From an uncultured Flavobacteriaceae bacterium (lineage in GTDB: Bacteria; Bacteroidota; Bacteroidia; Flavobacteriales; Flavobacteriaceae): a stretch of DNA of 64,000 bases. The stretch spans positions 1 to 64,000 of the forward strand of contig CANKUU010000009.1 in NCBI GenBank assembly GCA_947486785.1, written 5' to 3'. The translations under genes were made by a program, and so were the position numbers. Positions 1 through 64,000 of this stretch are shown piece by piece. The first letter of the stretch is position 1. Every line of letters starts with the position of its first letter. The notes under the pieces are model-generated. The model did no database searches, was not told where the DNA came from, and saw only the letters and a program-made list of their open reading frames with translations.

Positions 1-226
1 ATTCTAAAAATTAAGAGAAATAACCCATACAAAAGAGGTGAATACACTATAAAAACAATAAAAAGACGTAAAAAAAAACTCAAAAGAGCAAAATCAGAAA
101 CCAAGTCAAAATCATGAGCCCTTTGGCAACGGTCTTATTACTACATCCAATGGAAACCATACTAATAAATGTAATTCCGATTTTGTATGCCCTATTTAAT
201 AACATTAACTTTTACCAATTAAAGTG

Positions 227-256
227 AAAACCCCAAAACCATTGGTCAGGGGCTTT
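227..256 (-). terminator. Possible terminator of the sugar-utilisation operon
   Basis: On the minus strand a GC-rich hairpin (AAGCCCC ... GGGGTTTT, with an inner ACC/GGT pairing) follows the SusE-like gene by about 20 bases and ends in a T-run. This is a plausible but imperfect intrinsic terminator for the GH13-susC-susD-susE operon. The remaining 226 bases to the window edge show no gene. Confidence 0.4.
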
Positions 257-278
257 AAACTCAACTTAAAATTACCCC

Positions 279-1406
279 CTACTGCTGTTCAAAACCACCC
301 ATTTCTGAGCCAGTAGTTCGCAAATCGAGCGTAATATTGTAAGTGCCTGCATCTACTTGAAAATTGTCAAAAGACCCCATAGACAAACCACCCGAACCAT
401 CAGGCCCCCAATTGGTTGTCCAATCATTATTTAACCTAAACTTGGTTTGACCGGCTTCTAGTTCGATACCTAGCGCAAACCAAAGACCAGGTTGTTCAGG
501 ATCTTCGGTAAGTCGAATGTCAGGTCCTCCGTTACCAAAGTCGTTTATGATATCACCAACAACGCCCCATGAATCACCTGTATCTATAGAAATGGTCAAA
601 TTATCGATATCTACGGAAATGATTAGGATATCACCAGCTGGGAAAACAAAATTGTCGAATCCAGAATCACCAATGGTTCCGTCAGAATCTCCTGGGCCAT
701 AATTTGGCAATCCCCAATCGTTATTCTCGCGAATCTTGAATTCGGTACCCTCGCCAGGGTTATTGATGGCCACAAAGTGTACTCCGTCACCTCTAGTATA
801 CATTGGAATATCCGGACCATCACCACCAAATGAATTTATAGCATCACCGACTAAGCCGAAGGCAGAAACTGCAATAGGATTCATCCCAGGACCCGTTGTT
901 TCTTCAAGCTCAATAATGGAAATGTTCAATTGAATTATGTCAGATACCGATTGAGGCGCATTTGCCGCGCTCGCATCTCCGGGAGCTGCGCTTACCCTAA
1001 AATAGACGATACCCGTATTATTCGGGTTGCCAGCGCCATCATCAGTATTAGGATCGTTGTCAAGGCCGAGGGTTTCAGCGAATTCAAGAAGCTTTGCGAC
1101 AGTTATCGCAATATTGGTTTCCGTTGTTGAGGAAATTTCTTCAAAAGTGGTGTTATCAACGGATCCTTCTAGGGTATAAGTGACTACAGTAGGAGCTCCG
1201 AAATCGACTGGATTCCAAACCAATCGTTCAGCAATATTTGAGCTGGTTTCTGCAGATAACAAATAACTTCCAGAAAATGTATTGGTAAATGCAACGTTTT
1301 CGGATGCTTCTTGTAACGTGAAGCTTACGTTGTCATCTTCCTCACAGGAAGAAACCCAGAATACTAGGAAGACGACCGTAAATAACTTTTTAAATAGCGT
1401 TTTCAT
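279..1406 (-). CDS. SusE/SusF-like outer-membrane carbohydrate-binding lipoprotein
   Basis: 375 residues. The N-terminus is a lipoprotein signal with lipobox VSSC (Cys21) followed by acidic residues, which fits surface export in Bacteroidota. A SusE-type N-terminal domain (about 25-170) is followed by two similar C-terminal modules (about 180-275 and 280-370). Each opens with a G(L/V)VGD.IN.FG..GPDI pattern and ends in a beta-rich stretch, as in SusE/SusF starch-binding domains. It is the last gene of the locus, 35 bases after the SusD gene, and probably helps hold alpha-glucan at the cell surface. The family call is firm; the glycan is inferred from the linked GH13 enzyme. Confidence 0.85.
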   Translation of the reverse strand: MKTLFKKLFTVVFLVFWVSSCEEDDNVSFTLQEASENVAFTNTFSGSYLLSAETSSNIAERLVWNPVDFGAPTVVTYTLEGSVDNTTFEEISSTTETNIAITVAKLLEFAETLGLDNDPNTDDGAGNPNNTGIVYFRVSAAPGDASAANAPQSVSDIIQLNISIIELEETTGPGMNPIAVSAFGLVGDAINSFGGDGPDIPMYTRGDGVHFVAINNPGEGTEFKIRENNDWGLPNYGPGDSDGTIGDSGFDNFVFPAGDILIISVDIDNLTISIDTGDSWGVVGDIINDFGNGGPDIRLTEDPEQPGLWFALGIELEAGQTKFRLNNDWTTNWGPDGSGGLSMGSFDNFQVDAGTYNITLDLRTTGSEMGGFEQQ

Positions 1407-1441
1407 TTTTATTTCTTATTAGTTAATTATTGAGTTTATTA

Positions 1442-3031
1442 TTAATAACCAGGATTCTGGACCAAATTTGGGTTTGCATTCAAATCACCTGAAGGCAACG
1501 GAAATATTTTTCTAAATTCCTCGATGGAGGTACCTTGTGCTGAACCACCTTTCCAATCCCACATATATGTAGATCCCGTATATTGACCGAAACGTATCAA
1601 GTCTGTTCTGCGCTGACCTTCCCAAGATAACTCACGTCCGCGCTCGTCAAGTATAAATTGTAAATCGATGCTGGTTACATTACCGGAATTATCTCCATAT
1701 GCCCTTGTTCGAATTTGGTTGACCAAATCCAATGCGGTGGCCAAATCGCCACCTCCTCCTCTAAGGTGTGCTTCAGCATACATCAAATAAACATCTGCCA
1801 ATCGAAACAACGGAAAATCGGTATCAGGAAAAGTATTGTCCTGACCTCTTGTGCCGTTGGTCATATCATTTCTAAATTTTGTGTAAGCAAAGCCTTCTGT
1901 AAAGGCACTACCGACAGGTGGAGATGGAACATCAACACTGTGGCCTGTTTTGAACAAGAAAGATGCCCTGACATCTGGGCTATCCTGAAAAGGATCGTCA
2001 TCCGGAAATTCATAAAGATTCACAAATTCTTCCCGACAAGAAAAAGCTGCAAAACCACCGTTGTTGCCCTGAATTCCCAATTCGGCATTTACATCGGCAT
2101 TTACCGTGCCATTGACTAAAACAAACATTAATCCGAAAGACTGGGTCTGAATTCCATCATGCGTTATAGGAAAAATCACTCCTTGAGCGGTGTTATTATC
2201 TACCTGAAAAAGATTTGCATACTCTGGTTCTAATTGATAACCAGCTGCCAAGATATCTTGGCAAACAGACAAGCAATCGGCATATCGATTTTCCCCGATA
2301 AAAGCTTCCGCATTGAGATAGAGTTTTGCCAATAGTGTCAAAGCGGCACCTCTATCCGCTCTACCATATCCGTTTTGTCTGGGGGCGACCATTAAATCAG
2401 CTATTTCCAATAGCTCGGACTCTATGTAGGTAAATAAATCCGACCCGTTTGTTTGCTCTGGAAGAAAAGCCCCTGGTAAATCATCCTCCGTCACAAAAGG
2501 GATGTTCCCTCCAAATAACTCCAATCCGTGATAATAGCTTAAAGCCCTTAAAAATCTGGCTTCGGATCGATAAAATGCAATTTCCGCATCGCTTTGGTCT
2601 GCTGTCTGTCTGATAAACTCATTGGCTTGTGTCACCTGAAAAATGATCCGGTTATACATCACCGAAATGACATCGTTATCAGCTGTCCAAGTATTTTCGT
2701 GTAATGCCCTAAAACCGGAATCATTGAACCTCCATTTCAGGGCATCAGCTGTAAACTCATTAAGGTTGAAGTAGTTTCTGGCGTATTGAGAAGCGCCCTC
2801 ATCAAAACCAATCAAATCCCCTTGTCCAGCAGGTCCTTGTTGCCCAGTAACACTAAGGCCAGCATAAATTTTAGCTAAGAACTGCAAATAACTATCTGGA
2901 TTGTCGAAGGCATTACTGGAATTAACATTGTTCGTGGCAATGTTGTCCAAATCATCTGTACAGCCAACAACCCCAAGTAGGAAGATAGCCATGGATAAAT
3001 GCATCGTGTATTTTTTTAGTATTGTTTTCAT
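1442..3031 (-). CDS. SusD/RagB family nutrient-binding outer-membrane lipoprotein
   Basis: 529 residues with lipobox GVVGC (Cys24). The body is SusD-like: TPR-type helices in the N-terminal half (for example the FYRSEARFLRALSYYHG stretch), a loop-rich middle, and a C-terminal part with LADVYLMYAEAHLR and LDERGRELSWEGQRRTDLI, both hallmarks of the family. SusD proteins cap the SusC barrel and bind the oligosaccharide before import. The gene lies 9 bases after the SusC gene, so the two are co-transcribed and almost certainly form one complex. Length and motifs are normal; no defect is seen. Confidence 0.93.
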   Translation of the reverse strand: MKTILKKYTMHLSMAIFLLGVVGCTDDLDNIATNNVNSSNAFDNPDSYLQFLAKIYAGLSVTGQQGPAGQGDLIGFDEGASQYARNYFNLNEFTADALKWRFNDSGFRALHENTWTADNDVISVMYNRIIFQVTQANEFIRQTADQSDAEIAFYRSEARFLRALSYYHGLELFGGNIPFVTEDDLPGAFLPEQTNGSDLFTYIESELLEIADLMVAPRQNGYGRADRGAALTLLAKLYLNAEAFIGENRYADCLSVCQDILAAGYQLEPEYANLFQVDNNTAQGVIFPITHDGIQTQSFGLMFVLVNGTVNADVNAELGIQGNNGGFAAFSCREEFVNLYEFPDDDPFQDSPDVRASFLFKTGHSVDVPSPPVGSAFTEGFAYTKFRNDMTNGTRGQDNTFPDTDFPLFRLADVYLMYAEAHLRGGGGDLATALDLVNQIRTRAYGDNSGNVTSIDLQFILDERGRELSWEGQRRTDLIRFGQYTGSTYMWDWKGGSAQGTSIEEFRKIFPLPSGDLNANPNLVQNPGY

Positions 3032-3040
3032 AGCTGTGAA

Positions 3041-6004
3041 TTAAAAATCAAGTGAAACTCCAAATTGTGTGATGAAAGGGCGAGGGAATATATTATTGTC
3101 TATTCCATTTTGAACCTCCGGATCTAAACCTTCATAATTGGTTATAACAAATACATTTTGCATAGCTCCAAAGACCCGAATTTTTAAGTTTTTTTGAAAC
3201 ATATTTTCGAAAGTGTACCCCAAACTCATATTGTCTAATCTGATAAAAGAGGCATCTTGAACAAAATAATCTGAAAAGGTTAACTCTGGCCTATCTTGTT
3301 CAAAGTTGGTTGTCAATACGCCTGTCGTAACATTTCGAAGATCTTGACCTATGGTCAGGTTTCTGTAATTTCCATTCAATAGTTCAATGCCGTTATAATT
3401 ATAGTTGCCGATACTAGCGCGCATCGAAAACCCAAGGTCCCAAGATTTATAATTTAGCCTACTGTTTAGCCCAAGATTGACTAATGGTGCAGCCTGTTTA
3501 AAGGGGCGTCTATCTGAATCATCTATTTGGCCGTCTCCATTTAAATCCAAAACAACACCTTCAATAGGGCTGCCATTTTGATTGTAGGCCTGTACGAAAG
3601 CGAAATAACTGTTTGTTGGTTGCCCTACAATATTGTATTGGGTTCCATCATCACCTCCGATACCTACAAGTTGTGTTCCGTTTACCGGTATTCCTACCCC
3701 AACGATATTGCCTGTAAGAAATAAGCGATCTATTTCATTATTGTTGTAGGCATAATTGAGCCCTAGGTTCCAATTAAAGTCCTCGCTTTGAACGAGTGCT
3801 GCATCCAAGATGAACTCAATACCCTGATTGGTAAGACTTCCTATATTGGTGGGAAGCCGATTAGTGAGGTTACTTCCTGCCGCTACGTTGACAGTGCTCA
3901 ATAAATCATCAGTTTCCCTGTAGTACAATTCCAAAGCCCCACTCAACCTGTCATCAAAAAATCCAAAGTCCAATCCGACATTATAGGTTGTAGTCTCCTC
4001 CCATTTAATATTCGCATCGAAGGGTTGCGCTCTTAACGTTTGGGTGAATACGGGATTGCCATTTGCATCTTGCCCAATTTGTACTCTTGCTCCGTTTTGA
4101 CTTGGTGCAAATTGTGGAAGATAAGGTTGTGTGTCATTGCCTTGTAAAACGTCTTGCTGACCCGTGATACCCCATCCCAACCTTAATTTAAGATTAGATA
4201 GGGATTTCTTATCTTCTAAAAAATTTTCATCAGAGATATTCCATGCAAAGGCTGCTGCTGGGAAATTACCCCATCGATTGTCTCCACCAAATCTTGAGGA
4301 TCCATCACGACGAAAGGTAAAGGTAAAAAGATACTTATCGTTTAATGCGAAATTGGCTCTACCGAAATAAGACTGTAAATTATTTTCAAGAATATCGTTA
4401 ACAGTCACCGTTCCTCCGACGCCATCACCGCGGGTGTTACTGGTATACCTATCTGTATAGAAATTTTGGTATGAATATCCGCTGGTTAAATCGAAACGAG
4501 CATTTATCTTTTCGAATTCAGTGGAATACTTCAAATAGAAATCCAATAATTTGTTTTCAATGTCGGAGCAATAATCCACGGTGGTTCCCAAATTGATGAG
4601 TTGTGAGGCCAAGGTTCTCGGTTGAATATCGACACCTTCTGAATTGGTACGGTCTAGTCCAAGGTTTAAAGTAGTGGTGACCGCTGGAAAAAATGGAAGT
4701 TCATAATCTAATTTAATGTTTCCAACGAACCTTCTGACATTTGAACGATTATCTCTCAGTTCCAATAACGCAAGAGGATTATTCGCGGTATTATTTGTGG
4801 CTGTACCATCAACTTGATAATAATCAAAAAAACCTCCTGGTAATGTTTCATCAAAAACTAGCTGGGTCGGATCGAATTGCAACGCATTACCGATGGCTCC
4901 TGTATCCGCGAAATTGTTTTTGATATAAGAACCCCGGGCATTTATTTCAATCTTTAATTTATCATCGAATAGTCTTGGTGTTAGGCTAAAGGAGCCTGTA
5001 GTTCTCTGTAATGCCTCGGTCTTTAGAATTCCATCTTGCTCGGTATGTCCTAGAGATGCTCGGAAAGGAATACCAAGTGCTCCACCGCGTACGCTAAAAT
5101 TGGTATCTGTACCGAATGCATTGTCAAAAATCTGGTCTTGCCAATTCGTATTTGCACTACCAAGTTCACCAACTCTATCAGGTAACCTTTGCCCAACCGC
5201 ATTACGGAATTGATCAGCCGTTAACACATCAATCGTATTGACCACAGAACCAATTGAAGTCGATGAATTCAAGGCGAATTTTAATTCTCCCGTTACTCCT
5301 TTTTTCGTGGTTATTATAATTACCCCGTTAGACGCTCTTGAACCGTAAATAGCGGTGGCGGAAGCATCTTTTAAAATAGTGAAGGACGAAATATCGGATG
5401 GATTGATAAAATCAAAGATATTTCTAGAACCCGCAATCTCCCCATTGTCCAACGGAACACCATCAATGATGATCAAAGGATCATTACTTGCGGCCAATGA
5501 CGATCCACCCCGAATTCTAATTTGAGAACCTGCTCCAGGTGCGCCGCCTGCCGTTGTAATATTGACCCCGGCCGCTTTTCCGACAATCAGGTCTTGGGGA
5601 GAGGCTATGAATCCTTTGTTCAACTCTTCTTCGGTAACTCCGATTACAGATCCTGTGGCATCTTTTTTTGTTGTGGTACCGTAACCGATAATTACTACTT
5701 CATCTAGTTGATTGGTATCTTCTTCCAATTGAATATCCAATGAATTCTCGGTGATAATCACCTCAAAGGGTTTAAAACCGATATAAGAGAAAATCAGTGT
5801 ATCGCCCGTTTCTGCCGAAATTTGATAATTTCCGTCAAAATCGGTTGTCGTGCCATTTGTGGTGCCTTTTACCACAATACTAGCACCGGGCAATGGTTCA
5901 TTCGATGTTTTGTCCGTTACCTTACCAGAGACCATATTTTGTGCGCTGAGCAAAAATGGACCGGCGAGCAGTATCAGAAAAACAAGTTTTCGTGTATAAT
6001 GCAT
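3041..6004 (-). CDS. SusC/RagA family TonB-dependent outer-membrane transporter
   Basis: 987 residues, the usual SusC size. A signal peptide ends near LLSAQN; a carboxypeptidase-regulatory-like domain follows (about 25-105, GKVTDKTSNEPLPGASI). Next come the SusC-specific LDEVVIIGYGT segment, the plug (about 115-235, ending in the SRASNGVIIITTKKG stretch typical of SusC) and a long beta-barrel finishing in an aromatic residue (SLDF). It imports oligosaccharides across the outer membrane using TonB energy. It lies 44 bases downstream of the GH13 gene and 9 bases before the SusD gene. The substrate is probably an alpha-glucan, judged only from the linked GH13 enzyme. Confidence 0.95.
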   Translation of the reverse strand: MHYTRKLVFLILLAGPFLLSAQNMVSGKVTDKTSNEPLPGASIVVKGTTNGTTTDFDGNYQISAETGDTLIFSYIGFKPFEVIITENSLDIQLEEDTNQLDEVVIIGYGTTTKKDATGSVIGVTEEELNKGFIASPQDLIVGKAAGVNITTAGGAPGAGSQIRIRGGSSLAASNDPLIIIDGVPLDNGEIAGSRNIFDFINPSDISSFTILKDASATAIYGSRASNGVIIITTKKGVTGELKFALNSSTSIGSVVNTIDVLTADQFRNAVGQRLPDRVGELGSANTNWQDQIFDNAFGTDTNFSVRGGALGIPFRASLGHTEQDGILKTEALQRTTGSFSLTPRLFDDKLKIEINARGSYIKNNFADTGAIGNALQFDPTQLVFDETLPGGFFDYYQVDGTATNNTANNPLALLELRDNRSNVRRFVGNIKLDYELPFFPAVTTTLNLGLDRTNSEGVDIQPRTLASQLINLGTTVDYCSDIENKLLDFYLKYSTEFEKINARFDLTSGYSYQNFYTDRYTSNTRGDGVGGTVTVNDILENNLQSYFGRANFALNDKYLFTFTFRRDGSSRFGGDNRWGNFPAAAFAWNISDENFLEDKKSLSNLKLRLGWGITGQQDVLQGNDTQPYLPQFAPSQNGARVQIGQDANGNPVFTQTLRAQPFDANIKWEETTTYNVGLDFGFFDDRLSGALELYYRETDDLLSTVNVAAGSNLTNRLPTNIGSLTNQGIEFILDAALVQSEDFNWNLGLNYAYNNNEIDRLFLTGNIVGVGIPVNGTQLVGIGGDDGTQYNIVGQPTNSYFAFVQAYNQNGSPIEGVVLDLNGDGQIDDSDRRPFKQAAPLVNLGLNSRLNYKSWDLGFSMRASIGNYNYNGIELLNGNYRNLTIGQDLRNVTTGVLTTNFEQDRPELTFSDYFVQDASFIRLDNMSLGYTFENMFQKNLKIRVFGAMQNVFVITNYEGLDPEVQNGIDNNIFPRPFITQFGVSLDF

Positions 6005-6048
6005 AAATTGAGTTTTTGTTAGTTAATTTTCATTACAAAATATTCAGG

Positions 6049-7980
6049 CTATAAAGCAATTTTTCGAAGAATTACTGCATCTCTCGCGGGTATTTCTACC
6101 ATAAGATTTCCGTTCTCCTTTTCCTCGAATTCAAGGTCTTCCATAAGATTTTCATAGGTATTATTTTTGGTGTTGTTAAGCACTAGTTTTTTGGGTTCAT
6201 GTTTGTGATTAAAGGCCACTACTATTTCATTTTCTCCGTCGAATCGTCTATAGGCAAATAGGCCGCCTGTTTGTTCAGGGTCGATAAATTCCAAATCACC
6301 TTGAGTAAGTACTGGATTTGCTTTTCTTAACGCAATTAATTTTTGGTAGAAAAGAAAATGCTCCTCATTAAATTGTACTTTATCAATAGGTTTTTGAGCG
6401 TTGAGGGGATGTGCCCTTTCGTCTTCAAAAGAAAAATCTTTCCAGATCAAAGGCTTTCTACAAGATGGATCGTCGGCACCCCACATTCCCATTTCATCTC
6501 CTGCATATATGTGGGGTGCACCTATGTAAGTGTATTGCTGCGTCAATAATAATTTTAAAGTTTGGTGTGTGGCCGCATCAGGTTTATGTACTTTATATTC
6601 GGGATTTTCATGAACCTTACACTGATATTTGTATACATTTTTATTGAATAAGGAAGTCAGTATTCTTGGTGTGTCAAAACCACCCGTATAGTTCATCATG
6701 GCATAGTTGTTCCCTTTTCCAATATTGGCTTTAATTCGGTTTAAACTATCAATAAGTTGATAGGGTGAGATTTTATTAGGAGATTCATTGAAAAAATTAC
6801 GCACAACCCGATACCATCTGTAATTCATTACTGCATCAAAGACATCGCCATTCAAATACGGTGAAGGATCCAATAGCTTATCTGGCCATTTTTCCCACCA
6901 AATTTCACCTATGAGATAGACATTAGGGTTTATTTTTCGAACATGCTTTCTAAAATCTCTCCAAAAACCAAGAGGAGTTTCTGCTGCAACATCTAATCGA
7001 TAGCCGTCTACCCCGTCAGAAGGGTCGCCGTCGCCGTTAGGATCCAACCAACGTAATGTTACATTGAAAATGTGGTTTTTGGCTTCCTCTTTATAAATGT
7101 TGCCCTCAAAAATGGTTACACCATCAGACAAGTCTTGCTTCTCTGTTTCCCTAATTTCCGGCAAAGAAGGAACATCTGACCAACCGTGATAAACAAATTC
7201 ATTTTTAGGGGTCGCGATATCATCAAACTCTTTAATCCAGTACCAATCCTTATAATTTGAGCGCGTTTGATTTTGGAGTACATCTTTCCACGCCCAAAAA
7301 GTAGACCCGGTGTGGTTCCACGAATAATCCAAAATAACTTTAATATGACGGGCATGAAATTCTTTCAAAACTCTTACGAACATTTTGTCTGCTTCGGTCA
7401 TTTTCCAGGTAGACGGGTCATCCGGAGTCTCAGCGGCTATGGTCTTCATATCCAATTCAGGATTTGGACCGAAATTAACATCAATATGTCTCCAATTTCT
7501 GGCGTCATACTTGTGCAAAGAAGGGGCATCGTTAAGAGGTCTAAAGTAAATTGCGCTTACTCCAAGTGAATCTATATAATCGACTTTGTCAAGCACTCCC
7601 TGTAGGTCGCCACCATATCGTCTTAGCTGTACTTTGTCAACAAATTTTTTCGGTGTATTACCATTTACATCTTTTTGCTGTTCAATGTTTTTAAAGTAAC
7701 CATCCTCCTCATACCAATCTTGGGTCCATGGTGTTATTTTCCACCCCGCTGGCACAAAGCCAGGGTAAGAACCTTCTATAGTCTCCGGGGTGGGGTCGTT
7801 GGAAGTGTCTCCATTTCTAAAACGCTCTACCCCAATCTCATACCAAATAACACCCTCAGACCACTGAGGAGGCATCGAAACGGATGTTGTTTGCATCTCT
7901 TCGATTTGCCTCGCGTGCTCTTCTTTACAAGCGATTAAAAGCAATAACGACGGCAATGCTATGATTAACCTATATATCAT
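6049..7980 (-). CDS. GH13 alpha-amylase/neopullulanase-like lipoprotein
   Basis: 643 residues with lipobox LIAC (Cys18), so it is probably membrane-anchored. The GH13 barrel is clear: YGGDLQGVLDKVDYIDSLG (about 122-140), region I DYSWNHT (Asp218, Asn222, His223), region II GYRLDVAAE with nucleophile Asp330, and region III LIGEIWWE with acid/base Glu359. Region IV reads TGGFDTPR, with Asp436 kept but the usual His replaced by Phe435. A C-terminal beta domain follows (about 560-643). The family cleaves or rearranges alpha-1,4/1,6 glucans. It is the first gene of the operon, so its product should act with the SusC/SusD pair. The Phe substitution may alter substrate or activity. Confidence 0.9.
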   Translation of the reverse strand: MIYRLIIALPSLLLLIACKEEHARQIEEMQTTSVSMPPQWSEGVIWYEIGVERFRNGDTSNDPTPETIEGSYPGFVPAGWKITPWTQDWYEEDGYFKNIEQQKDVNGNTPKKFVDKVQLRRYGGDLQGVLDKVDYIDSLGVSAIYFRPLNDAPSLHKYDARNWRHIDVNFGPNPELDMKTIAAETPDDPSTWKMTEADKMFVRVLKEFHARHIKVILDYSWNHTGSTFWAWKDVLQNQTRSNYKDWYWIKEFDDIATPKNEFVYHGWSDVPSLPEIRETEKQDLSDGVTIFEGNIYKEEAKNHIFNVTLRWLDPNGDGDPSDGVDGYRLDVAAETPLGFWRDFRKHVRKINPNVYLIGEIWWEKWPDKLLDPSPYLNGDVFDAVMNYRWYRVVRNFFNESPNKISPYQLIDSLNRIKANIGKGNNYAMMNYTGGFDTPRILTSLFNKNVYKYQCKVHENPEYKVHKPDAATHQTLKLLLTQQYTYIGAPHIYAGDEMGMWGADDPSCRKPLIWKDFSFEDERAHPLNAQKPIDKVQFNEEHFLFYQKLIALRKANPVLTQGDLEFIDPEQTGGLFAYRRFDGENEIVVAFNHKHEPKKLVLNNTKNNTYENLMEDLEFEEKENGNLMVEIPARDAVILRKIAL

Positions 7981-8200
7981 TTGGTATAGTTTTCTTGACT
8001 ATGCCCAAGTTTAATAAGTTTCTCAAAATCAACAACTTTTTAATACAGAAGTAGTAATTTACAATACTAATAACTGATGATATGTTAATTTAAGACCAAT
8101 TCATTCGTATCAAAAAGGTGGTTGTTCGTAATAAATATTATAAATTTTACATAAAACTTAATAACTTATCTTTTTAAAATCCAAAAAATAAACTTGTTGA

Positions 8201-8992
8201 ATGAAGATTCTCGTGAATGAAAATAAGAGTGCTATTTTCTATCATATTCTTTACTGGTGTCTTTTCATTATTTTCTTTTCGATTGTTTGGGGAACCTATG
8301 ACAACGACTACTTCAGAAATTTTATGATTCAAGTACTCAGTTTACCCGCTAGACTTGTTTTGGTGTATGGGACCATCCTTTTTCTTTTCCCTTTCTTTTT
8401 TTCAAAAGATAAATTAGTGCTATTTGTATTGGGATATATAATACTATTGATTTTCTGTACTGTCTTTATTCAGCGCTCAATGATGATATTTGTAATAGAA
8501 GGAGCCTATTTACCTTATAATAGTAAACAATACTTTAATATTATTGAACTAACCAATACATTGATGGATGTTAACATTACCGCTATTTTTCCAGTTGGTA
8601 GCAAATTGGTTGGACATTGGATGCAATCCAGGAAAAAACTTGACGAGCTAAAAGTTCAGAACCAAAAACTATCTAACTATAGAAATCAGTTTTTGCTTTT
8701 TAAAAAGGGTTCTAGTAAACATAAAATTTTTCTTCATGAGATTATATTTCTTGAAAGTCTTAAGAACAATATCAAGGTAATCACTTTTGAAAAAGAGCAA
8801 ATATTCTATGGTAGTATTTCAAATTTGGAGAAAACTTTAAAGGACCAACCTTTTAAACGAGTTCACCGTTCATTCATAGTAAATCTTAATTATATTGAGT
8901 CCTTTGCTCCAACCAATGTTGTGGTGAAAGGATTTAAGGTTCCCATCGGCAGAAAATATAAAACCGAAGTTATCAAAGCGCTTAAAAGATAG
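8201..8992 (+). CDS. Membrane-anchored LytTR-family DNA-binding regulator
   Basis: 263 residues. Four hydrophobic segments occupy about 13-145; a short linker (KLDELKVQNQKLSNYRNQFL, possibly coiled coil) leads to a LytTR DNA-binding domain (about 165-263) with the typical FLESLKNNIKV, F.RVHRSFIVNLNYIE and VPIGRKYK patterns. There is no receiver or kinase domain, so signalling would have to pass through the membrane part or a partner protein. It is divergent from the GH13-susCDE operon across 220 bases and is a candidate regulator of it, although such loci are more often controlled by SusR, LacI or hybrid two-component proteins. Its target is inference only. Confidence 0.8.
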   Translation: MKILVNENKSAIFYHILYWCLFIIFFSIVWGTYDNDYFRNFMIQVLSLPARLVLVYGTILFLFPFFFSKDKLVLFVLGYIILLIFCTVFIQRSMMIFVIEGAYLPYNSKQYFNIIELTNTLMDVNITAIFPVGSKLVGHWMQSRKKLDELKVQNQKLSNYRNQFLLFKKGSSKHKIFLHEIIFLESLKNNIKVITFEKEQIFYGSISNLEKTLKDQPFKRVHRSFIVNLNYIESFAPTNVVVKGFKVPIGRKYKTEVIKALKR

Positions 8993-9131
8993 TTTTCTCC
9001 TTAAATAATATTCTTTTGTTAACTTTTTTGCAAATAATATTAAATCAAGGCTTATGGGGGATCAAGACAAATTACTAAGTCCAAATAAATCTATGTTCAA
9101 AGAAAGACATTAGCACCCCACTTTGCACAGG

Positions 9132-9169
9132 AAAAAAAAGCCCCGTAAACATTATGCTTACAAGGCTTT
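9132..9169 (-). terminator. Intrinsic terminator of tRNA-Ser
   Basis: Read on the minus strand, AAAGCCTTGTAA pairs with TTTACGGGGCTTT (12 pairs including two G-U) around a 9-base loop and is followed by eight Ts. It starts a few bases beyond the 3' end of the tRNA gene. Confidence 0.8.
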
Positions 9170-9175
9170 GTGCTG

Positions 9176-9260
9176 CGGAGAAAGAGGGATTCGAACCCCC
9201 GGAGGTGTGACCCTCAACAGTTTTCAAGACTGCCGCATTCGACCACTCTGCCATTTCTCC
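9176..9260 (-). tRNA. tRNA-Ser(UGA)
   Basis: 85 bases on the minus strand. Acceptor strands GGAGAAA and TTTCTCC pair, with discriminator G and no encoded CCA. The D-arm contains GCAGAGTGGTCGAATGC. The anticodon arm is GCAGT-CTTGAAA-ACTGT with anticodon TGA. A long variable arm (GAGG...CCTC) of the class II serine type precedes a T-arm containing GTTCGAAT. It stands alone and has its own terminator. Confidence 0.95.
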
Positions 9261-9501
9261 TTTTGTATTTCAACAATTAAATGCTGAATGCGGCTGCAAA
9301 TATAGAAAGCTTTTTCTTTTCTTTAAAGTGATTTGTGCTTTTTATTTTTATCATTTTAGTTTAAAGTATTGTTTCTAACAAATACTAGATTAAAAATAAT
9401 TTCGTTTCTATTAGAACCAGATTATTTATTGTTGTTTAGATACAACCATTTCTCCCCCGCCCTAAAGAGTCTGTACCATTAATCTAAAACCGTTATGCCT
9501 T

Positions 9502-9807
9502 ATGAATGACGCACTCGATTATGCTACCAAATATGAAATTGAACTTTATGGTTTTATGAAAACTGAAAATATTTCTGATATGGATGTCTACAGGGCAAAC
9601 TATGTTTTGGAATGGAATGAGATCATAAATGAATATTTAGCAGTAGGTATTGGCGATATTCCGCATTTTGCTTCACAATATGTTTTTGCAAAAGCACTTA
9701 ATAATGGACTTAAAACAGAACGAGAAGAAATGCAAACAATGTATTTGGATATCGTTAAAGGGGTAAACGCATTAGTAGCATCCGGAGAATTACCTAAGAC
9801 CATATAA
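9502..9807 (+). CDS. Small protein of unknown function
   Basis: 101 residues, soluble, acidic and mainly helical by composition, with no signal peptide or membrane segment. I do not recognise the family. It lies between the tRNA gene and the TauE-like permease, 95 bases before the latter, on the same strand. The coding character looks real: an even amino-acid mix, an ATG start and a defined stop. An antisense frame of similar length overlaps it but has a less protein-like composition. Confidence 0.55.
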   Translation: MNDALDYATKYEIELYGFMKTENISDMDVYRANYVLEWNEIINEYLAVGIGDIPHFASQYVFAKALNNGLKTEREEMQTMYLDIVKGVNALVASGELPKTI

Positions 9808-9902
9808 GCCTATTGGATCTCTAAAAACAACAGTTATTTTTATTTCAATTTAATTCCTAACTTCTTAGTTCAATATCTAGTTTTACCACTTATTTTTACA
9901 TC

Positions 9903-10664
9903 ATGAATGAATGGTATCACTACGTACTTTTAATAGGGGTGGGTTTCTCAGCTGGCTTCATAAATACCATTGCCGGAGGAGGATCTTTACTCTCTTTACC
10001 AGCCCTTATTTTTCTTGGCTTGCCACCTACAGTTGCAAATGGTACTAATCGCGTAGCAGTTGTAATTCAAACAGCCCTTGCTACTGCAGGCTTTAGAAGT
10101 AAAAAGGTGTCTACAGCACCTTTTAATATATACTTGGGGGTTTCAGCATTATTTGGTGCCATAATTGGCTCTATGATTGCTGTTGATATTAAAGGAGAAA
10201 CGTTCAACACCATTTTAGGTGTTGTTATGTTGGTAGTAGTATTGATTATAGTATTTAAACCTGAGCTAAAAATAACCAATCTTGAAGAGCGATTAGTGGG
10301 CAGGTATCTATGGATAGGTTGTTTTGTTTTTTTCTTTTTTGGTATTTATGGGGGTTTTATAAATGCGGGTATTGGCTTTGTAATTATACTATTTTTGCAT
10401 TTCTTTAACCATATGTCATTGGTTCGTTCAAATGCCACTAAAGTAGTGGTTGTTTGCATGTATAGTTTAAGTGCGCTATTCGTATTTGTTTTAAACGACA
10501 AGGTAAACTGGGTATTAGGTTTAATTTTAGCTATCGGAAATGGATCGGGCGCTTGGTTGGCAAGCAGAGTATCGGTGGATAAAGGAGACGGGTTCATAAA
10601 AAAAATTTTAGTGATAGCAGTGCTATTAATGGCACTAAAATTACTTTTGCCTAATTTTTATTAA
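9903..10664 (+). CDS. TauE/SafE (DUF81) family membrane permease
   Basis: 253 residues with about eight hydrophobic segments and the family's two-half layout. The first half opens with GFSAGFINTIAGGGSLLSLPAL and the second carries the matching FFGIYGGFINAGIGF motif. Members export or import sulfite, sulfoacetate or other organosulfur anions, or are uncharacterised, so the substrate cannot be told here. The next gene, a nitroreductase, starts 20 bases downstream, suggesting one transcript with the nitroreductase and the DegT aminotransferase. Confidence 0.88.
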   Translation: MNEWYHYVLLIGVGFSAGFINTIAGGGSLLSLPALIFLGLPPTVANGTNRVAVVIQTALATAGFRSKKVSTAPFNIYLGVSALFGAIIGSMIAVDIKGETFNTILGVVMLVVVLIIVFKPELKITNLEERLVGRYLWIGCFVFFFFGIYGGFINAGIGFVIILFLHFFNHMSLVRSNATKVVVVCMYSLSALFVFVLNDKVNWVLGLILAIGNGSGAWLASRVSVDKGDGFIKKILVIAVLLMALKLLLPNFY

Positions 10665-10684
10665 TTAAATAAGAGAAGAAGAAA

Positions 10685-11317
10685 ATGAGTGTAATTGATA
10701 GCCTAAAATGGCGGTATGCAGTAAAAAAGTTTGATGATATTAGAATTCTTTCTAATGAGAAAATTAATATTTTAAAAGAAGCGTTTAGTCTTACGGCTAC
10801 TTCCTATGGCTTGCAACCTATTAAGTTGGTTGTTGTTTCCAATAAAGAATTACAGCAAAAATTAGTTCCACATTCTTTTGGTCAACAACAAGTAGCTCAA
10901 GCTTCGCATTTGCTTGTTATTTGCACCGAAAATGAAGTAAATAGTCTTTTTATTACTAATTATTTTAAGCATGTAAAGCAGGTAAGAGGAGTAAGTAGCG
11001 CTATTCTCGATCCTTTTAAAGACGAATTAATCAAAAATTTTTCTAAGAAGAACATTGAAGAAATTCAGCACTGGTCTAAAAATCAAGCGTATCTTGCTAT
11101 GGGCAACTTACTAACAGTTTGTGCGGCCGAAGAAATTGATGCTTGTCCTATGGAAGGTTTTGTACCCCAAGCGTATGATGAGGCATTGGGTTTAGGTGCT
11201 AAAGGGCTAACTTCGGTATTAGTATTGCCAGTTGGTTATCGTGCAGAAGATGATACTTTTGCTACCTTTAAAAAAGTACGTAAAGATTTAGAAGATAGTA
11301 TTATTGAAATTTCGTAG
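10685..11317 (+). CDS. Nitroreductase-family NAD(P)H-dependent flavoprotein
   Basis: 210 residues, the NfsB-like length. The start LKWRYAVKKFDD matches the FMN-binding 'R.S.R.F' region of the family, followed by SYGLQPIKLVVV (dimer and FMN contact) and, near the C-terminus, LGLGAKGLTSVLVLPVGYRAEDD, where the G...LPVGYR pattern is typical. Members reduce nitro compounds, quinones or enones with bound FMN in the cytoplasm; the physiological substrate is unknown. It sits between the TauE-like permease (20 bases) and the aminotransferase (49 bases). Confidence 0.88.
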   Translation: MSVIDSLKWRYAVKKFDDIRILSNEKINILKEAFSLTATSYGLQPIKLVVVSNKELQQKLVPHSFGQQQVAQASHLLVICTENEVNSLFITNYFKHVKQVRGVSSAILDPFKDELIKNFSKKNIEEIQHWSKNQAYLAMGNLLTVCAAEEIDACPMEGFVPQAYDEALGLGAKGLTSVLVLPVGYRAEDDTFATFKKVRKDLEDSIIEIS

Positions 11318-11366
11318 TTCGTAAAATTGATTACGAGCTTTATGCAATTCATTAAAATAGAATAGA

Positions 11367-12563
11367 ATGCCAGGATTTGAACTTTTTGGAGATAAAGAAA
11401 GAGAACAAGTACAAGATGTGCTTGATTCAGGAGTTTTAATGCGATACGGTTTTGAGGGGCTTCGAAAAGGACATTATAAAGCCTTAGAGCTAGAAGAAGC
11501 TCTTGCTAGGAGGATGAAAGTGGCACATGCTCAGTTGGTGAGTAGTGGTACGGCAGCCCTTACGGTTGCTTTAGCTAGTGCAGGCGTAGGAGCAGGGGAC
11601 GAGGTGCTGATGCCTACCTTCACTTTTGTGGCAACTTTTGAATCAATTTTAGCTTTAGGGGCTGTGCCGGTTTTAGTAGATGTAGATGATACCTTAACTT
11701 TAAACCCTGTAGCCGTTGAAAAAGCAATTACACCAAAAACAAGAGCGGTTATGCCTGTACACATGTGTGGTTCTATGGCCGATTTAAGAGCTTTAAAATC
11801 TATTTGTGATACCCATAATTTGTTACTGATCGAAGATGCTTGCCAAGCTATCGGAGGCACTTACGAAGGAAAACCATTAGGCAGTTACGGTGACTTGGGT
11901 TGCTTTTCTTTTGATTATGTGAAGACAATTACCTGCGGCGAAGGCGGTGCGGTAGTTACCAACAATTCTAGTTACAAGATAAATGCAGACCACTATTCTG
12001 ATCATGGGCATGATCATTTTGGTAATGACAGAGGTGCCGAAGCGCATCCTTTTTTAGGCTATAATTATAGGATTTCTGAATTGAATGCTGCTGTTGGTTT
12101 GGCTCAAATTGAAAGATTAGATACATTTTTATCAATCCAAAAAAAAAATTATACCATTCTTAGGCAAGCTTTAGAAACTATAAATGAAGTTAGCTTTAGA
12201 CGGGTGCCTGATGGTGGAGAGGAAAGCTATGCCTTTTTAAACTTCTTTTTACCAAGTGAGATTAGCGCAAAAAAAGTACATGAAGCTTTAGGTAAAGGAG
12301 GCATAGATGCTTGTTTTTATTGGTATGATAACAATTGGCATTATTATCGTAAGTGGAACCATTTAAAAGAACTAAAATCGCTTGCGAAACTTCCTCAAGA
12401 GGTAAGTAACCAACTTCAAGATTTCAAAAAAGTTGATTTTTCAAGATCTGATCATTGGATAGGAAGAACAATTTCTTGTTTAATAAAATTAAGTTGGAGC
12501 GATGATGAGCTAACAAAAAGGGCCGATCACATGGTACGTATCATAAAAGCAAATTTAAGTTAG
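11367..12563 (+). CDS. DegT/DnrJ/EryC1/StrS-family PLP aminotransferase
   Basis: 398 residues. Fold type I PLP enzyme of the sugar-aminotransferase family: SSGTAALTVAL (about 59-69, phosphate binding), MPTFTFVAT, EDACQ with cofactor Asp157, and FSFDYVKTITCGEGG with the expected aldimine Lys186. Such enzymes usually transaminate nucleotide-linked keto-sugars, but no other sugar-nucleotide gene is nearby, so the substrate is open. The gene follows the nitroreductase on the same strand and converges on ribB with only 4 bases between the stops. It looks complete. Confidence 0.88.
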   Translation: MPGFELFGDKEREQVQDVLDSGVLMRYGFEGLRKGHYKALELEEALARRMKVAHAQLVSSGTAALTVALASAGVGAGDEVLMPTFTFVATFESILALGAVPVLVDVDDTLTLNPVAVEKAITPKTRAVMPVHMCGSMADLRALKSICDTHNLLLIEDACQAIGGTYEGKPLGSYGDLGCFSFDYVKTITCGEGGAVVTNNSSYKINADHYSDHGHDHFGNDRGAEAHPFLGYNYRISELNAAVGLAQIERLDTFLSIQKKNYTILRQALETINEVSFRRVPDGGEESYAFLNFFLPSEISAKKVHEALGKGGIDACFYWYDNNWHYYRKWNHLKELKSLAKLPQEVSNQLQDFKKVDFSRSDHWIGRTISCLIKLSWSDDELTKRADHMVRIIKANLS

Positions 12564-12567
12564 CTTC

Positions 12568-13710
12568 TTAATACTTCACATAATCAACAATTTCTAAACC
12601 ATAACCTACAATACCTACTCTTTTAGTTTGGGTGCGATTTGTAAGTAAACTCATTTTAGAAATGTTAATATCGTGCAAAATTTGTGCGCCAATGCCAAAA
12701 TCGCGAGTATCCATATCAATTTTTGGGGCCTTGAACAAACCTTGTTTTTGTAAAACCTTTAGTTCTGCAAGTCGTGATAAAAGATTTAATGATTCTGAAT
12801 CTTGACTAATAAAAACGATAGCACCTTTACCTTTACTATTAATTGCTTCAAACATGCTTTCTAACTTCTTATTTGGGTTGTTCGTTAGCGTGCCTAAAAT
12901 ATCATTATTTACGAGTGTAGAATTAATTCTGGTTAACACTTTTTCATCTTTATTCCAACTACCTTTGGTGAGTGCTATATGAATATGATTATTGGTTGTT
13001 TGTTTATAGGCACGTAATCTAAATTCGCCAAATCGCGTAGTAATAGTAAAATCTTCCTTTTTTTCAATCAAGCTATCATGTTCCATTCGGTAAGCCACAA
13101 GAGCTTCGATAGAAACAATTTTAAGATCAAATTTTTTGGCTACTTTTAGTAGTTGCGGTAGCCTAGCCATAGTACCGTCTTCGTTCATAATTTCAACGAT
13201 AATACCCGCAGGCTTAAGGCCAGCTAATCGGGCAAAATCTATGGCAGCTTCAGTATGTCCCGTTCGTCGTAATACTCCACCTTCTTTTGCTACTAAGGGA
13301 AAAATATGACCTGGTCTAGCCAAGTCACTTGGTTTTGTTTCTGGGTTGGTAAGTGCACAGACTGTTTTTGAGCGATCTGCGGCTGATATGCCAGTAGTAA
13401 CTCCGTGTCCTCTCAAATCTACAGAAACCGTAAAAGCCGTTTCTAGTGGGTCGGTATTATTTTCTACCATCATATGAAGGCCTAAGGCTTCACAGCGCTT
13501 TTCAGTTAAAGGTGCACAAATAAGACCCCTACCATGTGTAGCCATAAAGTTTACCGTCTCAGGTGTTGCCAATTCTGCAGCTGCTAAAAAGTCACCCTCA
13601 TTTTCTCTGTTTTCATCATCAACAACAATAATAACCTTGCCCTCGCGTATATCTGCAATAGCCTCTTCTATTGTGTTTAGTTCTATGTTTGTTTCTGGAC
13701 TTGATATCAT
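12568..13710 (-). CDS. ribB: 3,4-dihydroxy-2-butanone 4-phosphate synthase with degenerate GTP cyclohydrolase II domain
   Basis: 380 residues in RibBA layout. The N-terminal domain (about 10-210) has the DHBP synthase signature [10 protein letters not shown] (31-40) and the [20 protein letters not shown] segment, so it should convert ribulose 5-phosphate for riboflavin synthesis. The C-terminal domain (about 220-380) aligns with GTP cyclohydrolase II ([23 protein letters not shown]). It lacks the HSEC and RCDCG zinc cysteines (NSTL and TNNPN instead) and the QEGRG motif (QDSES). It is therefore a RibB with a dead RibA-like tail. The start codon overlaps the permease stop in a TAATG arrangement. 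Confidence 0.92.
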
Positions 13711-15185
13711 TAAATAACTTCTTTATCCTTTTTTTTAAATACATTTATAAAAAAATCAATGACTCTGCCGAAGCTCATTAAACCTTTATCTTCAGTTGCA
13801 CGTTTGGTTAAAATAAAGCCTAAAGGAAGCATCACTAGGGTAGACATCCAAGCACCCAAAATAGGATGTATATTTCCTTTTTTGGAGTAATTTTCGGCGA
13901 AAACTCCTAAAAAATAATATATCAAAAATAATACAATGGCAATTACCATTGGTAGCCCCAAGCCCCCTTTTCTTATTATAGCACCTAATGGGGCACCAAC
14001 AAAAAATAAAATAATACAAGAGAAAGCTAAAGCAAATTTTTTATGAAGTGATAAAATATGTCTTCGGTGAAATTCATAACGCTTGTCCATTTCTTTTTTT
14101 TTGCCTCTAATAGAGGTTAAAATGTTAGTTACCGAGTTGTTTGCAGACGACATTACTTGAATTTGTTGTACCACAGTAAACAAACTCATAAGAGTTTCTT
14201 TATCAGGATCAAAGCTCTTTTTAATACTATCTTGGGCTAAAGTTCCTTTTTTGCTATCAATATTTTTGGTAACGGGCAAGGTAGCAAAAGCTCCTAAGCG
14301 CTCAGAGGTAATTTTAGAAAAAGAACTTACTCTGCGTATATTATCTTGTTTTATCGAATCGATATCTTTAGTCAACCGCGAAATATTTTTCATTTTCTCG
14401 GTTCTGAGGTCTTTTTCTTCTTCTAAATCAACATTATTAAACCCCGAAAGGTCAATATTCATGGTATACGTGTCAAAATAACCCTTTGCAAAAGGAAATT
14501 TTCTTTTTACACTTTTTGATGTAGTAACATTCTGATAAACATGTCCATCATGAAGTACTAATTGAATAAGGTTTGATTTCTCACTACTTTTTAACTCGCC
14601 ATTTTTAGCTTTTATTACCCTATAATTTACATTAGAGTTATTTTTCTGATGAATAATAATACGTTCTAAATAATTATCATTTTCGCCATATTTTCTATCC
14701 ACCTTAATATTCATATTGGCAGTTTCAAAATCGCTAAAAACTCCTTCAGATATGGCAATTGCAGGCTTTAATTTTGCAATATTCCGCCTTAAATAGAAAA
14801 TTTTCTGTTCTGAGGCAGGTATCACACTATTTGCAAAATAAAAAGTAACACCACCTAGTAAGATAACAAATAGTATTATTGGTAACATGGCACGTTGCAA
14901 TGATATACCAGAAGCTTTCATTGCGGCAAATTCATAATTTTCGGCAAAAGAACCGAAAGAAATAATTGAAGAGAGTAAAACGGTAAGCGGAAGTACTTTT
15001 TCGGTAAGCTCAGGCATTTTGTAAAAGAAAAACTTACCAATGATCATCATATCAAGCCCCTTGCCAGCTAGGTCATCAATAAACAACCAAATCGATTGAA
15101 ATATGAAGATGAACATCATTATAACAAAAGAGCTAACCAAATTAAATATAAATCGAGATAATATATACCGGTCTAGAATTCTCAA
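13710..15185 (-). CDS. LptF/LptG-family lipopolysaccharide export permease
   Basis: About 491 residues. N-terminal hydrophobic segments (from ILDRYILSRF) and three or four C-terminal segments flank a large periplasmic beta-domain, the YjgP/YjgQ layout. With LptB it would extract lipopolysaccharide from the inner membrane. A TTG at 15236 is also open, but the family usually begins right at RILDRY, so the TTG at 15185 is chosen. An insertion-like charged stretch (about 260-340 from the chosen start) makes it longer than the Escherichia coli proteins, as is common in Bacteroidota. It overlaps ribB by one base. Confidence 0.88.
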   Translation of the reverse strand: MRILDRYILSRFIFNLVSSFVIMMFIFIFQSIWLFIDDLAGKGLDMMIIGKFFFYKMPELTEKVLPLTVLLSSIISFGSFAENYEFAAMKASGISLQRAMLPIILFVILLGGVTFYFANSVIPASEQKIFYLRRNIAKLKPAIAISEGVFSDFETANMNIKVDRKYGENDNYLERIIIHQKNNSNVNYRVIKAKNGELKSSEKSNLIQLVLHDGHVYQNVTTSKSVKRKFPFAKGYFDTYTMNIDLSGFNNVDLEEEKDLRTEKMKNISRLTKDIDSIKQDNIRRVSSFSKITSERLGAFATLPVTKNIDSKKGTLAQDSIKKSFDPDKETLMSLFTVVQQIQVMSSANNSVTNILTSIRGKKKEMDKRYEFHRRHILSLHKKFALAFSCIILFFVGAPLGAIIRKGGLGLPMVIAIVLFLIYYFLGVFAENYSKKGNIHPILGAWMSTLVMLPLGFILTKRATEDKGLMSFGRVIDFFINVFKKKDKEVI

Positions 15186-15354
15186 TATTACGTTTTTAGC
15201 TGAAACAGATAATTTTAGCGAATAAAGGTAAAACAAGTTTTAAACTAAAGGTTCATGAAAACCAAATTATCTTTACATTTAAACTTATTCGTACCTGTGA
15301 TCATTCTCTTTTGAGCTACTATTTTAAGAAATCTGAAAATAAATTATAAGTTAA

Positions 15355-16002
15355 CTAGTTTCTTGAAATATAATAACCTTCCAATTTATACTTGCTTTCA
15401 TCAAATGTAAATAAGCTTTTCGATAAAGGCTGATTTGTTTTAAAAGAATTAACAGTAATACTGGTTTTTGTTTGGTTATCACCCGAATAAATTATTTTAT
15501 AAATATGTTTTGTTTCTGAATCTATGCCCATTAAAATCGATTTAATTTCAGCGTTAGTGTCAATAGGCGTAAGTTTTACGTACTGTATTTTGCGCCCTTG
15601 CACGTTTTGAAGAATATCCCACGCATAGGTATAACCATCTTTGTAAAAAGTTAGCATTTTTGAAGGTGTTAGGGCATTTTCCTCTTCCAGTTTACTTTCA
15701 ATGGTTACTTCTTCATTTTCAGGTACAATAGTATATACTTTATCGCCATCATACAGCTGTTGGGTGCCAAAAATATTAAATAGATATTTATTGCCTTTTA
15801 GTGTAACGTCACCACGGGTTTCTTGATTAATACCGGCTTCGCTATTGTTTAAAACATATTTAAAATCAACAAAAATATTATCATATCCCTTTATTTTTGA
15901 GTAAACATCATCTAAGAGCGTTTTAGCTTTCTCAGAATTTTGAGCATTTGTACTACCTGCAACAGCGAAAATTAAAACTACCAACAAAACTAATTTCTTC
16001 AT
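15355..16002 (-). CDS. lolA: LolA-like periplasmic lipoprotein carrier
   Basis: 215 residues with a cleavable signal peptide (VLIFAVAGSTNAQN). The rest is a LolA-type half-barrel: an early helix (KAKTLLDDVYSKIKGYDNIFVDFKY split by short turns), GDVTLKGNKYLFN, and a late LLKSLFTFD-like strand. It shuttles lipoproteins from the inner to the outer membrane, although Bacteroidota lack a recognised LolB. Only one base separates it from the ftsK stop, so the two are co-transcribed, and the LptF/G permease follows. Confidence 0.87.
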   Translation of the reverse strand: MKKLVLLVVLIFAVAGSTNAQNSEKAKTLLDDVYSKIKGYDNIFVDFKYVLNNSEAGINQETRGDVTLKGNKYLFNIFGTQQLYDGDKVYTIVPENEEVTIESKLEEENALTPSKMLTFYKDGYTYAWDILQNVQGRKIQYVKLTPIDTNAEIKSILMGIDSETKHIYKIIYSGDNQTKTSITVNSFKTNQPLSKSLFTFDESKYKLEGYYISRN

Positions 16003-16003
16003 A

Positions 16004-18391
16004 TTATTTTATTTCGTTATTTAATAAATGTTCTAAAGCTACTAAATCTGACACTAAAACCTGTCGTGCTTTACTTCCTTCAAAAGGGCCTACAATTCCT
16101 GCAGCTTCTAACTGATCTACAATTCGACCGGCTCGGTTATAACCAAGTTTTAACTTGCGTTGTAATAACGAAGCAGAACCTTGTTGTGCAATTACTATAA
16201 CTTCTGCTGCCTCACGGAATTTTGCATCCCTTTCTGAAATGTTATAATCAATACTTGTGCCAGAATCTTCTCCTTCGTATTCTGGTAATTGATGAGCTTC
16301 TGGGTATGCTCTTTGAGCCCCAATAAATTCAGTTATTCTAGCTACCTCTGGTGTATCTACAAAAGCACATTGAATACGTGTAACGTCATTGCCTTGTGTA
16401 TAAAGCATATCGCCTCTACCAATAAGCTGATCGGCACCTTGGGCATCTAAAATGGTTCTTGAATCTATTTTAGAAGTCACTCGAAATGCTATTCGAGCAG
16501 GAAAATTTGCTTTTATGATACCTGTAATAACATTTACCGATGGGCGCTGTGTTGCTATAATTAAATGAATGCCAATGGCCCTAGCCAATTGTGCTAAACG
16601 TGCAACAGGTGTTTCTACCTCTTTACCAGCGGTCATAATTAAATCGGCAAATTCATCGATAACTAAAACGATATACGGCAAAAACATATGGCCGTCATTC
16701 GGATTTAGTTTGCGGGCTTTAAATTTTTCATTGTATTCCTTAATATTACGCACCATGGCTGATTTTAACAGCTCATACCTATTATCCATTTCAATACATA
16801 AAGAGTTTAAGGTGTGTATTACTTTGGTATTGTCGGTAATAATGGCATCTTCGGAATCGGGTAGTTTTGCTAAATAATGTCTTTCAATTTTATTAAATAA
16901 TGTTAATTCGACTTTCTTAGGATCAACCAAAACAAATTTTACCTCTGCGGGGTGTTTTTTGTAAAGTAAAGACGTTAGCACAGCATTTAATCCTACAGAT
17001 TTACCCTGCCCTGTTGCACCAGCCATTAATAGGTGTGGCATTTTTGCTAAATCAACTACAAAAGTCTCATTGCTAATGGTTTTTCCAAAAGCGATAGGCA
17101 GTTGCATTTCTGCTTTTTGAAATTTAGTGGACGCGATTACCGAACGCATTGAAACAATAGTAGCATTTTTATTTGGCACCTCAATACCGATGGTTCCTTT
17201 GCCAGGAATAGGAGCAATAATACGAATACCCAAAGCAGCTAAAGATAAGGCAATATCATCTTCTAAATTTTTAATTTTAGAGATACGAACTCCCGCTTCT
17301 GGTACAATTTCATATAAGGTTACCGTAGGGCCAATAGTTGCTTTTATTTGAGCAATACCAATTTTGTAATTTTTAAGGGTACTTACAATTTTATCTTTGT
17401 TTTCTTCAAGTTCGGTTTGGTTAATAGTTATACCACCCGTAACACCATGCTGATCTAAAAGCTCAATCGTTGGAAATTTATAATGGCCTAGTTCTAAAGT
17501 AGGATCAAACTGGCCAAAATCGTCAACTAGTTTTGCTGCAATATTATCGGTTTCTTCTGTTTCTTCAACAATTTTTTCAACCTTCATTGCGAGTTCTTCT
17601 TCTACTTCAAGTATTTCTTCTTCTGGCGAAACGGTAACTTCAAAATTATCTGTAATATGCACCTCCTCTATATGTGGAATATCTTCTTTATGGGTATAGG
17701 TGTCTATAACAACTGGGGTTTCGTCTTCTATATCTAAAGTAGATTCAATTTCAGTTTCTGTAGAACTCTGTTTCTTCTTTTCTTTAAATTCAGATTTTAG
17801 GGCATTTGTTTTTTTATTAAACCAGGTACCTATTTCATTGGGTTCAAATTTAAAAAGTCGTACAAGAATAAAAACCAAAACAAAAGTGAGTAAAAGTAAA
17901 ATGCCTATGTTTCCAATATAATCGTGTAGAAAATCATTCATTTCATAGCCGATAAGACCACCCAGTAAAGGCTGTTCGTAAGCCAAAAAGCCTAGCGATA
18001 TTGAAATCCATATCATAAATACAAAACCCCAAATCCATTTTTTTAACATTCCTTTTTGGTCTAAACCCAAAAACATATAAAGTCCTTTTAAACCTATTAA
18101 AAAGGGAATAATCAATGAAGAAACTCCAAAACCTTTGTAAATAAAAAAATGACTTATGGCTGCCCCAAATTTGTTAAGTAGATTTTTGGCTTCTTCATTT
18201 CTATCTTGAAATTCGGTGAGTAGACTTTGGTCGTCCTTCCAATTAGCGTAAAATGAGATAAATGAAAAGAATAGGGCTATACTGAAAAGTGCTAGAAGGC
18301 TTCCCAGTATAATTATATTCTGCTTCGATAATTTAAAAGATTTAGGTTTTCTGGTGGTTTTTGCCTTTGTCTTTTTAATCTTTTTTGCCAT
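16004..18391 (-). CDS. ftsK: DNA translocase FtsK/SpoIIIE
   Basis: 795 residues. Four membrane segments lie in about 25-180, followed by an acidic, low-complexity linker (about 205-290) and the motor: an alpha/beta part with Walker A GATGQGKS (458-465) and Walker B VLVIDEFADL (about 590). The C-terminal gamma winged helix (about 735-790, with LLQRKLKLGYNRAGRIVDQL) recognises polar chromosome sequences. It pumps DNA at the division septum and activates dimer resolution. It is complete and of normal size. It precedes lolA by one base; dgkA lies 54 bases upstream on the same strand. Confidence 0.96.
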   Translation of the reverse strand: MAKKIKKTKAKTTRKPKSFKLSKQNIIILGSLLALFSIALFFSFISFYANWKDDQSLLTEFQDRNEEAKNLLNKFGAAISHFFIYKGFGVSSLIIPFLIGLKGLYMFLGLDQKGMLKKWIWGFVFMIWISISLGFLAYEQPLLGGLIGYEMNDFLHDYIGNIGILLLLTFVLVFILVRLFKFEPNEIGTWFNKKTNALKSEFKEKKKQSSTETEIESTLDIEDETPVVIDTYTHKEDIPHIEEVHITDNFEVTVSPEEEILEVEEELAMKVEKIVEETEETDNIAAKLVDDFGQFDPTLELGHYKFPTIELLDQHGVTGGITINQTELEENKDKIVSTLKNYKIGIAQIKATIGPTVTLYEIVPEAGVRISKIKNLEDDIALSLAALGIRIIAPIPGKGTIGIEVPNKNATIVSMRSVIASTKFQKAEMQLPIAFGKTISNETFVVDLAKMPHLLMAGATGQGKSVGLNAVLTSLLYKKHPAEVKFVLVDPKKVELTLFNKIERHYLAKLPDSEDAIITDNTKVIHTLNSLCIEMDNRYELLKSAMVRNIKEYNEKFKARKLNPNDGHMFLPYIVLVIDEFADLIMTAGKEVETPVARLAQLARAIGIHLIIATQRPSVNVITGIIKANFPARIAFRVTSKIDSRTILDAQGADQLIGRGDMLYTQGNDVTRIQCAFVDTPEVARITEFIGAQRAYPEAHQLPEYEGEDSGTSIDYNISERDAKFREAAEVIVIAQQGSASLLQRKLKLGYNRAGRIVDQLEAAGIVGPFEGSKARQVLVSDLVALEHLLNNEIK

Positions 18392-18445
18392 TCAATCGTA
18401 GATTCTTGGGGTAAAAGTACAAATTTGTTACGGAAAGAGGATGCG

Positions 18446-18820
18446 CTAAAACAGCAAAAAAATCTTTGGCAAATATATGATCAATCCAATAATAGTGGCT
18501 GCGATTGAAATAATCATTACTGCACCTGCAGAAACATCTTTTATGAGGCCAATTTTTGTATCAAATTCAGGTTGAATATAATCACACAATTTTTCAACAC
18601 CGGTGTTCAATCCTTCGGCGCCGATTATAATTGCGATCGTAAGTATTTGTATAATCCATTCGGTTGCTGAAATTTTAAATAACAGACCAGCACAGGTCAT
18701 AACTACAGTTATGAATAATTGAACCTGAATACTTGCTTCGGTACGCACTAAAAATAGGGCTCCACTTAAAGCAAAGCCCACACTTTTCCATCTGTTTTTT
18801 AAGAATGAATCTTTAGGCAT
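18446..18820 (-). CDS. dgkA: Diacylglycerol/undecaprenol kinase family protein
   Basis: 124 residues, three hydrophobic segments, the size of DgkA. The N-terminal KNRWKSVGFALSGALFLVRTEASIQVQ region and the catalytic ...GAEGLNTGVEKLCDYI helix are diagnostic; the Glu and Asn of EGLNT belong to the active site. It phosphorylates diacylglycerol or undecaprenol at the inner membrane. In Gram-positive relatives with the same sequence type the substrate is undecaprenol, and the choice here cannot be made. Its start overlaps the tpx stop by 8 bases. Confidence 0.92.
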   Translation of the reverse strand: MPKDSFLKNRWKSVGFALSGALFLVRTEASIQVQLFITVVMTCAGLLFKISATEWIIQILTIAIIIGAEGLNTGVEKLCDYIQPEFDTKIGLIKDVSAGAVMIISIAATIIGLIIYLPKIFLLF

Positions 18821-19319
18821 TTTTTAGCGCTTGTAAAGCTTCATCATAGTTAGGCTCATCGGCAATCTCGCTAACTTGTTGGGCGTGTACTATATTGCCG
18901 TCAGCATCGAGTACAATAACCGCTCTTGAGTGCAATGGTACCAATGGACCTTCAGAAAAATCTACTTGATAAGCCAAGCCAAAGTTACCATCTCTAAAAT
19001 CAGATAACATTTCTACATTTTTGATGCCTTCAGCTCCACAAAATCTAGCTTGGGCAAAAGGTAAATCTTTAGAAATACAAAGTATAGTTGTATTTTCTAG
19101 TTCTGCCGCATCTTTGTTAAACTGGCGAACTGATTGTGCACAAGTACCTGTATCTATACTTGGAAAAATATTTAACACAACCTTTTTTCCCTTATAATCG
19201 GCAAGTGTAGCCGTCGACAAATCCGCTTTTGTTAATCTGAAATCTGGTGCTTTGCTGCCTACCGCAGGCAAATTGCCTATTGATGCTATTTTGTTTCCTT
19301 GTAATGTTAATGAAGCCAT
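18813..19319 (-). CDS. tpx: Thiol peroxidase (atypical 2-Cys peroxiredoxin)
   Basis: 168 residues, typical length. Peroxidatic Cys60 sits in PSIDTGTCAQSVR and resolving Cys94 in ARFCGAEG, matching the E. coli pair Cys61/Cys95. It reduces hydrogen peroxide and alkyl hydroperoxides using thioredoxin. It heads the run tpx-dgkA-ftsK-lolA-lptG-ribB on this strand, overlapping dgkA by 8 bases. No exact TAnnTTTG box was seen just upstream. Confidence 0.96.
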   Translation of the reverse strand: MASLTLQGNKIASIGNLPAVGSKAPDFRLTKADLSTATLADYKGKKVVLNIFPSIDTGTCAQSVRQFNKDAAELENTTILCISKDLPFAQARFCGAEGIKNVEMLSDFRDGNFGLAYQVDFSEGPLVPLHSRAVIVLDADGNIVHAQQVSEIADEPNYDEALQALKNA

Positions 19320-19410
19320 AAGTTTTATTTTTTTGTGAAATTAAAAAAATGAACATATAAACTAACTACAAAACATACTCAATTTTAGAATTTAATATTT
19401 ACTTAACTAT

Positions 19411-20898
19411 TTAAGCTTCTTTTGTAGTGGTTAATTCTTTGATTTTTATCCCCAGAGCAGCAAATATGAGGGTCATTATTGGGCTTAGCCAGTTAAAGAT
19501 AGCATAAAACATATAGTCGAAAACACTTACCCCTAAAACGCCACTATGATATGCACCACAAGTGTTCCAGGGTATTAATACAGAGGTTACAGTACCTGAG
19601 TCTTCTAGTGTTCTGCTTAAGTTTTCAGGTGCAAGAGATCTATCGGCATAAGCTTTAGCAAACATTTTTCCAGGAACAACAATAGCCAAATATTGATCTG
19701 ATGCAGTGATGTTTAAAGCCAAACAACTACCTACTGTACTTGCAAACAGTCCGAAAGTAGTTTTTGCCAAGCTTAATAACGATTTTGTAATTCTCGATAA
19801 TGCACCAATACCATCCATTATACCGCCAAATACCATGGCACAAATAATTAACCATATAGTACCTAGCATGCCCGCCATTCCTTTTGCGGAAAATAATGCA
19901 CTTAGTGCAGTATTGTCAGATGCTACTGAGGTTTTTACAGTTATGGCATTTAAGATGCCTTTATAGCCGGTCATAAAATTAAGAGTATCTCCACCGCCGA
20001 TGGTAGCCACAATATTTGGTTGAAAAATTAAAGCAAATACGCCACCGAGCAAAGTTCCAATTAGGAGGGCGAGCAAAGGAGGGGCTTTTTTTACGATTAA
20101 AAAAATCACGGCAGCAGGTACTAAAAACAACCAACTGGTTATGGTAAAACTGTTTTCTATGGAAGCCAAAATTGCCGCTGTATCGGTGGTGCCAGAGCTG
20201 TCAATAGTAAATCCTAAAATAATGAAAACCACAAGTGTTGTTACTATGGTGGGTATGGTGGTTATGGTCATATATTTAATATGACTAAAGAGCTCACCGC
20301 CAGCCATTGTTGGCGCAAGGTTGGTAGTGTCGCTTAGGGGAGATAATTTATCTCCGAAATAGGCGCCAGATAAAACAGCTCCGGCAGTCATCCCCAAAGA
20401 AATACCTAAGGCTTCTCCTATTCCAATTAAAGCAATGCCTACAGTTGCTGAGGTTGTCCAAGAACTACCCGTAGCAATGGAAATTACGGCACAAATAACT
20501 ACACAGGCCGCTAAAAATATTGTAGGATTTAATATTTGAAGACCATAGTATATCATTGAAGGAATAATTCCGCTGATTAACCAAGTACCCGACAAAGCAC
20601 CTACCATTAATAAAATGAGTAATGCCCCTGAGGTTGATTTTACATTTTCTGCTACCTCTGCCATCATCTGTTTGTAAGATACTTTATTAAAAAATCCTAC
20701 GATAGCAGCAACCGCACCTCCTATTAATAAGATAAATTGATTTGATCCGCTAAGAGCTTCATCCCCAAAAACAAATACATTATAAGCTAGCATAATGACT
20801 AGAATTATAACAGGTAAAAGGGCTTCCCAAATACTTAGCTCTCTATTTTCATTGATATTCTCAAGATGTTTATTCTTATTTTTGTCTGGCATGATCAC
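19411..20898 (-). CDS. nhaC: Na+/H+ antiporter NhaC
   Basis: 495 residues with about eleven to twelve hydrophobic segments. Family marks include the GSSWTTSATVGIALIGIG region, the GAYFGDKLSPLSDTTNLAP motif (ion-binding Asp/Ser/Thr residues) and SCLALNITASDQYLAIVVPG near the end. It extrudes sodium in exchange for protons, consistent with a marine habitat. It is 62 bases downstream of the PLP enzyme on the same strand and 92 bases upstream of tpx. The N-terminus is hydrophilic (about 1-20), then membrane. Confidence 0.9.
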   Translation of the reverse strand: MIMPDKNKNKHLENINENRELSIWEALLPVIILVIMLAYNVFVFGDEALSGSNQFILLIGGAVAAIVGFFNKVSYKQMMAEVAENVKSTSGALLILLMVGALSGTWLISGIIPSMIYYGLQILNPTIFLAACVVICAVISIATGSSWTTSATVGIALIGIGEALGISLGMTAGAVLSGAYFGDKLSPLSDTTNLAPTMAGGELFSHIKYMTITTIPTIVTTLVVFIILGFTIDSSGTTDTAAILASIENSFTITSWLFLVPAAVIFLIVKKAPPLLALLIGTLLGGVFALIFQPNIVATIGGGDTLNFMTGYKGILNAITVKTSVASDNTALSALFSAKGMAGMLGTIWLIICAMVFGGIMDGIGALSRITKSLLSLAKTTFGLFASTVGSCLALNITASDQYLAIVVPGKMFAKAYADRSLAPENLSRTLEDSGTVTSVLIPWNTCGAYHSGVLGVSVFDYMFYAIFNWLSPIMTLIFAALGIKIKELTTTKEA

Positions 20899-20959
20899 TT
20901 ATTTCGTTGTCCGTAATATTACGATTTTGATTAAGCCTATGCAAACGGAAATCCAAGAT

Positions 20960-22177
20960 TTACACGGAAGTTGTCTTTGGCACTATTTTTAATTGTTTTA
21001 AGCAACTTTTCATCATCTCATAGGTTCTCTCAATATCATTATCTAAGCCAATTGAAAAACGTATGAGTCCGTTTGATAGCCCCATTTTATGCTGCTCTTC
21101 AAGAGGAATTTCAGAGGAAGTAGAACTGCCAGGCGCACTAAATAAAGTTTTATAAAAGCCTAAACTAACGGCTAAATAACCTAGTTTTTCTTTCTGCAGA
21201 AATTCCATAAAAGCATTCGCATTTTCTAAAGAACCTACATCCATCGTCATTAAGCCTCCATAGCCATAGTTGGGCTTCATTTGAGCTGTCATCGTTTCAT
21301 AACCAGGGTGAGAAACTAAGCCTGGGTATGCAATTCTAAAACCATCTGCTTCAAATTTTTGTGCTAAAAAAAGGGCATTTTGACTATGTTTTTGCATGCG
21401 AATATGCAAAGTCCTCATGTTTTTTAAAATGGAAGCAGCTCTTAGACTATCTAAGGTGCTACCAAAAAGCATTCCCGCCCCATGATTTACATCTTTTAAG
21501 CTTAAACAAAATTCACTTGAACCACAAACAGCACCTGCAACACAATCACTTGTGCCATTAATAAATTTGGTTAAACTATGAATCACAATATCGGCACCTA
21601 GTGCTGCTGGCTTCAATGTTAATGGAGCAAAGGTATTATCAACAACTAGTGGAATATTATACTTTTTAGCAATTTTAGCGAGTGCTTCAATATTTGCCAC
21701 TTCAAGTAAAGGATTACTAACCGACTCGCAATAAATCATTTTTGTTTTAGGGCTTATGGCTTGTTCCACAGTTGCTAGATCTGTAATGGATACAAAATCA
21801 GTGTGAATATTAAACTTTTTCACAAAATTTTTCAAAAAAGCATAGGTGCCTCCGTAGATGGTTCTACTACTAACAATATGATCACCAGAATCGCAAATTT
21901 GCATTATTGTAGCACTAATGGCACCCATACCACTTGCGTAAACATTAGCTGCTTCCGTACCTTCTAGTGCGGCAAGAGCTTCGCCTAAATATAAATTTGA
22001 AGGGGAAGAATGGCGGGTATATAAATAACAGCCTTCTGTATTGCCTTCAAAAGTGTCGAACATGGTTTTTGCAGAAAGAAAGGTGTAAGTTGAGGAGTCT
22101 GAAATGGAAGGATTTACTCCTCCAAATTCACCAAAATACTGTAAATCTTGTAATTCGTTTGCGGCTGTTTTGCTCAT
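20960..22177 (-). CDS. Trans-sulfuration (Cys/Met metabolism) PLP-dependent enzyme
   Basis: 405 residues. Cys/Met-metabolism PLP family: LYTRHSSPSNLYLGEALAALEG (about 52-73) in two linked motifs, ASGMGAISA (phosphate site), DNTFAPL, and HSLTKFINGTSDCVAG with aldimine Lys204. The position of the catalytic Cys of methionine gamma-lyases (YGCTFAF) reads YGGTYAF, so a gamma-lyase acting on methionine is less likely than a cystathionine beta/gamma-lyase or synthase. The exact reaction cannot be read from sequence. It is divergent from an Lrp/AsnC regulator across 153 bases, which suggests control by that regulator and an amino-acid effector. Confidence 0.87.
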   Translation of the reverse strand: MSKTAANELQDLQYFGEFGGVNPSISDSSTYTFLSAKTMFDTFEGNTEGCYLYTRHSSPSNLYLGEALAALEGTEAANVYASGMGAISATIMQICDSGDHIVSSRTIYGGTYAFLKNFVKKFNIHTDFVSITDLATVEQAISPKTKMIYCESVSNPLLEVANIEALAKIAKKYNIPLVVDNTFAPLTLKPAALGADIVIHSLTKFINGTSDCVAGAVCGSSEFCLSLKDVNHGAGMLFGSTLDSLRAASILKNMRTLHIRMQKHSQNALFLAQKFEADGFRIAYPGLVSHPGYETMTAQMKPNYGYGGLMTMDVGSLENANAFMEFLQKEKLGYLAVSLGFYKTLFSAPGSSTSSEIPLEEQHKMGLSNGLIRFSIGLDNDIERTYEMMKSCLKQLKIVPKTTSV

Positions 22178-22330
22178 GGTTAATACATTTATTTTACATA
22201 AATTTAAGTTAGTGTAGATTTAAAAACAATAAAAAATAGATTATTTAGATTTTTTATAGTTAAAATTATAATTTACTAGTTTTTTATTAGTTAAAATTAT
22301 GCTTTATGATTAAAAATAAGAATATATATC

Positions 22331-22792
22331 ATGGTAAAGATTGATGAAATTGATGGTAAACTGCTAAAACTATTGCAATCTGATTGTAAGCGAACTACAG
22401 CTGCGTATGCGCAAGATTTACATTTGTCAACCACTGCAGTTTATGAGCGCATCAAGCGACTAGAGAAATCTGGCGTGTTAACTCGCTATGTGGCTTTAGT
22501 AGATAAAAAGAAAATAAATAAGGCTTTTACCGTACTTTGCCATATTAAATTAATACAACATGTTAAGGAGTTTGTTTTAAAATTTGAACGTGAGGTTTTA
22601 CAATTAACTGAAATAGTAGAATGTTATCATATTAGTGGTGATTATGATTACATTTTAAAAATTCATGTACGAGATATGGAGGCTTATCGAGAGTTTATGG
22701 TAACTAAATTAACCGCCATTAGTAATATTGGTAGTACACAAAGCTCGTTTGTTATTAACGAAGTAAAGCACACTACTCTGGTAGCGGTATAG
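22331..22792 (+). CDS. Lrp/AsnC-family transcriptional regulator
   Basis: 153 residues, the family length. An N-terminal winged helix-turn-helix (about 3-55, DEIDGKLLKLLQSDCKRTTA then LSTTAVYERIKRLEKSGV) is followed by a RAM/ACT-like effector domain (about 68-145, with CYHISGDYDYILKIHVRDM). Such proteins sense an amino acid and act on neighbouring metabolic genes. Its divergent placement next to the trans-sulfuration enzyme makes that gene the best target candidate. Confidence 0.93.
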   Translation: MVKIDEIDGKLLKLLQSDCKRTTAAYAQDLHLSTTAVYERIKRLEKSGVLTRYVALVDKKKINKAFTVLCHIKLIQHVKEFVLKFEREVLQLTEIVECYHISGDYDYILKIHVRDMEAYREFMVTKLTAISNIGSTQSSFVINEVKHTTLVAV

Positions 22793-22960
22793 GGGCAATA
22801 AAGTAGTTTGGTTTTTTTTAAGATCTACAGGTGTAATTTAGGTGATAATCTTTGCGTTAAAGCAGCTGAATATTTTTAAAAATTACTTAATGAAATATTA
22901 AGTTTTTAAAGGTTTCTAGAGAATGCGCCTTTAAACAAGTTTAAAATCAAATTTTAGCAT

Positions 22961-22968
22961 TAATTTTG
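22961..22968 (+). promoter_or_regulatory. Bacteroidota -7 box of lpdA
   Basis: TAATTTTG is an exact match to the TAnnTTTG consensus, 22 bases before the lpdA ATG. No clear -33 TTG is seen about 20 bases upstream. Confidence 0.4.
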
Positions 22969-22990
22969 TAATCTATTTAAAAACAATTTT

Positions 22991-24397
22991 ATGAGTTCAT
23001 ATGATGTAGCCATAATTGGCTCAGGTCCTGGAGGATATGTAGCAGCCATACGCTGTGCGCAATTAGGAATGAAAACTGCAATTATAGAAAAGTATAGCAC
23101 TTTAGGTGGAACTTGTCTTAATGTTGGCTGTATTCCATCAAAAGCTTTATTAGACTCTTCTCACCATTATGAAGATGCGGTAAAACATTTTGAGGAACAC
23201 GGTATTGAAATACCGGGTGAGATTAAAGTAAATTTAGAAAAAATGATTTCTCGCAAGCAAGGTGTGGTTGATATGACTACTAAGGGAATTCAGTTTTTAA
23301 TGGATAAAAATAAAATTGATGTTTTTGAAGGTGTAGGTAGTTTTAAAGATGCAACCCATTTAACTATAAAAAAGAAGGATGGTAAAAACGAACTTATAGA
23401 AGCAAAAAACACGATAATTGCTACAGGCTCTAAACCGTCAAGCTTACCATTTATTAGCTTAGATAAAGAGCGTATTATCACCTCTACAGAAGCATTACAG
23501 CTGAAAGAAATTCCAAAGCACCTAATTATTATAGGTGGTGGGGTAATTGGTTTAGAACTGGGTCAGGTATACAAGAGACTCGGAGCTGAGGTAACTGTTG
23601 TAGAATATATGGATCGAATTATACCTACAATGGATGCTGCGCTATCAAAAGAGTTGATGAAATCGATGAAAAAGCAGAAAACAAAATTTGCCTTATCGCA
23701 CAAGGTGAAGTCTGTCGTAAGAACGGGTAATGAAGTAACAGTTTTAGCGGACAATAAAAAAGGAGAAGAAGTTTCGTTTACTGGTGATTATTGTTTAGTT
23801 GCTGTAGGCAGAAGTGCCTATACCGAAGGACTAAATCTTGAAGCAGCAGGGGTAGCCTTAGAAGAAAGAGGGCGAATAGCAGTTAATGCGCATTTGCAAA
23901 CTAATGTTCCAAATATTTATGCGATTGGCGATGTAATTAAAGGCGCTATGTTAGCACACAAAGCAGAAGAAGAGGGTACTCTAGTTGCTGAAGTAATGGC
24001 CGGGCAGAAGCCTCATATCAATTACAATCTTATACCTGGTGTTGTTTATACTTGGCCAGAGGTTGCCGCGGTTGGTAAAACAGAAGAAGAGCTTAAACAA
24101 TCTGGCGTAGCTTATAAAGTAGGTCAATTTCCGATGCGTGCCTTAGGTCGTGCTCGCGCTAGTATGGATATCGACGGATTTGTAAAAATATTAGCAGATA
24201 AAGAAACTGATGAGGTTTTAGGGGTGCATATGATTGGTGCACGTTGTGCCGATTTAATTACCGAAGCTGTAACTGCGATGGAGTTTAGAGCTTCTGCTGA
24301 AGATATTTCTCGCATGAGTCATGCACACCCAACCTATGCAGAGGCTGTAAAAGAAGCTGCTTTGGCTGCAACGGGTGATCGTGCCTTGCATGTATAG
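22991..24397 (+). CDS. lpdA: Dihydrolipoyl dehydrogenase (E3)
   Basis: 468 residues. The N-terminal FAD site (IIGSGPGGYVAAI, 8-20), the redox disulfide GGTCLNVGCIPSK (Cys42, Cys47), the NAD site IIIGGGVIGLELG (about 180-192), the second FAD motif IYAIGDV and the C-terminal HAHPTYAEA His-Glu pair are all present. It reoxidises lipoamide in the pyruvate, 2-oxoglutarate and branched-chain 2-oxoacid dehydrogenase complexes and in the glycine cleavage system. It is a single gene flanked by its own promoter box and a strong terminator. Confidence 0.97.
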   Translation: MSSYDVAIIGSGPGGYVAAIRCAQLGMKTAIIEKYSTLGGTCLNVGCIPSKALLDSSHHYEDAVKHFEEHGIEIPGEIKVNLEKMISRKQGVVDMTTKGIQFLMDKNKIDVFEGVGSFKDATHLTIKKKDGKNELIEAKNTIIATGSKPSSLPFISLDKERIITSTEALQLKEIPKHLIIIGGGVIGLELGQVYKRLGAEVTVVEYMDRIIPTMDAALSKELMKSMKKQKTKFALSHKVKSVVRTGNEVTVLADNKKGEEVSFTGDYCLVAVGRSAYTEGLNLEAAGVALEERGRIAVNAHLQTNVPNIYAIGDVIKGAMLAHKAEEEGTLVAEVMAGQKPHINYNLIPGVVYTWPEVAAVGKTEEELKQSGVAYKVGQFPMRALGRARASMDIDGFVKILADKETDEVLGVHMIGARCADLITEAVTAMEFRASAEDISRMSHAHPTYAEAVKEAALAATGDRALHV

Positions 24398-24456
24398 GGT
24401 AGTACAAAAAAACAACTGTCTTAAGAAATAAGGTCTTTTTTAAGGCGTATTTGCAT

Positions 24457-24492
24457 AAAAAAAACGATTGTTACTCGACAATCGTTTTTTTT
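24457..24492. terminator. Bidirectional intrinsic terminator between lpdA and the CDGSH gene
   Basis: Eight As, then CGATTGT, loop TACTCG, ACAATCG and eight Ts: a symmetrical hairpin that ends both converging transcripts. Confidence 0.9.
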
Positions 24493-24512
24493 ATTTTGTA
24501 ATAAATTAAAAA

Positions 24513-24743
24513 CTAATTCTTGTGAGAGCCATCACAATAAGGTGGGTTACTCGTAAGTTTACAAGTGCATAAATGTGCTTTTTTGTCTGCTTCCGCCTCA
24601 AATCTTAAAGGCGGTGTTGCTTTTTTTGCTCTATGTGCTCCATTGCAAAAAGGTTGTGTTTCGCTATGTCCGCAGGTACACCAAGAATATTTTTTTCCTG
24701 CTTCTAAATCACACGCTATAGGGGTAAATTTTCTATCGCTCAT
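24513..24743 (-). CDS. Two-motif CDGSH iron-sulfur protein
   Basis: 76 residues carrying two complete CDGSH-type [2Fe-2S] sites: CTCGHSETQPFCNGAH (Cys22, Cys24, Cys33, His37) and CTCKLTSNPPYCDGSH (Cys59, Cys61, Cys70, His74). This tandem layout resembles the CISD3/MiNT class rather than the dimeric one-motif mitoNEET. There is no targeting signal or membrane anchor, so it is probably cytoplasmic and involved in electron or cluster transfer. It converges on lpdA and lies downstream of the acyltransferase gene (65 bases) on the same strand. Confidence 0.92.
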   Translation of the reverse strand: MSDRKFTPIACDLEAGKKYSWCTCGHSETQPFCNGAHRAKKATPPLRFEAEADKKAHLCTCKLTSNPPYCDGSHKN

Positions 24744-24808
24744 TGTTACTTATTTATTTTTTAATATTTAAAAGTAAGCTAAAGTTGTACAGTTTTAATT
24801 TTGTAGCT

Positions 24809-25984
24809 CTAATTTTTAACAAATCCAAATAGCTGAGAAGCAAGAAAACGAGCTTTTGATAAGGTTCTTTTTGCCAAGGGTTCAAGGTAGTAGCTAAAAC
24901 GTAGAAATAATCTTTTAACAATAAGATGTAGCTGCTTTTTATTCTTTTCATACACTAAAGAACTAAGCGTGCAGACGAACATAAAAATTAAGGCGCCAAA
25001 AATAACTTCTAAGGGACTTAAAGAATGATGTAGGTATTGGTATATGCCCAAGCCCGTTAAGCTGCCATACAAAATAATAAAGTGAATAATGTAGATGGAA
25101 AGGGTGCTTTGTCCAATTTTAAGTAGTGTGCTACTTATGAGCCATTTACGAGCTAACATAAATAGTGCAAAGACTATAAATACATCTCCTAATCTTATAA
25201 ATAGATAATTGTTATAAAAAATATCAGCAAAAAGTTGAACGCCAGTTGTGCTAGAAATAACCCAGAAAAAATGAGAAGAATAAAAAATTAAAAATATCCC
25301 TACACCAAAGGCAAGGGGTATGGCTACCGTGTATAGATGTTTGTAGTTTTTGTATTTCGTAAAAAGTAGGGAAAGAAATGATCCAAAAGTAGCATATCCA
25401 AACCAAGGAATAATAGTAAATACAGATCCGTTTGTTTTGGTAAAATAATTGGCAAGGGCATTCGGTAAAAACTCATACGACCAACTTTGGTATTGTGGTT
25501 CAAATATAAAAAGCAGTAGCGTGATGCCAAGCAACAGGCTAGGGAATAAAAACCTTGCTTTCGATATGGTAAGAAGATAAATGGCAATAATCCCTAAAAT
25601 TGAAAGTCCAATGCAATGCAGTACATCCACAAGGTAAAAAGAATCGTAAATTTCACCATTTAAAATGCCTAATAGGTTTAACCTTAGAAAATACCCAATA
25701 AATAAAAGCTCTAATCCTCGTCGAATGCCTTTTTTAACCCGAGGATTAGCAATTCCATTTTTGGGTGAACGCACTAATAAATAGGTGAAAATAAAACCAG
25801 ACACAGTAAAGAAAACTGGAGCTGTCATTCCTCTGAAATACTTCCAAAGACTAAAGCCAATATTAGAATTGTCTCGAAATACGTTGTCTAAAAGACCATC
25901 AATAAAATGGCCTTGAAGCATCATAAGTATTGCCCAAGCGCGCATGGCATCAATAAAATATAATCTTGTTGAATTTTTTTCCAA
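24809..25984 (-). CDS. Multi-pass membrane acyltransferase-like protein (DUF1624 / heparan-alpha-glucosaminide N-acetyltransferase type)
   Basis: About 391 residues with roughly ten hydrophobic segments. It begins RLYFIDAMRAWAILMMLQGHF; the R..FID..R..AI..M..GH pattern with its His is typical of DUF1624 and related membrane acyltransferases. TAPVFFTVSGFIFTYLL follows. A TTG at 26002 is also in frame, but it overlaps an exact TAGTTTTG -7 box, so the TTG at 25984 (protein MEKNSTRLYF) is chosen. Acceptor and donor are unknown; cell-surface glycan modification is a reasonable guess. The C-terminus is basic and hydrophilic. Confidence 0.75.
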   Translation of the reverse strand: MEKNSTRLYFIDAMRAWAILMMLQGHFIDGLLDNVFRDNSNIGFSLWKYFRGMTAPVFFTVSGFIFTYLLVRSPKNGIANPRVKKGIRRGLELLFIGYFLRLNLLGILNGEIYDSFYLVDVLHCIGLSILGIIAIYLLTISKARFLFPSLLLGITLLLFIFEPQYQSWSYEFLPNALANYFTKTNGSVFTIIPWFGYATFGSFLSLLFTKYKNYKHLYTVAIPLAFGVGIFLIFYSSHFFWVISSTTGVQLFADIFYNNYLFIRLGDVFIVFALFMLARKWLISSTLLKIGQSTLSIYIIHFIILYGSLTGLGIYQYLHHSLSPLEVIFGALIFMFVCTLSSLVYEKNKKQLHLIVKRLFLRFSYYLEPLAKRTLSKARFLASQLFGFVKN

Positions 25985-25999
25985 GGCAACAATTTTGAT

Positions 26000-26007
26000 C
26001 AAAACTA
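26000..26007 (-). promoter_or_regulatory. -7 promoter box of the acyltransferase gene
   Basis: On the minus strand TAGTTTTG matches TAnnTTTG exactly. It ends 15 bases before the TTG chosen as the start and covers the alternative upstream TTG, which is the main reason to reject that longer start. Confidence 0.4.
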
Positions 26008-26162
26008 AAGTTTATAAAACACTTCAGATATTGACTGTATCTATCATATTATTTGGTGTTAAAAACACGTAACACCCTATTTTAGGTGCAAAATTAGCTA
26101 AAATACTCGCATCACAATAGTATTTACAGTATTTTCGTCTTTTGAACCTTATAAACGAACCA

Positions 26163-26696
26163 ATGGCTACAATATTGGCATTTGCTGGAAGTAATTCTTC
26201 CACATCAATTAACTACAGTTTAGTAAAGTATACTGCTGCATTAATCAAGGAGCATCAAGTACAACTCTTAAATTTAGCAAATCTTCCTTTTCCTATGTAC
26301 AGCGAAGATTACGAAAAGAAAAATGGCTTTTCAAACTCATTGGTAGAGCTTAAAAATGATATTCAAAATGTAGACGGACTTATTATTTCTGTAAATGAAC
26401 ACAATGGTAGTGTTTCGGCATATTTCAAAAACTTTTTAGATTGGTTATCAAGGGTTGATAAGAACTTTTTAAAGGACAAAAAGGTATTGTTGATGTCCAC
26501 CTCCCCAGGAGGTAGGGGTGCTATTGGTGCTTTTGAATCCATAAAAAATCTTCTTCCCAGATTTGGAGCAGAAACTATTATTGGTTTTTCATTACCCTCT
26601 TTTCAGCAAAATTTTGATGCTACCAAAGGCATTACCGAACCAGAGCTTTCAAAAGCTCATAAAAAAGCAATTGCCGATTTTTTAGCACAAATTTAA
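26163..26696 (+). CDS. NADPH-dependent FMN reductase family protein
   Basis: 177 residues from the ATG at 26163. The flavodoxin-like fold starts LAFAGSNSSTSINY (the phosphate-binding loop) and carries SVNEHNGSVSAYFKNFLDW, the flavin-contact motif of the family (usually PEYNGS.P..LKN..D). It reduces free or bound FMN, or quinones, in the cytoplasm. A TTG at 26142 would add seven residues that do not belong to the fold, so the ATG is preferred. pabB starts 5 bases after its stop, so the two are probably co-transcribed. Confidence 0.88.
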   Translation: MATILAFAGSNSSTSINYSLVKYTAALIKEHQVQLLNLANLPFPMYSEDYEKKNGFSNSLVELKNDIQNVDGLIISVNEHNGSVSAYFKNFLDWLSRVDKNFLKDKKVLLMSTSPGGRGAIGAFESIKNLLPRFGAETIIGFSLPSFQQNFDATKGITEPELSKAHKKAIADFLAQI

Positions 26697-26701
26697 AGCC
26701 T

Positions 26702-28003
26702 TTGCGTAAACAAACATCTTACGAGTTAGCAGATATAAGTAATTTTAAGGAAGCCCTTCTTAATTGGACTCAGCAGTTTGACGAAGTACTTTGGATGGAT
26801 AGTAATTCGCATAATGCGGCCTATAGTTCGTTTGAAGGTCTTTTGGCTTGCGATGGGTTTACCGCTAAAGTTACAGATGCTCATAATGCATTTGAAGAGT
26901 TAAAAGAATACCAACTACAGACAAATGATTGGCTTTTTGGGTACTTATCCTATGATTTAAAAAATGATGTAGAAAACCTTTCCTCTAAAAATGTAGATCG
27001 ACTACATTTTCCTGAACTCTATTTTTTTCAGCCAAAAAGAATTATTGAAATTAAACATAATACTGTAAATTTTAATTATTTAAATGTGGTTGCTGACGAG
27101 ATAGCGACTGATTTTCAATCTATTATTGCCCTTCTGCAACCTAGCAAAAAGACAAAAATTCATGAAAATGATGTTAAGATTAAAATGAGGATTTTTAAAG
27201 ATGAGTATTATAAACAAGTAGATCAAATGCTTGCGCATATTCATCGCGGCGATATCTACGAAGCTAATTTTTGTCAAGAGTTTTATGCAGAAGATGTTGA
27301 AATAAATGCGCTAAGCGCTTACGAAAAGCTAAATAAGATATCCAAAGCCCCTTTTGCTAGTTTTATGAAGCTTGGTAGGAGGTATATGTTATCAGCTTCT
27401 CCTGAGCGTTATTTAAAAAAGCTAAATCATAAAGTTATTTCGCAGCCTATAAAAGGCACGGCAAAAAGAGCGCAGAACCCAGAAGTTGATATGCAGCTTA
27501 TTAAGAAATTAAGCGGTGATGCAAAAGAAAGGGCCGAGAATATTATGATCGTAGATTTGGTAAGAAATGACCTGTCTAAAATTGCTTTAAAAGGAAGTGT
27601 AGTCGTAGAAGAGTTGTGTAAGGTGTATACGTTTGCGCAGGTGCATCAAATGATTTCAACGGTGGTTGCTAAGGTGGCACCAGATAAAAACGCCGTAGAT
27701 ATTATTAAAGAAACTTTTCCTATGGGAAGTATGACGGGTGCTCCAAAGATATCTGCAATGAAAATTATCGAGAGATTAGAATCTTTTCGACGTGGACTCT
27801 ATAGCGGTGCCGTAGGTTATTTTTCGCCGAATGGTGATTTTGATTTTAATGTGGTAATACGAAGCATTTTATACAATGAGGCAGAAAAGTATGTTTCATT
27901 TGCAGTTGGCGGTGCAATAACCGCTAAGTCGATACCAGAAAATGAATATGAAGAGTGTCTACTTAAAGCGAAAGCGATGCGAGAAGTGCTTGAAAGTTAT
28001 TAA
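26702..28003 (+). CDS. pabB: Aminodeoxychorismate synthase component I (PabB)
   Basis: 433 residues from a TTG start 5 bases after the FMN reductase. Chorismate-binding family: SASPERYL, PIKGTAKR, GDAKERAENIMIVDLVRNDLS in linked motifs, and FPMGSMTGAPKISAMKIIE. The Lys of PIKGT and the lack of a TrpE-type feedback site fit PabB (p-aminobenzoate, folate pathway) better than TrpE. It would need a PabA glutaminase encoded elsewhere. No other folate gene lies beside it. Confidence 0.87.
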   Translation: MRKQTSYELADISNFKEALLNWTQQFDEVLWMDSNSHNAAYSSFEGLLACDGFTAKVTDAHNAFEELKEYQLQTNDWLFGYLSYDLKNDVENLSSKNVDRLHFPELYFFQPKRIIEIKHNTVNFNYLNVVADEIATDFQSIIALLQPSKKTKIHENDVKIKMRIFKDEYYKQVDQMLAHIHRGDIYEANFCQEFYAEDVEINALSAYEKLNKISKAPFASFMKLGRRYMLSASPERYLKKLNHKVISQPIKGTAKRAQNPEVDMQLIKKLSGDAKERAENIMIVDLVRNDLSKIALKGSVVVEELCKVYTFAQVHQMISTVVAKVAPDKNAVDIIKETFPMGSMTGAPKISAMKIIERLESFRRGLYSGAVGYFSPNGDFDFNVVIRSILYNEAEKYVSFAVGGAITAKSIPENEYEECLLKAKAMREVLESY

Positions 28004-28611
28004 GTTAAAAAATAGTAGTGCTATCATAAGAGGTGAAGCTTATGACAATTATTTAAGTTGAAAATGAGTGATGCGGTTGTAGTTTTAGATGATGTTTTAA
28101 GGGGTTGTAAGACCTTGTGAAATAGTATTATTTTTAGTTTTACTAACAGAGAATTTATGTATTTTAATGGTGACTTAAAGTATTGATTAAATATTATTTA
28201 AGTTGTAATATCTAATATTTAAATTTAAGTAAATTGTAAGGCTAGGTGTTCAACTTTTCAGGCATTTTTATGCCTAAAATATTTACGCATGTTTTCTTGA
28301 AGGCGCTAGTGATTTGGCGAAAGAAATATGATTTTGAGTTACAGCCGATACGGAGCTCCGCAACCTAAATCGGATCAAATAGAATACATTAAAGTTACCC
28401 TAGCATTTTATCAAAAATTCAAATACGTCATTTAATCTCATTTGAAGGAGTATTTGGTGACTTATTAGGGGTATTTAGTAGAGCGAGTATGTTGCCAAAA
28501 CAAACAAATACTATGGTATTACACTAAAATTCACAAAATTTATATATTGTTTGGCTCAAGACAAACCTTTTTAACCTTAATCATCCAACGAAGAAAGCAT
28601 ACCTTTGTACT
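28004..28611. other. 608-base stretch without a convincing gene; one 35-codon open frame
   Basis: Mostly AT-rich sequence with many stops. A patch at about 28290-28440 is less AT-rich and holds an ATG-started frame of 35 codons (28328-28435) beginning MILSYSRYGAPQPKSD, with a plausible protein-like composition. A small hairpin (AGGCAT-TTTT-ATGCCT, about 28260-28275) precedes it. The frame could be a small gene or the tail of a decayed one; there is no ribosome-binding site to support it. The tilS -7 box lies at the end of the stretch. Confidence 0.3.
28600..28607 (+). promoter_or_regulatory. -7 promoter box of tilS
   Basis: TACCTTTG is an exact TAnnTTTG match ending only 4 bases before the GTG start of tilS. 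The transcript would begin at or next to the start codon (leaderless). Confidence 0.45.
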
Positions 28612-29919
28612 GTGTTAAAGGCATTTAAAAGACATATCGCAGCAAATTTTCTTAATTTAAAATCAAACAAGTTTATTCTTGCTTGTAGTGGAGGTGTAGA
28701 TAGTGTGGTTTTAGTACATTTATGCAAAGCTGCTAAATTACCCTTTGTTGTGGCACATTGCAATTTTAATTTAAGAGGCGAAGAAAGCGATCTAGATGAA
28801 CATTTTGTTATAAAATTAGCAGCAGACTTAGGTTTTAAGATATATACAACTTCTTTTAATACAGTGGATTATATGCAAAAAAATAAAGTAAATGTTCAGG
28901 TAGCAGCACGCGAACTTCGCTACGCTTGGTTTACAGAATTAATGCAAAAATATGGCATAGGTACTCTGGTTACTGCACATCATGCAGATGATAATTTAGA
29001 AACTTTTTTAATTAATCTTTCAAGAGGCACAGGTATTGAAGGTCTTACCGGAATACCAGAAAAAACCAATACAATTTCAAGACCTTTGTTGCCATTTTCT
29101 AGAGCCCAAATCGTAAAATTTGCAAAATCTGAAAATTTAAAATGGCGAGATGATCGTAGTAATGCGGAAACCAAATATTTACGAAATAAAATTCGGCACA
29201 ACATTGTTCCGTTGTTGAAAGAACTACACCCTACCTTTTTAGAAAATTTTCAAATGACTCAGCTTCATTTGCGCGATTCGTCAAAAATTGCGAAACATCA
29301 TTTAAAAGAACTTAAAACTAAATATTTTGAGGTTACAGATACGGGTTTTCGTATTTCGGTACAAGTTTTAGCGGGTTTACATCCACAGAAGGGGTATTTA
29401 TACGCTTTACTAAAAGACTATGGTTTTACTGCTTGGGATGATGTTTTACGACTTTTAAACGGTAGTAGTGGAAAAGAGATCTATTCTAAAACACACCGTT
29501 TGCTTAAAGATCGGGCGTATTTGTTGTTAGAAGAAGTTGGTGCCCCTAAAGATGAAAGCTTCTTAATTGAGAAAGAAGAAATTAGCATTACTACTCCCTT
29601 AACCATACATATTTCTAAAGCAACTGAAATTAAAGAGAAAGGGGCACACATACTTTACGTAGATAAAGACACGTTAAAATATCCGTTAGTCGTAAGAAAA
29701 TGGAAAAAAGGAGACTATTTTTATCCTTTTGGAATGACAGGAAAGAAAAAACTTTCGAAATATTTTAAAGATGAAAAAATAAATCGTTTTGCGAAAGAGA
29801 AGCAATGGTTGCTGTGTTCAGAAGATGCTATCGTTTGGGTAATAGGTCGAAGACCCGATCAACGATTTTCAGTAAGGCCAAACACCAAACAAATTATAAC
29901 ATTTACAATACAAAAATGA
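28612..29919 (+). CDS. tilS: tRNA(Ile)-lysidine synthetase TilS
   Basis: 435 residues from a GTG start. The N-type ATP pyrophosphatase loop SGGVDS (26-31) is near the N-terminus. TAHHADDNLETFLINLSRGTG (two linked motifs) and RPLLPFSR follow, then KWRDDRSNAETKYLRNKIRH, which contacts the tRNA. The C-terminal domain (about 360-435) contains the KKLSKYFKDEKI motif. It makes lysidine at position 34 of the AUA-reading tRNA-Ile and is essential. Its TGA overlaps the dsbD ATG (ATGA), so the genes are translationally coupled. Confidence 0.95.
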   Translation: MLKAFKRHIAANFLNLKSNKFILACSGGVDSVVLVHLCKAAKLPFVVAHCNFNLRGEESDLDEHFVIKLAADLGFKIYTTSFNTVDYMQKNKVNVQVAARELRYAWFTELMQKYGIGTLVTAHHADDNLETFLINLSRGTGIEGLTGIPEKTNTISRPLLPFSRAQIVKFAKSENLKWRDDRSNAETKYLRNKIRHNIVPLLKELHPTFLENFQMTQLHLRDSSKIAKHHLKELKTKYFEVTDTGFRISVQVLAGLHPQKGYLYALLKDYGFTAWDDVLRLLNGSSGKEIYSKTHRLLKDRAYLLLEEVGAPKDESFLIEKEEISITTPLTIHISKATEIKEKGAHILYVDKDTLKYPLVVRKWKKGDYFYPFGMTGKKKLSKYFKDEKINRFAKEKQWLLCSEDAIVWVIGRRPDQRFSVRPNTKQIITFTIQK

Positions 29920-31886
29920 GACAAGTATTTGCGTGCATACTAGTAATTTTAAGTTTTTTATCCATTTCTGCTCAAAGTGATGATCAACCTGTACTTTGGT
30001 CAAGTGAATTAGAAAAAATATCAGCCACCGAGTACCAATTAATTATGACTGCGAAAATAGCTGATGGCTGGCATATTTTTTCTCAGTTTACGCCCGAGGG
30101 TGGCTCTTTACCCACTCAGTTTACCTATAAAAATGCAGGAGATGATTTTATATTGAGTGGAAGTACTTCCGAAAGTGAAACGCAAAAGAAGTTTGAAGAG
30201 GTTTTTGGAGTAGAAGAAATCTTTTTCATAAAAAATGCGGTCTTTAAACAAAAAATAAATTTAAAAAACACCTCTATCAGGCAGATTGAAGTGAATGTAT
30301 GGTACCAAGTGTGTAAAGAGGTTTGTATTCAACAAGAACACGATTTTACCTTTGTTTTAGATGGGGGAGCTGCAGTTAGTAATGTCAAAGATATAGATGA
30401 GCGTAGTTTAGCGATGGGCAATGCGTTGCGTTTAAATTTAAAAAATAGTGCCCTTTTAAATGATGCTAAAGCAGCATCAAAAGAAAAATCTGGTATTTGG
30501 GGTATTTTTGCTTTGGGTTTTCTGGGTGGTTTAATCGCCTTATTAACACCTTGCGTATTTCCAATGATACCTTTAACCGTTTCCTTTTTTACCAAACAAT
30601 CTAAGCAGAAGTCTAAGGGAATTGTAAACGCTATACTTTACGGCTTTTTTATCATACTTATTTATTTTTTATTAAGCCTGCCATTTCATGTTTTTGATTC
30701 GTTAGACTCACAAATACTAAATACTATTGCCACTAATATTTGGTTGAATTTAGCTTTTTTCGTCATATTCATATTTTTTGCCTTCTCCTTTTTTGGATAT
30801 TACGAGCTAACCTTACCCAATTCATGGGCTAATAAAATGGATGATGCTTCTACCAAAGTAGGTGGTGTAATTGGTATCTTTTTTATGGCGGTTACACTTG
30901 CCATTGTTTCGTTTTCATGTACCGGACCAATTTTAGGAGGCTTATTAGGGGGCACTGCTTTGGCAGATGGTGATGTAGCTACCAATCTTTCGGCCGGTAT
31001 GGTTGGTTTTGGTACGGCATTGGCGCTTCCTTTTGCATTATTTGCTCTTTTTCCAGCATGGCTAAATTCTTTACCAAAATCGGGTGGGTGGATGACTACC
31101 GTAAAAGTGGTTTTAGGATTTTTAGAACTTGCTTTGGCTTTTAAATTTTTATCGAACGCAGATTTAGTAGGGCATTGGGGTGTATTTAAGCGCGAAATAT
31201 TTATCGGTATCTGGGTGGTGCTTTTTGTTTTAATGACGCTTTACCTATTTGGAGCTTTTAAATTTCCTCACGATGGGCCTAAACAAAAGTTAACATCAGG
31301 TAGAAAAGGATTGGCAGTTTTAAGTGCTTGTTTTTCCATATATCTGGGCTTAGGTTTAGCAAATATTGTTGATCTAAAATTACTTAGTGGCTTATTGCCT
31401 CCAGAATTTTATAGTATTGTTAAAAAAGAAAATAATTGTCCTTTAGGCCTTAATTGTTTTAAAGATTTTGATGAAGGTGTGGCTTATGCTGCATCTGTAA
31501 ACAAACCAATTTTGGTCGATTTTACGGGTTGGGCATGCTCTAATTGTCGTAAAATGGAAGAGCAAGTTTGGAGTGAAGTTGATATTTATCCCATTTTAAA
31601 AGAAGAATATGTTCTAATTTCTTTATATGTAGATGATAGGGCGAAATTGCCCAAAGCCCAACAATTTGATTTTCAGTACGATTCTGGTCGCGTAAAATCT
31701 ATTGAAACCATTGGGCAGAAGTGGGGCACTTTTCAAACTTTAAATTTTAATGCTGCTTCTCAGCCATATTATGTTTTACTTTCTCCAGACCTCGAAGTGC
31801 TAAATAATGCCGTGCAGTATACCGATAGAGACACCTATAAAAACTGGCTTCAAGAAGGTTTAAAAAAGTATAAAACCCCCAAATAA
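29916..31886 (+). CDS. dsbD: Thiol:disulfide interchange protein DsbD
   Basis: 656 residues from the ATG at 29916, giving a clean signal peptide (VFACILVILSFLSISAQ). Domains in order: periplasmic N-terminal DsbD domain (about 25-165) with a Cys pair in VCKEVC; an eight-segment membrane core with LLTPCVFPMIPL and SFSCTGPILGG carrying the two redox cysteines; and a C-terminal thioredoxin-like domain with GWACSNC. It carries electrons from cytoplasmic thioredoxin to periplasmic targets such as cytochrome maturation proteins. An earlier in-frame codon exists inside tilS but would spoil the signal peptide. Confidence 0.93.
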   Translation: MRQVFACILVILSFLSISAQSDDQPVLWSSELEKISATEYQLIMTAKIADGWHIFSQFTPEGGSLPTQFTYKNAGDDFILSGSTSESETQKKFEEVFGVEEIFFIKNAVFKQKINLKNTSIRQIEVNVWYQVCKEVCIQQEHDFTFVLDGGAAVSNVKDIDERSLAMGNALRLNLKNSALLNDAKAASKEKSGIWGIFALGFLGGLIALLTPCVFPMIPLTVSFFTKQSKQKSKGIVNAILYGFFIILIYFLLSLPFHVFDSLDSQILNTIATNIWLNLAFFVIFIFFAFSFFGYYELTLPNSWANKMDDASTKVGGVIGIFFMAVTLAIVSFSCTGPILGGLLGGTALADGDVATNLSAGMVGFGTALALPFALFALFPAWLNSLPKSGGWMTTVKVVLGFLELALAFKFLSNADLVGHWGVFKREIFIGIWVVLFVLMTLYLFGAFKFPHDGPKQKLTSGRKGLAVLSACFSIYLGLGLANIVDLKLLSGLLPPEFYSIVKKENNCPLGLNCFKDFDEGVAYAASVNKPILVDFTGWACSNCRKMEEQVWSEVDIYPILKEEYVLISLYVDDRAKLPKAQQFDFQYDSGRVKSIETIGQKWGTFQTLNFNAASQPYYVLLSPDLEVLNNAVQYTDRDTYKNWLQEGLKKYKTPK

Positions 31887-32088
31887 TTTAGATCGTTTAG
31901 CTAATTTATAACCCATAGCATAGCTAAGAGTATAGCAGCGGTGTTTTTAAGTTTTAACGCCATTTGTGTACCGTATTGTTTTTGCTTTTAAGCAAATAGA
32001 AGTGCTTATTTTTAAAGTATTTTACAAGCTATTTTCACCTATTTTTTTAGTTGCTGTTTTAAGCGTATCTTTTAGGAAAAAATAAAGC

Positions 32089-34482
32089 TTGAAAAATTTA
32101 AAGAAAATTGGCCTGTTCCTACTAGGCTTAGTAGGGCTGGTCGTCATTTGTGCTGGTATTTTTATAAACCATCTAAAGCCAAGTTACGATGGCGAAAAAG
32201 TATTAGGTAATTTGGGTGAGAATGTAACGGTTTATTACGATTCTTACGGAATACCACATATTTACGGAAAATCTGAAAGTGATGCTTTTAGAGCATTAGG
32301 TTTCGTGCATGCACAAGATCGACTTTGGCAAATGGAGCTTTTTCGTCGTATTGGTAGAGGAGGCTTATCTGAAGTGTTTGGTGAAGACTTGCTATCAACA
32401 GATCAGTTTTTTATCGCATTGGGTATCGATGAAAATTCAAAAAAAACAGTTGCTGATTTAGACTTAGAAAGTAAAGAAGTGCAACTTTCTCTGGCCTATT
32501 TAGATGGAATAAATCAATTTATTGCAACAGGCCCAAAACCAATAGAGTATTATCTTACCGGTTTAAAGAGAGAAAAATTTGTGCTTAGAGATATTTACAA
32601 CACTATGGGTTATATGGCTTTTAGTTTTGCTATGGCACATAAAACCGATCCGTTACTTAGTACCATAAAGGCAAAATTAGGTACAGACTATCTTAGAGAT
32701 TTAGAGATTGAGGTAGATACCAGCACGGTTACTATTAAACCCTACAAAACAGAATTAAAAGATAGTGTTGTAAATTCAATTACTGCTAACTTAGGCGCCA
32801 TTTTAAAACCACTGTCAATTCCTTTATTCGAAGGTAGTAATAGTTGGGTAATTGCTCCAGAAAAAACAAAAAATGCTAAAGTAATTTTAGCGAATGATCC
32901 GCATATTGGTTTTGCTCAACCCGCGGTTTGGTATGAAGCTCATGTAAATGCACCTAATTATGAGCGATATGGCTATCATATAGCGGGCATCCCCTTTCCT
33001 CTTTTGGCTCATAATAGGGCAAATGCGTATGGTATTACGATGTTTGAAAATGATGATGTAGATTTTTATTACGAAGAAGAAAATCCAAAGAATACAAAAG
33101 AGTATAAGACTGCCGAGGGCTGGCAAGCTTATGAAGAGGTGACTAAAAAAATAAAAGTTAAAGATGCGGCTGCGGTTGATTTTAGTTACAAAAAAACCTT
33201 AAATGGCCCAGTTTTAAATAAAATTGCAGATCAAATTAAAGGTGACCGACCTATTAGTATGTCTTGGGCATATACAAAAGGAGAGAATAAAGCCATGAAA
33301 GCTATATTTGGGATGTGCCAATCTAGAAATTTAAAAGAGTTTGAAACCGCCATTTCACATATTCATGCACCTGGTTTAAATATGATGTACGGAGATTCTA
33401 CAGGAAACATTGCTTGGTGGGCCGCCGCTAAATTGTATAAAATTCCTGCAGATGTAAACACTAAATTTGTTTTTGAACCAGGAGAGGGCTTAGGAGAAAA
33501 TAAAATATTTCTTCCTTTTTCAGAGAATCCACATGCAATAAATCCACCTTGGAATTATGTGTATTCGGCAAACAATCAGCCAGATGCTATTTCTGGTGAA
33601 AAGTACCCCGGGTATTATTTACCCGAAAATAGAGCAAAAAGAATAGTAGCACTTTTAGAGGCTAAAGATGATTGGAGTAGAGAAGAGGTTGGTGAAATGA
33701 TAAATGATGTAACCTCGTCGGTAAACCCATGTGTGATTAAAGATTTTGTAAAGCTGGTTGAAATTAAAGATTTAAGCGAAAAACAATCAAAAGTTTTGGA
33801 TGCCGTAAATAGTTGGAGTGGAAATTATTCAACAGAAAGTATAGGTGCTACCATATACCACAAATGGATATATTTTTACCTTAAAAACACCTTTGAAGAT
33901 GAATTAGGCCCCGAATTATTTAACCAGTTCTTGGCAACTCATCTACATAAGCGAATAATAGCACCCATGGCTTCAAAATCAAACTCCGTTTGGTTAGATA
34001 ACGTTTTAACAGATGAAATTGTTGAAACACAAGCAGCCATTGTGCAAACTTCATTACTAGAAGCGATAGCAGATTTAGAAAAGCAACTTGGCTCTCAAAT
34101 AGAAAAATGGTCTTGGGGTCGTATACATACCCTAGAACATGCGCATCCGTTTGGAAAAATTAAGATGCTTCGACCTTTTTTTAATGTAGGCCCGTTTGCT
34201 GTAAATGGCAGCCGAGAGGTAATTAATAATATGGCCTTTTCTTATGATGAAAGCGGAACATATAAGGTAAGCTCAGGACCTTCTACACGAAGAGTTATCG
34301 ATTTTTCTGATATTGAAAACAGTATGAGTATTTTACCAACAGGGCAATCTGGTAACCCGTTTAGCAAACATTACAACGATCAAGCAGAAATGTTTATCAA
34401 TGGTGGTTTTAGAAAAATGTTATTGAACAAAAGAGCTATTATTAAAACCGCAGAAACTAAAATGGTTTTTATAGTAGAGTAG
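32089..34482 (+). CDS. Penicillin acylase-family Ntn hydrolase
   Basis: 797 residues from a TTG start. One N-terminal membrane segment or signal anchor (about 7-28) is followed by the alpha chain and a processing site EGSNSW, where Ser250 would be the new N-terminal nucleophile after autocleavage. The beta chain follows with ILANDPHIGF and a late GS.EVINN segment. Family members cleave amide bonds in beta-lactams, acyl-homoserine lactones or other N-acyl compounds; the real substrate is unknown, and quorum-signal degradation is one option. It is a single gene 202 bases after dsbD. Confidence 0.92.
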   Translation: MKNLKKIGLFLLGLVGLVVICAGIFINHLKPSYDGEKVLGNLGENVTVYYDSYGIPHIYGKSESDAFRALGFVHAQDRLWQMELFRRIGRGGLSEVFGEDLLSTDQFFIALGIDENSKKTVADLDLESKEVQLSLAYLDGINQFIATGPKPIEYYLTGLKREKFVLRDIYNTMGYMAFSFAMAHKTDPLLSTIKAKLGTDYLRDLEIEVDTSTVTIKPYKTELKDSVVNSITANLGAILKPLSIPLFEGSNSWVIAPEKTKNAKVILANDPHIGFAQPAVWYEAHVNAPNYERYGYHIAGIPFPLLAHNRANAYGITMFENDDVDFYYEEENPKNTKEYKTAEGWQAYEEVTKKIKVKDAAAVDFSYKKTLNGPVLNKIADQIKGDRPISMSWAYTKGENKAMKAIFGMCQSRNLKEFETAISHIHAPGLNMMYGDSTGNIAWWAAAKLYKIPADVNTKFVFEPGEGLGENKIFLPFSENPHAINPPWNYVYSANNQPDAISGEKYPGYYLPENRAKRIVALLEAKDDWSREEVGEMINDVTSSVNPCVIKDFVKLVEIKDLSEKQSKVLDAVNSWSGNYSTESIGATIYHKWIYFYLKNTFEDELGPELFNQFLATHLHKRIIAPMASKSNSVWLDNVLTDEIVETQAAIVQTSLLEAIADLEKQLGSQIEKWSWGRIHTLEHAHPFGKIKMLRPFFNVGPFAVNGSREVINNMAFSYDESGTYKVSSGPSTRRVIDFSDIENSMSILPTGQSGNPFSKHYNDQAEMFINGGFRKMLLNKRAIIKTAETKMVFIVE

Positions 34483-34722
34483 CCATTACGCCCTAAGTGT
34501 ATTAAAATTCGTTAGCATAGTACCAAAAGGGCGCTACTATTAGGCATAAATAGTTTTAAAAAAAGTTATTTGTAGATGATTTTTTATCATAATTTTGAAG
34601 TTTTAAAACTAGATGAAACCTTTTAGTTTTAATGATAATGCATGGCTAGTGTTATTTTTGTAAGCATAAATTTATGTAGTAGCACCCGTAATGCCATCTT
34701 TAGTATTTCACAAAACTTTTTA

Positions 34723-34730
34723 TACCTTTG
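34723..34730 (+). promoter_or_regulatory. -7 promoter box of the 34.8 kb lipoprotein gene
   Basis: TACCTTTG, exact TAnnTTTG match, 44 bases before the ATG. No -33 TTG at the expected distance. Confidence 0.35.
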
Positions 34731-34774
34731 AAGATACATTGTTAATATTTTATTCATTTTAAATAGCCATACCT

Positions 34775-35257
34775 ATGAAATTTACACAAAAAGCAAGCGC
34801 TATTATAGCCCTTATACTCCTTATCTCATGTGGCGGCAACGACGATCCACCCATACCCCCCCCAAGCCCCGAGAGCGGTGTTTTTAAACTCGTCATGACC
34901 GTAACCGACGGACATGAAAATTTTACTTATAGTGGTGCCGTTGTCTCCTTCCCTATTACCAATGTAACCTACGTCAATATTGGTGCACAAATAAGCACAG
35001 CGGACTTTGATTTTGAACCCGATGACACCGTACATACCTTTACGACTCGTGACGATGCCACCGGCATAGGCATTACTGTTGGAAGAAGTACAAGGGGTGT
35101 TTCCACCGATCAAAATTTCAGTTATAAGATTGATTTCTATTTTAATGAGGAGAAAGTACATACTTTCACGGATTCTGATACCACACGCGGGGCAACCCGA
35201 TCTATCGGCTATACCCTTAGCGATGGTTTTTATGAGCTTACGCCAGATGGTAACTAA
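34775..35257 (+). CDS. Small lipoprotein of unknown function
   Basis: 160 residues. Lipobox LISC (Cys19) is followed by a Gly/Asn/Asp stretch and a proline-rich linker (PPIPPPSP), then a beta-rich domain of about 125 residues. I do not recognise the family. The DNA is visibly richer in G and C than its neighbours (C-runs in the linker, many CC and CG steps), unlike the very AT-rich flanks. It has its own -7 box and a strong terminator. It may be a recently gained gene or a fast-evolving surface protein. Confidence 0.7.
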   Translation: MKFTQKASAIIALILLISCGGNDDPPIPPPSPESGVFKLVMTVTDGHENFTYSGAVVSFPITNVTYVNIGAQISTADFDFEPDDTVHTFTTRDDATGIGITVGRSTRGVSTDQNFSYKIDFYFNEEKVHTFTDSDTTRGATRSIGYTLSDGFYELTPDGN

Positions 35258-35278
35258 GCCATCTAGCCTAGCAACAGC

Positions 35279-35311
35279 AAAAAAGCATCGTCCATTACGA
35301 TGCTTTTTTTT
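35279..35311. terminator. Bidirectional intrinsic terminator after the lipoprotein gene
   Basis: AAAAAAGCATCGT, loop CCATT, ACGATGCTTTTTTT: a 13-pair hairpin with A and T runs on the two sides. It can end the plus-strand lipoprotein gene and also any minus-strand transcript from the fragment at 35.4 kb. Confidence 0.88.
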
Positions 35312-35351
35312 ACTAGTTTTTCAAGGCCTAAAGGCTGGTGTGATCGCCTAG

Positions 35352-35477
35352 CTATTCGCTGCCGCCCCCCGCACGTATGCCCTCGCCAAATTCCACGCCA
35401 ATCCGCTCAATATCTTGTTGCAAACGCTGTAAATGCGGCATGAAGCGATTAATTATACGATGGGTTTCATATAGCTA
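35352..35477 (-). pseudogene. Possible C-terminal remnant of a lost gene
   Basis: A minus-strand frame of about 40 codons ends at a TAG (35352-35354). It reads YETHRIINRFMPHLQRLQQD and continues to a Gly-rich end (GEGIRAGGGSE). Composition and helix-like pattern are protein-like, and the DNA is richer in GC than its surroundings, but there is no proper start; a stop closes the frame at its 5' end. An internal ATG would give a 29-residue peptide. It is followed by the terminator at 35279-35311 in the correct direction. The parent family is not recognised. Confidence 0.3.
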
Positions 35478-35673
35478 TTTTAGCACAGATACATACATAT
35501 TATTTTATGCGGCTCATTTTATGGGTGGCCCTAACGCAGTTTTAAATACCTTTTCAATTTTTTGTGGATTTATTTTTATTTATTAATAATTATGACAAAA
35601 TAAATTAATATTTGACCGAATTTTAATACATATATAGCTTACTTTACCTACATTTAAAGGATAAGACTATAAA

Positions 35674-37209
35674 ATGCTAACAAAAGTTTATGGTAGTGCT
35701 GTATTTGGCGTAGAAGCGCAAACAATTACTTGTGAAGTTAATGTAGACAAAGGTGTAGGCTATCATTTAGTTGGTTTACCAGACAATGCTATAAAAGAGA
35801 GTAATTATCGTATTGCAGCAGCTTTGTTAAATAACGGCTATAAGATACCTGGCAAAAAAATTACTATAAATTTGGCACCCGCCGATCTTAGAAAAGAGGG
35901 CTCTGCCTACGATTTAACTTTAGCGATCGGTATTCTTACAGCTTCAGGGCAAATTAAATCGGAGCATGTAGATAAGTTTATCATAATGGGCGAACTATCT
36001 TTAGATGGAAGTCTACAGCCTATTAAAGGCGCCTTGCCGATTGCAATAAAAGCCCAAGAAGAAGGATTTGAAGGATTTATTTTACCTTCTCAAAATGCAA
36101 ATGAAGCTGCTATCGTTGGCAATTTAAAAGTATTTGGTGTTGATAATATTAGTGAAGTTATTGCTTATTTCGATGAAAATAAACCCCTAAAGCAGACTAT
36201 AATCGATACACGCGCAGCGTTTTATGAAGGCTTAGATTTTCCTGAGTATGACTTTTCTGATGTTAAAGGGCAAGAGAGTATTAAACGTTGTATGGAGATT
36301 GCTGCTGCAGGCGGTCATAATGTAATTTTAATTGGTCCGCCTGGGGCAGGCAAAACAATGCTTGCAAAGCGGTTACCTTCTATTCTTCCCCCGATGACCC
36401 TACATGAGGCTTTAGAAACCACAAAAATTCACAGTGTAGTGGGTAAAACTAAAAATATGGGGCTTATGAGCCAACGACCTTTTCGAAGTCCACATCATAC
36501 CATAAGCGATGTTGCTCTCGTAGGAGGAGGGTCTTACCCGCAGCCCGGTGAAATTTCACTATCTCATAATGGCGTTTTATTTTTAGATGAATTACCAGAG
36601 TTTAAAAGAGGCGTATTAGAAGTTTTACGTCAACCTCTTGAAGATAGAGAAGTTACTATTTCTCGTGCTCGTTTTACGGTAACCTATCCGAGTAGTTTTA
36701 TGTTAATTGCTAGTATGAATCCGAGTCCTGGTGGTTATTTTAATGATCCGGATGCTCCTGTAACATCTTCACCCGCAGAAATGCAGCGTTATTTAAGCAA
36801 AATTTCTGGTCCCCTGTTAGATCGTATTGATATTCATATTGAAGTTACCCCAGTACCCTTTGATAAATTAAGTGAAGAACGTAAAGGTGAAGGCAGCGTA
36901 GAAATAAGGCAACGTGTTACACATGCACGAGAGCTGCAAACTGCACGTTTTAATGCCCTTGCGAATGTGCATTATAATGCCCAAATGAATACGAAACAGA
37001 TACGCGAATTTTGCAAGCTAGATGAAGCTTCTAAAAATTTATTAAAGAACGCGATGGAGCGATTAAACCTTTCTGCTAGGGCTTATGACCGAATTTTAAA
37101 GGTTGCTAGAACTATTGCTGATTTAGAAAAATCAACCGTAATTAATGGAGACCATATTGCAGAAGCAATTCAATACCGCAGTTTAGATAGAGAAGGATGG
37201 TTGGGTTAA
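35674..37209 (+). CDS. yifB: YifB/ComM-family Mg-chelatase-like AAA+ ATPase
   Basis: 511 residues. A Lon-like/ChlI N-terminal domain (about 20-145), AAA+ core with Walker A GPPGAGKT (221-228), FRSPHHTISDVALVGGG in the middle, Walker B FLDELPEF, and a C-terminal Mg-chelatase domain (about 410-505, with ARAYDRILKVARTIADL). ComM homologues act as hexameric helicases that promote branch migration during natural transformation. No competence gene lies beside it. It is complete and monocistronic. Confidence 0.93.
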   Translation: MLTKVYGSAVFGVEAQTITCEVNVDKGVGYHLVGLPDNAIKESNYRIAAALLNNGYKIPGKKITINLAPADLRKEGSAYDLTLAIGILTASGQIKSEHVDKFIIMGELSLDGSLQPIKGALPIAIKAQEEGFEGFILPSQNANEAAIVGNLKVFGVDNISEVIAYFDENKPLKQTIIDTRAAFYEGLDFPEYDFSDVKGQESIKRCMEIAAAGGHNVILIGPPGAGKTMLAKRLPSILPPMTLHEALETTKIHSVVGKTKNMGLMSQRPFRSPHHTISDVALVGGGSYPQPGEISLSHNGVLFLDELPEFKRGVLEVLRQPLEDREVTISRARFTVTYPSSFMLIASMNPSPGGYFNDPDAPVTSSPAEMQRYLSKISGPLLDRIDIHIEVTPVPFDKLSEERKGEGSVEIRQRVTHARELQTARFNALANVHYNAQMNTKQIREFCKLDEASKNLLKNAMERLNLSARAYDRILKVARTIADLEKSTVINGDHIAEAIQYRSLDREGWLG

Positions 37210-38396
37210 AGCGTAAAAAATAAATGCAGCGTTGTTGTTTGCATTTATTCCTATGAAAAAAAACTAGATTTTTTTGTAAGCTTTGCGCCATTACTGTTAT
37301 ATGCATGGCTGTTTTAACCAAGCATACTAAATATATCGCACTTTGGTAAAAAGGGTATGGTTTTTAAATGGCTAGCGCACTTACTAAAAACCATTTATTT
37401 ATTATAAGGTTTTCTACCTACGATACACAAGCAGATATCCTTTGAATACCTTTTTATATATCTGCAATAAATAATAAATAAATAGCCCATAAAATGCAGA
37501 AAGCATAGTAAGAGTAAATCAGATAATCGTTTAATGACGTTTTTTTGTTCATTGGAATAGGTTTACTACTAAAACGATTATTTAGGTACGAGCTAAATTA
37601 TTTCTCGAGCAAGGAAGCTTTTACTCGATAGCCTGCAGAATAACCGATAAGTGGTGTTTTTTCTTCTTTGAAAAGAAATCCTATTTTATTGTTACATCCT
37701 TAAAAACAGCACTTTAGCGAATTTTTAGGCTTGTTTTTTATGCGTTTTAGAGCATGGTCATCCCATTTAATCCGATGCTAAAAGTAGCATTTAATAAATG
37801 ATCATTACGGGTTTAAATAATTGCTTAATTTTTACTTGGGTACGATACTATATAAGACAATAGCCAGCAGTTATAAGGTAATTATCACAAACCACAGTAA
37901 AACAGAATAGGTGCTAAAAAGGCTTATTATTAGAGCAATAAAAACTGTAAATAAGTAGGAAGCGTTTTTTTTGTACTAACAAGTGTATATTTATAAATAA
38001 AATGAATGTTTTAGCAGATTCTTAAAGTATAAAAATTTACCGTTTTTGTCGGTATCCAGGTACAGGGTACAGTTTAGTAGTAGTTTTTAGCGCACTTTAT
38101 TTTAGCAGATTTTAATCTATGTTAAAGAAGAATAGTTACTTAATTACTTTAATGACATTTTAAGAATTTTTATCTCTTTTTATGGTGTCAGTTGCATTAA
38201 GCCCTAGTGTGCGCTGATGTTTATTTTAGTTTGCCAATCAATCTATAGTTGTGTCCATAAATAAGTATTTAAAATAGCACCCATAAATAAATGCCTTTTT
38301 ACCATGGAAAAAGTATACAAATTTATAGTAGGGTAGCAGTGGTTTAAAAAAAGCAATTAGCGGTAAGTAGTCATTTTATTTGTTAACTGATTTGCG
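37210..38396. other. 1.19 kb stretch without a recognisable gene
   Basis: Very AT-rich, with stops in all frames and no frame of 60 codons. Visible structure: a terminator-like stem AATAAATGCA/TGCATTTATT right after yifB (37219-37249), a 10-base inverted repeat ATAATCGTTT/AAACGATTAT (37523-37532 and 37572-37581), and a short palindrome ATGCTA-AAAG-TAGCAT (about 37777-37792). No tRNA, no known RNA motif and no repeated unit were recognised. It is unusually long for this otherwise compact region and may be decayed sequence or contain an unrecognised RNA. Confidence 0.5.
37219..37249 (+). terminator. Stem-loop after yifB
   Basis: A 10-pair stem (AATAAATGCA / TGCATTTATT) with an 11-base loop, starting 9 bases after the stop. 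There is no clean T-run, so it may be a weak terminator or an mRNA-stabilising hairpin. Confidence 0.35.
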
Positions 38397-39236
38397 CTAT
38401 TTTTGAACGTTTATTACAACGGCCTCACAACTTTTTAAATCAGAATTTAAAACAATATTTTTTGCAACTTTTCCATCAATAATTTCTATTGAAACGGTAT
38501 TTGGAGGAAATTTACCTAAGTTATGAGCGTATAAAAATAGATCATTCGGTTTTGAAGGATTCAATTTTACCTCGTACACTTTTTTCTTATAATCTAACAG
38601 GTAGTTTGATACCACAGCTTCACCGTTTAAAAAAATAGAAACAACGTCACCATCTTTGCGTCCGTGATCCCATACGTTAATACTAATGTTTTCGCTTTCT
38701 ACGTTTAAGACATCAACATATTTAATACTTCTACCCTCAAAGCTCGATCTTAGTGGTGGTGCTGTTTTTTTGGGCGAATCGCTTATTTCTTTTCCAATCT
38801 TATTTTTGGTGATTGGTGCTTTTTTAATAGTGAATAATGCGGTTGCATACTTTGCAATATTAAATTTATCTTCAGGAAATAATTCAATACCAATAACCCT
38901 GTAGTTGGTGCCAGCAGGTAAGCTTTTATCTAATTTAATGTGAGTTATATTCGTGTTTTTAAAAATACCTAAATCTTGAACAACCATATCATCCTTTGAA
39001 AGGTAAAATTGTATGGTTTTTTCTGAGTCCATATTCAGTGTAGACCATTCAAGCGCAACTTCATCAGGGGCAACCCAAATTGTATTGCTATTAGGAGATT
39101 TAATTTCAAGTGCTGTTTTAACTTGGTGCTGATCAAAATCATAAGCCGCAGTTTCTGAAGCATTTGCTTGTATGTAGCACGAATAAAAAAACAAAAATAT
39201 TAATTTAACCATTGTTATTTTTTTTAAAACTTCCAT
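38397..39236 (-). CDS. Secreted two-domain protein of unknown function
   Basis: 279 residues. A hydrophobic signal (MVKLIFLFFYSCYIQANA, perhaps starting at Met9) is followed by an Ig/fibronectin-like domain (about 38-140, opening LEIKSPNSNTIWVAPDEVAL). After a Lys/Pro-rich linker comes a second beta domain (about 170-275) with the INVWDHGRKDGDVVSIFLNG pattern, which I have seen in other secreted Bacteroidota proteins but cannot assign a function. It is probably periplasmic or surface-exposed. It stands alone between two long intergenic stretches. Confidence 0.65.
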   Translation of the reverse strand: MEVLKKITMVKLIFLFFYSCYIQANASETAAYDFDQHQVKTALEIKSPNSNTIWVAPDEVALEWSTLNMDSEKTIQFYLSKDDMVVQDLGIFKNTNITHIKLDKSLPAGTNYRVIGIELFPEDKFNIAKYATALFTIKKAPITKNKIGKEISDSPKKTAPPLRSSFEGRSIKYVDVLNVESENISINVWDHGRKDGDVVSIFLNGEAVVSNYLLDYKKKVYEVKLNPSKPNDLFLYAHNLGKFPPNTVSIEIIDGKVAKNIVLNSDLKSCEAVVINVQK

Positions 39237-39508
39237 AATATTACAGGTTATAAGTTATCTGCCCGTACTAGACTATACTAATTTAACGAAAATCAAATGG
39301 TCATATTGTAAGGTAATGCGTCGGTTACGAAAAACAAGAGGCAAAATAGTGTCGTATTTAAGGTATTTTTTATAAACATATGGCCTGTTTATTTCGAGCG
39401 TAAAATAAGTGCCATTATTTTGAGATAAAAAATAAACTAAGTTAATGTTAGGAGTGCTAAAAGTATTAAATATTAGTTTTTTTTGAAGTTGACACTAAAA
39501 AGCAGTTT

Positions 39509-39919
39509 CTATTTATTTTGCAGTAATTCTTCGGCCATCGCTATACTGCAGTCTACTTGTTTGCTTAAAGCCTGAATTTTGACATTTTCTTCAGCTATCC
39601 AAACGAGTTTTTGTTTCGATAGGGCTTTTTCTTTAAACATTTCATCTGCCGTAAAACGCTTTCCGAAATCTTGCATCCAATTCATCATAGATTGATTGCT
39701 TGATTTTAAATTTTGGATAACGGTTTGATATTTTTTTGCGTTTTTTGACGTGTTAGCGTAGGGCTTTAATTTAGTTGTGAGTTGCACTAGCTTTGGCATT
39801 TTTTCCATTATTAGGTCGTGCGTTTTAACAACCTTCTGCATTTGACTAGTTTTTTGACTGTAACTAGAAGCGGAGCTAAACAAAAGAATACAGAATAAAA
39901 GAAGTGAAGCTAATTTCAT
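39509..39919 (-). CDS. Small secreted helical protein, function unknown
   Basis: 136 residues with a signal peptide (LASLLLFCILLFSSASSYSQ). The mature part is strongly helical: VVKTHDLIMEKMPKLVQLTT (split across two turns), NQSMMNWMQDFGKRF and a charged C-terminal helix. It resembles small flavobacterial proteins often mislabelled 'viral A-type inclusion protein'; no role is known. The promoter upstream is nearly ideal, so it is probably well expressed. Confidence 0.65.
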   Translation of the reverse strand: MKLASLLLFCILLFSSASSYSQKTSQMQKVVKTHDLIMEKMPKLVQLTTKLKPYANTSKNAKKYQTVIQNLKSSNQSMMNWMQDFGKRFTADEMFKEKALSKQKLVWIAEENVKIQALSKQVDCSIAMAEELLQNK

Positions 39920-39938
39920 ACTAATTTTTGTTTTTATA

Positions 39939-39969
39939 CAAAGGTACTAGCTGTTATACTAGTACACAA
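39939..39969 (-). promoter_or_regulatory. Full -33/-7 promoter of the small secreted protein gene
   Basis: On the minus strand TTG (39967-39969), a 20-base spacer, then TACCTTTG (39939-39946): both Bacteroidota housekeeping boxes at consensus spacing. The start codon is 19 bases further on. Confidence 0.6.
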
Positions 39970-40031
39970 CCCGAGCTAGTTAGTTTAGCCGACAAAAGCA
40001 CTACTTCTATAGATATTTTAAGATTTTTTTT

Positions 40032-40595
40032 TTAAAGTTGCAACTCGCCGTTATTGTGTTTATCTGGTTTTTGCGATTCTGTCATAAAAGTATCTTTTAA
40101 AATAAAGGCTAAAAATATAACAATACCTAAGGTGAGTAAATGTATGGCATAATCCCAATTAAGAAGCTGTAGTAAGCATCCAAAAATAACGCTGAGAGTG
40201 CCTATGACTAGTACGCAATTCCATAAGATTTGAGAGGTTGTATTTTTAACTCTTAGGTCATCGTCAAGAAAGTATGCAGTTCCTTCCATTACAAACCACA
40301 TTAGAAAAGTAATCGCCACCAAGGTTAGGAAAAGCATGCTAAACGGAAATTCAAGAATTGTGAAAATACCATAAAGCGAAAAGAAAAATACTAGCGCTAA
40401 TTTGGTACAATCTACAAAATGCTTGTTTTGTTTTTTTAAAAATCTAATGGGATATAAAATACCCGTAGTTAAAAAACCATAAAACATAATTTCTTTAGCA
40501 TATGACAGTTCAAACATTTTAGCTAAAACGCCAAAAAGAATAACTATGATAGCAATTCTTAAAGGTGTGGTAAGTATTTTTTTAATTTTTGACAT
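40032..40595 (-). CDS. Multi-pass inner-membrane protein of unknown function
   Basis: 187 residues with about five hydrophobic segments (roughly 10-25, 33-50, 65-85, 87-107, 122-165). A faint resemblance to the membrane part of gliding-motility GldL-type proteins (LAKMFELSYAKEIMFYGFLT) was noticed but is not enough for a name. It lies 17 bases downstream of the next gene up (41056-40613), so the two probably share a transcript. Confidence 0.55.
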   Translation of the reverse strand: MSKIKKILTTPLRIAIIVILFGVLAKMFELSYAKEIMFYGFLTTGILYPIRFLKKQNKHFVDCTKLALVFFFSLYGIFTILEFPFSMLFLTLVAITFLMWFVMEGTAYFLDDDLRVKNTTSQILWNCVLVIGTLSVIFGCLLQLLNWDYAIHLLTLGIVIFLAFILKDTFMTESQKPDKHNNGELQL

Positions 40596-40612
40596 AATTG
40601 TTATTTAAACTT

Positions 40613-41056
40613 CTAAATTACTTTTATATAATTTTTAAGACCATCCATAATACCTATGATATTGAAAACGGTTTCTTTTAAATTATGCTTAATTAAAAAA
40701 TGGGGAATTCGAATTGTGGTAAATCCATTTTTAAAAGAATGCATCACTTGTTCTAAATTATTCATGGCCTGCTCATGCGTTATTTGATCATATGCGGAAT
40801 CAATTTCAATATTGAGTTTAACACGAGAAATAGCAATATCTATGGTTTTTTTTCCATCCCACCACTCAAGCATACCAGTTACTCCCTCTTTTTTGAGTCC
40901 GTAGTACAATTGAATAGCTTCTAAAGAAGTTCCGTTCTGAGCTATTAACCGCTCTATTCTTATCCTATGGTGATCACAAAGTTCGATTCCGAGGACGTCA
41001 ATCGAATGCTTATGATCTAAATAACCAAGTTCTTGGTTACATTCTAAACATTTCAT
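40613..41056 (-). CDS. Putative zinc-finger protein with DUF559/PD-(D/E)XK-like domain
   Basis: 147 residues. The N-terminus has Cys3-x2-Cys6 and Cys27 with His29/His30, a possible zinc site. The middle and end (about 68-140) contain KKTIDIAISRVKLNIEIDSA followed by an IRIP strand. The D73...E84-x-D86 spacing resembles the 'DF...kLvIEiDG' core of DUF559/Vsr-like nuclease folds. Catalytic competence is doubtful because the Gly after the Asp is Ser. I infer a nucleic-acid-linked role at most. It is the first gene of a pair with the membrane protein gene. Confidence 0.5.
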   Translation of the reverse strand: MKCLECNQELGYLDHKHSIDVLGIELCDHHRIRIERLIAQNGTSLEAIQLYYGLKKEGVTGMLEWWDGKKTIDIAISRVKLNIEIDSAYDQITHEQAMNNLEQVMHSFKNGFTTIRIPHFLIKHNLKETVFNIIGIMDGLKNYIKVI

Positions 41057-41264
41057 AGCGTAGGTAAATTAGGTTTGGGACTACTATAACAGAATCAAAT
41101 TTTAAATATTATATAATATCGATGTAAAGCACTCGACTTTTTCTAAATACGCTGTTTTTAGATAAACCGTATCAATTTGCACCTAATTTTAGTTCATTTT
41201 AAAGCGATAAAATGTAAAATGTCTGTGATATCCTTATATATTTACAATAGCTAATTGATTACAG

Positions 41265-42458
41265 ATGTTTAAAAAAATAGGTCCAGGAGTATTAGTTGCA
41301 GCCGCTTTTGTAGGTCCAGGAACCGTTACAGCTTGCACTATAGCAGGGGTGCAATTTGGATACAGCTTACTTTGGGCAATGCTACTTTCGGTAATTGCAA
41401 CTATCGTTTTGCAAGAAATGTCAGCCCGTTTAGGTATTATTACGCAGCGAGGACTTGCAGATGTAATTAAATCAGAAATACAAAACCCAGTTGTAAAAAA
41501 TATAGTTATTGCTATTATTTTAAGTGCGATAGTTGTTGGTAACGCTGCTTATGAAGCAGGTAATGTGGGGGGAGCAACCTTAGGACTAGAAGCAATATTT
41601 GGATCAGAATATGTTTTTATGTATCCAATGATTGTGGGTGCATGCGCCTTTATGCTTTTAAATATTGGAAATTATAAAATTTTAGAAAGAGTTTTAGTAA
41701 CTCTAGTACTCATAATGAGTCTTTCATTTTTAGTAACAGCCATTATTACAAAACCCGATGTAATTGAAATTTTTAAAGGACTTTTAATACCTAAGGTGCC
41801 TAAAGATGGAATTTTAACCATAATTGCATTAGTAGGTACAACGGTAGTGCCTTATAATCTCTTTTTGCATGCCTCATTGGTTAGCGAAAAATGGAAATCT
41901 AAAGATGATTTGAAAGCCGTAAAAAGAGATACGTATATTTCTATCACCATAGGAGGTCTCGTATCTATGTCTATAATTATATCGGCAATTACAATTACAT
42001 CAGAAGAAGTGAAAAACGTGATGGATTTGGCAAAAGGCCTACAGCCTTTATACGGTGCTGCAGCTAAATATTTTATGGGAATTGGCCTTTTTGCAGCAGG
42101 TATCACCTCTGCGATTACCGCGCCTTTAGCAGCTGCCTATGTGGTAAATAGCTGTTTTGGTTGGAACGCAAGTTTAAAGCAATTTAAATTTAAAGTTATT
42201 TGGATGCTTATTTTAGGACTAGGGGTGCTTTTTATGTCTTTAAATATAAAGCCAATAGAAGTTATAAGGTTTGCTCAAATTGCCAATGGTATATTATTAC
42301 CAGTAATAGCTATCTTTTTACTTTGGGTGGTAAATAGAGCCGCAGTAATGGGAAGCCATAAAAACACTAAATTACAGAATGTAATCGGCGTAATAATTAT
42401 TCTGTTAGCAATAGTACTAGGAGCAAAAAGTATTTTAAAGGTAACAGGTATTCTATAA
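41265..42458 (+). CDS. NRAMP-fold transporter linked to 5-oxoprolinase (metal site missing)
   Basis: 397 residues, about eleven hydrophobic segments, clearly NRAMP-fold (IGPGVLVAAAFVGPGTVTA, NLFLHASLV). The two metal-binding motifs of true NRAMPs are changed: the first-helix DPGN is GPGT (17-20), losing the Asp and Asn, and the sixth-helix MPH is VPY (195-197), losing the Met and His. Mn/Fe transport is therefore unlikely. The GTG start of pxpA follows the stop by 1 base, so it is co-expressed with pxpABC. I infer a carrier for 5-oxoproline or a related substrate; the driving ion is unknown. Confidence 0.85.
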   Translation: MFKKIGPGVLVAAAFVGPGTVTACTIAGVQFGYSLLWAMLLSVIATIVLQEMSARLGIITQRGLADVIKSEIQNPVVKNIVIAIILSAIVVGNAAYEAGNVGGATLGLEAIFGSEYVFMYPMIVGACAFMLLNIGNYKILERVLVTLVLIMSLSFLVTAIITKPDVIEIFKGLLIPKVPKDGILTIIALVGTTVVPYNLFLHASLVSEKWKSKDDLKAVKRDTYISITIGGLVSMSIIISAITITSEEVKNVMDLAKGLQPLYGAAAKYFMGIGLFAAGITSAITAPLAAAYVVNSCFGWNASLKQFKFKVIWMLILGLGVLFMSLNIKPIEVIRFAQIANGILLPVIAIFLLWVVNRAAVMGSHKNTKLQNVIGVIIILLAIVLGAKSILKVTGIL

Positions 42459-42459
42459 A

Positions 42460-43206
42460 GTGAGAACTAGCGTAATAGACATAAATTGTGATGTTGGCGA
42501 AGGCATAGGTAATGAAGCTCAATTATTACCTTTAATTTCTTCATGCAATATTGCTTGCACCGGACACGCGGGCACCAAAGCAAGCATTAAAGAGGTGGCA
42601 TTGTTGGCAAAGCAAACCGGTACTAAAATAGGGGCGCATCCATCGTATCCAGATAAAGATAATTTTGGTCGACTTTCTATTGAGATATCTAAAGAAGATT
42701 TAATTGCAAGTATTCAAGAGCAGCTTCGCATTTTTTGCGACGTAATCTCAAAAGAAAATTTGCAAATGCATCATATAAAGGCACATGGCGCTTTATACAA
42801 TGATATTTGTAAAGATGCTGAGCTTGCTAAAACGTATTTAAAAGCAATTTTACCTTTTAAGAAAACTTCCTTTTTATACGTGCCTTATGCCTCCATAATA
42901 GAAAAAGAAGCTTTAAAGCAGGGTTTTTCTATAAAAAGAGAGGCTTTTGCAGATAGAAATTACAATGCAGACCTTTCTTTAGTTTCACGAAAACAAGCGA
43001 ATGCCTTAATAATGGAGCCAAAGAGCGTGTTTAAACATGTAGTGTCAATGGTTAAAAGTAAAGAGCTTTCCAGTATTGACGGAGCTATTATTGCGATACA
43101 AGCAGATACATTTTGCATACATGGAGATACTAAAACAGCAATAGAAATATTAATGTATCTTTCTAAGAATTTGATAAAGCAAAATATAGCAATTGCAAAT
43201 GAGTAA
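42460..43206 (+). CDS. pxpA: 5-oxoprolinase subunit PxpA (LamB/YcsF family)
   Basis: 248 residues from a GTG start. LamB/YcsF family: DINCDVGEGIGNE, NIACTGHAGTKASI, IGAHPSYPD..NFGRLS, HIKAHGALYNDI, EAFADRNYN and IHGDT. Two usual positions differ: HAGD is HAGT, and the 'G.LVPR' stretch reads DLSLVSR. The branch is thus divergent but keeps the main metal and acid residues. With PxpB and PxpC it opens the lactam ring of 5-oxoproline with ATP to give glutamate. It overlaps pxpB by 8 bases. Confidence 0.9.
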   Translation: MRTSVIDINCDVGEGIGNEAQLLPLISSCNIACTGHAGTKASIKEVALLAKQTGTKIGAHPSYPDKDNFGRLSIEISKEDLIASIQEQLRIFCDVISKENLQMHHIKAHGALYNDICKDAELAKTYLKAILPFKKTSFLYVPYASIIEKEALKQGFSIKREAFADRNYNADLSLVSRKQANALIMEPKSVFKHVVSMVKSKELSSIDGAIIAIQADTFCIHGDTKTAIEILMYLSKNLIKQNIAIANE

Positions 43207-43936
43207 ATATTCACTTTCTATTAGACCTTTTGGCGTACATGCGATTTTAATAGAATGGCCTAATAAGGTTGAAGAAGAAATTTTAGACGATATTCTTCAG
43301 TTTAATTTTTATTTGAAATCGAATTGCTTAAACGTTGCCAAGTGGGAAATTGTACCCGCCTACAATTCGCTAACTTTAATACTTAAAGAGAAGCCAATTA
43401 ATTTTAATAAATTAAAGAATAAATTATTAGAATGGTATTCAGTTGCCATTAAAGTTACATCAGAACCTAAATATTTGTGGAGATTACCCGTTTGTTATAG
43501 TTTAGAATATGGTATTGATTTAGAAGAAGTTAGCGACAAACTTCAAATGTCTGTTTCTGATTTAATTCACTTGCATACAAGTCATCAATATACGGTTTAC
43601 GGTATCGGATTTTTACCTGGGTTTATGTATTTAGGCGGATTGCCTAAGCGGTTAGAGGTGGCACGCAAGGCAACGCCAAGGTTAAAAGTAAATAAAGGTG
43701 CAGTAGGGCTGGCGGGCAAACAAACTGGTATATACCCACAAGAATCGCCTGGAGGATGGAATATTATCGGTAATTGTCCGGTTTCAATGTTTAATGCTCA
43801 AAAGCAAGATCCATGTTTTGTCAGAGTAGGCGACAAAGTGCAATTTTATGAGATAGCCCAAAGCGAGTATGATTTGCGTACGATTGAAAGTGAAGTAGGT
43901 ATCTATAAACATGAAAAAATACTGTTAGATGCTTAA
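43199..43936 (+). CDS. pxpB: 5-oxoprolinase subunit PxpB (KipI family)
   Basis: 245 residues from the ATG at 43199, which overlaps the end of pxpA. Allophanate hydrolase subunit 1/KipI family: IRPFGVHAILIEWP at the start, LHTSHQYTVYGIGFLPGFMYLGGLP, and GLAGKQTGIYPQESPGGWNIIG. The last two are the family's signatures. A TTG two codons upstream is also open but adds nothing. It forms the ATP-using carboxylase-like unit with PxpC. It overlaps pxpC by 8 bases. Confidence 0.92.
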   Translation: MSKYSLSIRPFGVHAILIEWPNKVEEEILDDILQFNFYLKSNCLNVAKWEIVPAYNSLTLILKEKPINFNKLKNKLLEWYSVAIKVTSEPKYLWRLPVCYSLEYGIDLEEVSDKLQMSVSDLIHLHTSHQYTVYGIGFLPGFMYLGGLPKRLEVARKATPRLKVNKGAVGLAGKQTGIYPQESPGGWNIIGNCPVSMFNAQKQDPCFVRVGDKVQFYEIAQSEYDLRTIESEVGIYKHEKILLDA

Positions 43937-44768
43937 AGTGTTAAAATCGGGTTTTTACACCACAGTTCAAGATCAAGGTCGTTTAGGCTACCTAAATAAA
44001 GGAGTTCCAGTTTCTGGTTTTATGGATTCTTTTTCAGCATCGAAACTAAACTTACTTTTAGATAATGACCCAAACGCTGCAGTAATAGAGGTAACCATGA
44101 CAGGGCCAACGCTCGAGTTTGAAGCCGATACCTATATTTGCTTTGGAGGCGCAGAATTTTCAATCACTTTAAACAACAAACCTCTTCAAAATTTTAAAGT
44201 ATATAAAATTCAAAAAGGTGATATATTGTCTTACGGCCGTTTACTAAAGGGTTTTAGAAATTACCTTGCGATTAAAAAAGGCTTTAATTCACCAAAAGTT
44301 TTAGGCAGTCGCTCGTGGTATTTTCCGCTAACCAGTCAAAGTCACTTTAAAGATCAAGCGTATGTAAACTATGAAGCTTGTTCAAGTTATAACCCTAAAA
44401 TATCAGAATGGCATATAGATTCTTTTATTGATGAAACCATTTTAGAAGTAACAAGGGGTCCAGAATTTGAGTTTTTTAATCCCAAAGACCTAGAACGTTT
44501 ATTTACGCAAGAATTTTCTATTGCCAAAGACTACAATCGCATGGCTTATCAAATAGAACAAAAAATAAATGGTCATAAAATAAGTATGTTAACGTCAGCT
44601 ACCTTGCCTGGTACAGTACAACTAACTCCTTCGGGTAAGTTAATTATTTTAATGAAAGATGGTCAAACTACAGGTGGCTATCCACGTTTATTGCAACTTT
44701 CCGATAAAGCCATATCTATCTTAGCGCAAAAAAAGTATGGTGATTTTGTATCCTTCAAATTGAGTTAG
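43929..44768 (+). CDS. pxpC: 5-oxoprolinase subunit PxpC (KipA family)
   Basis: 279 residues, somewhat shorter than the 300-330 typical of the family. Allophanate hydrolase subunit 2/KipA features: VLKSGFYTTVQDQGRLGYLN at the start, GVPVSGFMDSFSA, GPTLEF, the RMAYQIE segment and TLPGTVQLTPSGKLIILMKD followed by TGGYPRL. All core motifs are kept, so the shortness is probably loop loss. It is the last gene of the NRAMP-like-pxpABC operon; no clear terminator was found just after it. Confidence 0.9.
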   Translation: MLKVLKSGFYTTVQDQGRLGYLNKGVPVSGFMDSFSASKLNLLLDNDPNAAVIEVTMTGPTLEFEADTYICFGGAEFSITLNNKPLQNFKVYKIQKGDILSYGRLLKGFRNYLAIKKGFNSPKVLGSRSWYFPLTSQSHFKDQAYVNYEACSSYNPKISEWHIDSFIDETILEVTRGPEFEFFNPKDLERLFTQEFSIAKDYNRMAYQIEQKINGHKISMLTSATLPGTVQLTPSGKLIILMKDGQTTGGYPRLLQLSDKAISILAQKKYGDFVSFKLS

Positions 44769-44921
44769 AAATACATCTAGCCAAGATTTTTTAGATAATA
44801 AAAGTGTCAATACATCGATAGTGATATTCGATGAGGGGTAACGTGTAGCGTTTTTTGGAGTGAATTATGGTGCGATTATCGAATAATATATAGGTCTAGA
44901 GTACCCCTACATAGCCTATTC

Positions 44922-44929
44922 TATATTTG
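44922..44929 (+). promoter_or_regulatory. -7 promoter box of the large T9SS protein gene
   Basis: TATATTTG, exact TAnnTTTG match, 55 bases before the ATG; no clear -33 box. Confidence 0.35.
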
Positions 44930-44984
44930 TAAGGTAATTCGTACTAGATAAAATAAAAATAGTATTCACCCAAAATTTCTTCAT

Positions 44985-47963
44985 ATGCTAAAAAAACTAC
45001 ACAAAACATTACCAATTAAAACTAGTTCTGAAAGACAGAATGGTAGCTTGTTTATATTTTTGCTATTATTTTTGCTGCAGTTTGGCTTATTTTCAAATAT
45101 TAAGGCTTCAAATTTAACAGAAAAAGATACTATCACCTTTGTTACTGCGGCGAATAGTCATAAGCAACCATTAAAAATCGTAGACGCTATTAGCCCTATT
45201 ACCAATTGCTCGCTTACGGTTGATGTTACCGAAGATGTGGATATTTGTAACGAAGAGCTTGTACAAATATCTGCTGAAGCTAAAAGTGCTTCTCGATGCC
45301 CTGGCGGATGCGTATATCCGATAGAAAGGGTTGCCAGATGTACTAATAGTAACAATTTATCAGATATTTGGTTGCCAAACACAGGAAGTCAAAATCCAGG
45401 TTTTATAACAAGCAGTTCAGAGTTTAAAACTTTTGATGATGGTACAGCCACATATAACGCAATAGCATCTAATGGAGATGATTCTATAGAGGTAAGTATA
45501 ACTTTTTCAGGTCATACAACTTCGGCGCCTGCTGGTAGTCCAAAACTTAACGATTGTGAAACCTATGATACTTCTGAATGGGAATATTGGACTAACACGA
45601 CAGGTACAATACAGACAGAAAAACACGGTACATTTTTTGTCTCGCGTGCCGGTCCTTCGATGCAAATTGGAAATGGGGCAGATGTTACTAGAACTGGTTT
45701 TGGCGCCTCGGGGTGGTTAACAGTAACTGGTGGTGATGGTTTTTATACACAAGGCGATGTAAATATTAAATTAGGCCCTTGTGATTCTTTTGAGCCAGTA
45801 ACTGCAGTTAGTTATGTATGGACAACTACGGATGGTACTATTGTGGGTAATGCAAATCAGCAAACAATTACGGTAAGCGCATCTGGTTCGTATACAGTTG
45901 CGGTTTCTGATTGTAAGTCTTGTATTGCAACAAATAGCGTAACAGTGAATATTGCTTCAACGCAAGCATATTCGCTTCAAGGAGGTGCAAATTTTTGTAT
46001 TGATGGGGTTGCCGATTATTTAACAAATGAAACTATTAGTACTTCGGGCACTATTTCTGGTGCGAATAACACTTTTGTGGTTACAGATTCTGAGGGATTA
46101 ATATTGGCATTACCCGCAACATTAGATGATGTAAAAGAAATTAATTTTGAGGAATCTGGATCTGGAACTTTCTTCGTGTATAACGTATCCTACGAAGACG
46201 GACTAGAAGGTGCTGTGATAAGTGAATATATTCATGATTTAGAAGGCTGTTTTAGTCTTTCTGATCCAATTGAAGTAAAGAAGTTTGATCCCCCAACCGC
46301 TAATGCCGGATCAAATGTTAGTATTTGTTTAGGTGAAGAAGTGGTCTTAACTGCGGCAGGCGGTACATCTTATCTATGGAGTACAGGAGAAGTAACTTCA
46401 TCAATTACAGTAGCTCCACAAACAACCACTACTTATAGTGTTACTGTTACTTCCGCAGCAGGTTGTCAAGCAAGCGATGAGGTAGTGGTAAGCATTACAG
46501 AAAAGGTTGTTATCGGAGATTTTGTTTGGTTAGATGAAAATAAAAATGGAATTCAAGACGACGGAAATAATGGAATTAATGACATAACGGTAACGTTATA
46601 TTCTTGTAGCGGAGCTGAAATAGCTTCTACAGTTACTGCTAATAATGCGACAGGTGAGCCAGGAGCTTATAGTTTTAAAGTTTGTCCTAATTCTGGAGAC
46701 TACTATATTATTTTTAGTAATCATTCAAGTGAATTAGAATTTACAACAACTAATTCTGGAGACGACAGCTTAGATTCTGATGCAAATGATAGCGGTAGAA
46801 CACAATGTTTTAGTGTGGAAGATAACGATATTTTAACCATAGATGCGGGTCTAATTAAAACTTGTGTTATTGAAGTTGATGCTGGTGAGACTACCGATAT
46901 CTGTCCTGGTGAGACACTTGAAATTTCGGCTACTATAACCAATGACAATGTAGCGTGTAGTGGTAGTTGTGTTTATCCTATTAAAACACAAGACAGATGT
47001 TATGGGCCAGGTGGTGATTTTGAGATATTTCTAATGTCTAGCGGAATATTTAGCACTTTTAAATTTACTGCTTCGCAGCAAAAATTTGAGAGACTTTCAG
47101 ATGGATCACTAAAATATACTGCAACCGCAAGTAATGGTATCGATGTTATTGAATTTGATGCATTATTAACGGGTTATACTACGGTTGCACCGGTAAACAG
47201 CCCTAAGGAGAACTCATGTCAACAATATGATACTTCAGAATGGGAGTACTGGACAACTTGGTCGGGTACAATAAGTTCAAGAGATCACGGTGTTTTTAAT
47301 TTATCTGTTAAAGGAGCATCCTTTCAGATGGGTGTTGGGGCAGATGTTGTGAGAACAGGATTTGGAGCATCAGGCTGGTTTTATCTTGAAGGTGGTGATG
47401 GATATTATACCGAAGGTGATTTAAACGTAGTGCTAGATGACTGTGTTGAAGAAGGGGTAATCTTTAAGTGGACAACAGAAGATGGTAACATCATTGGTGA
47501 TTCACGTCTAAAGAAAATCCAAGTAGATCAACCAGGTACATATCAAGTTGAAGTTACTAATTGTAAGGATTGTAAAGCAGTAGATACAGTAAAAGTCGTA
47601 AGAGGCAGCTGTGGTACAGGTTCTAAGAAAGCAAAAGTTATAATGTCTTCAATTTATCCTATTCCAGTAAAATCTGGTGGAACTTTAACTATTGTTTTTG
47701 ATAAAAAGAACAATGCAAATGAAGAAGATGAATTAAGGGCTATTCCGCTAAGTGGTTTTATAAAGGGCGAGCACCAAGATGAGGATTTAAACGTGGTACT
47801 TTACAATATGTTAGGTCAGGTTATCATAAGTCCTAAGACGTTTAAGATTACAAATGGTAAAGCCAAGGTTTTCTTAAAGTTAGATCATATACCTGAAGGT
47901 GAATATATTTTAAGAGCTCAATCAGCAAATTGGTCTGATGCCAAGCAAATAATTATAGATTAA
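44985..47963 (+). CDS. Large T9SS-secreted modular surface protein with SdrD-B-like domain
   Basis: 992 residues. After a long-type signal (hydrophobic about 24-42) come: module A1 (about 70-265), an Ig/PKD-like part (about 270-325), a further Ig-like part, and a SPEC-type 'TYSVTVTSAAGC' domain (about 435-505). An SdrD B-like domain (about 507-620, VIGDFVWLDENKNGIQDDG) precedes module A2 (about 630-820) and a type A T9SS sorting domain (about 895-992: YPIPVKSGG, LYNMLGQV, final QIIID). A1 and A2 share CVYPI, YDTSEWEYWT, HG.F, DV.RTGFGASGW and GGDG.YT.GD. It is probably cell-surface attached or released; the ligand is unknown. Confidence 0.85.
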   Translation: MLKKLHKTLPIKTSSERQNGSLFIFLLLFLLQFGLFSNIKASNLTEKDTITFVTAANSHKQPLKIVDAISPITNCSLTVDVTEDVDICNEELVQISAEAKSASRCPGGCVYPIERVARCTNSNNLSDIWLPNTGSQNPGFITSSSEFKTFDDGTATYNAIASNGDDSIEVSITFSGHTTSAPAGSPKLNDCETYDTSEWEYWTNTTGTIQTEKHGTFFVSRAGPSMQIGNGADVTRTGFGASGWLTVTGGDGFYTQGDVNIKLGPCDSFEPVTAVSYVWTTTDGTIVGNANQQTITVSASGSYTVAVSDCKSCIATNSVTVNIASTQAYSLQGGANFCIDGVADYLTNETISTSGTISGANNTFVVTDSEGLILALPATLDDVKEINFEESGSGTFFVYNVSYEDGLEGAVISEYIHDLEGCFSLSDPIEVKKFDPPTANAGSNVSICLGEEVVLTAAGGTSYLWSTGEVTSSITVAPQTTTTYSVTVTSAAGCQASDEVVVSITEKVVIGDFVWLDENKNGIQDDGNNGINDITVTLYSCSGAEIASTVTANNATGEPGAYSFKVCPNSGDYYIIFSNHSSELEFTTTNSGDDSLDSDANDSGRTQCFSVEDNDILTIDAGLIKTCVIEVDAGETTDICPGETLEISATITNDNVACSGSCVYPIKTQDRCYGPGGDFEIFLMSSGIFSTFKFTASQQKFERLSDGSLKYTATASNGIDVIEFDALLTGYTTVAPVNSPKENSCQQYDTSEWEYWTTWSGTISSRDHGVFNLSVKGASFQMGVGADVVRTGFGASGWFYLEGGDGYYTEGDLNVVLDDCVEEGVIFKWTTEDGNIIGDSRLKKIQVDQPGTYQVEVTNCKDCKAVDTVKVVRGSCGTGSKKAKVIMSSIYPIPVKSGGTLTIVFDKKNNANEEDELRAIPLSGFIKGEHQDEDLNVVLYNMLGQVIISPKTFKITNGKAKVFLKLDHIPEGEYILRAQSANWSDAKQIIID

Positions 47964-47980
47964 TTTGAATAAGTGAATAA

Positions 47981-48015
47981 AAAAGCTGCAACCTTGCTGG
48001 GTTGCAGCTTTTTTT
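47981..48015 (+). terminator. Intrinsic terminator of the T9SS protein gene
   Basis: AAAAGCTGCAACC, loop TTGCTG, GGTTGCAGCTTTTTTT: a 13-pair hairpin with T-run, 18 bases after the stop. Confidence 0.92.
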
Positions 48016-48039
48016 GTAGGTTTGAAGTAATGAAAAGCA

Positions 48040-48143
48040 ACGCTATTTTAATCTATGTCATTCGTAATCGCTCTTGTTAGTGACGATATAGATTTTAATA
48101 GATTCAAAAGCCTGTATCAGATAAAATGATACAGGCTTTTTTT
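48040..48143 (+). ncRNA. Candidate small RNA between two terminators
   Basis: Between the terminators at 47981-48015 and 48106-48143 there is a folded segment: AATCTAT-GTCA (48050-48060) pairs with TGAC-gat-ATAGATT (48081-48094), 11 pairs with one 3-base bulge and a 20-base loop. The second terminator then serves no known gene. No promoter box was identified, so this may only be a back-up terminator plus chance structure. Confidence 0.25.
48106..48143 (+). terminator. Second intrinsic terminator, upstream of ilvD
   Basis: AAAAGCCTGTATCA, loop GATAAAA, TGATACAGGCTTTT followed by further Ts: a very strong 14-pair hairpin lying about 90 bases after the first terminator. The stretch from here to ilvD (48144-48389) shows only the -7 box. 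Confidence 0.9.
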
Positions 48144-48344
48144 ATAAATAAAGAACGTCTTTTAAAAGGGGATTTAAAATGAAAAAGTACTTAAAAATAC
48201 ACCCAAAAATAGTATTAAAATGTATGATGAATATGGTATGAGATTAATGTATATATTATTGACATTTAACACTTTAAGTTCTTTGCGATAAAATTGACTT
48301 TATACCCTTATGATTTGTTTAAAAATCGGATGATTTGAAACTTT

Positions 48345-48352
48345 TATATTTG
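48345..48352 (+). promoter_or_regulatory. -7 promoter box of the ilv operon
   Basis: TATATTTG, exact TAnnTTTG match, 37 bases upstream of the ilvD ATG. No -33 TTG at 19-21 bases; one lies 27 bases upstream. Confidence 0.4.
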
Positions 48353-48389
48353 TTAAACCAAACCTTAGAAGAATAAGGTAAATACTAGA

Positions 48390-50075
48390 ATGATAGAAAT
48401 GGAATTAAATAAATACAGTAAAAATGTAACGCAAGATCCTACACAACCGGCGGCTCAGGCAATGCTTTATGCAATTGGTTTTTCTGATGAAGATTTTAAA
48501 AAGCCATTAGTAGGTATTGCGAGTACCGGCTACGAAGGAAATCCTTGTAACATGCATTTAAACGATTTAGCCAAGATTGTAAAAGAAGGGGTAAATTCGA
48601 AAGAAACTGTGGGTCTAATTTTTAATACCATTGGTGTTAGTGACGGTATTTCAATGGGTACACCCGGAATGCGATTTTCGTTACCATCGAGAGATATTAT
48701 TGCAGATTCTATGGAGACCGTAGTTCAAGGTATGTCATACGACGCACTAGTTACCGTTGTAGGATGCGATAAAAATATGCCAGGAGCATTAATGGCTATG
48801 CTACGACTCAATAGGCCTTCAATTTTAGTCTATGGAGGAACAATAGCTTCTGGATGTCATAATAACAAGAAATTAGATATTGTTTCTGCTTTTGAAGCAT
48901 GGGGAGAGAAAGTAGCAGGAACAATGGAGGATTCTGAGTTTAAAAGCATCATTAAAAAATCAGTTCCAGGTGCTGGCGCATGTGGTGGAATGTACACGGC
49001 AAATACTATGGCTTCTGCTATAGAAGCATTAGGCATGTCAATGCCTTACAACTCATCTAATCCTGCCATTAGCGCGAACAAAGAAGAAGAATGTTTAGCT
49101 GCGGGCAAGCAAATGAGAATATTAATTGAAAAAGATATTAAACCCTTAGATATTGTTACTAGAAAATCATTAGAAAATGCAATTCGTTTGGTAACCATAA
49201 TGGGTGGTTCGACCAATGCTGTACTGCACTTTTTAGCAATAGCCCGAGCTGCAGATATTGAATTTACATTACAAGATTTTCAACATATAAGCGATACCAC
49301 ACCCTTTATCGCAGATTTAAAGCCAAGCGGTAAATATCTAATGGAAGATGTTCATCGTGTGGGTGGTATACCTGCAGTATTAAAGTATTTGTTAAAGCAT
49401 GGTTTATTGCATGGAGATTGTTTAACAGTTACAGGTAAAACTTTAGCAGAGAACCTAGAAAATGTGCCTGATCTTCAAGAAGGACAAGACGTAATTATGC
49501 CTTTAGATAAACCCATAAAGGCAACAGGTCATTTAAGGATGCTTTACGGTAATTTAGCCGAGAATGGTTCGGTAGCAAAAATAACAGGCAAAGAAGGTTT
49601 GTTATTTAAAGGCACTGCGAAAGTTTTTAATAGTGAATACGAGGCGAATGAAGGAATAAAATCGGGCTTAGTTAAAAAAGGTAATGTTGTGGTTATTCGT
49701 TATGAAGGTCCTAAAGGAGGTCCTGGAATGCCAGAAATGCTTAAGCCTACTGCAGCCATTATGGGAGCGGGTTTAGGTAAAGAAGTAGCTTTAATTACAG
49801 ATGGTCGGTTCTCCGGAGGAACACATGGCTTTGTGGTAGGGCATATTTCACCAGAAGCACAAGATGGTGGAACCATTGCCTTGGTCGAAGATGGTGATAT
49901 TATTTCCATTGACGCAGAAACGAATGCGATAAATGTAAACGTGTCTAAAGAAGAATTAGCGAAACGAAGGCGCGCATGGGTACAGCCAGAATTAAAGTTT
50001 AAAAAAGGGGTTTTGTATAAGTACGCACGCTCAGTTTCTTCCGCGTCACAAGGTTGCGTAACTGATGAATTTTAA
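48390..50075 (+). CDS. ilvD: Dihydroxy-acid dehydratase
   Basis: 561 residues. IlvD/Edd family: [25 protein letters not shown] and [14 protein letters not shown] carry the Fe-S cysteines; [11 protein letters not shown] and [12 protein letters not shown] are late signatures. It dehydrates the dihydroxy acids of the valine and isoleucine branches in the cytoplasm. It opens the ilvD-ilvB-methyltransferase-ilvN run; ilvB begins 64 bases later. A second ATG three codons in could also be the start. Confidence 0.96.
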
Positions 50076-50139
50076 AAAGTGAAGAATATTCGGTGTTGAA
50101 TGAATGCATGAGATCATGTATTTGAACTAGAGTTTTATT

Positions 50140-51867
50140 ATGGAAACAGTAAAGGAGAAACAAACAAAAACAAAATCCACAATTAAAGTGAGTGGTGCAG
50201 AGGCAATAATTCATTGTCTTGTAGCTGAAGGTGTAGATTTATTATTTGGATATCCTGGCGGGGCTATCATGCCAGTATATGACGAACTTTATAAACATCA
50301 AGATAAATTAACACATATTTTAACACGGCATGAGCAAGGTGCTACGCATGCAGCACAAGGCTATGCTAGAGTTTCTGGCAGGGTAGGCGTAGCAATGGCT
50401 ACCTCAGGTCCAGGAGCTACAAACTTAGTTACAGGTTTGGCGGATGCTCAAATAGATTCTACGCCAATGGTATGCATTACAGGTCAAGTTACAAGACATT
50501 TACTTGGTTCTGATGCTTTTCAAGAAACTGATATTATTGGAATTTCAACACCTGTTACCAAATGGAACTATCAAATAACTGATGCCTCAGAAATACCTTC
50601 AGTTTTTGCAAAAGCATTTTACATAGCCAAATCTGGTCGTCCGGGTCCGGTTTTAATTGATATCACTAAAAACGCACAATTTGATGAATTCGATTTTTCT
50701 TATAAAAAATGCAAAGGTGTTCGTAGTTACATTCCTACGCCCAAGCCAAACATAGGATCAATTACTGCTGCAGCTGAATTGATTAATAATGCCAAGAAGC
50801 CAATGATCGTTTGGGGGCAAGGTGTTATTCTAGGACATGCAGAAGAAGAACTAAAAGCAGTTATCGATAAGGCTGGCGTACCTGCAGCATGGACCATCAT
50901 GGGTGAATCGGCAATACCAACAAGTCACCCTTTAAATGTGGGTATGGTGGGTATGCATGGTAATTATGGACCAAATGTATTAACCAATGAATGTGATGTA
51001 TTGATTGCAGTGGGTATGCGTTTTGATGATAGGGTTACCGGCAGCTTAGATACCTATGCGAAGCAAGCAAAAGTTATTCATTTTGAAATTGATCCAGCAG
51101 AAATTAATAAAAATGTGAAAGTGGATGTTGCAGTTTTAGGAGATTCTAAAGAAACCTTAGGCCTTTTACTGCCTTTGTTAAAGCAAAATAAGCACGATAG
51201 TTGGCATAATGAGTTCAAGAAAAAGTACCAGATTGAATTTGATACCGTAATAAAAAACGATATCCATCCAACAAAAGAAGGATTAACGATGGGTGAGGTA
51301 TTAGAGCAAATTAATATTGCATCAGGTCAAAATGCCGTAATGGTGTCAGATGTAGGTCAGCATCAAATGTTTACGTGCAGGTATGCGAGATTTAAACAGT
51401 CAAAAAGTAATATCACATCTGGAGGTTTAGGTACAATGGGCTTCGCATTACCAGCGGCTATTGGTGCTAAAATGGGTGCTATGGATAGGGAAGTTATTGC
51501 TATAATCGGTGACGGGGGCTTTCAGATGACCATTCAAGAACTAGGAGTAATTTTTCAACACAACGTTCCGGTAAAAATTGTGGTTTTAAACAACGATCAT
51601 TTGGGTATGGTTAGGCAATGGCAAGAATTATTTTTTGATAAGCGCTACGCCTCAACAGTTATGGTGAACCCCAATTTTGTTAAAATTGCCGAAGGATATA
51701 GTATTGAGTCCAAAAGCGTAAGTAAGCGTGAAGACTTAAAAGCAGCAATTAAAGAGATGATAGCGTCAGATAAACCCTATTTTTTAGAAGTAAAGGTAGA
51801 ACAAGAAGACAATGTATTTCCGATGATACCGTCAGGTGCTTCGGTATCTGAGGTGAGATTGAAATAA
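50140..51867 (+). CDS. ilvB: Acetolactate synthase large (catalytic) subunit
   Basis: 575 residues. TPP-enzyme layout: N-terminal pyrimidine-binding domain with GYPGGAIMPVYDEL and RHEQGATHAAQGYAR, the central FAD/acetyl-phosphate domain (about 200-345), and the C-terminal PP domain with GDGGFQMTIQEL and VLNNDHLGMVRQWQELFF. It condenses pyruvate with pyruvate or 2-oxobutyrate, the first shared step of valine/leucine and isoleucine synthesis. The regulatory subunit gene ilvN comes two genes later, with a methyltransferase in between. Confidence 0.97.
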   Translation: METVKEKQTKTKSTIKVSGAEAIIHCLVAEGVDLLFGYPGGAIMPVYDELYKHQDKLTHILTRHEQGATHAAQGYARVSGRVGVAMATSGPGATNLVTGLADAQIDSTPMVCITGQVTRHLLGSDAFQETDIIGISTPVTKWNYQITDASEIPSVFAKAFYIAKSGRPGPVLIDITKNAQFDEFDFSYKKCKGVRSYIPTPKPNIGSITAAAELINNAKKPMIVWGQGVILGHAEEELKAVIDKAGVPAAWTIMGESAIPTSHPLNVGMVGMHGNYGPNVLTNECDVLIAVGMRFDDRVTGSLDTYAKQAKVIHFEIDPAEINKNVKVDVAVLGDSKETLGLLLPLLKQNKHDSWHNEFKKKYQIEFDTVIKNDIHPTKEGLTMGEVLEQINIASGQNAVMVSDVGQHQMFTCRYARFKQSKSNITSGGLGTMGFALPAAIGAKMGAMDREVIAIIGDGGFQMTIQELGVIFQHNVPVKIVVLNNDHLGMVRQWQELFFDKRYASTVMVNPNFVKIAEGYSIESKSVSKREDLKAAIKEMIASDKPYFLEVKVEQEDNVFPMIPSGASVSEVRLK

Positions 51868-51897
51868 TAAAAATAACATTTCTTTAAACTAATTTTA

Positions 51898-52485
51898 GTG
51901 AAACCCATGAACGACGCTGTTATACATGACATGCCAGCCATTTACGAAGATATGGTACGTAAATCTTTAGAGATAGGGTTTACAATGCAATCAGATAGCT
52001 ATGTGGGTACCCTGTTAAAAACCCTTTTAAGTTCAAAACCTGGGGCTCATGTTTTAGAACTAGGAACTGGTATTGGTTTGTCGCTTTCGTGGATGATTGA
52101 AGGTTTAGATGAGAATTCGAAGCTTATTACCATTGATAATGATCAAGAATTAATAACAATAGTAAAACAGTATTTTGACCGAGATGAAAGAATTCAAATT
52201 TTATGCGAGGATGCTTCTACTTGGATAAAAAACTATAACGATGCCAAATTTGATCTTGTTTTTGCTGATGCATGGCCAGGCAAGTATAGCGAAATTGATG
52301 AAGTTTTAAACTTAATTAAAGTGGGTGGGTTTTATGTGATAGATGATATGAACGAGCAGCCAAATTGGCCAGAAGGTCATGCGAAGAATGTTGAGGATTT
52401 AATAGCATATTTAGAAAATAGAGAGGATTTAATTCTAACAAAAATGAATTGGTCAACTGGGATAATTTTAGCAGTTAAAAAATAA
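51898..52485 (+). CDS. Class I SAM-dependent methyltransferase inside the ilv operon
   Basis: 195 residues from GTG (an ATG three codons later is possible). Rossmann methyltransferase: motif I VLELGTGIGLSLSW (about 56-69), acidic LITIDNDQELI for the ribose, DLVFADAWPGKY (motif IV) and GGFYVIDDM. It resembles the O-methyltransferase group, but the substrate is unknown. It sits 30 bases after ilvB and 55 bases before ilvN, so it is in the same transcript between the two acetolactate synthase subunits. No role in branched-chain synthesis is established. Confidence 0.88.
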   Translation: MKPMNDAVIHDMPAIYEDMVRKSLEIGFTMQSDSYVGTLLKTLLSSKPGAHVLELGTGIGLSLSWMIEGLDENSKLITIDNDQELITIVKQYFDRDERIQILCEDASTWIKNYNDAKFDLVFADAWPGKYSEIDEVLNLIKVGGFYVIDDMNEQPNWPEGHAKNVEDLIAYLENREDLILTKMNWSTGIILAVKK

Positions 52486-52540
52486 TTTGAAATAGCAAAC
52501 AAAACAAAGAATACGAATAATAGCATATAGATAATTAGTT

Positions 52541-53068
52541 ATGGAAAAACAATGGTTTACCATATCAGTTTATTCCGAGAATAATGTCGGGTTACTGAAT
52601 AGAATATCAGGAATATTCTTAAAGCGTCATATTAACATAGAGAGTTTAAATGTTTCAAAATCAGAAATTGACGATGTTTCAAAATTCACTATTGTTGTGT
52701 ATACTACAGAGAAATGGGTACACAATATTGTAGGTCAAATGGAGAAGCAAATAGAGGTTATAAAAGCATTTTATCATATTGATGAAGAGACCATTTATCA
52801 AGAATCTGCCCTTTTTAAAATTAATTCAGCATTACTTTTTGATGAAAGGCAAATACAGAATATAATAAAAGAAAGCAATTCTCAAATTGTAACTGTTTCC
52901 AGAGATTTTTTTGTGCTTGCAAAATCAGGACGTAGAGAAGAAATTAATGAAATGCATGACCTTTTAAAGCCATTTGGCATTATGCAATTCGTACGTTCGG
53001 GGCGTATTTCTGTCTCAAAAGATGTGATGAAAATATCTGAAATGCTCAACGAATTTCAACCAAATTAA
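52541..53068 (+). CDS. ilvN: Acetolactate synthase small (regulatory) subunit
   Basis: 175 residues. An N-terminal ACT domain (about 4-75, VYSENNVGLLNRISGIF and INIESLNVSKSE) is followed by the C-terminal small-subunit domain (about 85-170, with LVKI-like LFKINSALLF and a final FVRSGRISV). It binds valine to feedback-inhibit, and also stimulates, the catalytic subunit. The gene ends at a hairpin terminator before ilvC. Confidence 0.93.
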   Translation: MEKQWFTISVYSENNVGLLNRISGIFLKRHINIESLNVSKSEIDDVSKFTIVVYTTEKWVHNIVGQMEKQIEVIKAFYHIDEETIYQESALFKINSALLFDERQIQNIIKESNSQIVTVSRDFFVLAKSGRREEINEMHDLLKPFGIMQFVRSGRISVSKDVMKISEMLNEFQPN

Positions 53069-53076
53069 TAGCATAT

Positions 53077-53099
53077 AAGCGCCTAATTGGTGCTTTTTT
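53077..53099 (+). terminator. Intrinsic terminator or attenuator between ilvN and ilvC
   Basis: AAGCGCC, loop TAATT, GGTGCTT (one G-U) followed by a T-run, 8 bases after the ilvN stop. It implies that ilvC is partly or wholly transcribed separately. Confidence 0.7.
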
Positions 53100-53166
53100 A
53101 AAGGGAAAACAAAAATTTCAATATTATTTTTTTGTAAAACAGAAACTAAATTTAAATACGTAGTAC

Positions 53167-54636
53167 ATGGCAAATTATTTTAATACACTATCATTAAGAG
53201 ATAAATTAACACAATTAGGCAAATGCAGATTTATGGAATCTGCGGAATTCTCTGACGGTGTATCAGCTTTGAAAGGAAAAAAAATTGTAATAGTGGGTTG
53301 CGGTGCACAGGGTCTAAATCAAGGTTTAAATATGAGAGATTCTGGTTTAGATATTTCTTACACCTTGCGAGAAGCAGCAATAAAAGAGCAAAGGCAGTCT
53401 TTTAAGAACGCTACAGAAAATAGTTTTGTCGTTGGTTCCTATGAAGAATTGATTCCTTCAGCAGACCTTGTTGTAAATTTAACACCAGACAAACAGCATA
53501 CAGCCGTAGTAAGCGCAATAATGCCTTTAATGAAAAAGGGCGCTACCTTGTCTTATTCTCACGGATTTAATATTGTGGAAGAAGGAATGCAAATACGCGA
53601 AGATTTAACCGTAATTATGGTAGCTCCAAAATGCCCAGGTTCTGAGGTAAGAGAGGAGTACAAAAGGGGATTTGGAGTACCTACCTTAATCGCTGTGCAT
53701 CCAGATAATGACCCAGAAGGAAAAGGATTAGAGCAAGCAAAAGCCTATGCTGTAGCTACAGGAGGGCATAGAGCTGGGGTTTTAATGTCTTCATTTGTAG
53801 CAGAGGTGAAATCAGATTTAATGGGAGAACAAACTATTCTTTGTGGTCTTTTACAGACGGGTAGTATTTTGTGTTTTGATAAAATGATAGCAAAAGGTAT
53901 TGATGCTGGCTATGCTTCTAAGTTGATTCAATTTGGTTGGGAAACGATTACTGAAGGAATGAAATACGGCGGTATAACGAACATGATGGATCGTCTTTCA
54001 AATCCAGCAAAAATTAAGGCTTTTGATTTATCTGAAGAACTTAAAGATATAATGCGACCCTTATTTCATAAACATATGGATGATATTATGACAGGTCATT
54101 TCTCAAAAACAATGATGGAAGATTGGGCAAATGATGATAAAAATCTTTTGACTTGGAGGGCTGCAACTGGCGAAACAGCATTTGAAAAAACACCAGCAGG
54201 AGATCAAGAAATTAGCGAGCAAGAATTTTATGATAATGGGGTGCTAATGGTTGCTATGGTGAGAGCAGGAGTAGAGCTGGCTTTTGAATCTATGACAGAC
54301 TCAGGTATTATTGCAGAATCTGCCTACTACGAATCGTTACATGAAACGCCGCTAATTGCTAATACCATCGCTAGAAAAAAATTATTTGAAATGAACCGTG
54401 TAATTTCTGATACCGCAGAATATGGTTGTTATTTGTTTGATCATGCTTGTAAACCTTTATTAAAAGATTTTATGAAAAACATAGATACAGACGTCATTGG
54501 TAGGTCTTATCATGATAATAATGGTGTGGATAATGCAAAACTTATAAAGGTTAACAAAGCGCTAAGAGAGCATCCAGTAGAAATTGTAGGAGCTAGATTG
54601 CGAGAATCTATGACCGCCATGAAGCCTATTATTTAA
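53167..54636 (+). CDS. ilvC: Ketol-acid reductoisomerase (class II, long form)
   Basis: 489 residues, the E. coli-like class II length, against about 330 for class I. NADPH site [20 protein letters not shown] (about 38-57), [12 protein letters not shown] and [15 protein letters not shown], then two knotted C-terminal repeats with [11 protein letters not shown] and [20 protein letters not shown]. It isomerises and reduces acetolactate and acetohydroxybutyrate. It is the last ilv gene here; the ilvA gene that often follows it in relatives is absent. Confidence 0.96.
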
Positions 54637-54892
54637 AGAAATAGCAGCTTTTTTTAAGGAGTATTTTATCAAAATATAATTTGTACTAAGTACTTTTTAA
54701 ATAGAATCAAATGTGTAAACAAACGATTAGATGCGCTATGTGCAGTAAATAATTCTGGCCACGTTACTTATTTTGCATAAATAGCCGAATAAATGCGTTA
54801 CCTGATTTTTAAATTAACAATAAAATAGGGTAATTGTAAGTTAATATACTAGCAATTCATAAATCTTAATAGAATTATAATATATTATACGC

Positions 54893-56155
54893 GTGGGCAG
54901 ATTTAAAATTTTAGGATTAGGTACTCTTTTAGTTATAGGCTTTATTATGGTAAATGCTATGAGCTTGCCCAATGAAACCGCATTACCTGTTAAGGTAAAT
55001 TCAATTATTGAAGAATCTAAATCAAATCCAAAAGTTAGTAAGGAGGATATTGCCCTTTACAAATTACGTCAACAAAATTTACACAAAGCGTTAAAAATTT
55101 ATTTTGAAAATGCGATCAAAGTTGGAGATATTGTTGGTGCAGGAGTAAGCATCGTTCATAAAGACTCCATAGTAATTTCAGAAGGATTTGGAAAGAGAAA
55201 AGCACAAGGAGAATTAGAAGTTGACGGTGAAACTGTATTTCGATTAGGTTCTCTTTCAAAGGGATTTGCGGGAGTTTTAGCTGCTAGTTTTCAATCAGAA
55301 GGTAAGTTTGATTTCGAGGACAAAGTCACCGATTACATTCCTGAATTCCAATTTGGTGATAGAGAAAATACAGATAAAATAAAAGTTAAGCATATCTTGT
55401 CGCATAGTACTGGAGCTCCATATCATAGTTTTACCAATTTGATAGAAGCGGGGTTACCGATAGCTGAGATTGCCAAAAAATTTAAAGAAGTTACTCCTCA
55501 AAGTGAACCAGGAAAGCAGTATAGTTACCAAAATGCAATGTTTGCTTTAAGCCAAGAGGTTTTATTAAAGGCGACCGGTCAAGAAATGAAAACGGCACTA
55601 CAGACTCGATTTTTTAGGCCTTTAGGCATGTCGCATATTTCTATGGACCACCAAACGTTGTTAAATGAAAATAATGTCGCGTTACCTCATGTTAAAAGAA
55701 GAAACGGTTGGAAAAGTATCTCTTTAAGAGACAAATACTATAACGCCGTTGCAGCTGGAGGAATAAACGCAAGCGCTTTAGATATGGCTAAATGGATGCG
55801 CTTCTTATTAGGTAATAATCCAGAGGTTTTGTCAAAAGCAACAATTCAAAAAGTATTTAAGCCAGTTATATCCATTGATAATAACAATAAATATTACCAA
55901 AGATGGTCTGGATATTTAAACTCATATTATGGGTTTGGTTGGAGAATTCATAACTATAAAGAAAGTCCGAAGTCTAAAGCGAAAACCATGTGGCACCACG
56001 GGGGTAGCGTCAACAGTTATAGAAACGAAGTTGCACTTTTTCCAGAATCTAATATGGGTGTATGCGTATTATTAAATTCAAACTCTAGAATTGCAAAAAG
56101 GGTAATTCCTGATTTGTATGATATTATCTGGAAAACCTACCATACAACATATTAA
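54893..56155 (+). CDS. Serine hydrolase, class C beta-lactamase/penicillin-binding-like
   Basis: 420 residues from a GTG start. An N-terminal hydrophobic segment (about 6-25) serves as signal or anchor; the beta-lactamase fold follows. SxxK is SLSK (Ser120, Lys123), YxN is YQN (212-214) and the C-terminal box is HHGG. All three active-site motifs are intact. Relatives include D-amino-acid peptidases, esterases and AmpC-type enzymes, so the substrate is open. It acts in the periplasm. It is a single gene 256 bases after ilvC. Confidence 0.88.
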   Translation: MGRFKILGLGTLLVIGFIMVNAMSLPNETALPVKVNSIIEESKSNPKVSKEDIALYKLRQQNLHKALKIYFENAIKVGDIVGAGVSIVHKDSIVISEGFGKRKAQGELEVDGETVFRLGSLSKGFAGVLAASFQSEGKFDFEDKVTDYIPEFQFGDRENTDKIKVKHILSHSTGAPYHSFTNLIEAGLPIAEIAKKFKEVTPQSEPGKQYSYQNAMFALSQEVLLKATGQEMKTALQTRFFRPLGMSHISMDHQTLLNENNVALPHVKRRNGWKSISLRDKYYNAVAAGGINASALDMAKWMRFLLGNNPEVLSKATIQKVFKPVISIDNNNKYYQRWSGYLNSYYGFGWRIHNYKESPKSKAKTMWHHGGSVNSYRNEVALFPESNMGVCVLLNSNSRIAKRVIPDLYDIIWKTYHTTY

Positions 56156-56199
56156 AATCGTATTTAAATAGTTGTCTTTAGATTACATTTAAAAGTCTC

Positions 56200-56231
56200 T
56201 TTGCTTTTCGTCGTTAGTTATAATAGCTTTG
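56200..56231 (+). promoter_or_regulatory. Full -33/-7 promoter of the small membrane protein gene
   Basis: TTTG (56200-56203), a 20-base spacer and TAGCTTTG (56224-56231) match both Bacteroidota housekeeping boxes at consensus spacing. The ATG lies 24 bases downstream. Confidence 0.65.
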
Positions 56232-56255
56232 TGCCATTCAAAAGCACCTTAGCGT

Positions 56256-56543
56256 ATGGCTCAATATTGGTTTGTGGTACTCTTATTTTTTACGTTTCAA
56301 GCTAATTATTCTAAAGAAACCGCTATTCTACAGAATATGGATAGCCTTACAGAAGCTTCATATGCACGTATGTTAGCTCGGCAATCAAGAGCGAAGAACG
56401 CGTATGCGATAGCCGAAAAAGAAAAACAGTATCAAGCGCCAAAGCCAAAGATAATGAAACAGCAAAAGAGGTATTGGCTGTTTATTGTTTTAATTGGTGC
56501 TGTAATACTAGTTTTATACTTCAGAAGATCAAGAATACAATAA
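56256..56543 (+). CDS. Small membrane protein of unknown function
   Basis: 95 residues. The N-terminus is a signal-like hydrophobic stretch (about 3-18); a helical, basic middle with SLTEASYARMLARQSRAKNA follows, then one membrane segment (about 72-88) and a basic tail (YFRRSRIQ). The family is not recognised. The near-consensus promoter and its own short transcript support a real gene. It could be a small envelope protein or regulator. Confidence 0.6.
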   Translation: MAQYWFVVLLFFTFQANYSKETAILQNMDSLTEASYARMLARQSRAKNAYAIAEKEKQYQAPKPKIMKQQKRYWLFIVLIGAVILVLYFRRSRIQ

Positions 56544-56941
56544 CAGCAAAGATTTAGTGTAGGAATTTTTTAATCGAATTTTAGTATTAAAAAATGATTG
56601 TAATATCAGCGTATTTTATACTTGGGTGCTTAATTACTTCGTAAAAAAGGTGTCTAGTGGCTTTAAAACTAAAAAGGTGTAAAAAATTAAATTCTAATGC
56701 ATAAAAAGGTGCTTTAAATAGATACTTCATGAGTGTTTTAATCCATTGATTTTTAGTTGTTTAATTCTAAAGTTTAGATAAAAAAACCTCAGTCAAATCA
56801 AGTTTCAACTCTATAGTAATGCAAAAAGGTCTTTCATAAACATAAAAAATGCCCCAAAACCGAGGCATTTTTAATCAATCCTTTTTCTAAAAATTGGCTT
56901 ACTCTTGCAGTACCTAAATGGTAAAAGAGCCTTTAATTATG
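56544..56941. other. 398-base intergenic stretch between converging genes
   Basis: AT-rich with no gene. It contains only the hairpin at 56845-56872, which ends the leu operon on the minus strand. Confidence 0.5.
56845..56872 (-). terminator. Terminator of the leu operon
   Basis: Read on the minus strand, AAAAATGCC pairs with GGCATTTTT around a 10-base loop, about 70 bases after the leuB stop. The A/T flanks allow function in both directions. Confidence 0.75.
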
Positions 56942-57997
56942 TTATAAGTTTTTGGCCAGCCAGTCACCAACCTCACTAGTTTTGTATGCTTTTTCACCTT
57001 CGGCTAAATCTTCTGTAACAATACTCTCTGCCAAAGATTTGTTTACTACATCTCTAATAGCTTGTGCTTCTTCTTTAAGCTTAAAGTCTTCAAATAGCAT
57101 AGCAGCGGAAAGAACGGTAGCTAACGGATTTGCAATATCTTTTCCGGCAGCCTGTGGGTATGAGCCATGTATGGGTTCGTATAAAGATACTTTACTACCA
57201 ACAGAAGCAGAAGGCATTAAACCCATTGAGCCCGAAATTACAGACGCCTCGTCCGTTAAGATATCACCAAATAGATTGGCGGTTATCATTACATCATAAG
57301 TACTCGGCCATTGCACTAAACGCATTGCAACAGCATCTACAAATTCGTAACTAACATCAACCTCAGGATAATCTTTTTCCATTGCCTGAACAGTTTCGCG
57401 CCAAAGCCTTGATGATTCTAACACATTTGCTTTATCAACACAACAGAGACGCTTAGATCGGCTCATGGCCATTTCAAAGCCTTTTTTAGCCAAACGTTGT
57501 ATTTCTGGTCGGGTATAGGTCATCGTATCAAAAGCGGTATTACCACTATCTTTTCTTCCTCTTTCTCCAAAATAAACACCACCTGTTAATTCTCTGAGAA
57601 TAATTAAATCTGTTCCTTCAATACGCTCTCTTTTTAGTGGAGATTTATCAATTAAAGACGGAAATGTGAATGTTGGACGTACATTGGCAAATAAACCTAA
57701 TTTTTGGCGCATTTTAAGTAAACCTTGCTCTGGTCGTACTTTTGCAGAAGGGTCATTATCAAACTTAGGATCACCAATAGCACCAAATAAAACCGCATCT
57801 GAATTTGCACAAATTTCATGTGTGCTATCTGGATAAGGCTCTCCTAATTCATCAATGGCTGCTGCACCTGTAAGGGCAGGTTGCCAATTAATTTCATGAT
57901 TAAATTTTTTTGCTACCGCGTTACTAACTTTTACCGCTTGATTGATTACTTCTGGTCCTATGCCGTCACCGGCTAATAAAGCAATATTTAATTTCAT
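56942..57997 (-). CDS. leuB: 3-isopropylmalate dehydrogenase
   Basis: 351 residues. GDGIGPEV near the N-terminus, LRELTGGVYFGERG, the DKANVLESSRLWRE helix and the NLFGDILTDEASVISGSMG motif that binds metal and NAD. It oxidises 3-isopropylmalate (and, in a citramalate route, the 3-methylmalate analogue) to the keto acid. It is the last gene of leuC-leuD-leuA/cimA-leuB, 170 bases after the synthase. It looks complete. Confidence 0.96.
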   Translation of the reverse strand: MKLNIALLAGDGIGPEVINQAVKVSNAVAKKFNHEINWQPALTGAAAIDELGEPYPDSTHEICANSDAVLFGAIGDPKFDNDPSAKVRPEQGLLKMRQKLGLFANVRPTFTFPSLIDKSPLKRERIEGTDLIILRELTGGVYFGERGRKDSGNTAFDTMTYTRPEIQRLAKKGFEMAMSRSKRLCCVDKANVLESSRLWRETVQAMEKDYPEVDVSYEFVDAVAMRLVQWPSTYDVMITANLFGDILTDEASVISGSMGLMPSASVGSKVSLYEPIHGSYPQAAGKDIANPLATVLSAAMLFEDFKLKEEAQAIRDVVNKSLAESIVTEDLAEGEKAYKTSEVGDWLAKNL

Positions 57998-58167
57998 ATG
58001 TTTAACTCTTTTTCAATTAGGGTTTTGCAGTTTACGTAAATCGTTCTTCTGCTAAGATAATTTTAGTTTATACTTCTTTTAATTTTTTAAGGGTAAGCTA
58101 CTAACAGGTTTATCTATTTATTGGTTTACAAATATTGTTCTTTAATTTAGCTGTTTAATAAGCTAGT

Positions 58168-59682
58168 TTAGATCATATTCAACATTTTTTCAGTCGCTTT
58201 GATGGCACTAACAGTTTGATCAGAATCTAAACCTCTTGAGCTAAATTCTTTTCCTTCAGCTTCCCAAGTTATAATTGTTTCGCAGAGTGCATCTGAATTA
58301 CTACCGGGAGGAATACGAACTGCATAATCTACTAGGGTGGGTAATTCTTCTTTGCGCGATTTGTATATTTTTCGTAGCGCATTGATAAAAGCATCATACT
58401 GACCATCTCCTGAAGCGTTCTCTTCATATGATACCCCATTTATCTCTAAAGATAGGGTAGTAGATGGTTGTAGGCCTTTTGCGTGGGTTAAAACATAAGA
58501 TTTAACAAAAACCTTTTGATGGTAGTCTGTATCTAATACATCAGAAATAATATAGGGTAAATCTTCTTTTGTAACCCGTTCTTTTTTATCGCCTAATTCT
58601 ATTATTCGCTGAGTAACTTTTTTTAATTCATCGTCTTTTAAAGTGAGACCTAGCTCCTGTAGATTCTTTTGAATGTTTGCCTTTCCTGACATTTTACCTA
58701 ATGCATATTTACGCTTTCTTCCGAAACGTTCAGGCATTAAATTGCTAAAGTATAAGTTGTTTTTGTTGTCTCCATCAGCATGAATACCAGCAGTTTGTGT
58801 AAATACACTATCGCCAACAATTGGCTTATTAGAAGGTATGCCAACTCCGGTAAAAGCAGAAACCATCTTACTAACTTTAAATAGCGCTTTTTCGTTTACA
58901 TTATTACTAATGTTTGGTAAAAAATCATTTAATACCGCTATGGCACTCGCCATTGGTGCATTACCAGCACGTTCACCCATTCCGTTCACCGTTAAGTGTA
59001 AACCATGGCATCCAGCTTTTACGGCCTCCATAATGTTAGCAACTCCTAAATCATAGTCGTTATGACCATGAAAATCAAAATGGAGTTTAGGGTATTTGCT
59101 TACAATTTCTGAGATAAAATTATACGTTTCTTCATAGGTAATAATACCTAGCGTATCTGGCAATAAAATACGTTTAATCGATTGAGTTTCGAGAAAATCT
59201 AAAAAGGCAAAAACATAATCTTTAGAGTTTCGCATTCCGTTGCTCCAATCCTCTAAGTAAACGTTGGTGTCAATGTTAAACTTGGTTGCTATACGAACTA
59301 CTTCCGCTATTTCTTTAAAATGTTGGTCGGGTGTTTTTTTAAGTTGATGCGTAAGATGATTTAGCGATCCTTTTGTTAATAGGTTTTGCACTTTCGCCCC
59401 CGCTGTTTGCATCCAATCTAAAGAAATACCACCATCAACGAAAGTTAACACCTCAATACGGTTTAAGTACCCTTCTAATTTTGCCCAAGAAGTAATCTGT
59501 TTTACTGCATCTAATTCTCCTTTAGAAACTCTTGCCGAAGCAACTTCAATACGATCAACTTTGAGCTCGTCTAAAAGTAATTTAGCTAAAGTCATTTTTT
59601 CAGATGCGGTAAACGATACGCCTGATGTTTGTTCACCATCCCTAAGGGTGGTATCCATTATTTCTATGCTTCTATTTTTCAT
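58168..59682 (-). CDS. leuA/cimA: LeuA-family synthase, likely (R)-citramalate or 2-isopropylmalate synthase
   Basis: 504 residues from the ATG at 59682; a TTG five codons upstream is rejected. Catalytic RDGEQT (Arg14, Asp15), metal HGHND (His205, His207) and a C-terminal regulatory domain (about 380-504) are present. Overall and in its pocket it resembles Leptospira citramalate synthase: the positions equal to its Leu81, Leu104 and Tyr144, which accept pyruvate, are Leu79, Leu102 and Tyr142 here (YLEDWSNG). Within the leu operon it may be called LeuA, but pyruvate plus acetyl-CoA to citramalate is the better fit. The assignment needs an assay. Confidence 0.85.
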   Translation of the reverse strand: MKNRSIEIMDTTLRDGEQTSGVSFTASEKMTLAKLLLDELKVDRIEVASARVSKGELDAVKQITSWAKLEGYLNRIEVLTFVDGGISLDWMQTAGAKVQNLLTKGSLNHLTHQLKKTPDQHFKEIAEVVRIATKFNIDTNVYLEDWSNGMRNSKDYVFAFLDFLETQSIKRILLPDTLGIITYEETYNFISEIVSKYPKLHFDFHGHNDYDLGVANIMEAVKAGCHGLHLTVNGMGERAGNAPMASAIAVLNDFLPNISNNVNEKALFKVSKMVSAFTGVGIPSNKPIVGDSVFTQTAGIHADGDNKNNLYFSNLMPERFGRKRKYALGKMSGKANIQKNLQELGLTLKDDELKKVTQRIIELGDKKERVTKEDLPYIISDVLDTDYHQKVFVKSYVLTHAKGLQPSTTLSLEINGVSYEENASGDGQYDAFINALRKIYKSRKEELPTLVDYAVRIPPGSNSDALCETIITWEAEGKEFSSRGLDSDQTVSAIKATEKMLNMI

Positions 59683-59739
59683 TTTACTTAGGCTCAAGTA
59701 AATTTTGTCAATTTAGAGGTGTTTTCAAATGTACTTTTA

Positions 59740-60336
59740 CTACAAAGGAGTAGATTTTGCAAATACCTCAATCTTATCTTTTATGTGAAGTAAATAGTCA
59801 ATATCATCAAAACCATTGGTCATATTTCCTTTTTTGTACTCATTAATTTCAAAAGATTCATGTTCTCCAGTAGCAAGAATTGTCACCTTTTGGTCTTCTA
59901 AATTAACTTCAAATGCTGCATCAGGATCAGCTTCAATGGCATCTAAAATTTTTTGTAAAAAAACCGGACTTACTTGAACTGGTAAAACCCCAATATTAAG
60001 GCAATTACCTCTAAAAATATCTGCAAAAAAACTTGAAATCACACATCTAAATCCGTAATCATAAATAGCCCAAGCGGCATGCTCGCGTGAAGAACCTGAA
60101 CCGAAGTTTCTTCCTCCAACAAGTATTTTGCCTTTAAATTTTGGATTATTTAAAACAAAATCTTCTTTTTGGGTGTTATCTTGATTATATCTCCAGTCTC
60201 TAAACAAGTTATCACCAAAACCTTTACGCTCTGTTGCTTTTAAAAAACGAGCAGGTATAATTTGATCGGTATCAATGTTTTCAATAGGAAGGGGAACTGC
60301 TGTTGATGTGAGTTTTGTAAATTTATCGTATGCCAT
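59740..60336 (-). CDS. leuD: 3-isopropylmalate dehydratase small subunit
   Basis: 198 residues, the usual LeuD length. LPIENIDTDQIIPARFLK near the start and GGRNFGSGSSREHAAWAI (swivel-domain active site) are diagnostic. With LeuC it isomerises 2- to 3-isopropylmalate, and in other bacteria also citramalate. It follows leuC after 24 bases and precedes the synthase by 57 bases on the minus strand. Confidence 0.96.
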   Translation of the reverse strand: MAYDKFTKLTSTAVPLPIENIDTDQIIPARFLKATERKGFGDNLFRDWRYNQDNTQKEDFVLNNPKFKGKILVGGRNFGSGSSREHAAWAIYDYGFRCVISSFFADIFRGNCLNIGVLPVQVSPVFLQKILDAIEADPDAAFEVNLEDQKVTILATGEHESFEINEYKKGNMTNGFDDIDYLLHIKDKIEVFAKSTPL

Positions 60337-60360
60337 TATGTATATTTTTTTTAATGCCTT

Positions 60361-61776
60361 TTATGCGCTGACCGATTTCATCAACACTCTAGGGTCTGTT
60401 ACCTTGCCTGTTACTGCTGCAGCCGCTGCAACTAACGGACTTGCTAATAAAGTTCTTGAACCAGGTCCCTGTCTGCCCTCAAAGTTTCTATTAGAAGTAC
60501 TTACCGCGAGTTTTCCGGCTGGCACTTTGTCATCATTCATTGCCAAACATGCAGAGCAACCAGGTTCGCGAAGCTCAAATCCTGCTTCGGTAAGAATAGC
60601 TAAGATACCTTCTTTTTTAATTGCTGCCTCTACTTGGTGGCTTCCGGGTACAAGCCAAGCAGTAACATTTTCCGCCTTTTTCTTTCCTTTTACAATGGAT
60701 GCAAAGGCTCTGAAATCTTCAATTCTACCGTTAGTACAACTACCTAAGAAAACAAAATCAATTGGTTTTCCAATCATAGAATCACCTTCATCAAATTTCA
60801 TATATTTTAATGATTTTTTAAAGGTAGCCGAAGCACCCTGCACTGCATCAGCATTAGGAATGTCATTTGATATACCCATGCCCATACCTGGGTTGGTGCC
60901 ATAAGTTATCATAGGTTCAATTTGTGAACCATCAAAAGTTAATTCTTTATCAAATGCTGCACCTTCATCAGTATATAGGGTTTGCCAATAATTCATAGCT
61001 GTATTCCAAGCTTCATCTTTCGGTGTAAATTCGCGCCCCTTTATATAATGAAAAGTAGTATCATCTGGTGCAATCATACCACCACGAGCCCCCATTTCAA
61101 TACTTAGGTTACATACCGTCATTCGACCTTCCATTGTCATATTTGTGAAAACATCACCTGCGTATTCAACAAAATATCCCGTTGCCCCTGAGGTAGTTAA
61201 TTGTGATATAATGAATAATGCCACATCTTTAGGAGATACACCAAACTGCAGCTCTCCGGTAATATTAATACGCATGCTTTTTGGTTTTGGCTGCATAATA
61301 CATTGGGTTGCTAAAACCATTTCAACTTCTGAAGTACCTATACCAAAAGCAATTGCTCCAAAAGCCCCATGGGTTGATGTATGTGAATCTCCACACACAA
61401 TTGTTGCACCGGGTAGGGTAATTCCGTATTCAGGACCTACAACGTGAACAATTCCATTTTTTTCGTGCCCTAATCCCCAGTATGAAATACCATGCTCAGT
61501 AGCATTTTCTTCCAACATTTTTAATTGATTAGCTGAAAGAGGGTCTTCTACAGGTAGATGTTGATTGATGGTTGGTGTGTTATGGTCTGCTGTAGCAAAA
61601 GTTTTTTCAGGATGTAAAACCCGAATTCCTCTACTTTTTAATCCTAAAAATGCAACGGGACTAGTAACTTCATGTACCATGTGGCGGTCTATAAATAATA
61701 CGTCTGGACCATTTTCAATTTGATGAACCACATGTGAATCCCACACTTTGTCAAATAATGTCTTTTTTGCGCTCAT
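60361..61776 (-). CDS. leuC: 3-isopropylmalate dehydratase large subunit
   Basis: 471 residues from the ATG at 61776 (a TTG three codons upstream is less likely). Aconitase family: [26 protein letters not shown] and CSACLAMN supply the [4Fe-4S] cysteines. It is the catalytic subunit with LeuD and the first gene of the leu operon. A TAATTTTG box lies 21 bases upstream. Confidence 0.96.
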
Positions 61777-61785
61777 AATATTCAA

Positions 61786-62118
61786 AATCTATACCTACAA
61801 AATTAAGTAAAGGAGTGGGCTTAAGGAAATTATTGCTCCCGAAAATTACGATGTTCAACGGAATGTGCTTTTTAGTTTAGATAGAATGCTACTTCTAGTG
61901 CTGGTGTACCACTTACAACCCGTTTGAAATACTTAACTAAAAATTAGTTTATTAGGTACAATTGGAAGAATTATTTAAAAGTGTAAATTAACCATTAAAC
62001 AATTGTAATCTAGTTAGATAGATCTAAAAATGTCTTTTATAATTTTAAATACTATAGAAACAACTTTTGTATGATAAAATACGTTATTCTGAGAAGGTAT
62101 TACCCCGTATTTTTTAAA
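61786..62118. other. 333-base stretch between leuC and the 62 kb methyltransferase
   Basis: No gene is seen. It contains the leu promoter box at 61798-61805. The rest is AT-rich upstream DNA of the leu operon and the downstream end of the methyltransferase gene; no clear terminator was found. Confidence 0.5.
61798..61805 (-). promoter_or_regulatory. -7 promoter box of the leu operon
   Basis: On the minus strand TAATTTTG matches TAnnTTTG exactly, 21 bases before the leuC ATG. No -33 TTG at the expected spacing. Confidence 0.4.
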
Positions 62119-62955
62119 TTAACTTTCTTTTTTTGCTCCAATAGCATTAAAATAGCAAATTTCAGCATTAAAAGGTATCTTAGATTGATGCCAGATACTA
62201 AAACCAGCTTCCTTAAAAAGGCTCGCATAGTTATGTGAAAATGAACATTCTGGACCATAGATTTGTGATCTTGGATTGGAAGTAAAATCAACGTGGACTC
62301 CTATTGGTTCTATTGCAATAAAAATTATTTCTTCTAGATTTCTTAACTCGTTAAGTAACGATTTTAGTTCTTCCTCTGTAAAATATTCAAGAACACCTCC
62401 TGATGTAAAAAATATCATACCGCTAGCGCCTGATTTTTTAACCCAATTTAATCCATCTATAGAAGTAAACTCGAGTTTTTTATTTTCTTGATATTTATTT
62501 TGATTAATTATTGTTTGCTCCGTATTTAAATCAATACCTACGAATCTATCAATTTGGTGAAATTTAGTGGAAAGATAGTTGATGACATCTCCATGACCTG
62601 TTCCAATTTCAACCATAGTATTGAAATTAGTAGCAGTTTTGCTTAATAATCCTTGGAGTTCCTCAAATATTGAAGAACAATAAGGAATAAAAAAATCATC
62701 AAGGGCATTACTGTCTTTCTCTGAAAAGAATTCACCTCCTTTTTCAACCCAAAAACTGCGGTGAAATTCAGACAATGAGTTAAAATCTTTATTCTTTTTG
62801 GCTTTCTTTAATAGCGAATGACGAATTAAGTTATCTTTAAAACTAAGAGAGTTATTCAAAGAAATCGTCATTCCCTTTTTCGATAGTTCTTTGGCTCTTT
62901 TAGGTTGTAAGGCAATCAGCAGATTACCCAAAAGAGTTTTAATTTTTTCTTTCAC
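62119..62955 (-). CDS. Class I SAM-dependent methyltransferase, substrate unknown
   Basis: 278 residues from a GTG start. The N-terminal 100 residues are basic and helical. The Rossmann core follows: motif I VEIGTGHGDVINYLS (about 117-131), acidic FVGIDLNTEQT, IDGLNWV, and SGMIFFTSGGVLEYFTEEEL at motif IV. The late PIGVHVD and CSFSHNYASLFKEAGF parts are typical of small-molecule or sugar methyltransferases. It lies 66 bases downstream of recG on the same strand. No partner gene indicates the substrate. Confidence 0.75.
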   Translation of the reverse strand: MKEKIKTLLGNLLIALQPKRAKELSKKGMTISLNNSLSFKDNLIRHSLLKKAKKNKDFNSLSEFHRSFWVEKGGEFFSEKDSNALDDFFIPYCSSIFEELQGLLSKTATNFNTMVEIGTGHGDVINYLSTKFHQIDRFVGIDLNTEQTIINQNKYQENKKLEFTSIDGLNWVKKSGASGMIFFTSGGVLEYFTEEELKSLLNELRNLEEIIFIAIEPIGVHVDFTSNPRSQIYGPECSFSHNYASLFKEAGFSIWHQSKIPFNAEICYFNAIGAKKES

Positions 62956-63021
62956 AAAAAATGAATATTTATAAGTTTTAAATAACCATTCTAAAATTAT
63001 TTTAATCTCTAAAGCTTAGAT

Positions 63022-64000
63022 TCAACTAATATAATTCCAGATATTCTTATATTTTATTAATTGCGCATAGATATTACGAATTACCTTATTTTCCGCTTTT
63101 TCTAGATTAGGGTCGTCTTTTAGCAGTTGAATAGCATAATAGCGTGCCGTTTTTAAAATGTCATTATCTTTAACAATATCTGCAATTTTAAGATTTAGCA
63201 CACCACTTTGTTGGGTTCCCATAATGTCGCCTGGTCCGCGAAGCTTTAAATCAACTTCTGCAATTTCAAAACCATCATTGGTACGCACCATGGTTTCTAA
63301 TCTTGTTTTTGCTTCGGTAGAAAGTTTGTGACCCGTCATTAAAATACAGTAGCTTTGATCGGCACCTCTTCCAACCCGTCCACGCAGTTGATGTAGTTGA
63401 GATAAGCCAAAGCGTTCTGCACTTTCTATAATCATAACAGAGGCATTTGGCACATTTACACCCACTTCAATTACTGTTGTAGCAACCATAATTTGAGTTT
63501 CACCTTTTACAAACCGTTCCATCTCATAATCTTTATCTGCAGGTTTCATTTTGCCATGTACAATTGATATTTGATAGTCTGGTAATGGAAAATCGCGTGA
63601 AATACTTTCAAAACCATCCATTAGGTCTTTATAGTCTAATACTTCTGATTCTTGAATTAAAGGGTAAACGACATAAATTTGTCGCCCCTTTTTTATTTCA
63701 TCACGAATAAATTGAAATACTTTTAAGCGATTAGAATCATACCTATGTACTGTTTTAATGGCTTTTCGACCTGGCGGAAGTTCGTCAATAACTGAAATAT
63801 CTAAATCGCCATATAAGCTCATAGCCAAAGTTCTGGGTATCGGCGTAGCTGTCATTACCAGTATGTGGGGCGGAAATTTATTTTTATGCCATAATTTAGA
63901 ACGTTGGGCTACACCAAATCGATGTTGTTCGTCAATAATGGCGAGTCCCAGATTTTTGTATTTTACTTTATCTTCGAGTAATGCATGGGTGCCAATCAGA
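63022..64000 (-). CDS. recG: ATP-dependent DNA helicase RecG, C-terminal part (cut by window edge)
   Basis: At least 326 codons; the gene runs off the end of the window at its 5' side. Visible parts: LIGTHALLEDKV, the DEQHRFGV box (the RecG form of DEAH), MTATPIPRTLAMSLYGDLDIS, then helicase domain 2 with VVYPLIQESE, QIMVATTVIEVGVNVPNASV and QLHQLRGRVGRG, and the C-terminal LRGPGDIMGTQQSG. It reverses stalled forks and branch-migrates recombination intermediates. The reading frame stays open from 63855 to 64000. Confidence 0.96.
   Translation of the reverse strand, partial: LIGTHALLEDKVKYKNLGLAIIDEQHRFGVAQRSKLWHKNKFPPHILVMTATPIPRTLAMSLYGDLDISVIDELPPGRKAIKTVHRYDSNRLKVFQFIRDEIKKGRQIYVVYPLIQESEVLDYKDLMDGFESISRDFPLPDYQISIVHGKMKPADKDYEMERFVKGETQIMVATTVIEVGVNVPNASVMIIESAERFGLSQLHQLRGRVGRGADQSYCILMTGHKLSTEAKTRLETMVRTNDGFEIAEVDLKLRGPGDIMGTQQSGVLNLKIADIVKDNDILKTARYYAIQLLKDDPNLEKAENKVIRNIYAQLIKYKNIWNYIS

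Follow-up and report, generated by a model that had tools for sequence, protein, structure and literature searches.

A probable pyroglutamate importer of a little-studied NRAMP branch, encoded in one operon with 5-oxoprolinase in a Flavobacteriaceae bacterium

Pyroglutamate permeases of the NRAMP fold are already known in principle. PxpT of C. glutamicum has this fold and is needed for growth on 5-oxoproline, the defect being complemented (PMC13274462, here and below from excerpts). Two other NRAMP-fold proteins of pxp or pxp-like operons are assigned to manganese: overproduction of YcsG (MntG) leads to accumulation of Mn (PMC10448178), and deletion of mumT lowers Mn and can be complemented (PMC5050338). 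MntG was placed in "G-motif 3" (PMC12873925, here and below from excerpts). Among the literature matches listed, judged by titles and the beginnings of abstracts, only the C. glutamicum paper treats an NRAMP-type carrier of 5-oxoproline.

DUF969/DUF979 and the TRAP receptors DctP6 and DctP7 are protein families other than NRAMP. They are likewise linked to 5-oxoproline: the former to its use, since in C. jejuni DUF2891 clusters with DUF969/DUF979 and a cluster mutant lost 5-oxoproline use (PMC12795558, excerpts), the latter to its use or binding (PMC13274462).

The window, the whole analysed stretch of 64,000 nucleotides from an uncultured Flavobacteriaceae bacterium, contains on its forward strand an NRAMP gene (41265..42458, 397 aa) followed by the pxp genes. 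The sequence-only reading had called the product NRAMP-like, which agrees with the Pfam Nramp match of 306.5 bits (cut-off 29.8). The TAA stop (42456-42458) and the GTG start of pxpA at 42460 are separated by 1 base, as had been stated. The 5-oxoprolinase subunit A gene pxpA (42460..43206, forward strand) matches Pfam LamB_YcsF with 259 bits and exceeds the NCBIfam cut-off in one of the five matching subfamily models (NF003814, 237.1, cut-off 226). The subunit B gene pxpB (43199..43936, forward strand; Pfam CT_C_D, 225 bits; TIGR00370, 168.9, cut-off 145.55) most likely starts, as read from the sequence, at ATG 43199, the alternative in the ORF list being TTG 43193. The subunit C gene pxpC (43929..44768, forward strand) starts at ATG 43929. 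The mutual overlaps described earlier amount to 8 nt at each junction. PxpC scores under the NCBIfam cut-offs (TIGR00724, 195.7 against 230.2 bits; NF045499, 162.7 against 500), and is clear from its Pfam CT_A_B match (224 bits) and its position. Thus a PxpABC operon of three subunits is present. Of the phrase "fused by operon" the operon linkage stands and the gene fusion does not; the ORFs are separate, which rules out a fusion protein.

The AF2 model of the window protein (pLDDT 85.3, pTM 0.86) has a predicted LeuT/NRAMP fold, the nearest solved fold being that of DraNramp (6d91; Z 50.4, rmsd 2.3, 385 aligned residues). Canonical Slc11/NRAMP proteins (MntH and clade B), which share this fold, are 27.8-32.2% identical to the window protein. 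Unlike them, it has GPGT instead of DPGN at codons 17-20 (41313..41324), in the unwound part of TM1 (helix break of the model at 16-17), and VPY instead of MPH at codons 195-197 (41847..41855), in the unwound part of TM6 (helix break at 194-195). Both replacements had been recognized at these residues in the sequence-only reading. The protein stays below the cut-offs of NF001923 MntH (172 against 430) and TIGR01197 (108.9 against 272.5). However, it passes NF037982, "Nramp family divalent metal transporter" (112.7, cut-off 50), so automatic annotation would name it a divalent metal transporter, the label that the whole branch carries in databases.

Judged by alignment and trees, the GPGT/VPY replacement defines a clade, here called class 1. 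The class-1 gene set comprises 139 genes, after a first count of 142 distinct sequences and a stricter recount in which copies of one gene were joined. It omits ORFs below 240 bits, except G178 (193 bits, its ORF read without the TM1 region), and 79 of its members came from a scan whose patterns include the motif. GPGT occurs in all 137 distinct genes in which the TM1 region was read (the ORFs of L137 and L254 were read without it), and in 59 of 59 such genes among the 60 from outside the motif-pattern scan. This uniformity rules out a decayed metal carrier.

In a motif comparison without NRAMP matches below 60 bits to the window protein, the four metal-ligand positions are D/N/M/H in all 30 MntH and all 5 clade-B sequences, and G/T/V/Y in 22 of 22 class-1 sequences. 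The TM1 aspartate is present in all 47 sequences outside class 1 (30 MntH, 5 clade B, 5 NRMT and 7 DDPSG). N100 (TM3), Y197 (TM6) and N341 (TM10) are invariant in the 22 class-1 sequences, and the TM3 glutamate E97 is retained in 21 of them. The clade persists when the motif residues are masked (support 100/98), in a tree that omits eight rows of the first one, namely class 2 (see below) and the long-branch sequences L073 and L162. MAFFT identities of the window protein to 45 other class-1 rows range from 31.4 to 73.6%. A scan of viral contigs for its relatives found none; in plasmid scans 11 regions were read among 186 records (27 in another scan), and 5 of 168 records in a further set.

The window protein appears from sequence to lie outside the branch of YcsG, PxpT and MumT, here class 2, in which YcsG and PxpT are placed by inference. 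Class-2 rows form one side of a branch with SH-aLRT 100, the window protein being outside, and with class 2 in the tree class 1 is a single group with SH-aLRT 82. Grouping of the two classes together on a single side of the tree has support 89 and involves a long branch; it is not decisive, and a common origin of the two is only a possibility. The window protein is 22.5-26.9% identical to six class-2 proteins (MAFFT) and 20% identical to YcsG chain 9a52_A, a structure-based value that runs a few points below MAFFT values. YcsG was compared through the structure-library entry 9a52; a phmmer search of PDB sequences with the window protein and two class-2 proteins did not return it, and the literature matches listed for this entry include no paper about it. 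The low identity to YcsG and the separate group in the tree speak against a plain PxpT/YcsG orthologue.

The two classes have much in common: the NRAMP fold, a TM1 aspartate replaced within GPG, and location in pxp or pxp-like operons (42460-44768 in the window). TM3 has GN, TM6 a Tyr and TM10 an Asn both in class 1 and in the 11 class-2 proteins that were read. In the DNA read around these 11, pxp genes adjoin or lie near ten of them, and the remaining one, from A. baumannii, adjoins PxpA-like and PxpBC-like genes. They differ in TM1 (GPGF or GPGI in class 2, GPGT in class 1), in TM6 (GGTVGGY against GTTVVPY) and in the TM3 glutamate, absent from class 2. The earlier reading had named general retention of DPGN and MPH by pxp-linked homologues as a result that would refute it; neither motif is found in any class-1 pxp-linked homologue read, and all 11 class-2 proteins lack both, so this check left the reading standing. 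The class-2 sequences read are thus devoid of the metal ligands, which conflicts with the published Mn assignments of YcsG/MntG and MumT. As for the proposal of an NRAMP subgroup for organic substrates, such a carrier is already published in PxpT (PMC13274462), although the window protein apparently represents another branch.

Class 1 matches, by its residue pattern, the Slc11 "orphan" outgroup of Cellier (PMC10606218; used as an outgroup in PMC9606685; both from excerpts), to which these excerpts give no substrate. The h3, h6 and h10 substitutions of that group occur in the window protein as Y96 and N100; T192, V195 and Y197; and A337, N341 and G342. Here the TM3 register was set by visual inspection, using the conserved Glu and a spacing of four, the MAFFT alignment being about three residues off. 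All these residues are present in 22 of 22 class-1 sequences, except G342 (21 of 22). The NRMT magnesium transporters (EleNRMT) have a similar fold (7qia, Z 44.8), and NRMT-like sequences are 30.3-34.0% identical to the window protein, but they retain the TM1 aspartate (DAGG) and have A/T-P-W in TM6. The NRMT signature, DxxG in TM1 and TxxA/T in TM6 (PMC8806188, excerpts), is replaced in class 1 by GxxT and TxxV.

Gene context strongly supports a transporter serving lactam breakdown. In a sample of 247 Bacteroidota genomes, drawn without the motif, all 54 with class 1 (matches of at least 193 bits; the next, of 192 bits, is the NRMT-type protein L055) encode PxpA (39) or HyuB (15), compared with 32 of the other 193; the Fisher test of this co-occurrence ignores phylogeny (27 genera). 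Of the 30 closest Bacteroidota genes, the window included, 29 have pxpA on their own strand and no more than 3 kb away, the rough chance being about 0.0009 for one gene, and this rules out a chance neighbourhood. Other class-1 relatives, haloarchaeal and not, adjoin HyuAB or fused HyuA-HyuB. HyuA lies immediately downstream of the permease in six of seven haloarchaeal plasmid loci read, and in L232 the permease gene overlaps that of a 1279-aa HyuA-HyuB protein. Thus the class-1 carrier pairs with two unrelated enzymes of the lactam-opening type, PxpABC and HyuAB or fused HyuA-HyuB. One pxp/hyu change suffices on the tree, so several independent partner swaps are not claimed. Neither enzyme is nearby for 15 of the 54 sampled class-1 genes, one of which, L053, adjoins a gamma-glutamyltranspeptidase gene with pxpABC elsewhere. 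The same is true of L159 (Pseudoalteromonas) and L160 among eight class-1 plasmid loci read, and in genome G182 the pxpABC genes follow the same order but the permease is missing.

The neighbours of class 1 also include hydantoinase-type HyuAB and racemase or decarboxylase-like proteins, and a VTY/VAY subgroup adjoins a 2-oxoacid:ferredoxin oxidoreductase-like gene pair.

Since the metal residues are lost and the gene shares an operon with the enzymes of pyroglutamate breakdown, the window protein, a member of a little-studied NRAMP branch, is probably a pyroglutamate importer. It is likely that this LeuT-fold secondary permease of the NRAMP superfamily imports 5-oxo-L-proline, or else a lactam or cyclic amide closely akin to it, which PxpABC would open into glutamate with ATP. 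The pxp and HyuAB context thus favours the earlier suggestion of a permease feeding PxpABC. A branch termed an orphan outgroup or uncharacterized in the literature would thus gain a concrete candidate substrate. A related organic solute, such as gamma-glutamyl amino acids or peptides, hydantoins, glutamate or proline, is a less likely substrate. The gamma-glutamyltranspeptidase of L053, the hydantoinase-type, racemase and decarboxylase-like neighbours and the gene pair of the VTY/VAY subgroup would suit it, and HyuB is not proof of 5-oxoprolinase, because HyuAB-type proteins include hydantoinases, caprolactamases and carboxylases, as literature excerpts state. However, only 5-oxoproline suits PxpABC, fused HyuA-HyuB and the DUF2891 clusters together. 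The fused HyuA-HyuB has the size of a 5-oxoprolinase of the eukaryotic type.

The substrate, import direction, coupling ion and site mechanism of the class-1 carrier can be sketched by inference. The changes Asp to Gly and Asn to Thr place Gly-Pro-Gly at the TM1 helix break. In amino-acid carriers of the APC superfamily, the backbone amides of a Gly-x-Gly at the helix break bind the substrate carboxylate. The carboxylate of 5-oxoproline would sit at the TM1 Gly-Pro-Gly, its lactam ring would be held by N100, Y197 and N341, and E97 could carry the coupling proton. The near-invariance of E97 is also an observation against the 5-oxoproline reading, as the equivalent residue of BfraNramp contacts Mn (PMC12873925).

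E97 could also serve a divalent-metal importer whose site has been remodelled and which supplies Mn or Mg to the ATP-dependent 5-oxoprolinase, as already suggested for MumT and the enzymes of its operon; we consider this quite improbable for the window protein. The Mn phenotypes of YcsG and MumT, NRAMP-fold proteins of such operons, agree with it. So does the absence of canonical MntH (best Pfam E-value below 1e-105, among the matches listed, to about 265 bits) from 52 of the 54 class-1 genomes, and the distribution alone therefore leaves room for replacement of MntH. However, two class-1 genomes possess MntH too, and among the matches listed G103, G182 and G198 have neither class 1 nor MntH. 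Among the same matches, genomes with canonical MntH encode PxpA or HyuB in 10 of 88 cases. All four ligand side chains are changed, including the TM1 aspartate, which none of the 47 sequences outside class 1 has lost, and the same replacement, D56G, alone abolishes Mn transport by DraNramp (PMC13060092, excerpts). Finally, in glucose minimal medium the C. glutamicum pxpT deletion mutant matches the growth of the wild type, but on 5-oxoproline it does not grow (PMC13274462). Export of 5-oxoproline or glutamate as an overflow of internal damage products is very improbable: sequence cannot reveal direction and PxpABC also recovers 5-oxoproline arising inside cells, but an exporter in one operon with the catabolic enzyme of its substrate would be wasteful, and PxpT is required for growth on external 5-oxoproline (PMC13274462).

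More tentatively, and with slightly more doubt than confidence, the 5-oxoproline reading may be extended to all Asp-less NRAMP branches, class 1 and YcsG/PxpT/MumT, as a large bacterial and haloarchaeal group of carriers for 5-oxoproline and related lactams in which the TM1 Gly-Pro-Gly binds the carboxylate. If so, a carboxylate is bound where metal carriers bind the cation, proteins at present regarded as likely metal transporters carry organic anions, and MntG and MumT owe their Mn assignments to indirect effects. The conflict between an Mn importer (YcsG/MntG, MumT) and a 5-oxoproline permease (PxpT) in the same type of operon becomes testable. A single fold would have switched between metal cation and organic anion by changes at only a few residues of the site, and would offer a clean view of how transporter specificity evolves.

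The context recurs in 80 named Flavobacteriaceae loci, whose motif counts are not independent because the search patterns contained the motif. The permease gene is linked to pxpA in 77 of them, and DUF2891 lies upstream in 43, in 40 of these within 240 bp.

Genomic evidence supports the sequence-only reading of the 397-aa class-1 NRAMP-fold protein of the window (41265-42458, + strand; Pfam Nramp, 306.5 bits) as a permease for 5-oxoproline or a related lactam that feeds PxpABC. By this predicted function it adds a new lineage to the NRAMP-fold 5-oxoproline permeases, for which there is a published precedent. One base separates its stop codon from the GTG start of pxpA; pxpB (probable ATG at 43199, + strand) overlaps pxpA by 8 nt, and pxpC (start at 43929, + strand) overlaps pxpB by 8 nt. 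PxpA and PxpB pass the curated NCBIfam cut-offs, and the identification of PxpC is clear by Pfam only. Residues 17-20 of the permease are GPGT and residues 195-197 are VPY. The two motifs, the one-base gap and the gene overlaps, first noticed at 41265-44768, were confirmed from the sequence and the ORF coordinates. The closest named relatives of the permease gene are from Maribacter and other Flavobacteriaceae. Upstream (38397-41056, - strand) lie four opposite-strand ORFs without Pfam matches, two of which resemble ORFs at the corresponding position of locus L209.

In the AF2 model of the protein (41 sequences; pLDDT 85.3, pTM 0.86) the helices break at 16-17 and 194-195, that is, at the replaced motifs. 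The best matches among solved folds are NRAMPs (6d91, Z 50.4; EleNRMT 7qia, Z 44.8), followed by KimA (Z 31.4) and APC-type carriers such as AdiC and ApcT (Z about 29-30). The carboxylate of the substrate would be held by the Gly-Pro-Gly backbone.

The replaced motifs are a trait of the whole clade. In the alignment, D, N, M and H occupy the four ligand positions in all 30 canonical MntH and all five clade-B sequences, and G, T, V and Y occupy them in all 22 class-1 sequences compared. The TM1 aspartate is retained in 5/5 sequences of the magnesium-transporter (NRMT) type and in 7/7 of a group with DDP(S/G)G and SPY. The motifs of the latter group, which also has the NRAMP fold, are in TM1 (DDP(S/G)G) and TM6 (SPY); its members are from loci L059-L061, L063-L065 and L067. 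Among the 139 distinct class-1 genes from all collected loci, GPGT is present in all 137 with the TM1 region read, and TM6 contains VPY (126), VGY (7), VTY (5) or VAY (1). A scan with motif-containing patterns yielded 79 of the 139; among the other 60, GPGT was found in all 59 with the TM1 region. When the motif residues were masked, a single branch of a 70-row tree (bootstrap 100, SH-aLRT 98) separated the 46 class-1 sequences from all other rows; the support drops to 82 in a 56-row tree including class 2, the second NRAMP branch of pxp operons. The residue pattern is that given, in the available text, for the "orphan" outgroup of Slc11 (PMC10606218), the corresponding residues of the window protein being Y96 and N100 in h3, T192, V195 and Y197 in h6, and A337, N341 and G342 in h10. 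No substrate assignment for class 1 was found in the available text of the literature searched.

A profile of 12 class-1 proteins was used to search 247 evenly drawn Bacteroidota genomes; it found a class-1 gene in 54, and PxpA exceeded its cut-off in 51. All but one of the 30 class-1 genes that come closest (563-668 bits, including that of the window) adjoin pxpA on the same strand, and in 27 of these 29 cases 11 to 26 bases lie between the two matches. The exception is genome G053, where the order is DUF2891, permease and, directly downstream, gamma-glutamyltranspeptidase (L053, 5296-7029), with pxpABC elsewhere. Among named Flavobacteriaceae, 77 of 80 class-1 loci have pxp genes in the stretch (not L091, L094 and L130). 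All 54 class-1 genomes of the sample encode either PxpA (39) or HyuB (15), never both, versus 32 of the 193 genomes without class 1 (Fisher p 3e-32, a statistic that ignores phylogeny; 27 genera). In contrast, of the 88 genomes counted as having canonical MntH (a best E-value below 1e-105 for Pfam Nramp), 10 encode PxpA or HyuB.

Only two genomes of the sample have both MntH and class 1, and thus 52 class-1 genomes have no MntH; in the window genome (3.57 Mb), too, no canonical MntH was found. Taken alone, the absence from these 52 genomes could also fit a metal role for class 1. However, MntH is also missing from some related genomes without class 1 (G103, G182, G198). A preprint takes the proteins of its wider alignment to be probable transporters of metal, and its available text reports no Mn transport activity for DraNramp D56G, which has the same D to G replacement as class 1 (PMC13060092). 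The window genome encodes a second, very divergent NRAMP-like protein (contig C13, L073:4663-5919; Pfam 51 bits), also without DPGN and with AIGTSH.

The predicted lactam permease also occurs with HyuA and HyuB, lactam-opening-type enzymes. In six of the seven haloarchaeal plasmid loci read (L154-L158, L164) HyuA directly follows the class-1 gene, whose product is 41.7-46.4% identical to the window protein; the seventh, L160 (39.5% identity), has no HyuA. HyuB comes next in five loci, and the L157 record stops within HyuA. Upstream, L154-L158 and L160 carry a gene for a CopG-type regulator. By Pfam, the L154 enzymes are Hydantoinase_A and Hydantoinase_B, families different from those of PxpABC. 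Neither enzyme is encoded at L159, a plasmid locus of Pseudoalteromonas. In Bacteroidota, some of the more distant class-1 genes have HyuA or HyuB close by (L232, L237, L239, L241-L244, L251, L252), and in G171 a HyuB match lies about 5 kb away. In L232 the permease gene overlaps a gene for a 1279-aa protein (Hydant_A_N, Hydantoinase_A, Hydant_A_C, Hydantoinase_B), a domain order that we take to be the architecture of eukaryotic-type 5-oxoprolinase; a DUF2891 gene lies beyond it (10227-11513). In L242 (4987-7589) the class-1 permease gene beside HyuAB has a TRAP DctM gene as its neighbour, and this one cluster contains two types of transporter.

In total, 29 of the 54 class-1 genes of the sample are linked to pxpA, 10 lie no more than about 5 kb from HyuA or HyuB, and 15 have neither nearby. 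In L226-L228 pxpA is elsewhere in the genome. L229-L231, with VTY or VAY in TM6, adjoin a gene pair resembling 2-oxoacid:ferredoxin oxidoreductase (Pfam scan in L229). Conversely, G182 has pxpABC in the gene order of the window without the permease gene (L209), and hence the enzyme is independent of the permease; this is a natural loss or absence.

Of the 80 named loci (L074-L153), 43 have a co-directional DUF2891 gene upstream of the permease gene, which in 40 of them overlaps it or lies within 240 bp; no DUF2891 was found in the window genome. The predicted fold of the L091 protein matches Campylobacter jejuni Cj0554 (8iev; Z 37.7, rmsd 2.5, 320 aligned), and a cj0552-4 mutant (DUF969, DUF979, DUF2891) is described in the available text as having lost 5-oxoproline use (PMC12795558). 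In C. jejuni DUF2891 is thus beside a different candidate 5-oxoproline transporter. An early cysteine, C19, invariant in 28 of 28 aligned sequences, looks like a lipoprotein signal, and DUF2891 may capture or release pyroglutamate extracellularly.

All 51 PxpA loci of the sample were read, and in six (L195-L198, L200, L202) another NRAMP-fold gene is beside pxpA; the TM1 motif of its product is GPGF and the TM6 motif GGTVGGY. Plasmid relatives of this class 2 occur with PxpA and a "putative hydro-lyase" (L247, L248, L250) or, in L249, with both pxpA and pxpB a few kb away. Common to both classes are GPG in TM1, GN in TM3, Tyr in TM6 and Asn in TM10, and the tree places the two together on one side, at a weak support value of 89. 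We infer that YcsG, PxpT and MumT belong to class 2. The structure-based identity of B. subtilis YcsG (9a52_A) to the window protein is 20%, below the class-1 range (31.4-73.6%) and near that of class 2 (22.5-26.9%), these ranges being from MAFFT, whose values are a few points above structure-based ones. According to the available texts, C. glutamicum requires pxpT to grow on 5-oxoproline and the deletion was complemented, with metal transport not excluded by the authors (PMC13274462); YcsG was renamed MntG, the evidence for Mn being overproduction and mutant combinations (PMC10448178); and MumT is a Mn importer (PMC5050338). In the available text of a preprint, MntG is placed among Nramp-related proteins in a "G-motif 3" group, and every other group but the NRMT-like one is described as entirely uncharacterized (PMC12873925).

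The A. baumannii locus L246 (NZ_CP104448.1, 5663-13124) encodes a LysR-like regulator, NRAMP, PxpA-like, a possible hydro-lyase (by place only), PxpB-PxpC-like and biotin-carboxylase-like (by first residues) proteins, in agreement with the order mumR, mumT, mumL, mumU, mumH, mumC in the available text of PMC5050338. The NRAMP protein, which takes the place of MumT in this order, lacks Asp, Asn and Met at the ligand sites. Given this ligand-less NRAMP and the PxpA/B/C-like products, the "urea carboxylase" and Mn readings of the mum operon deserve re-examination.
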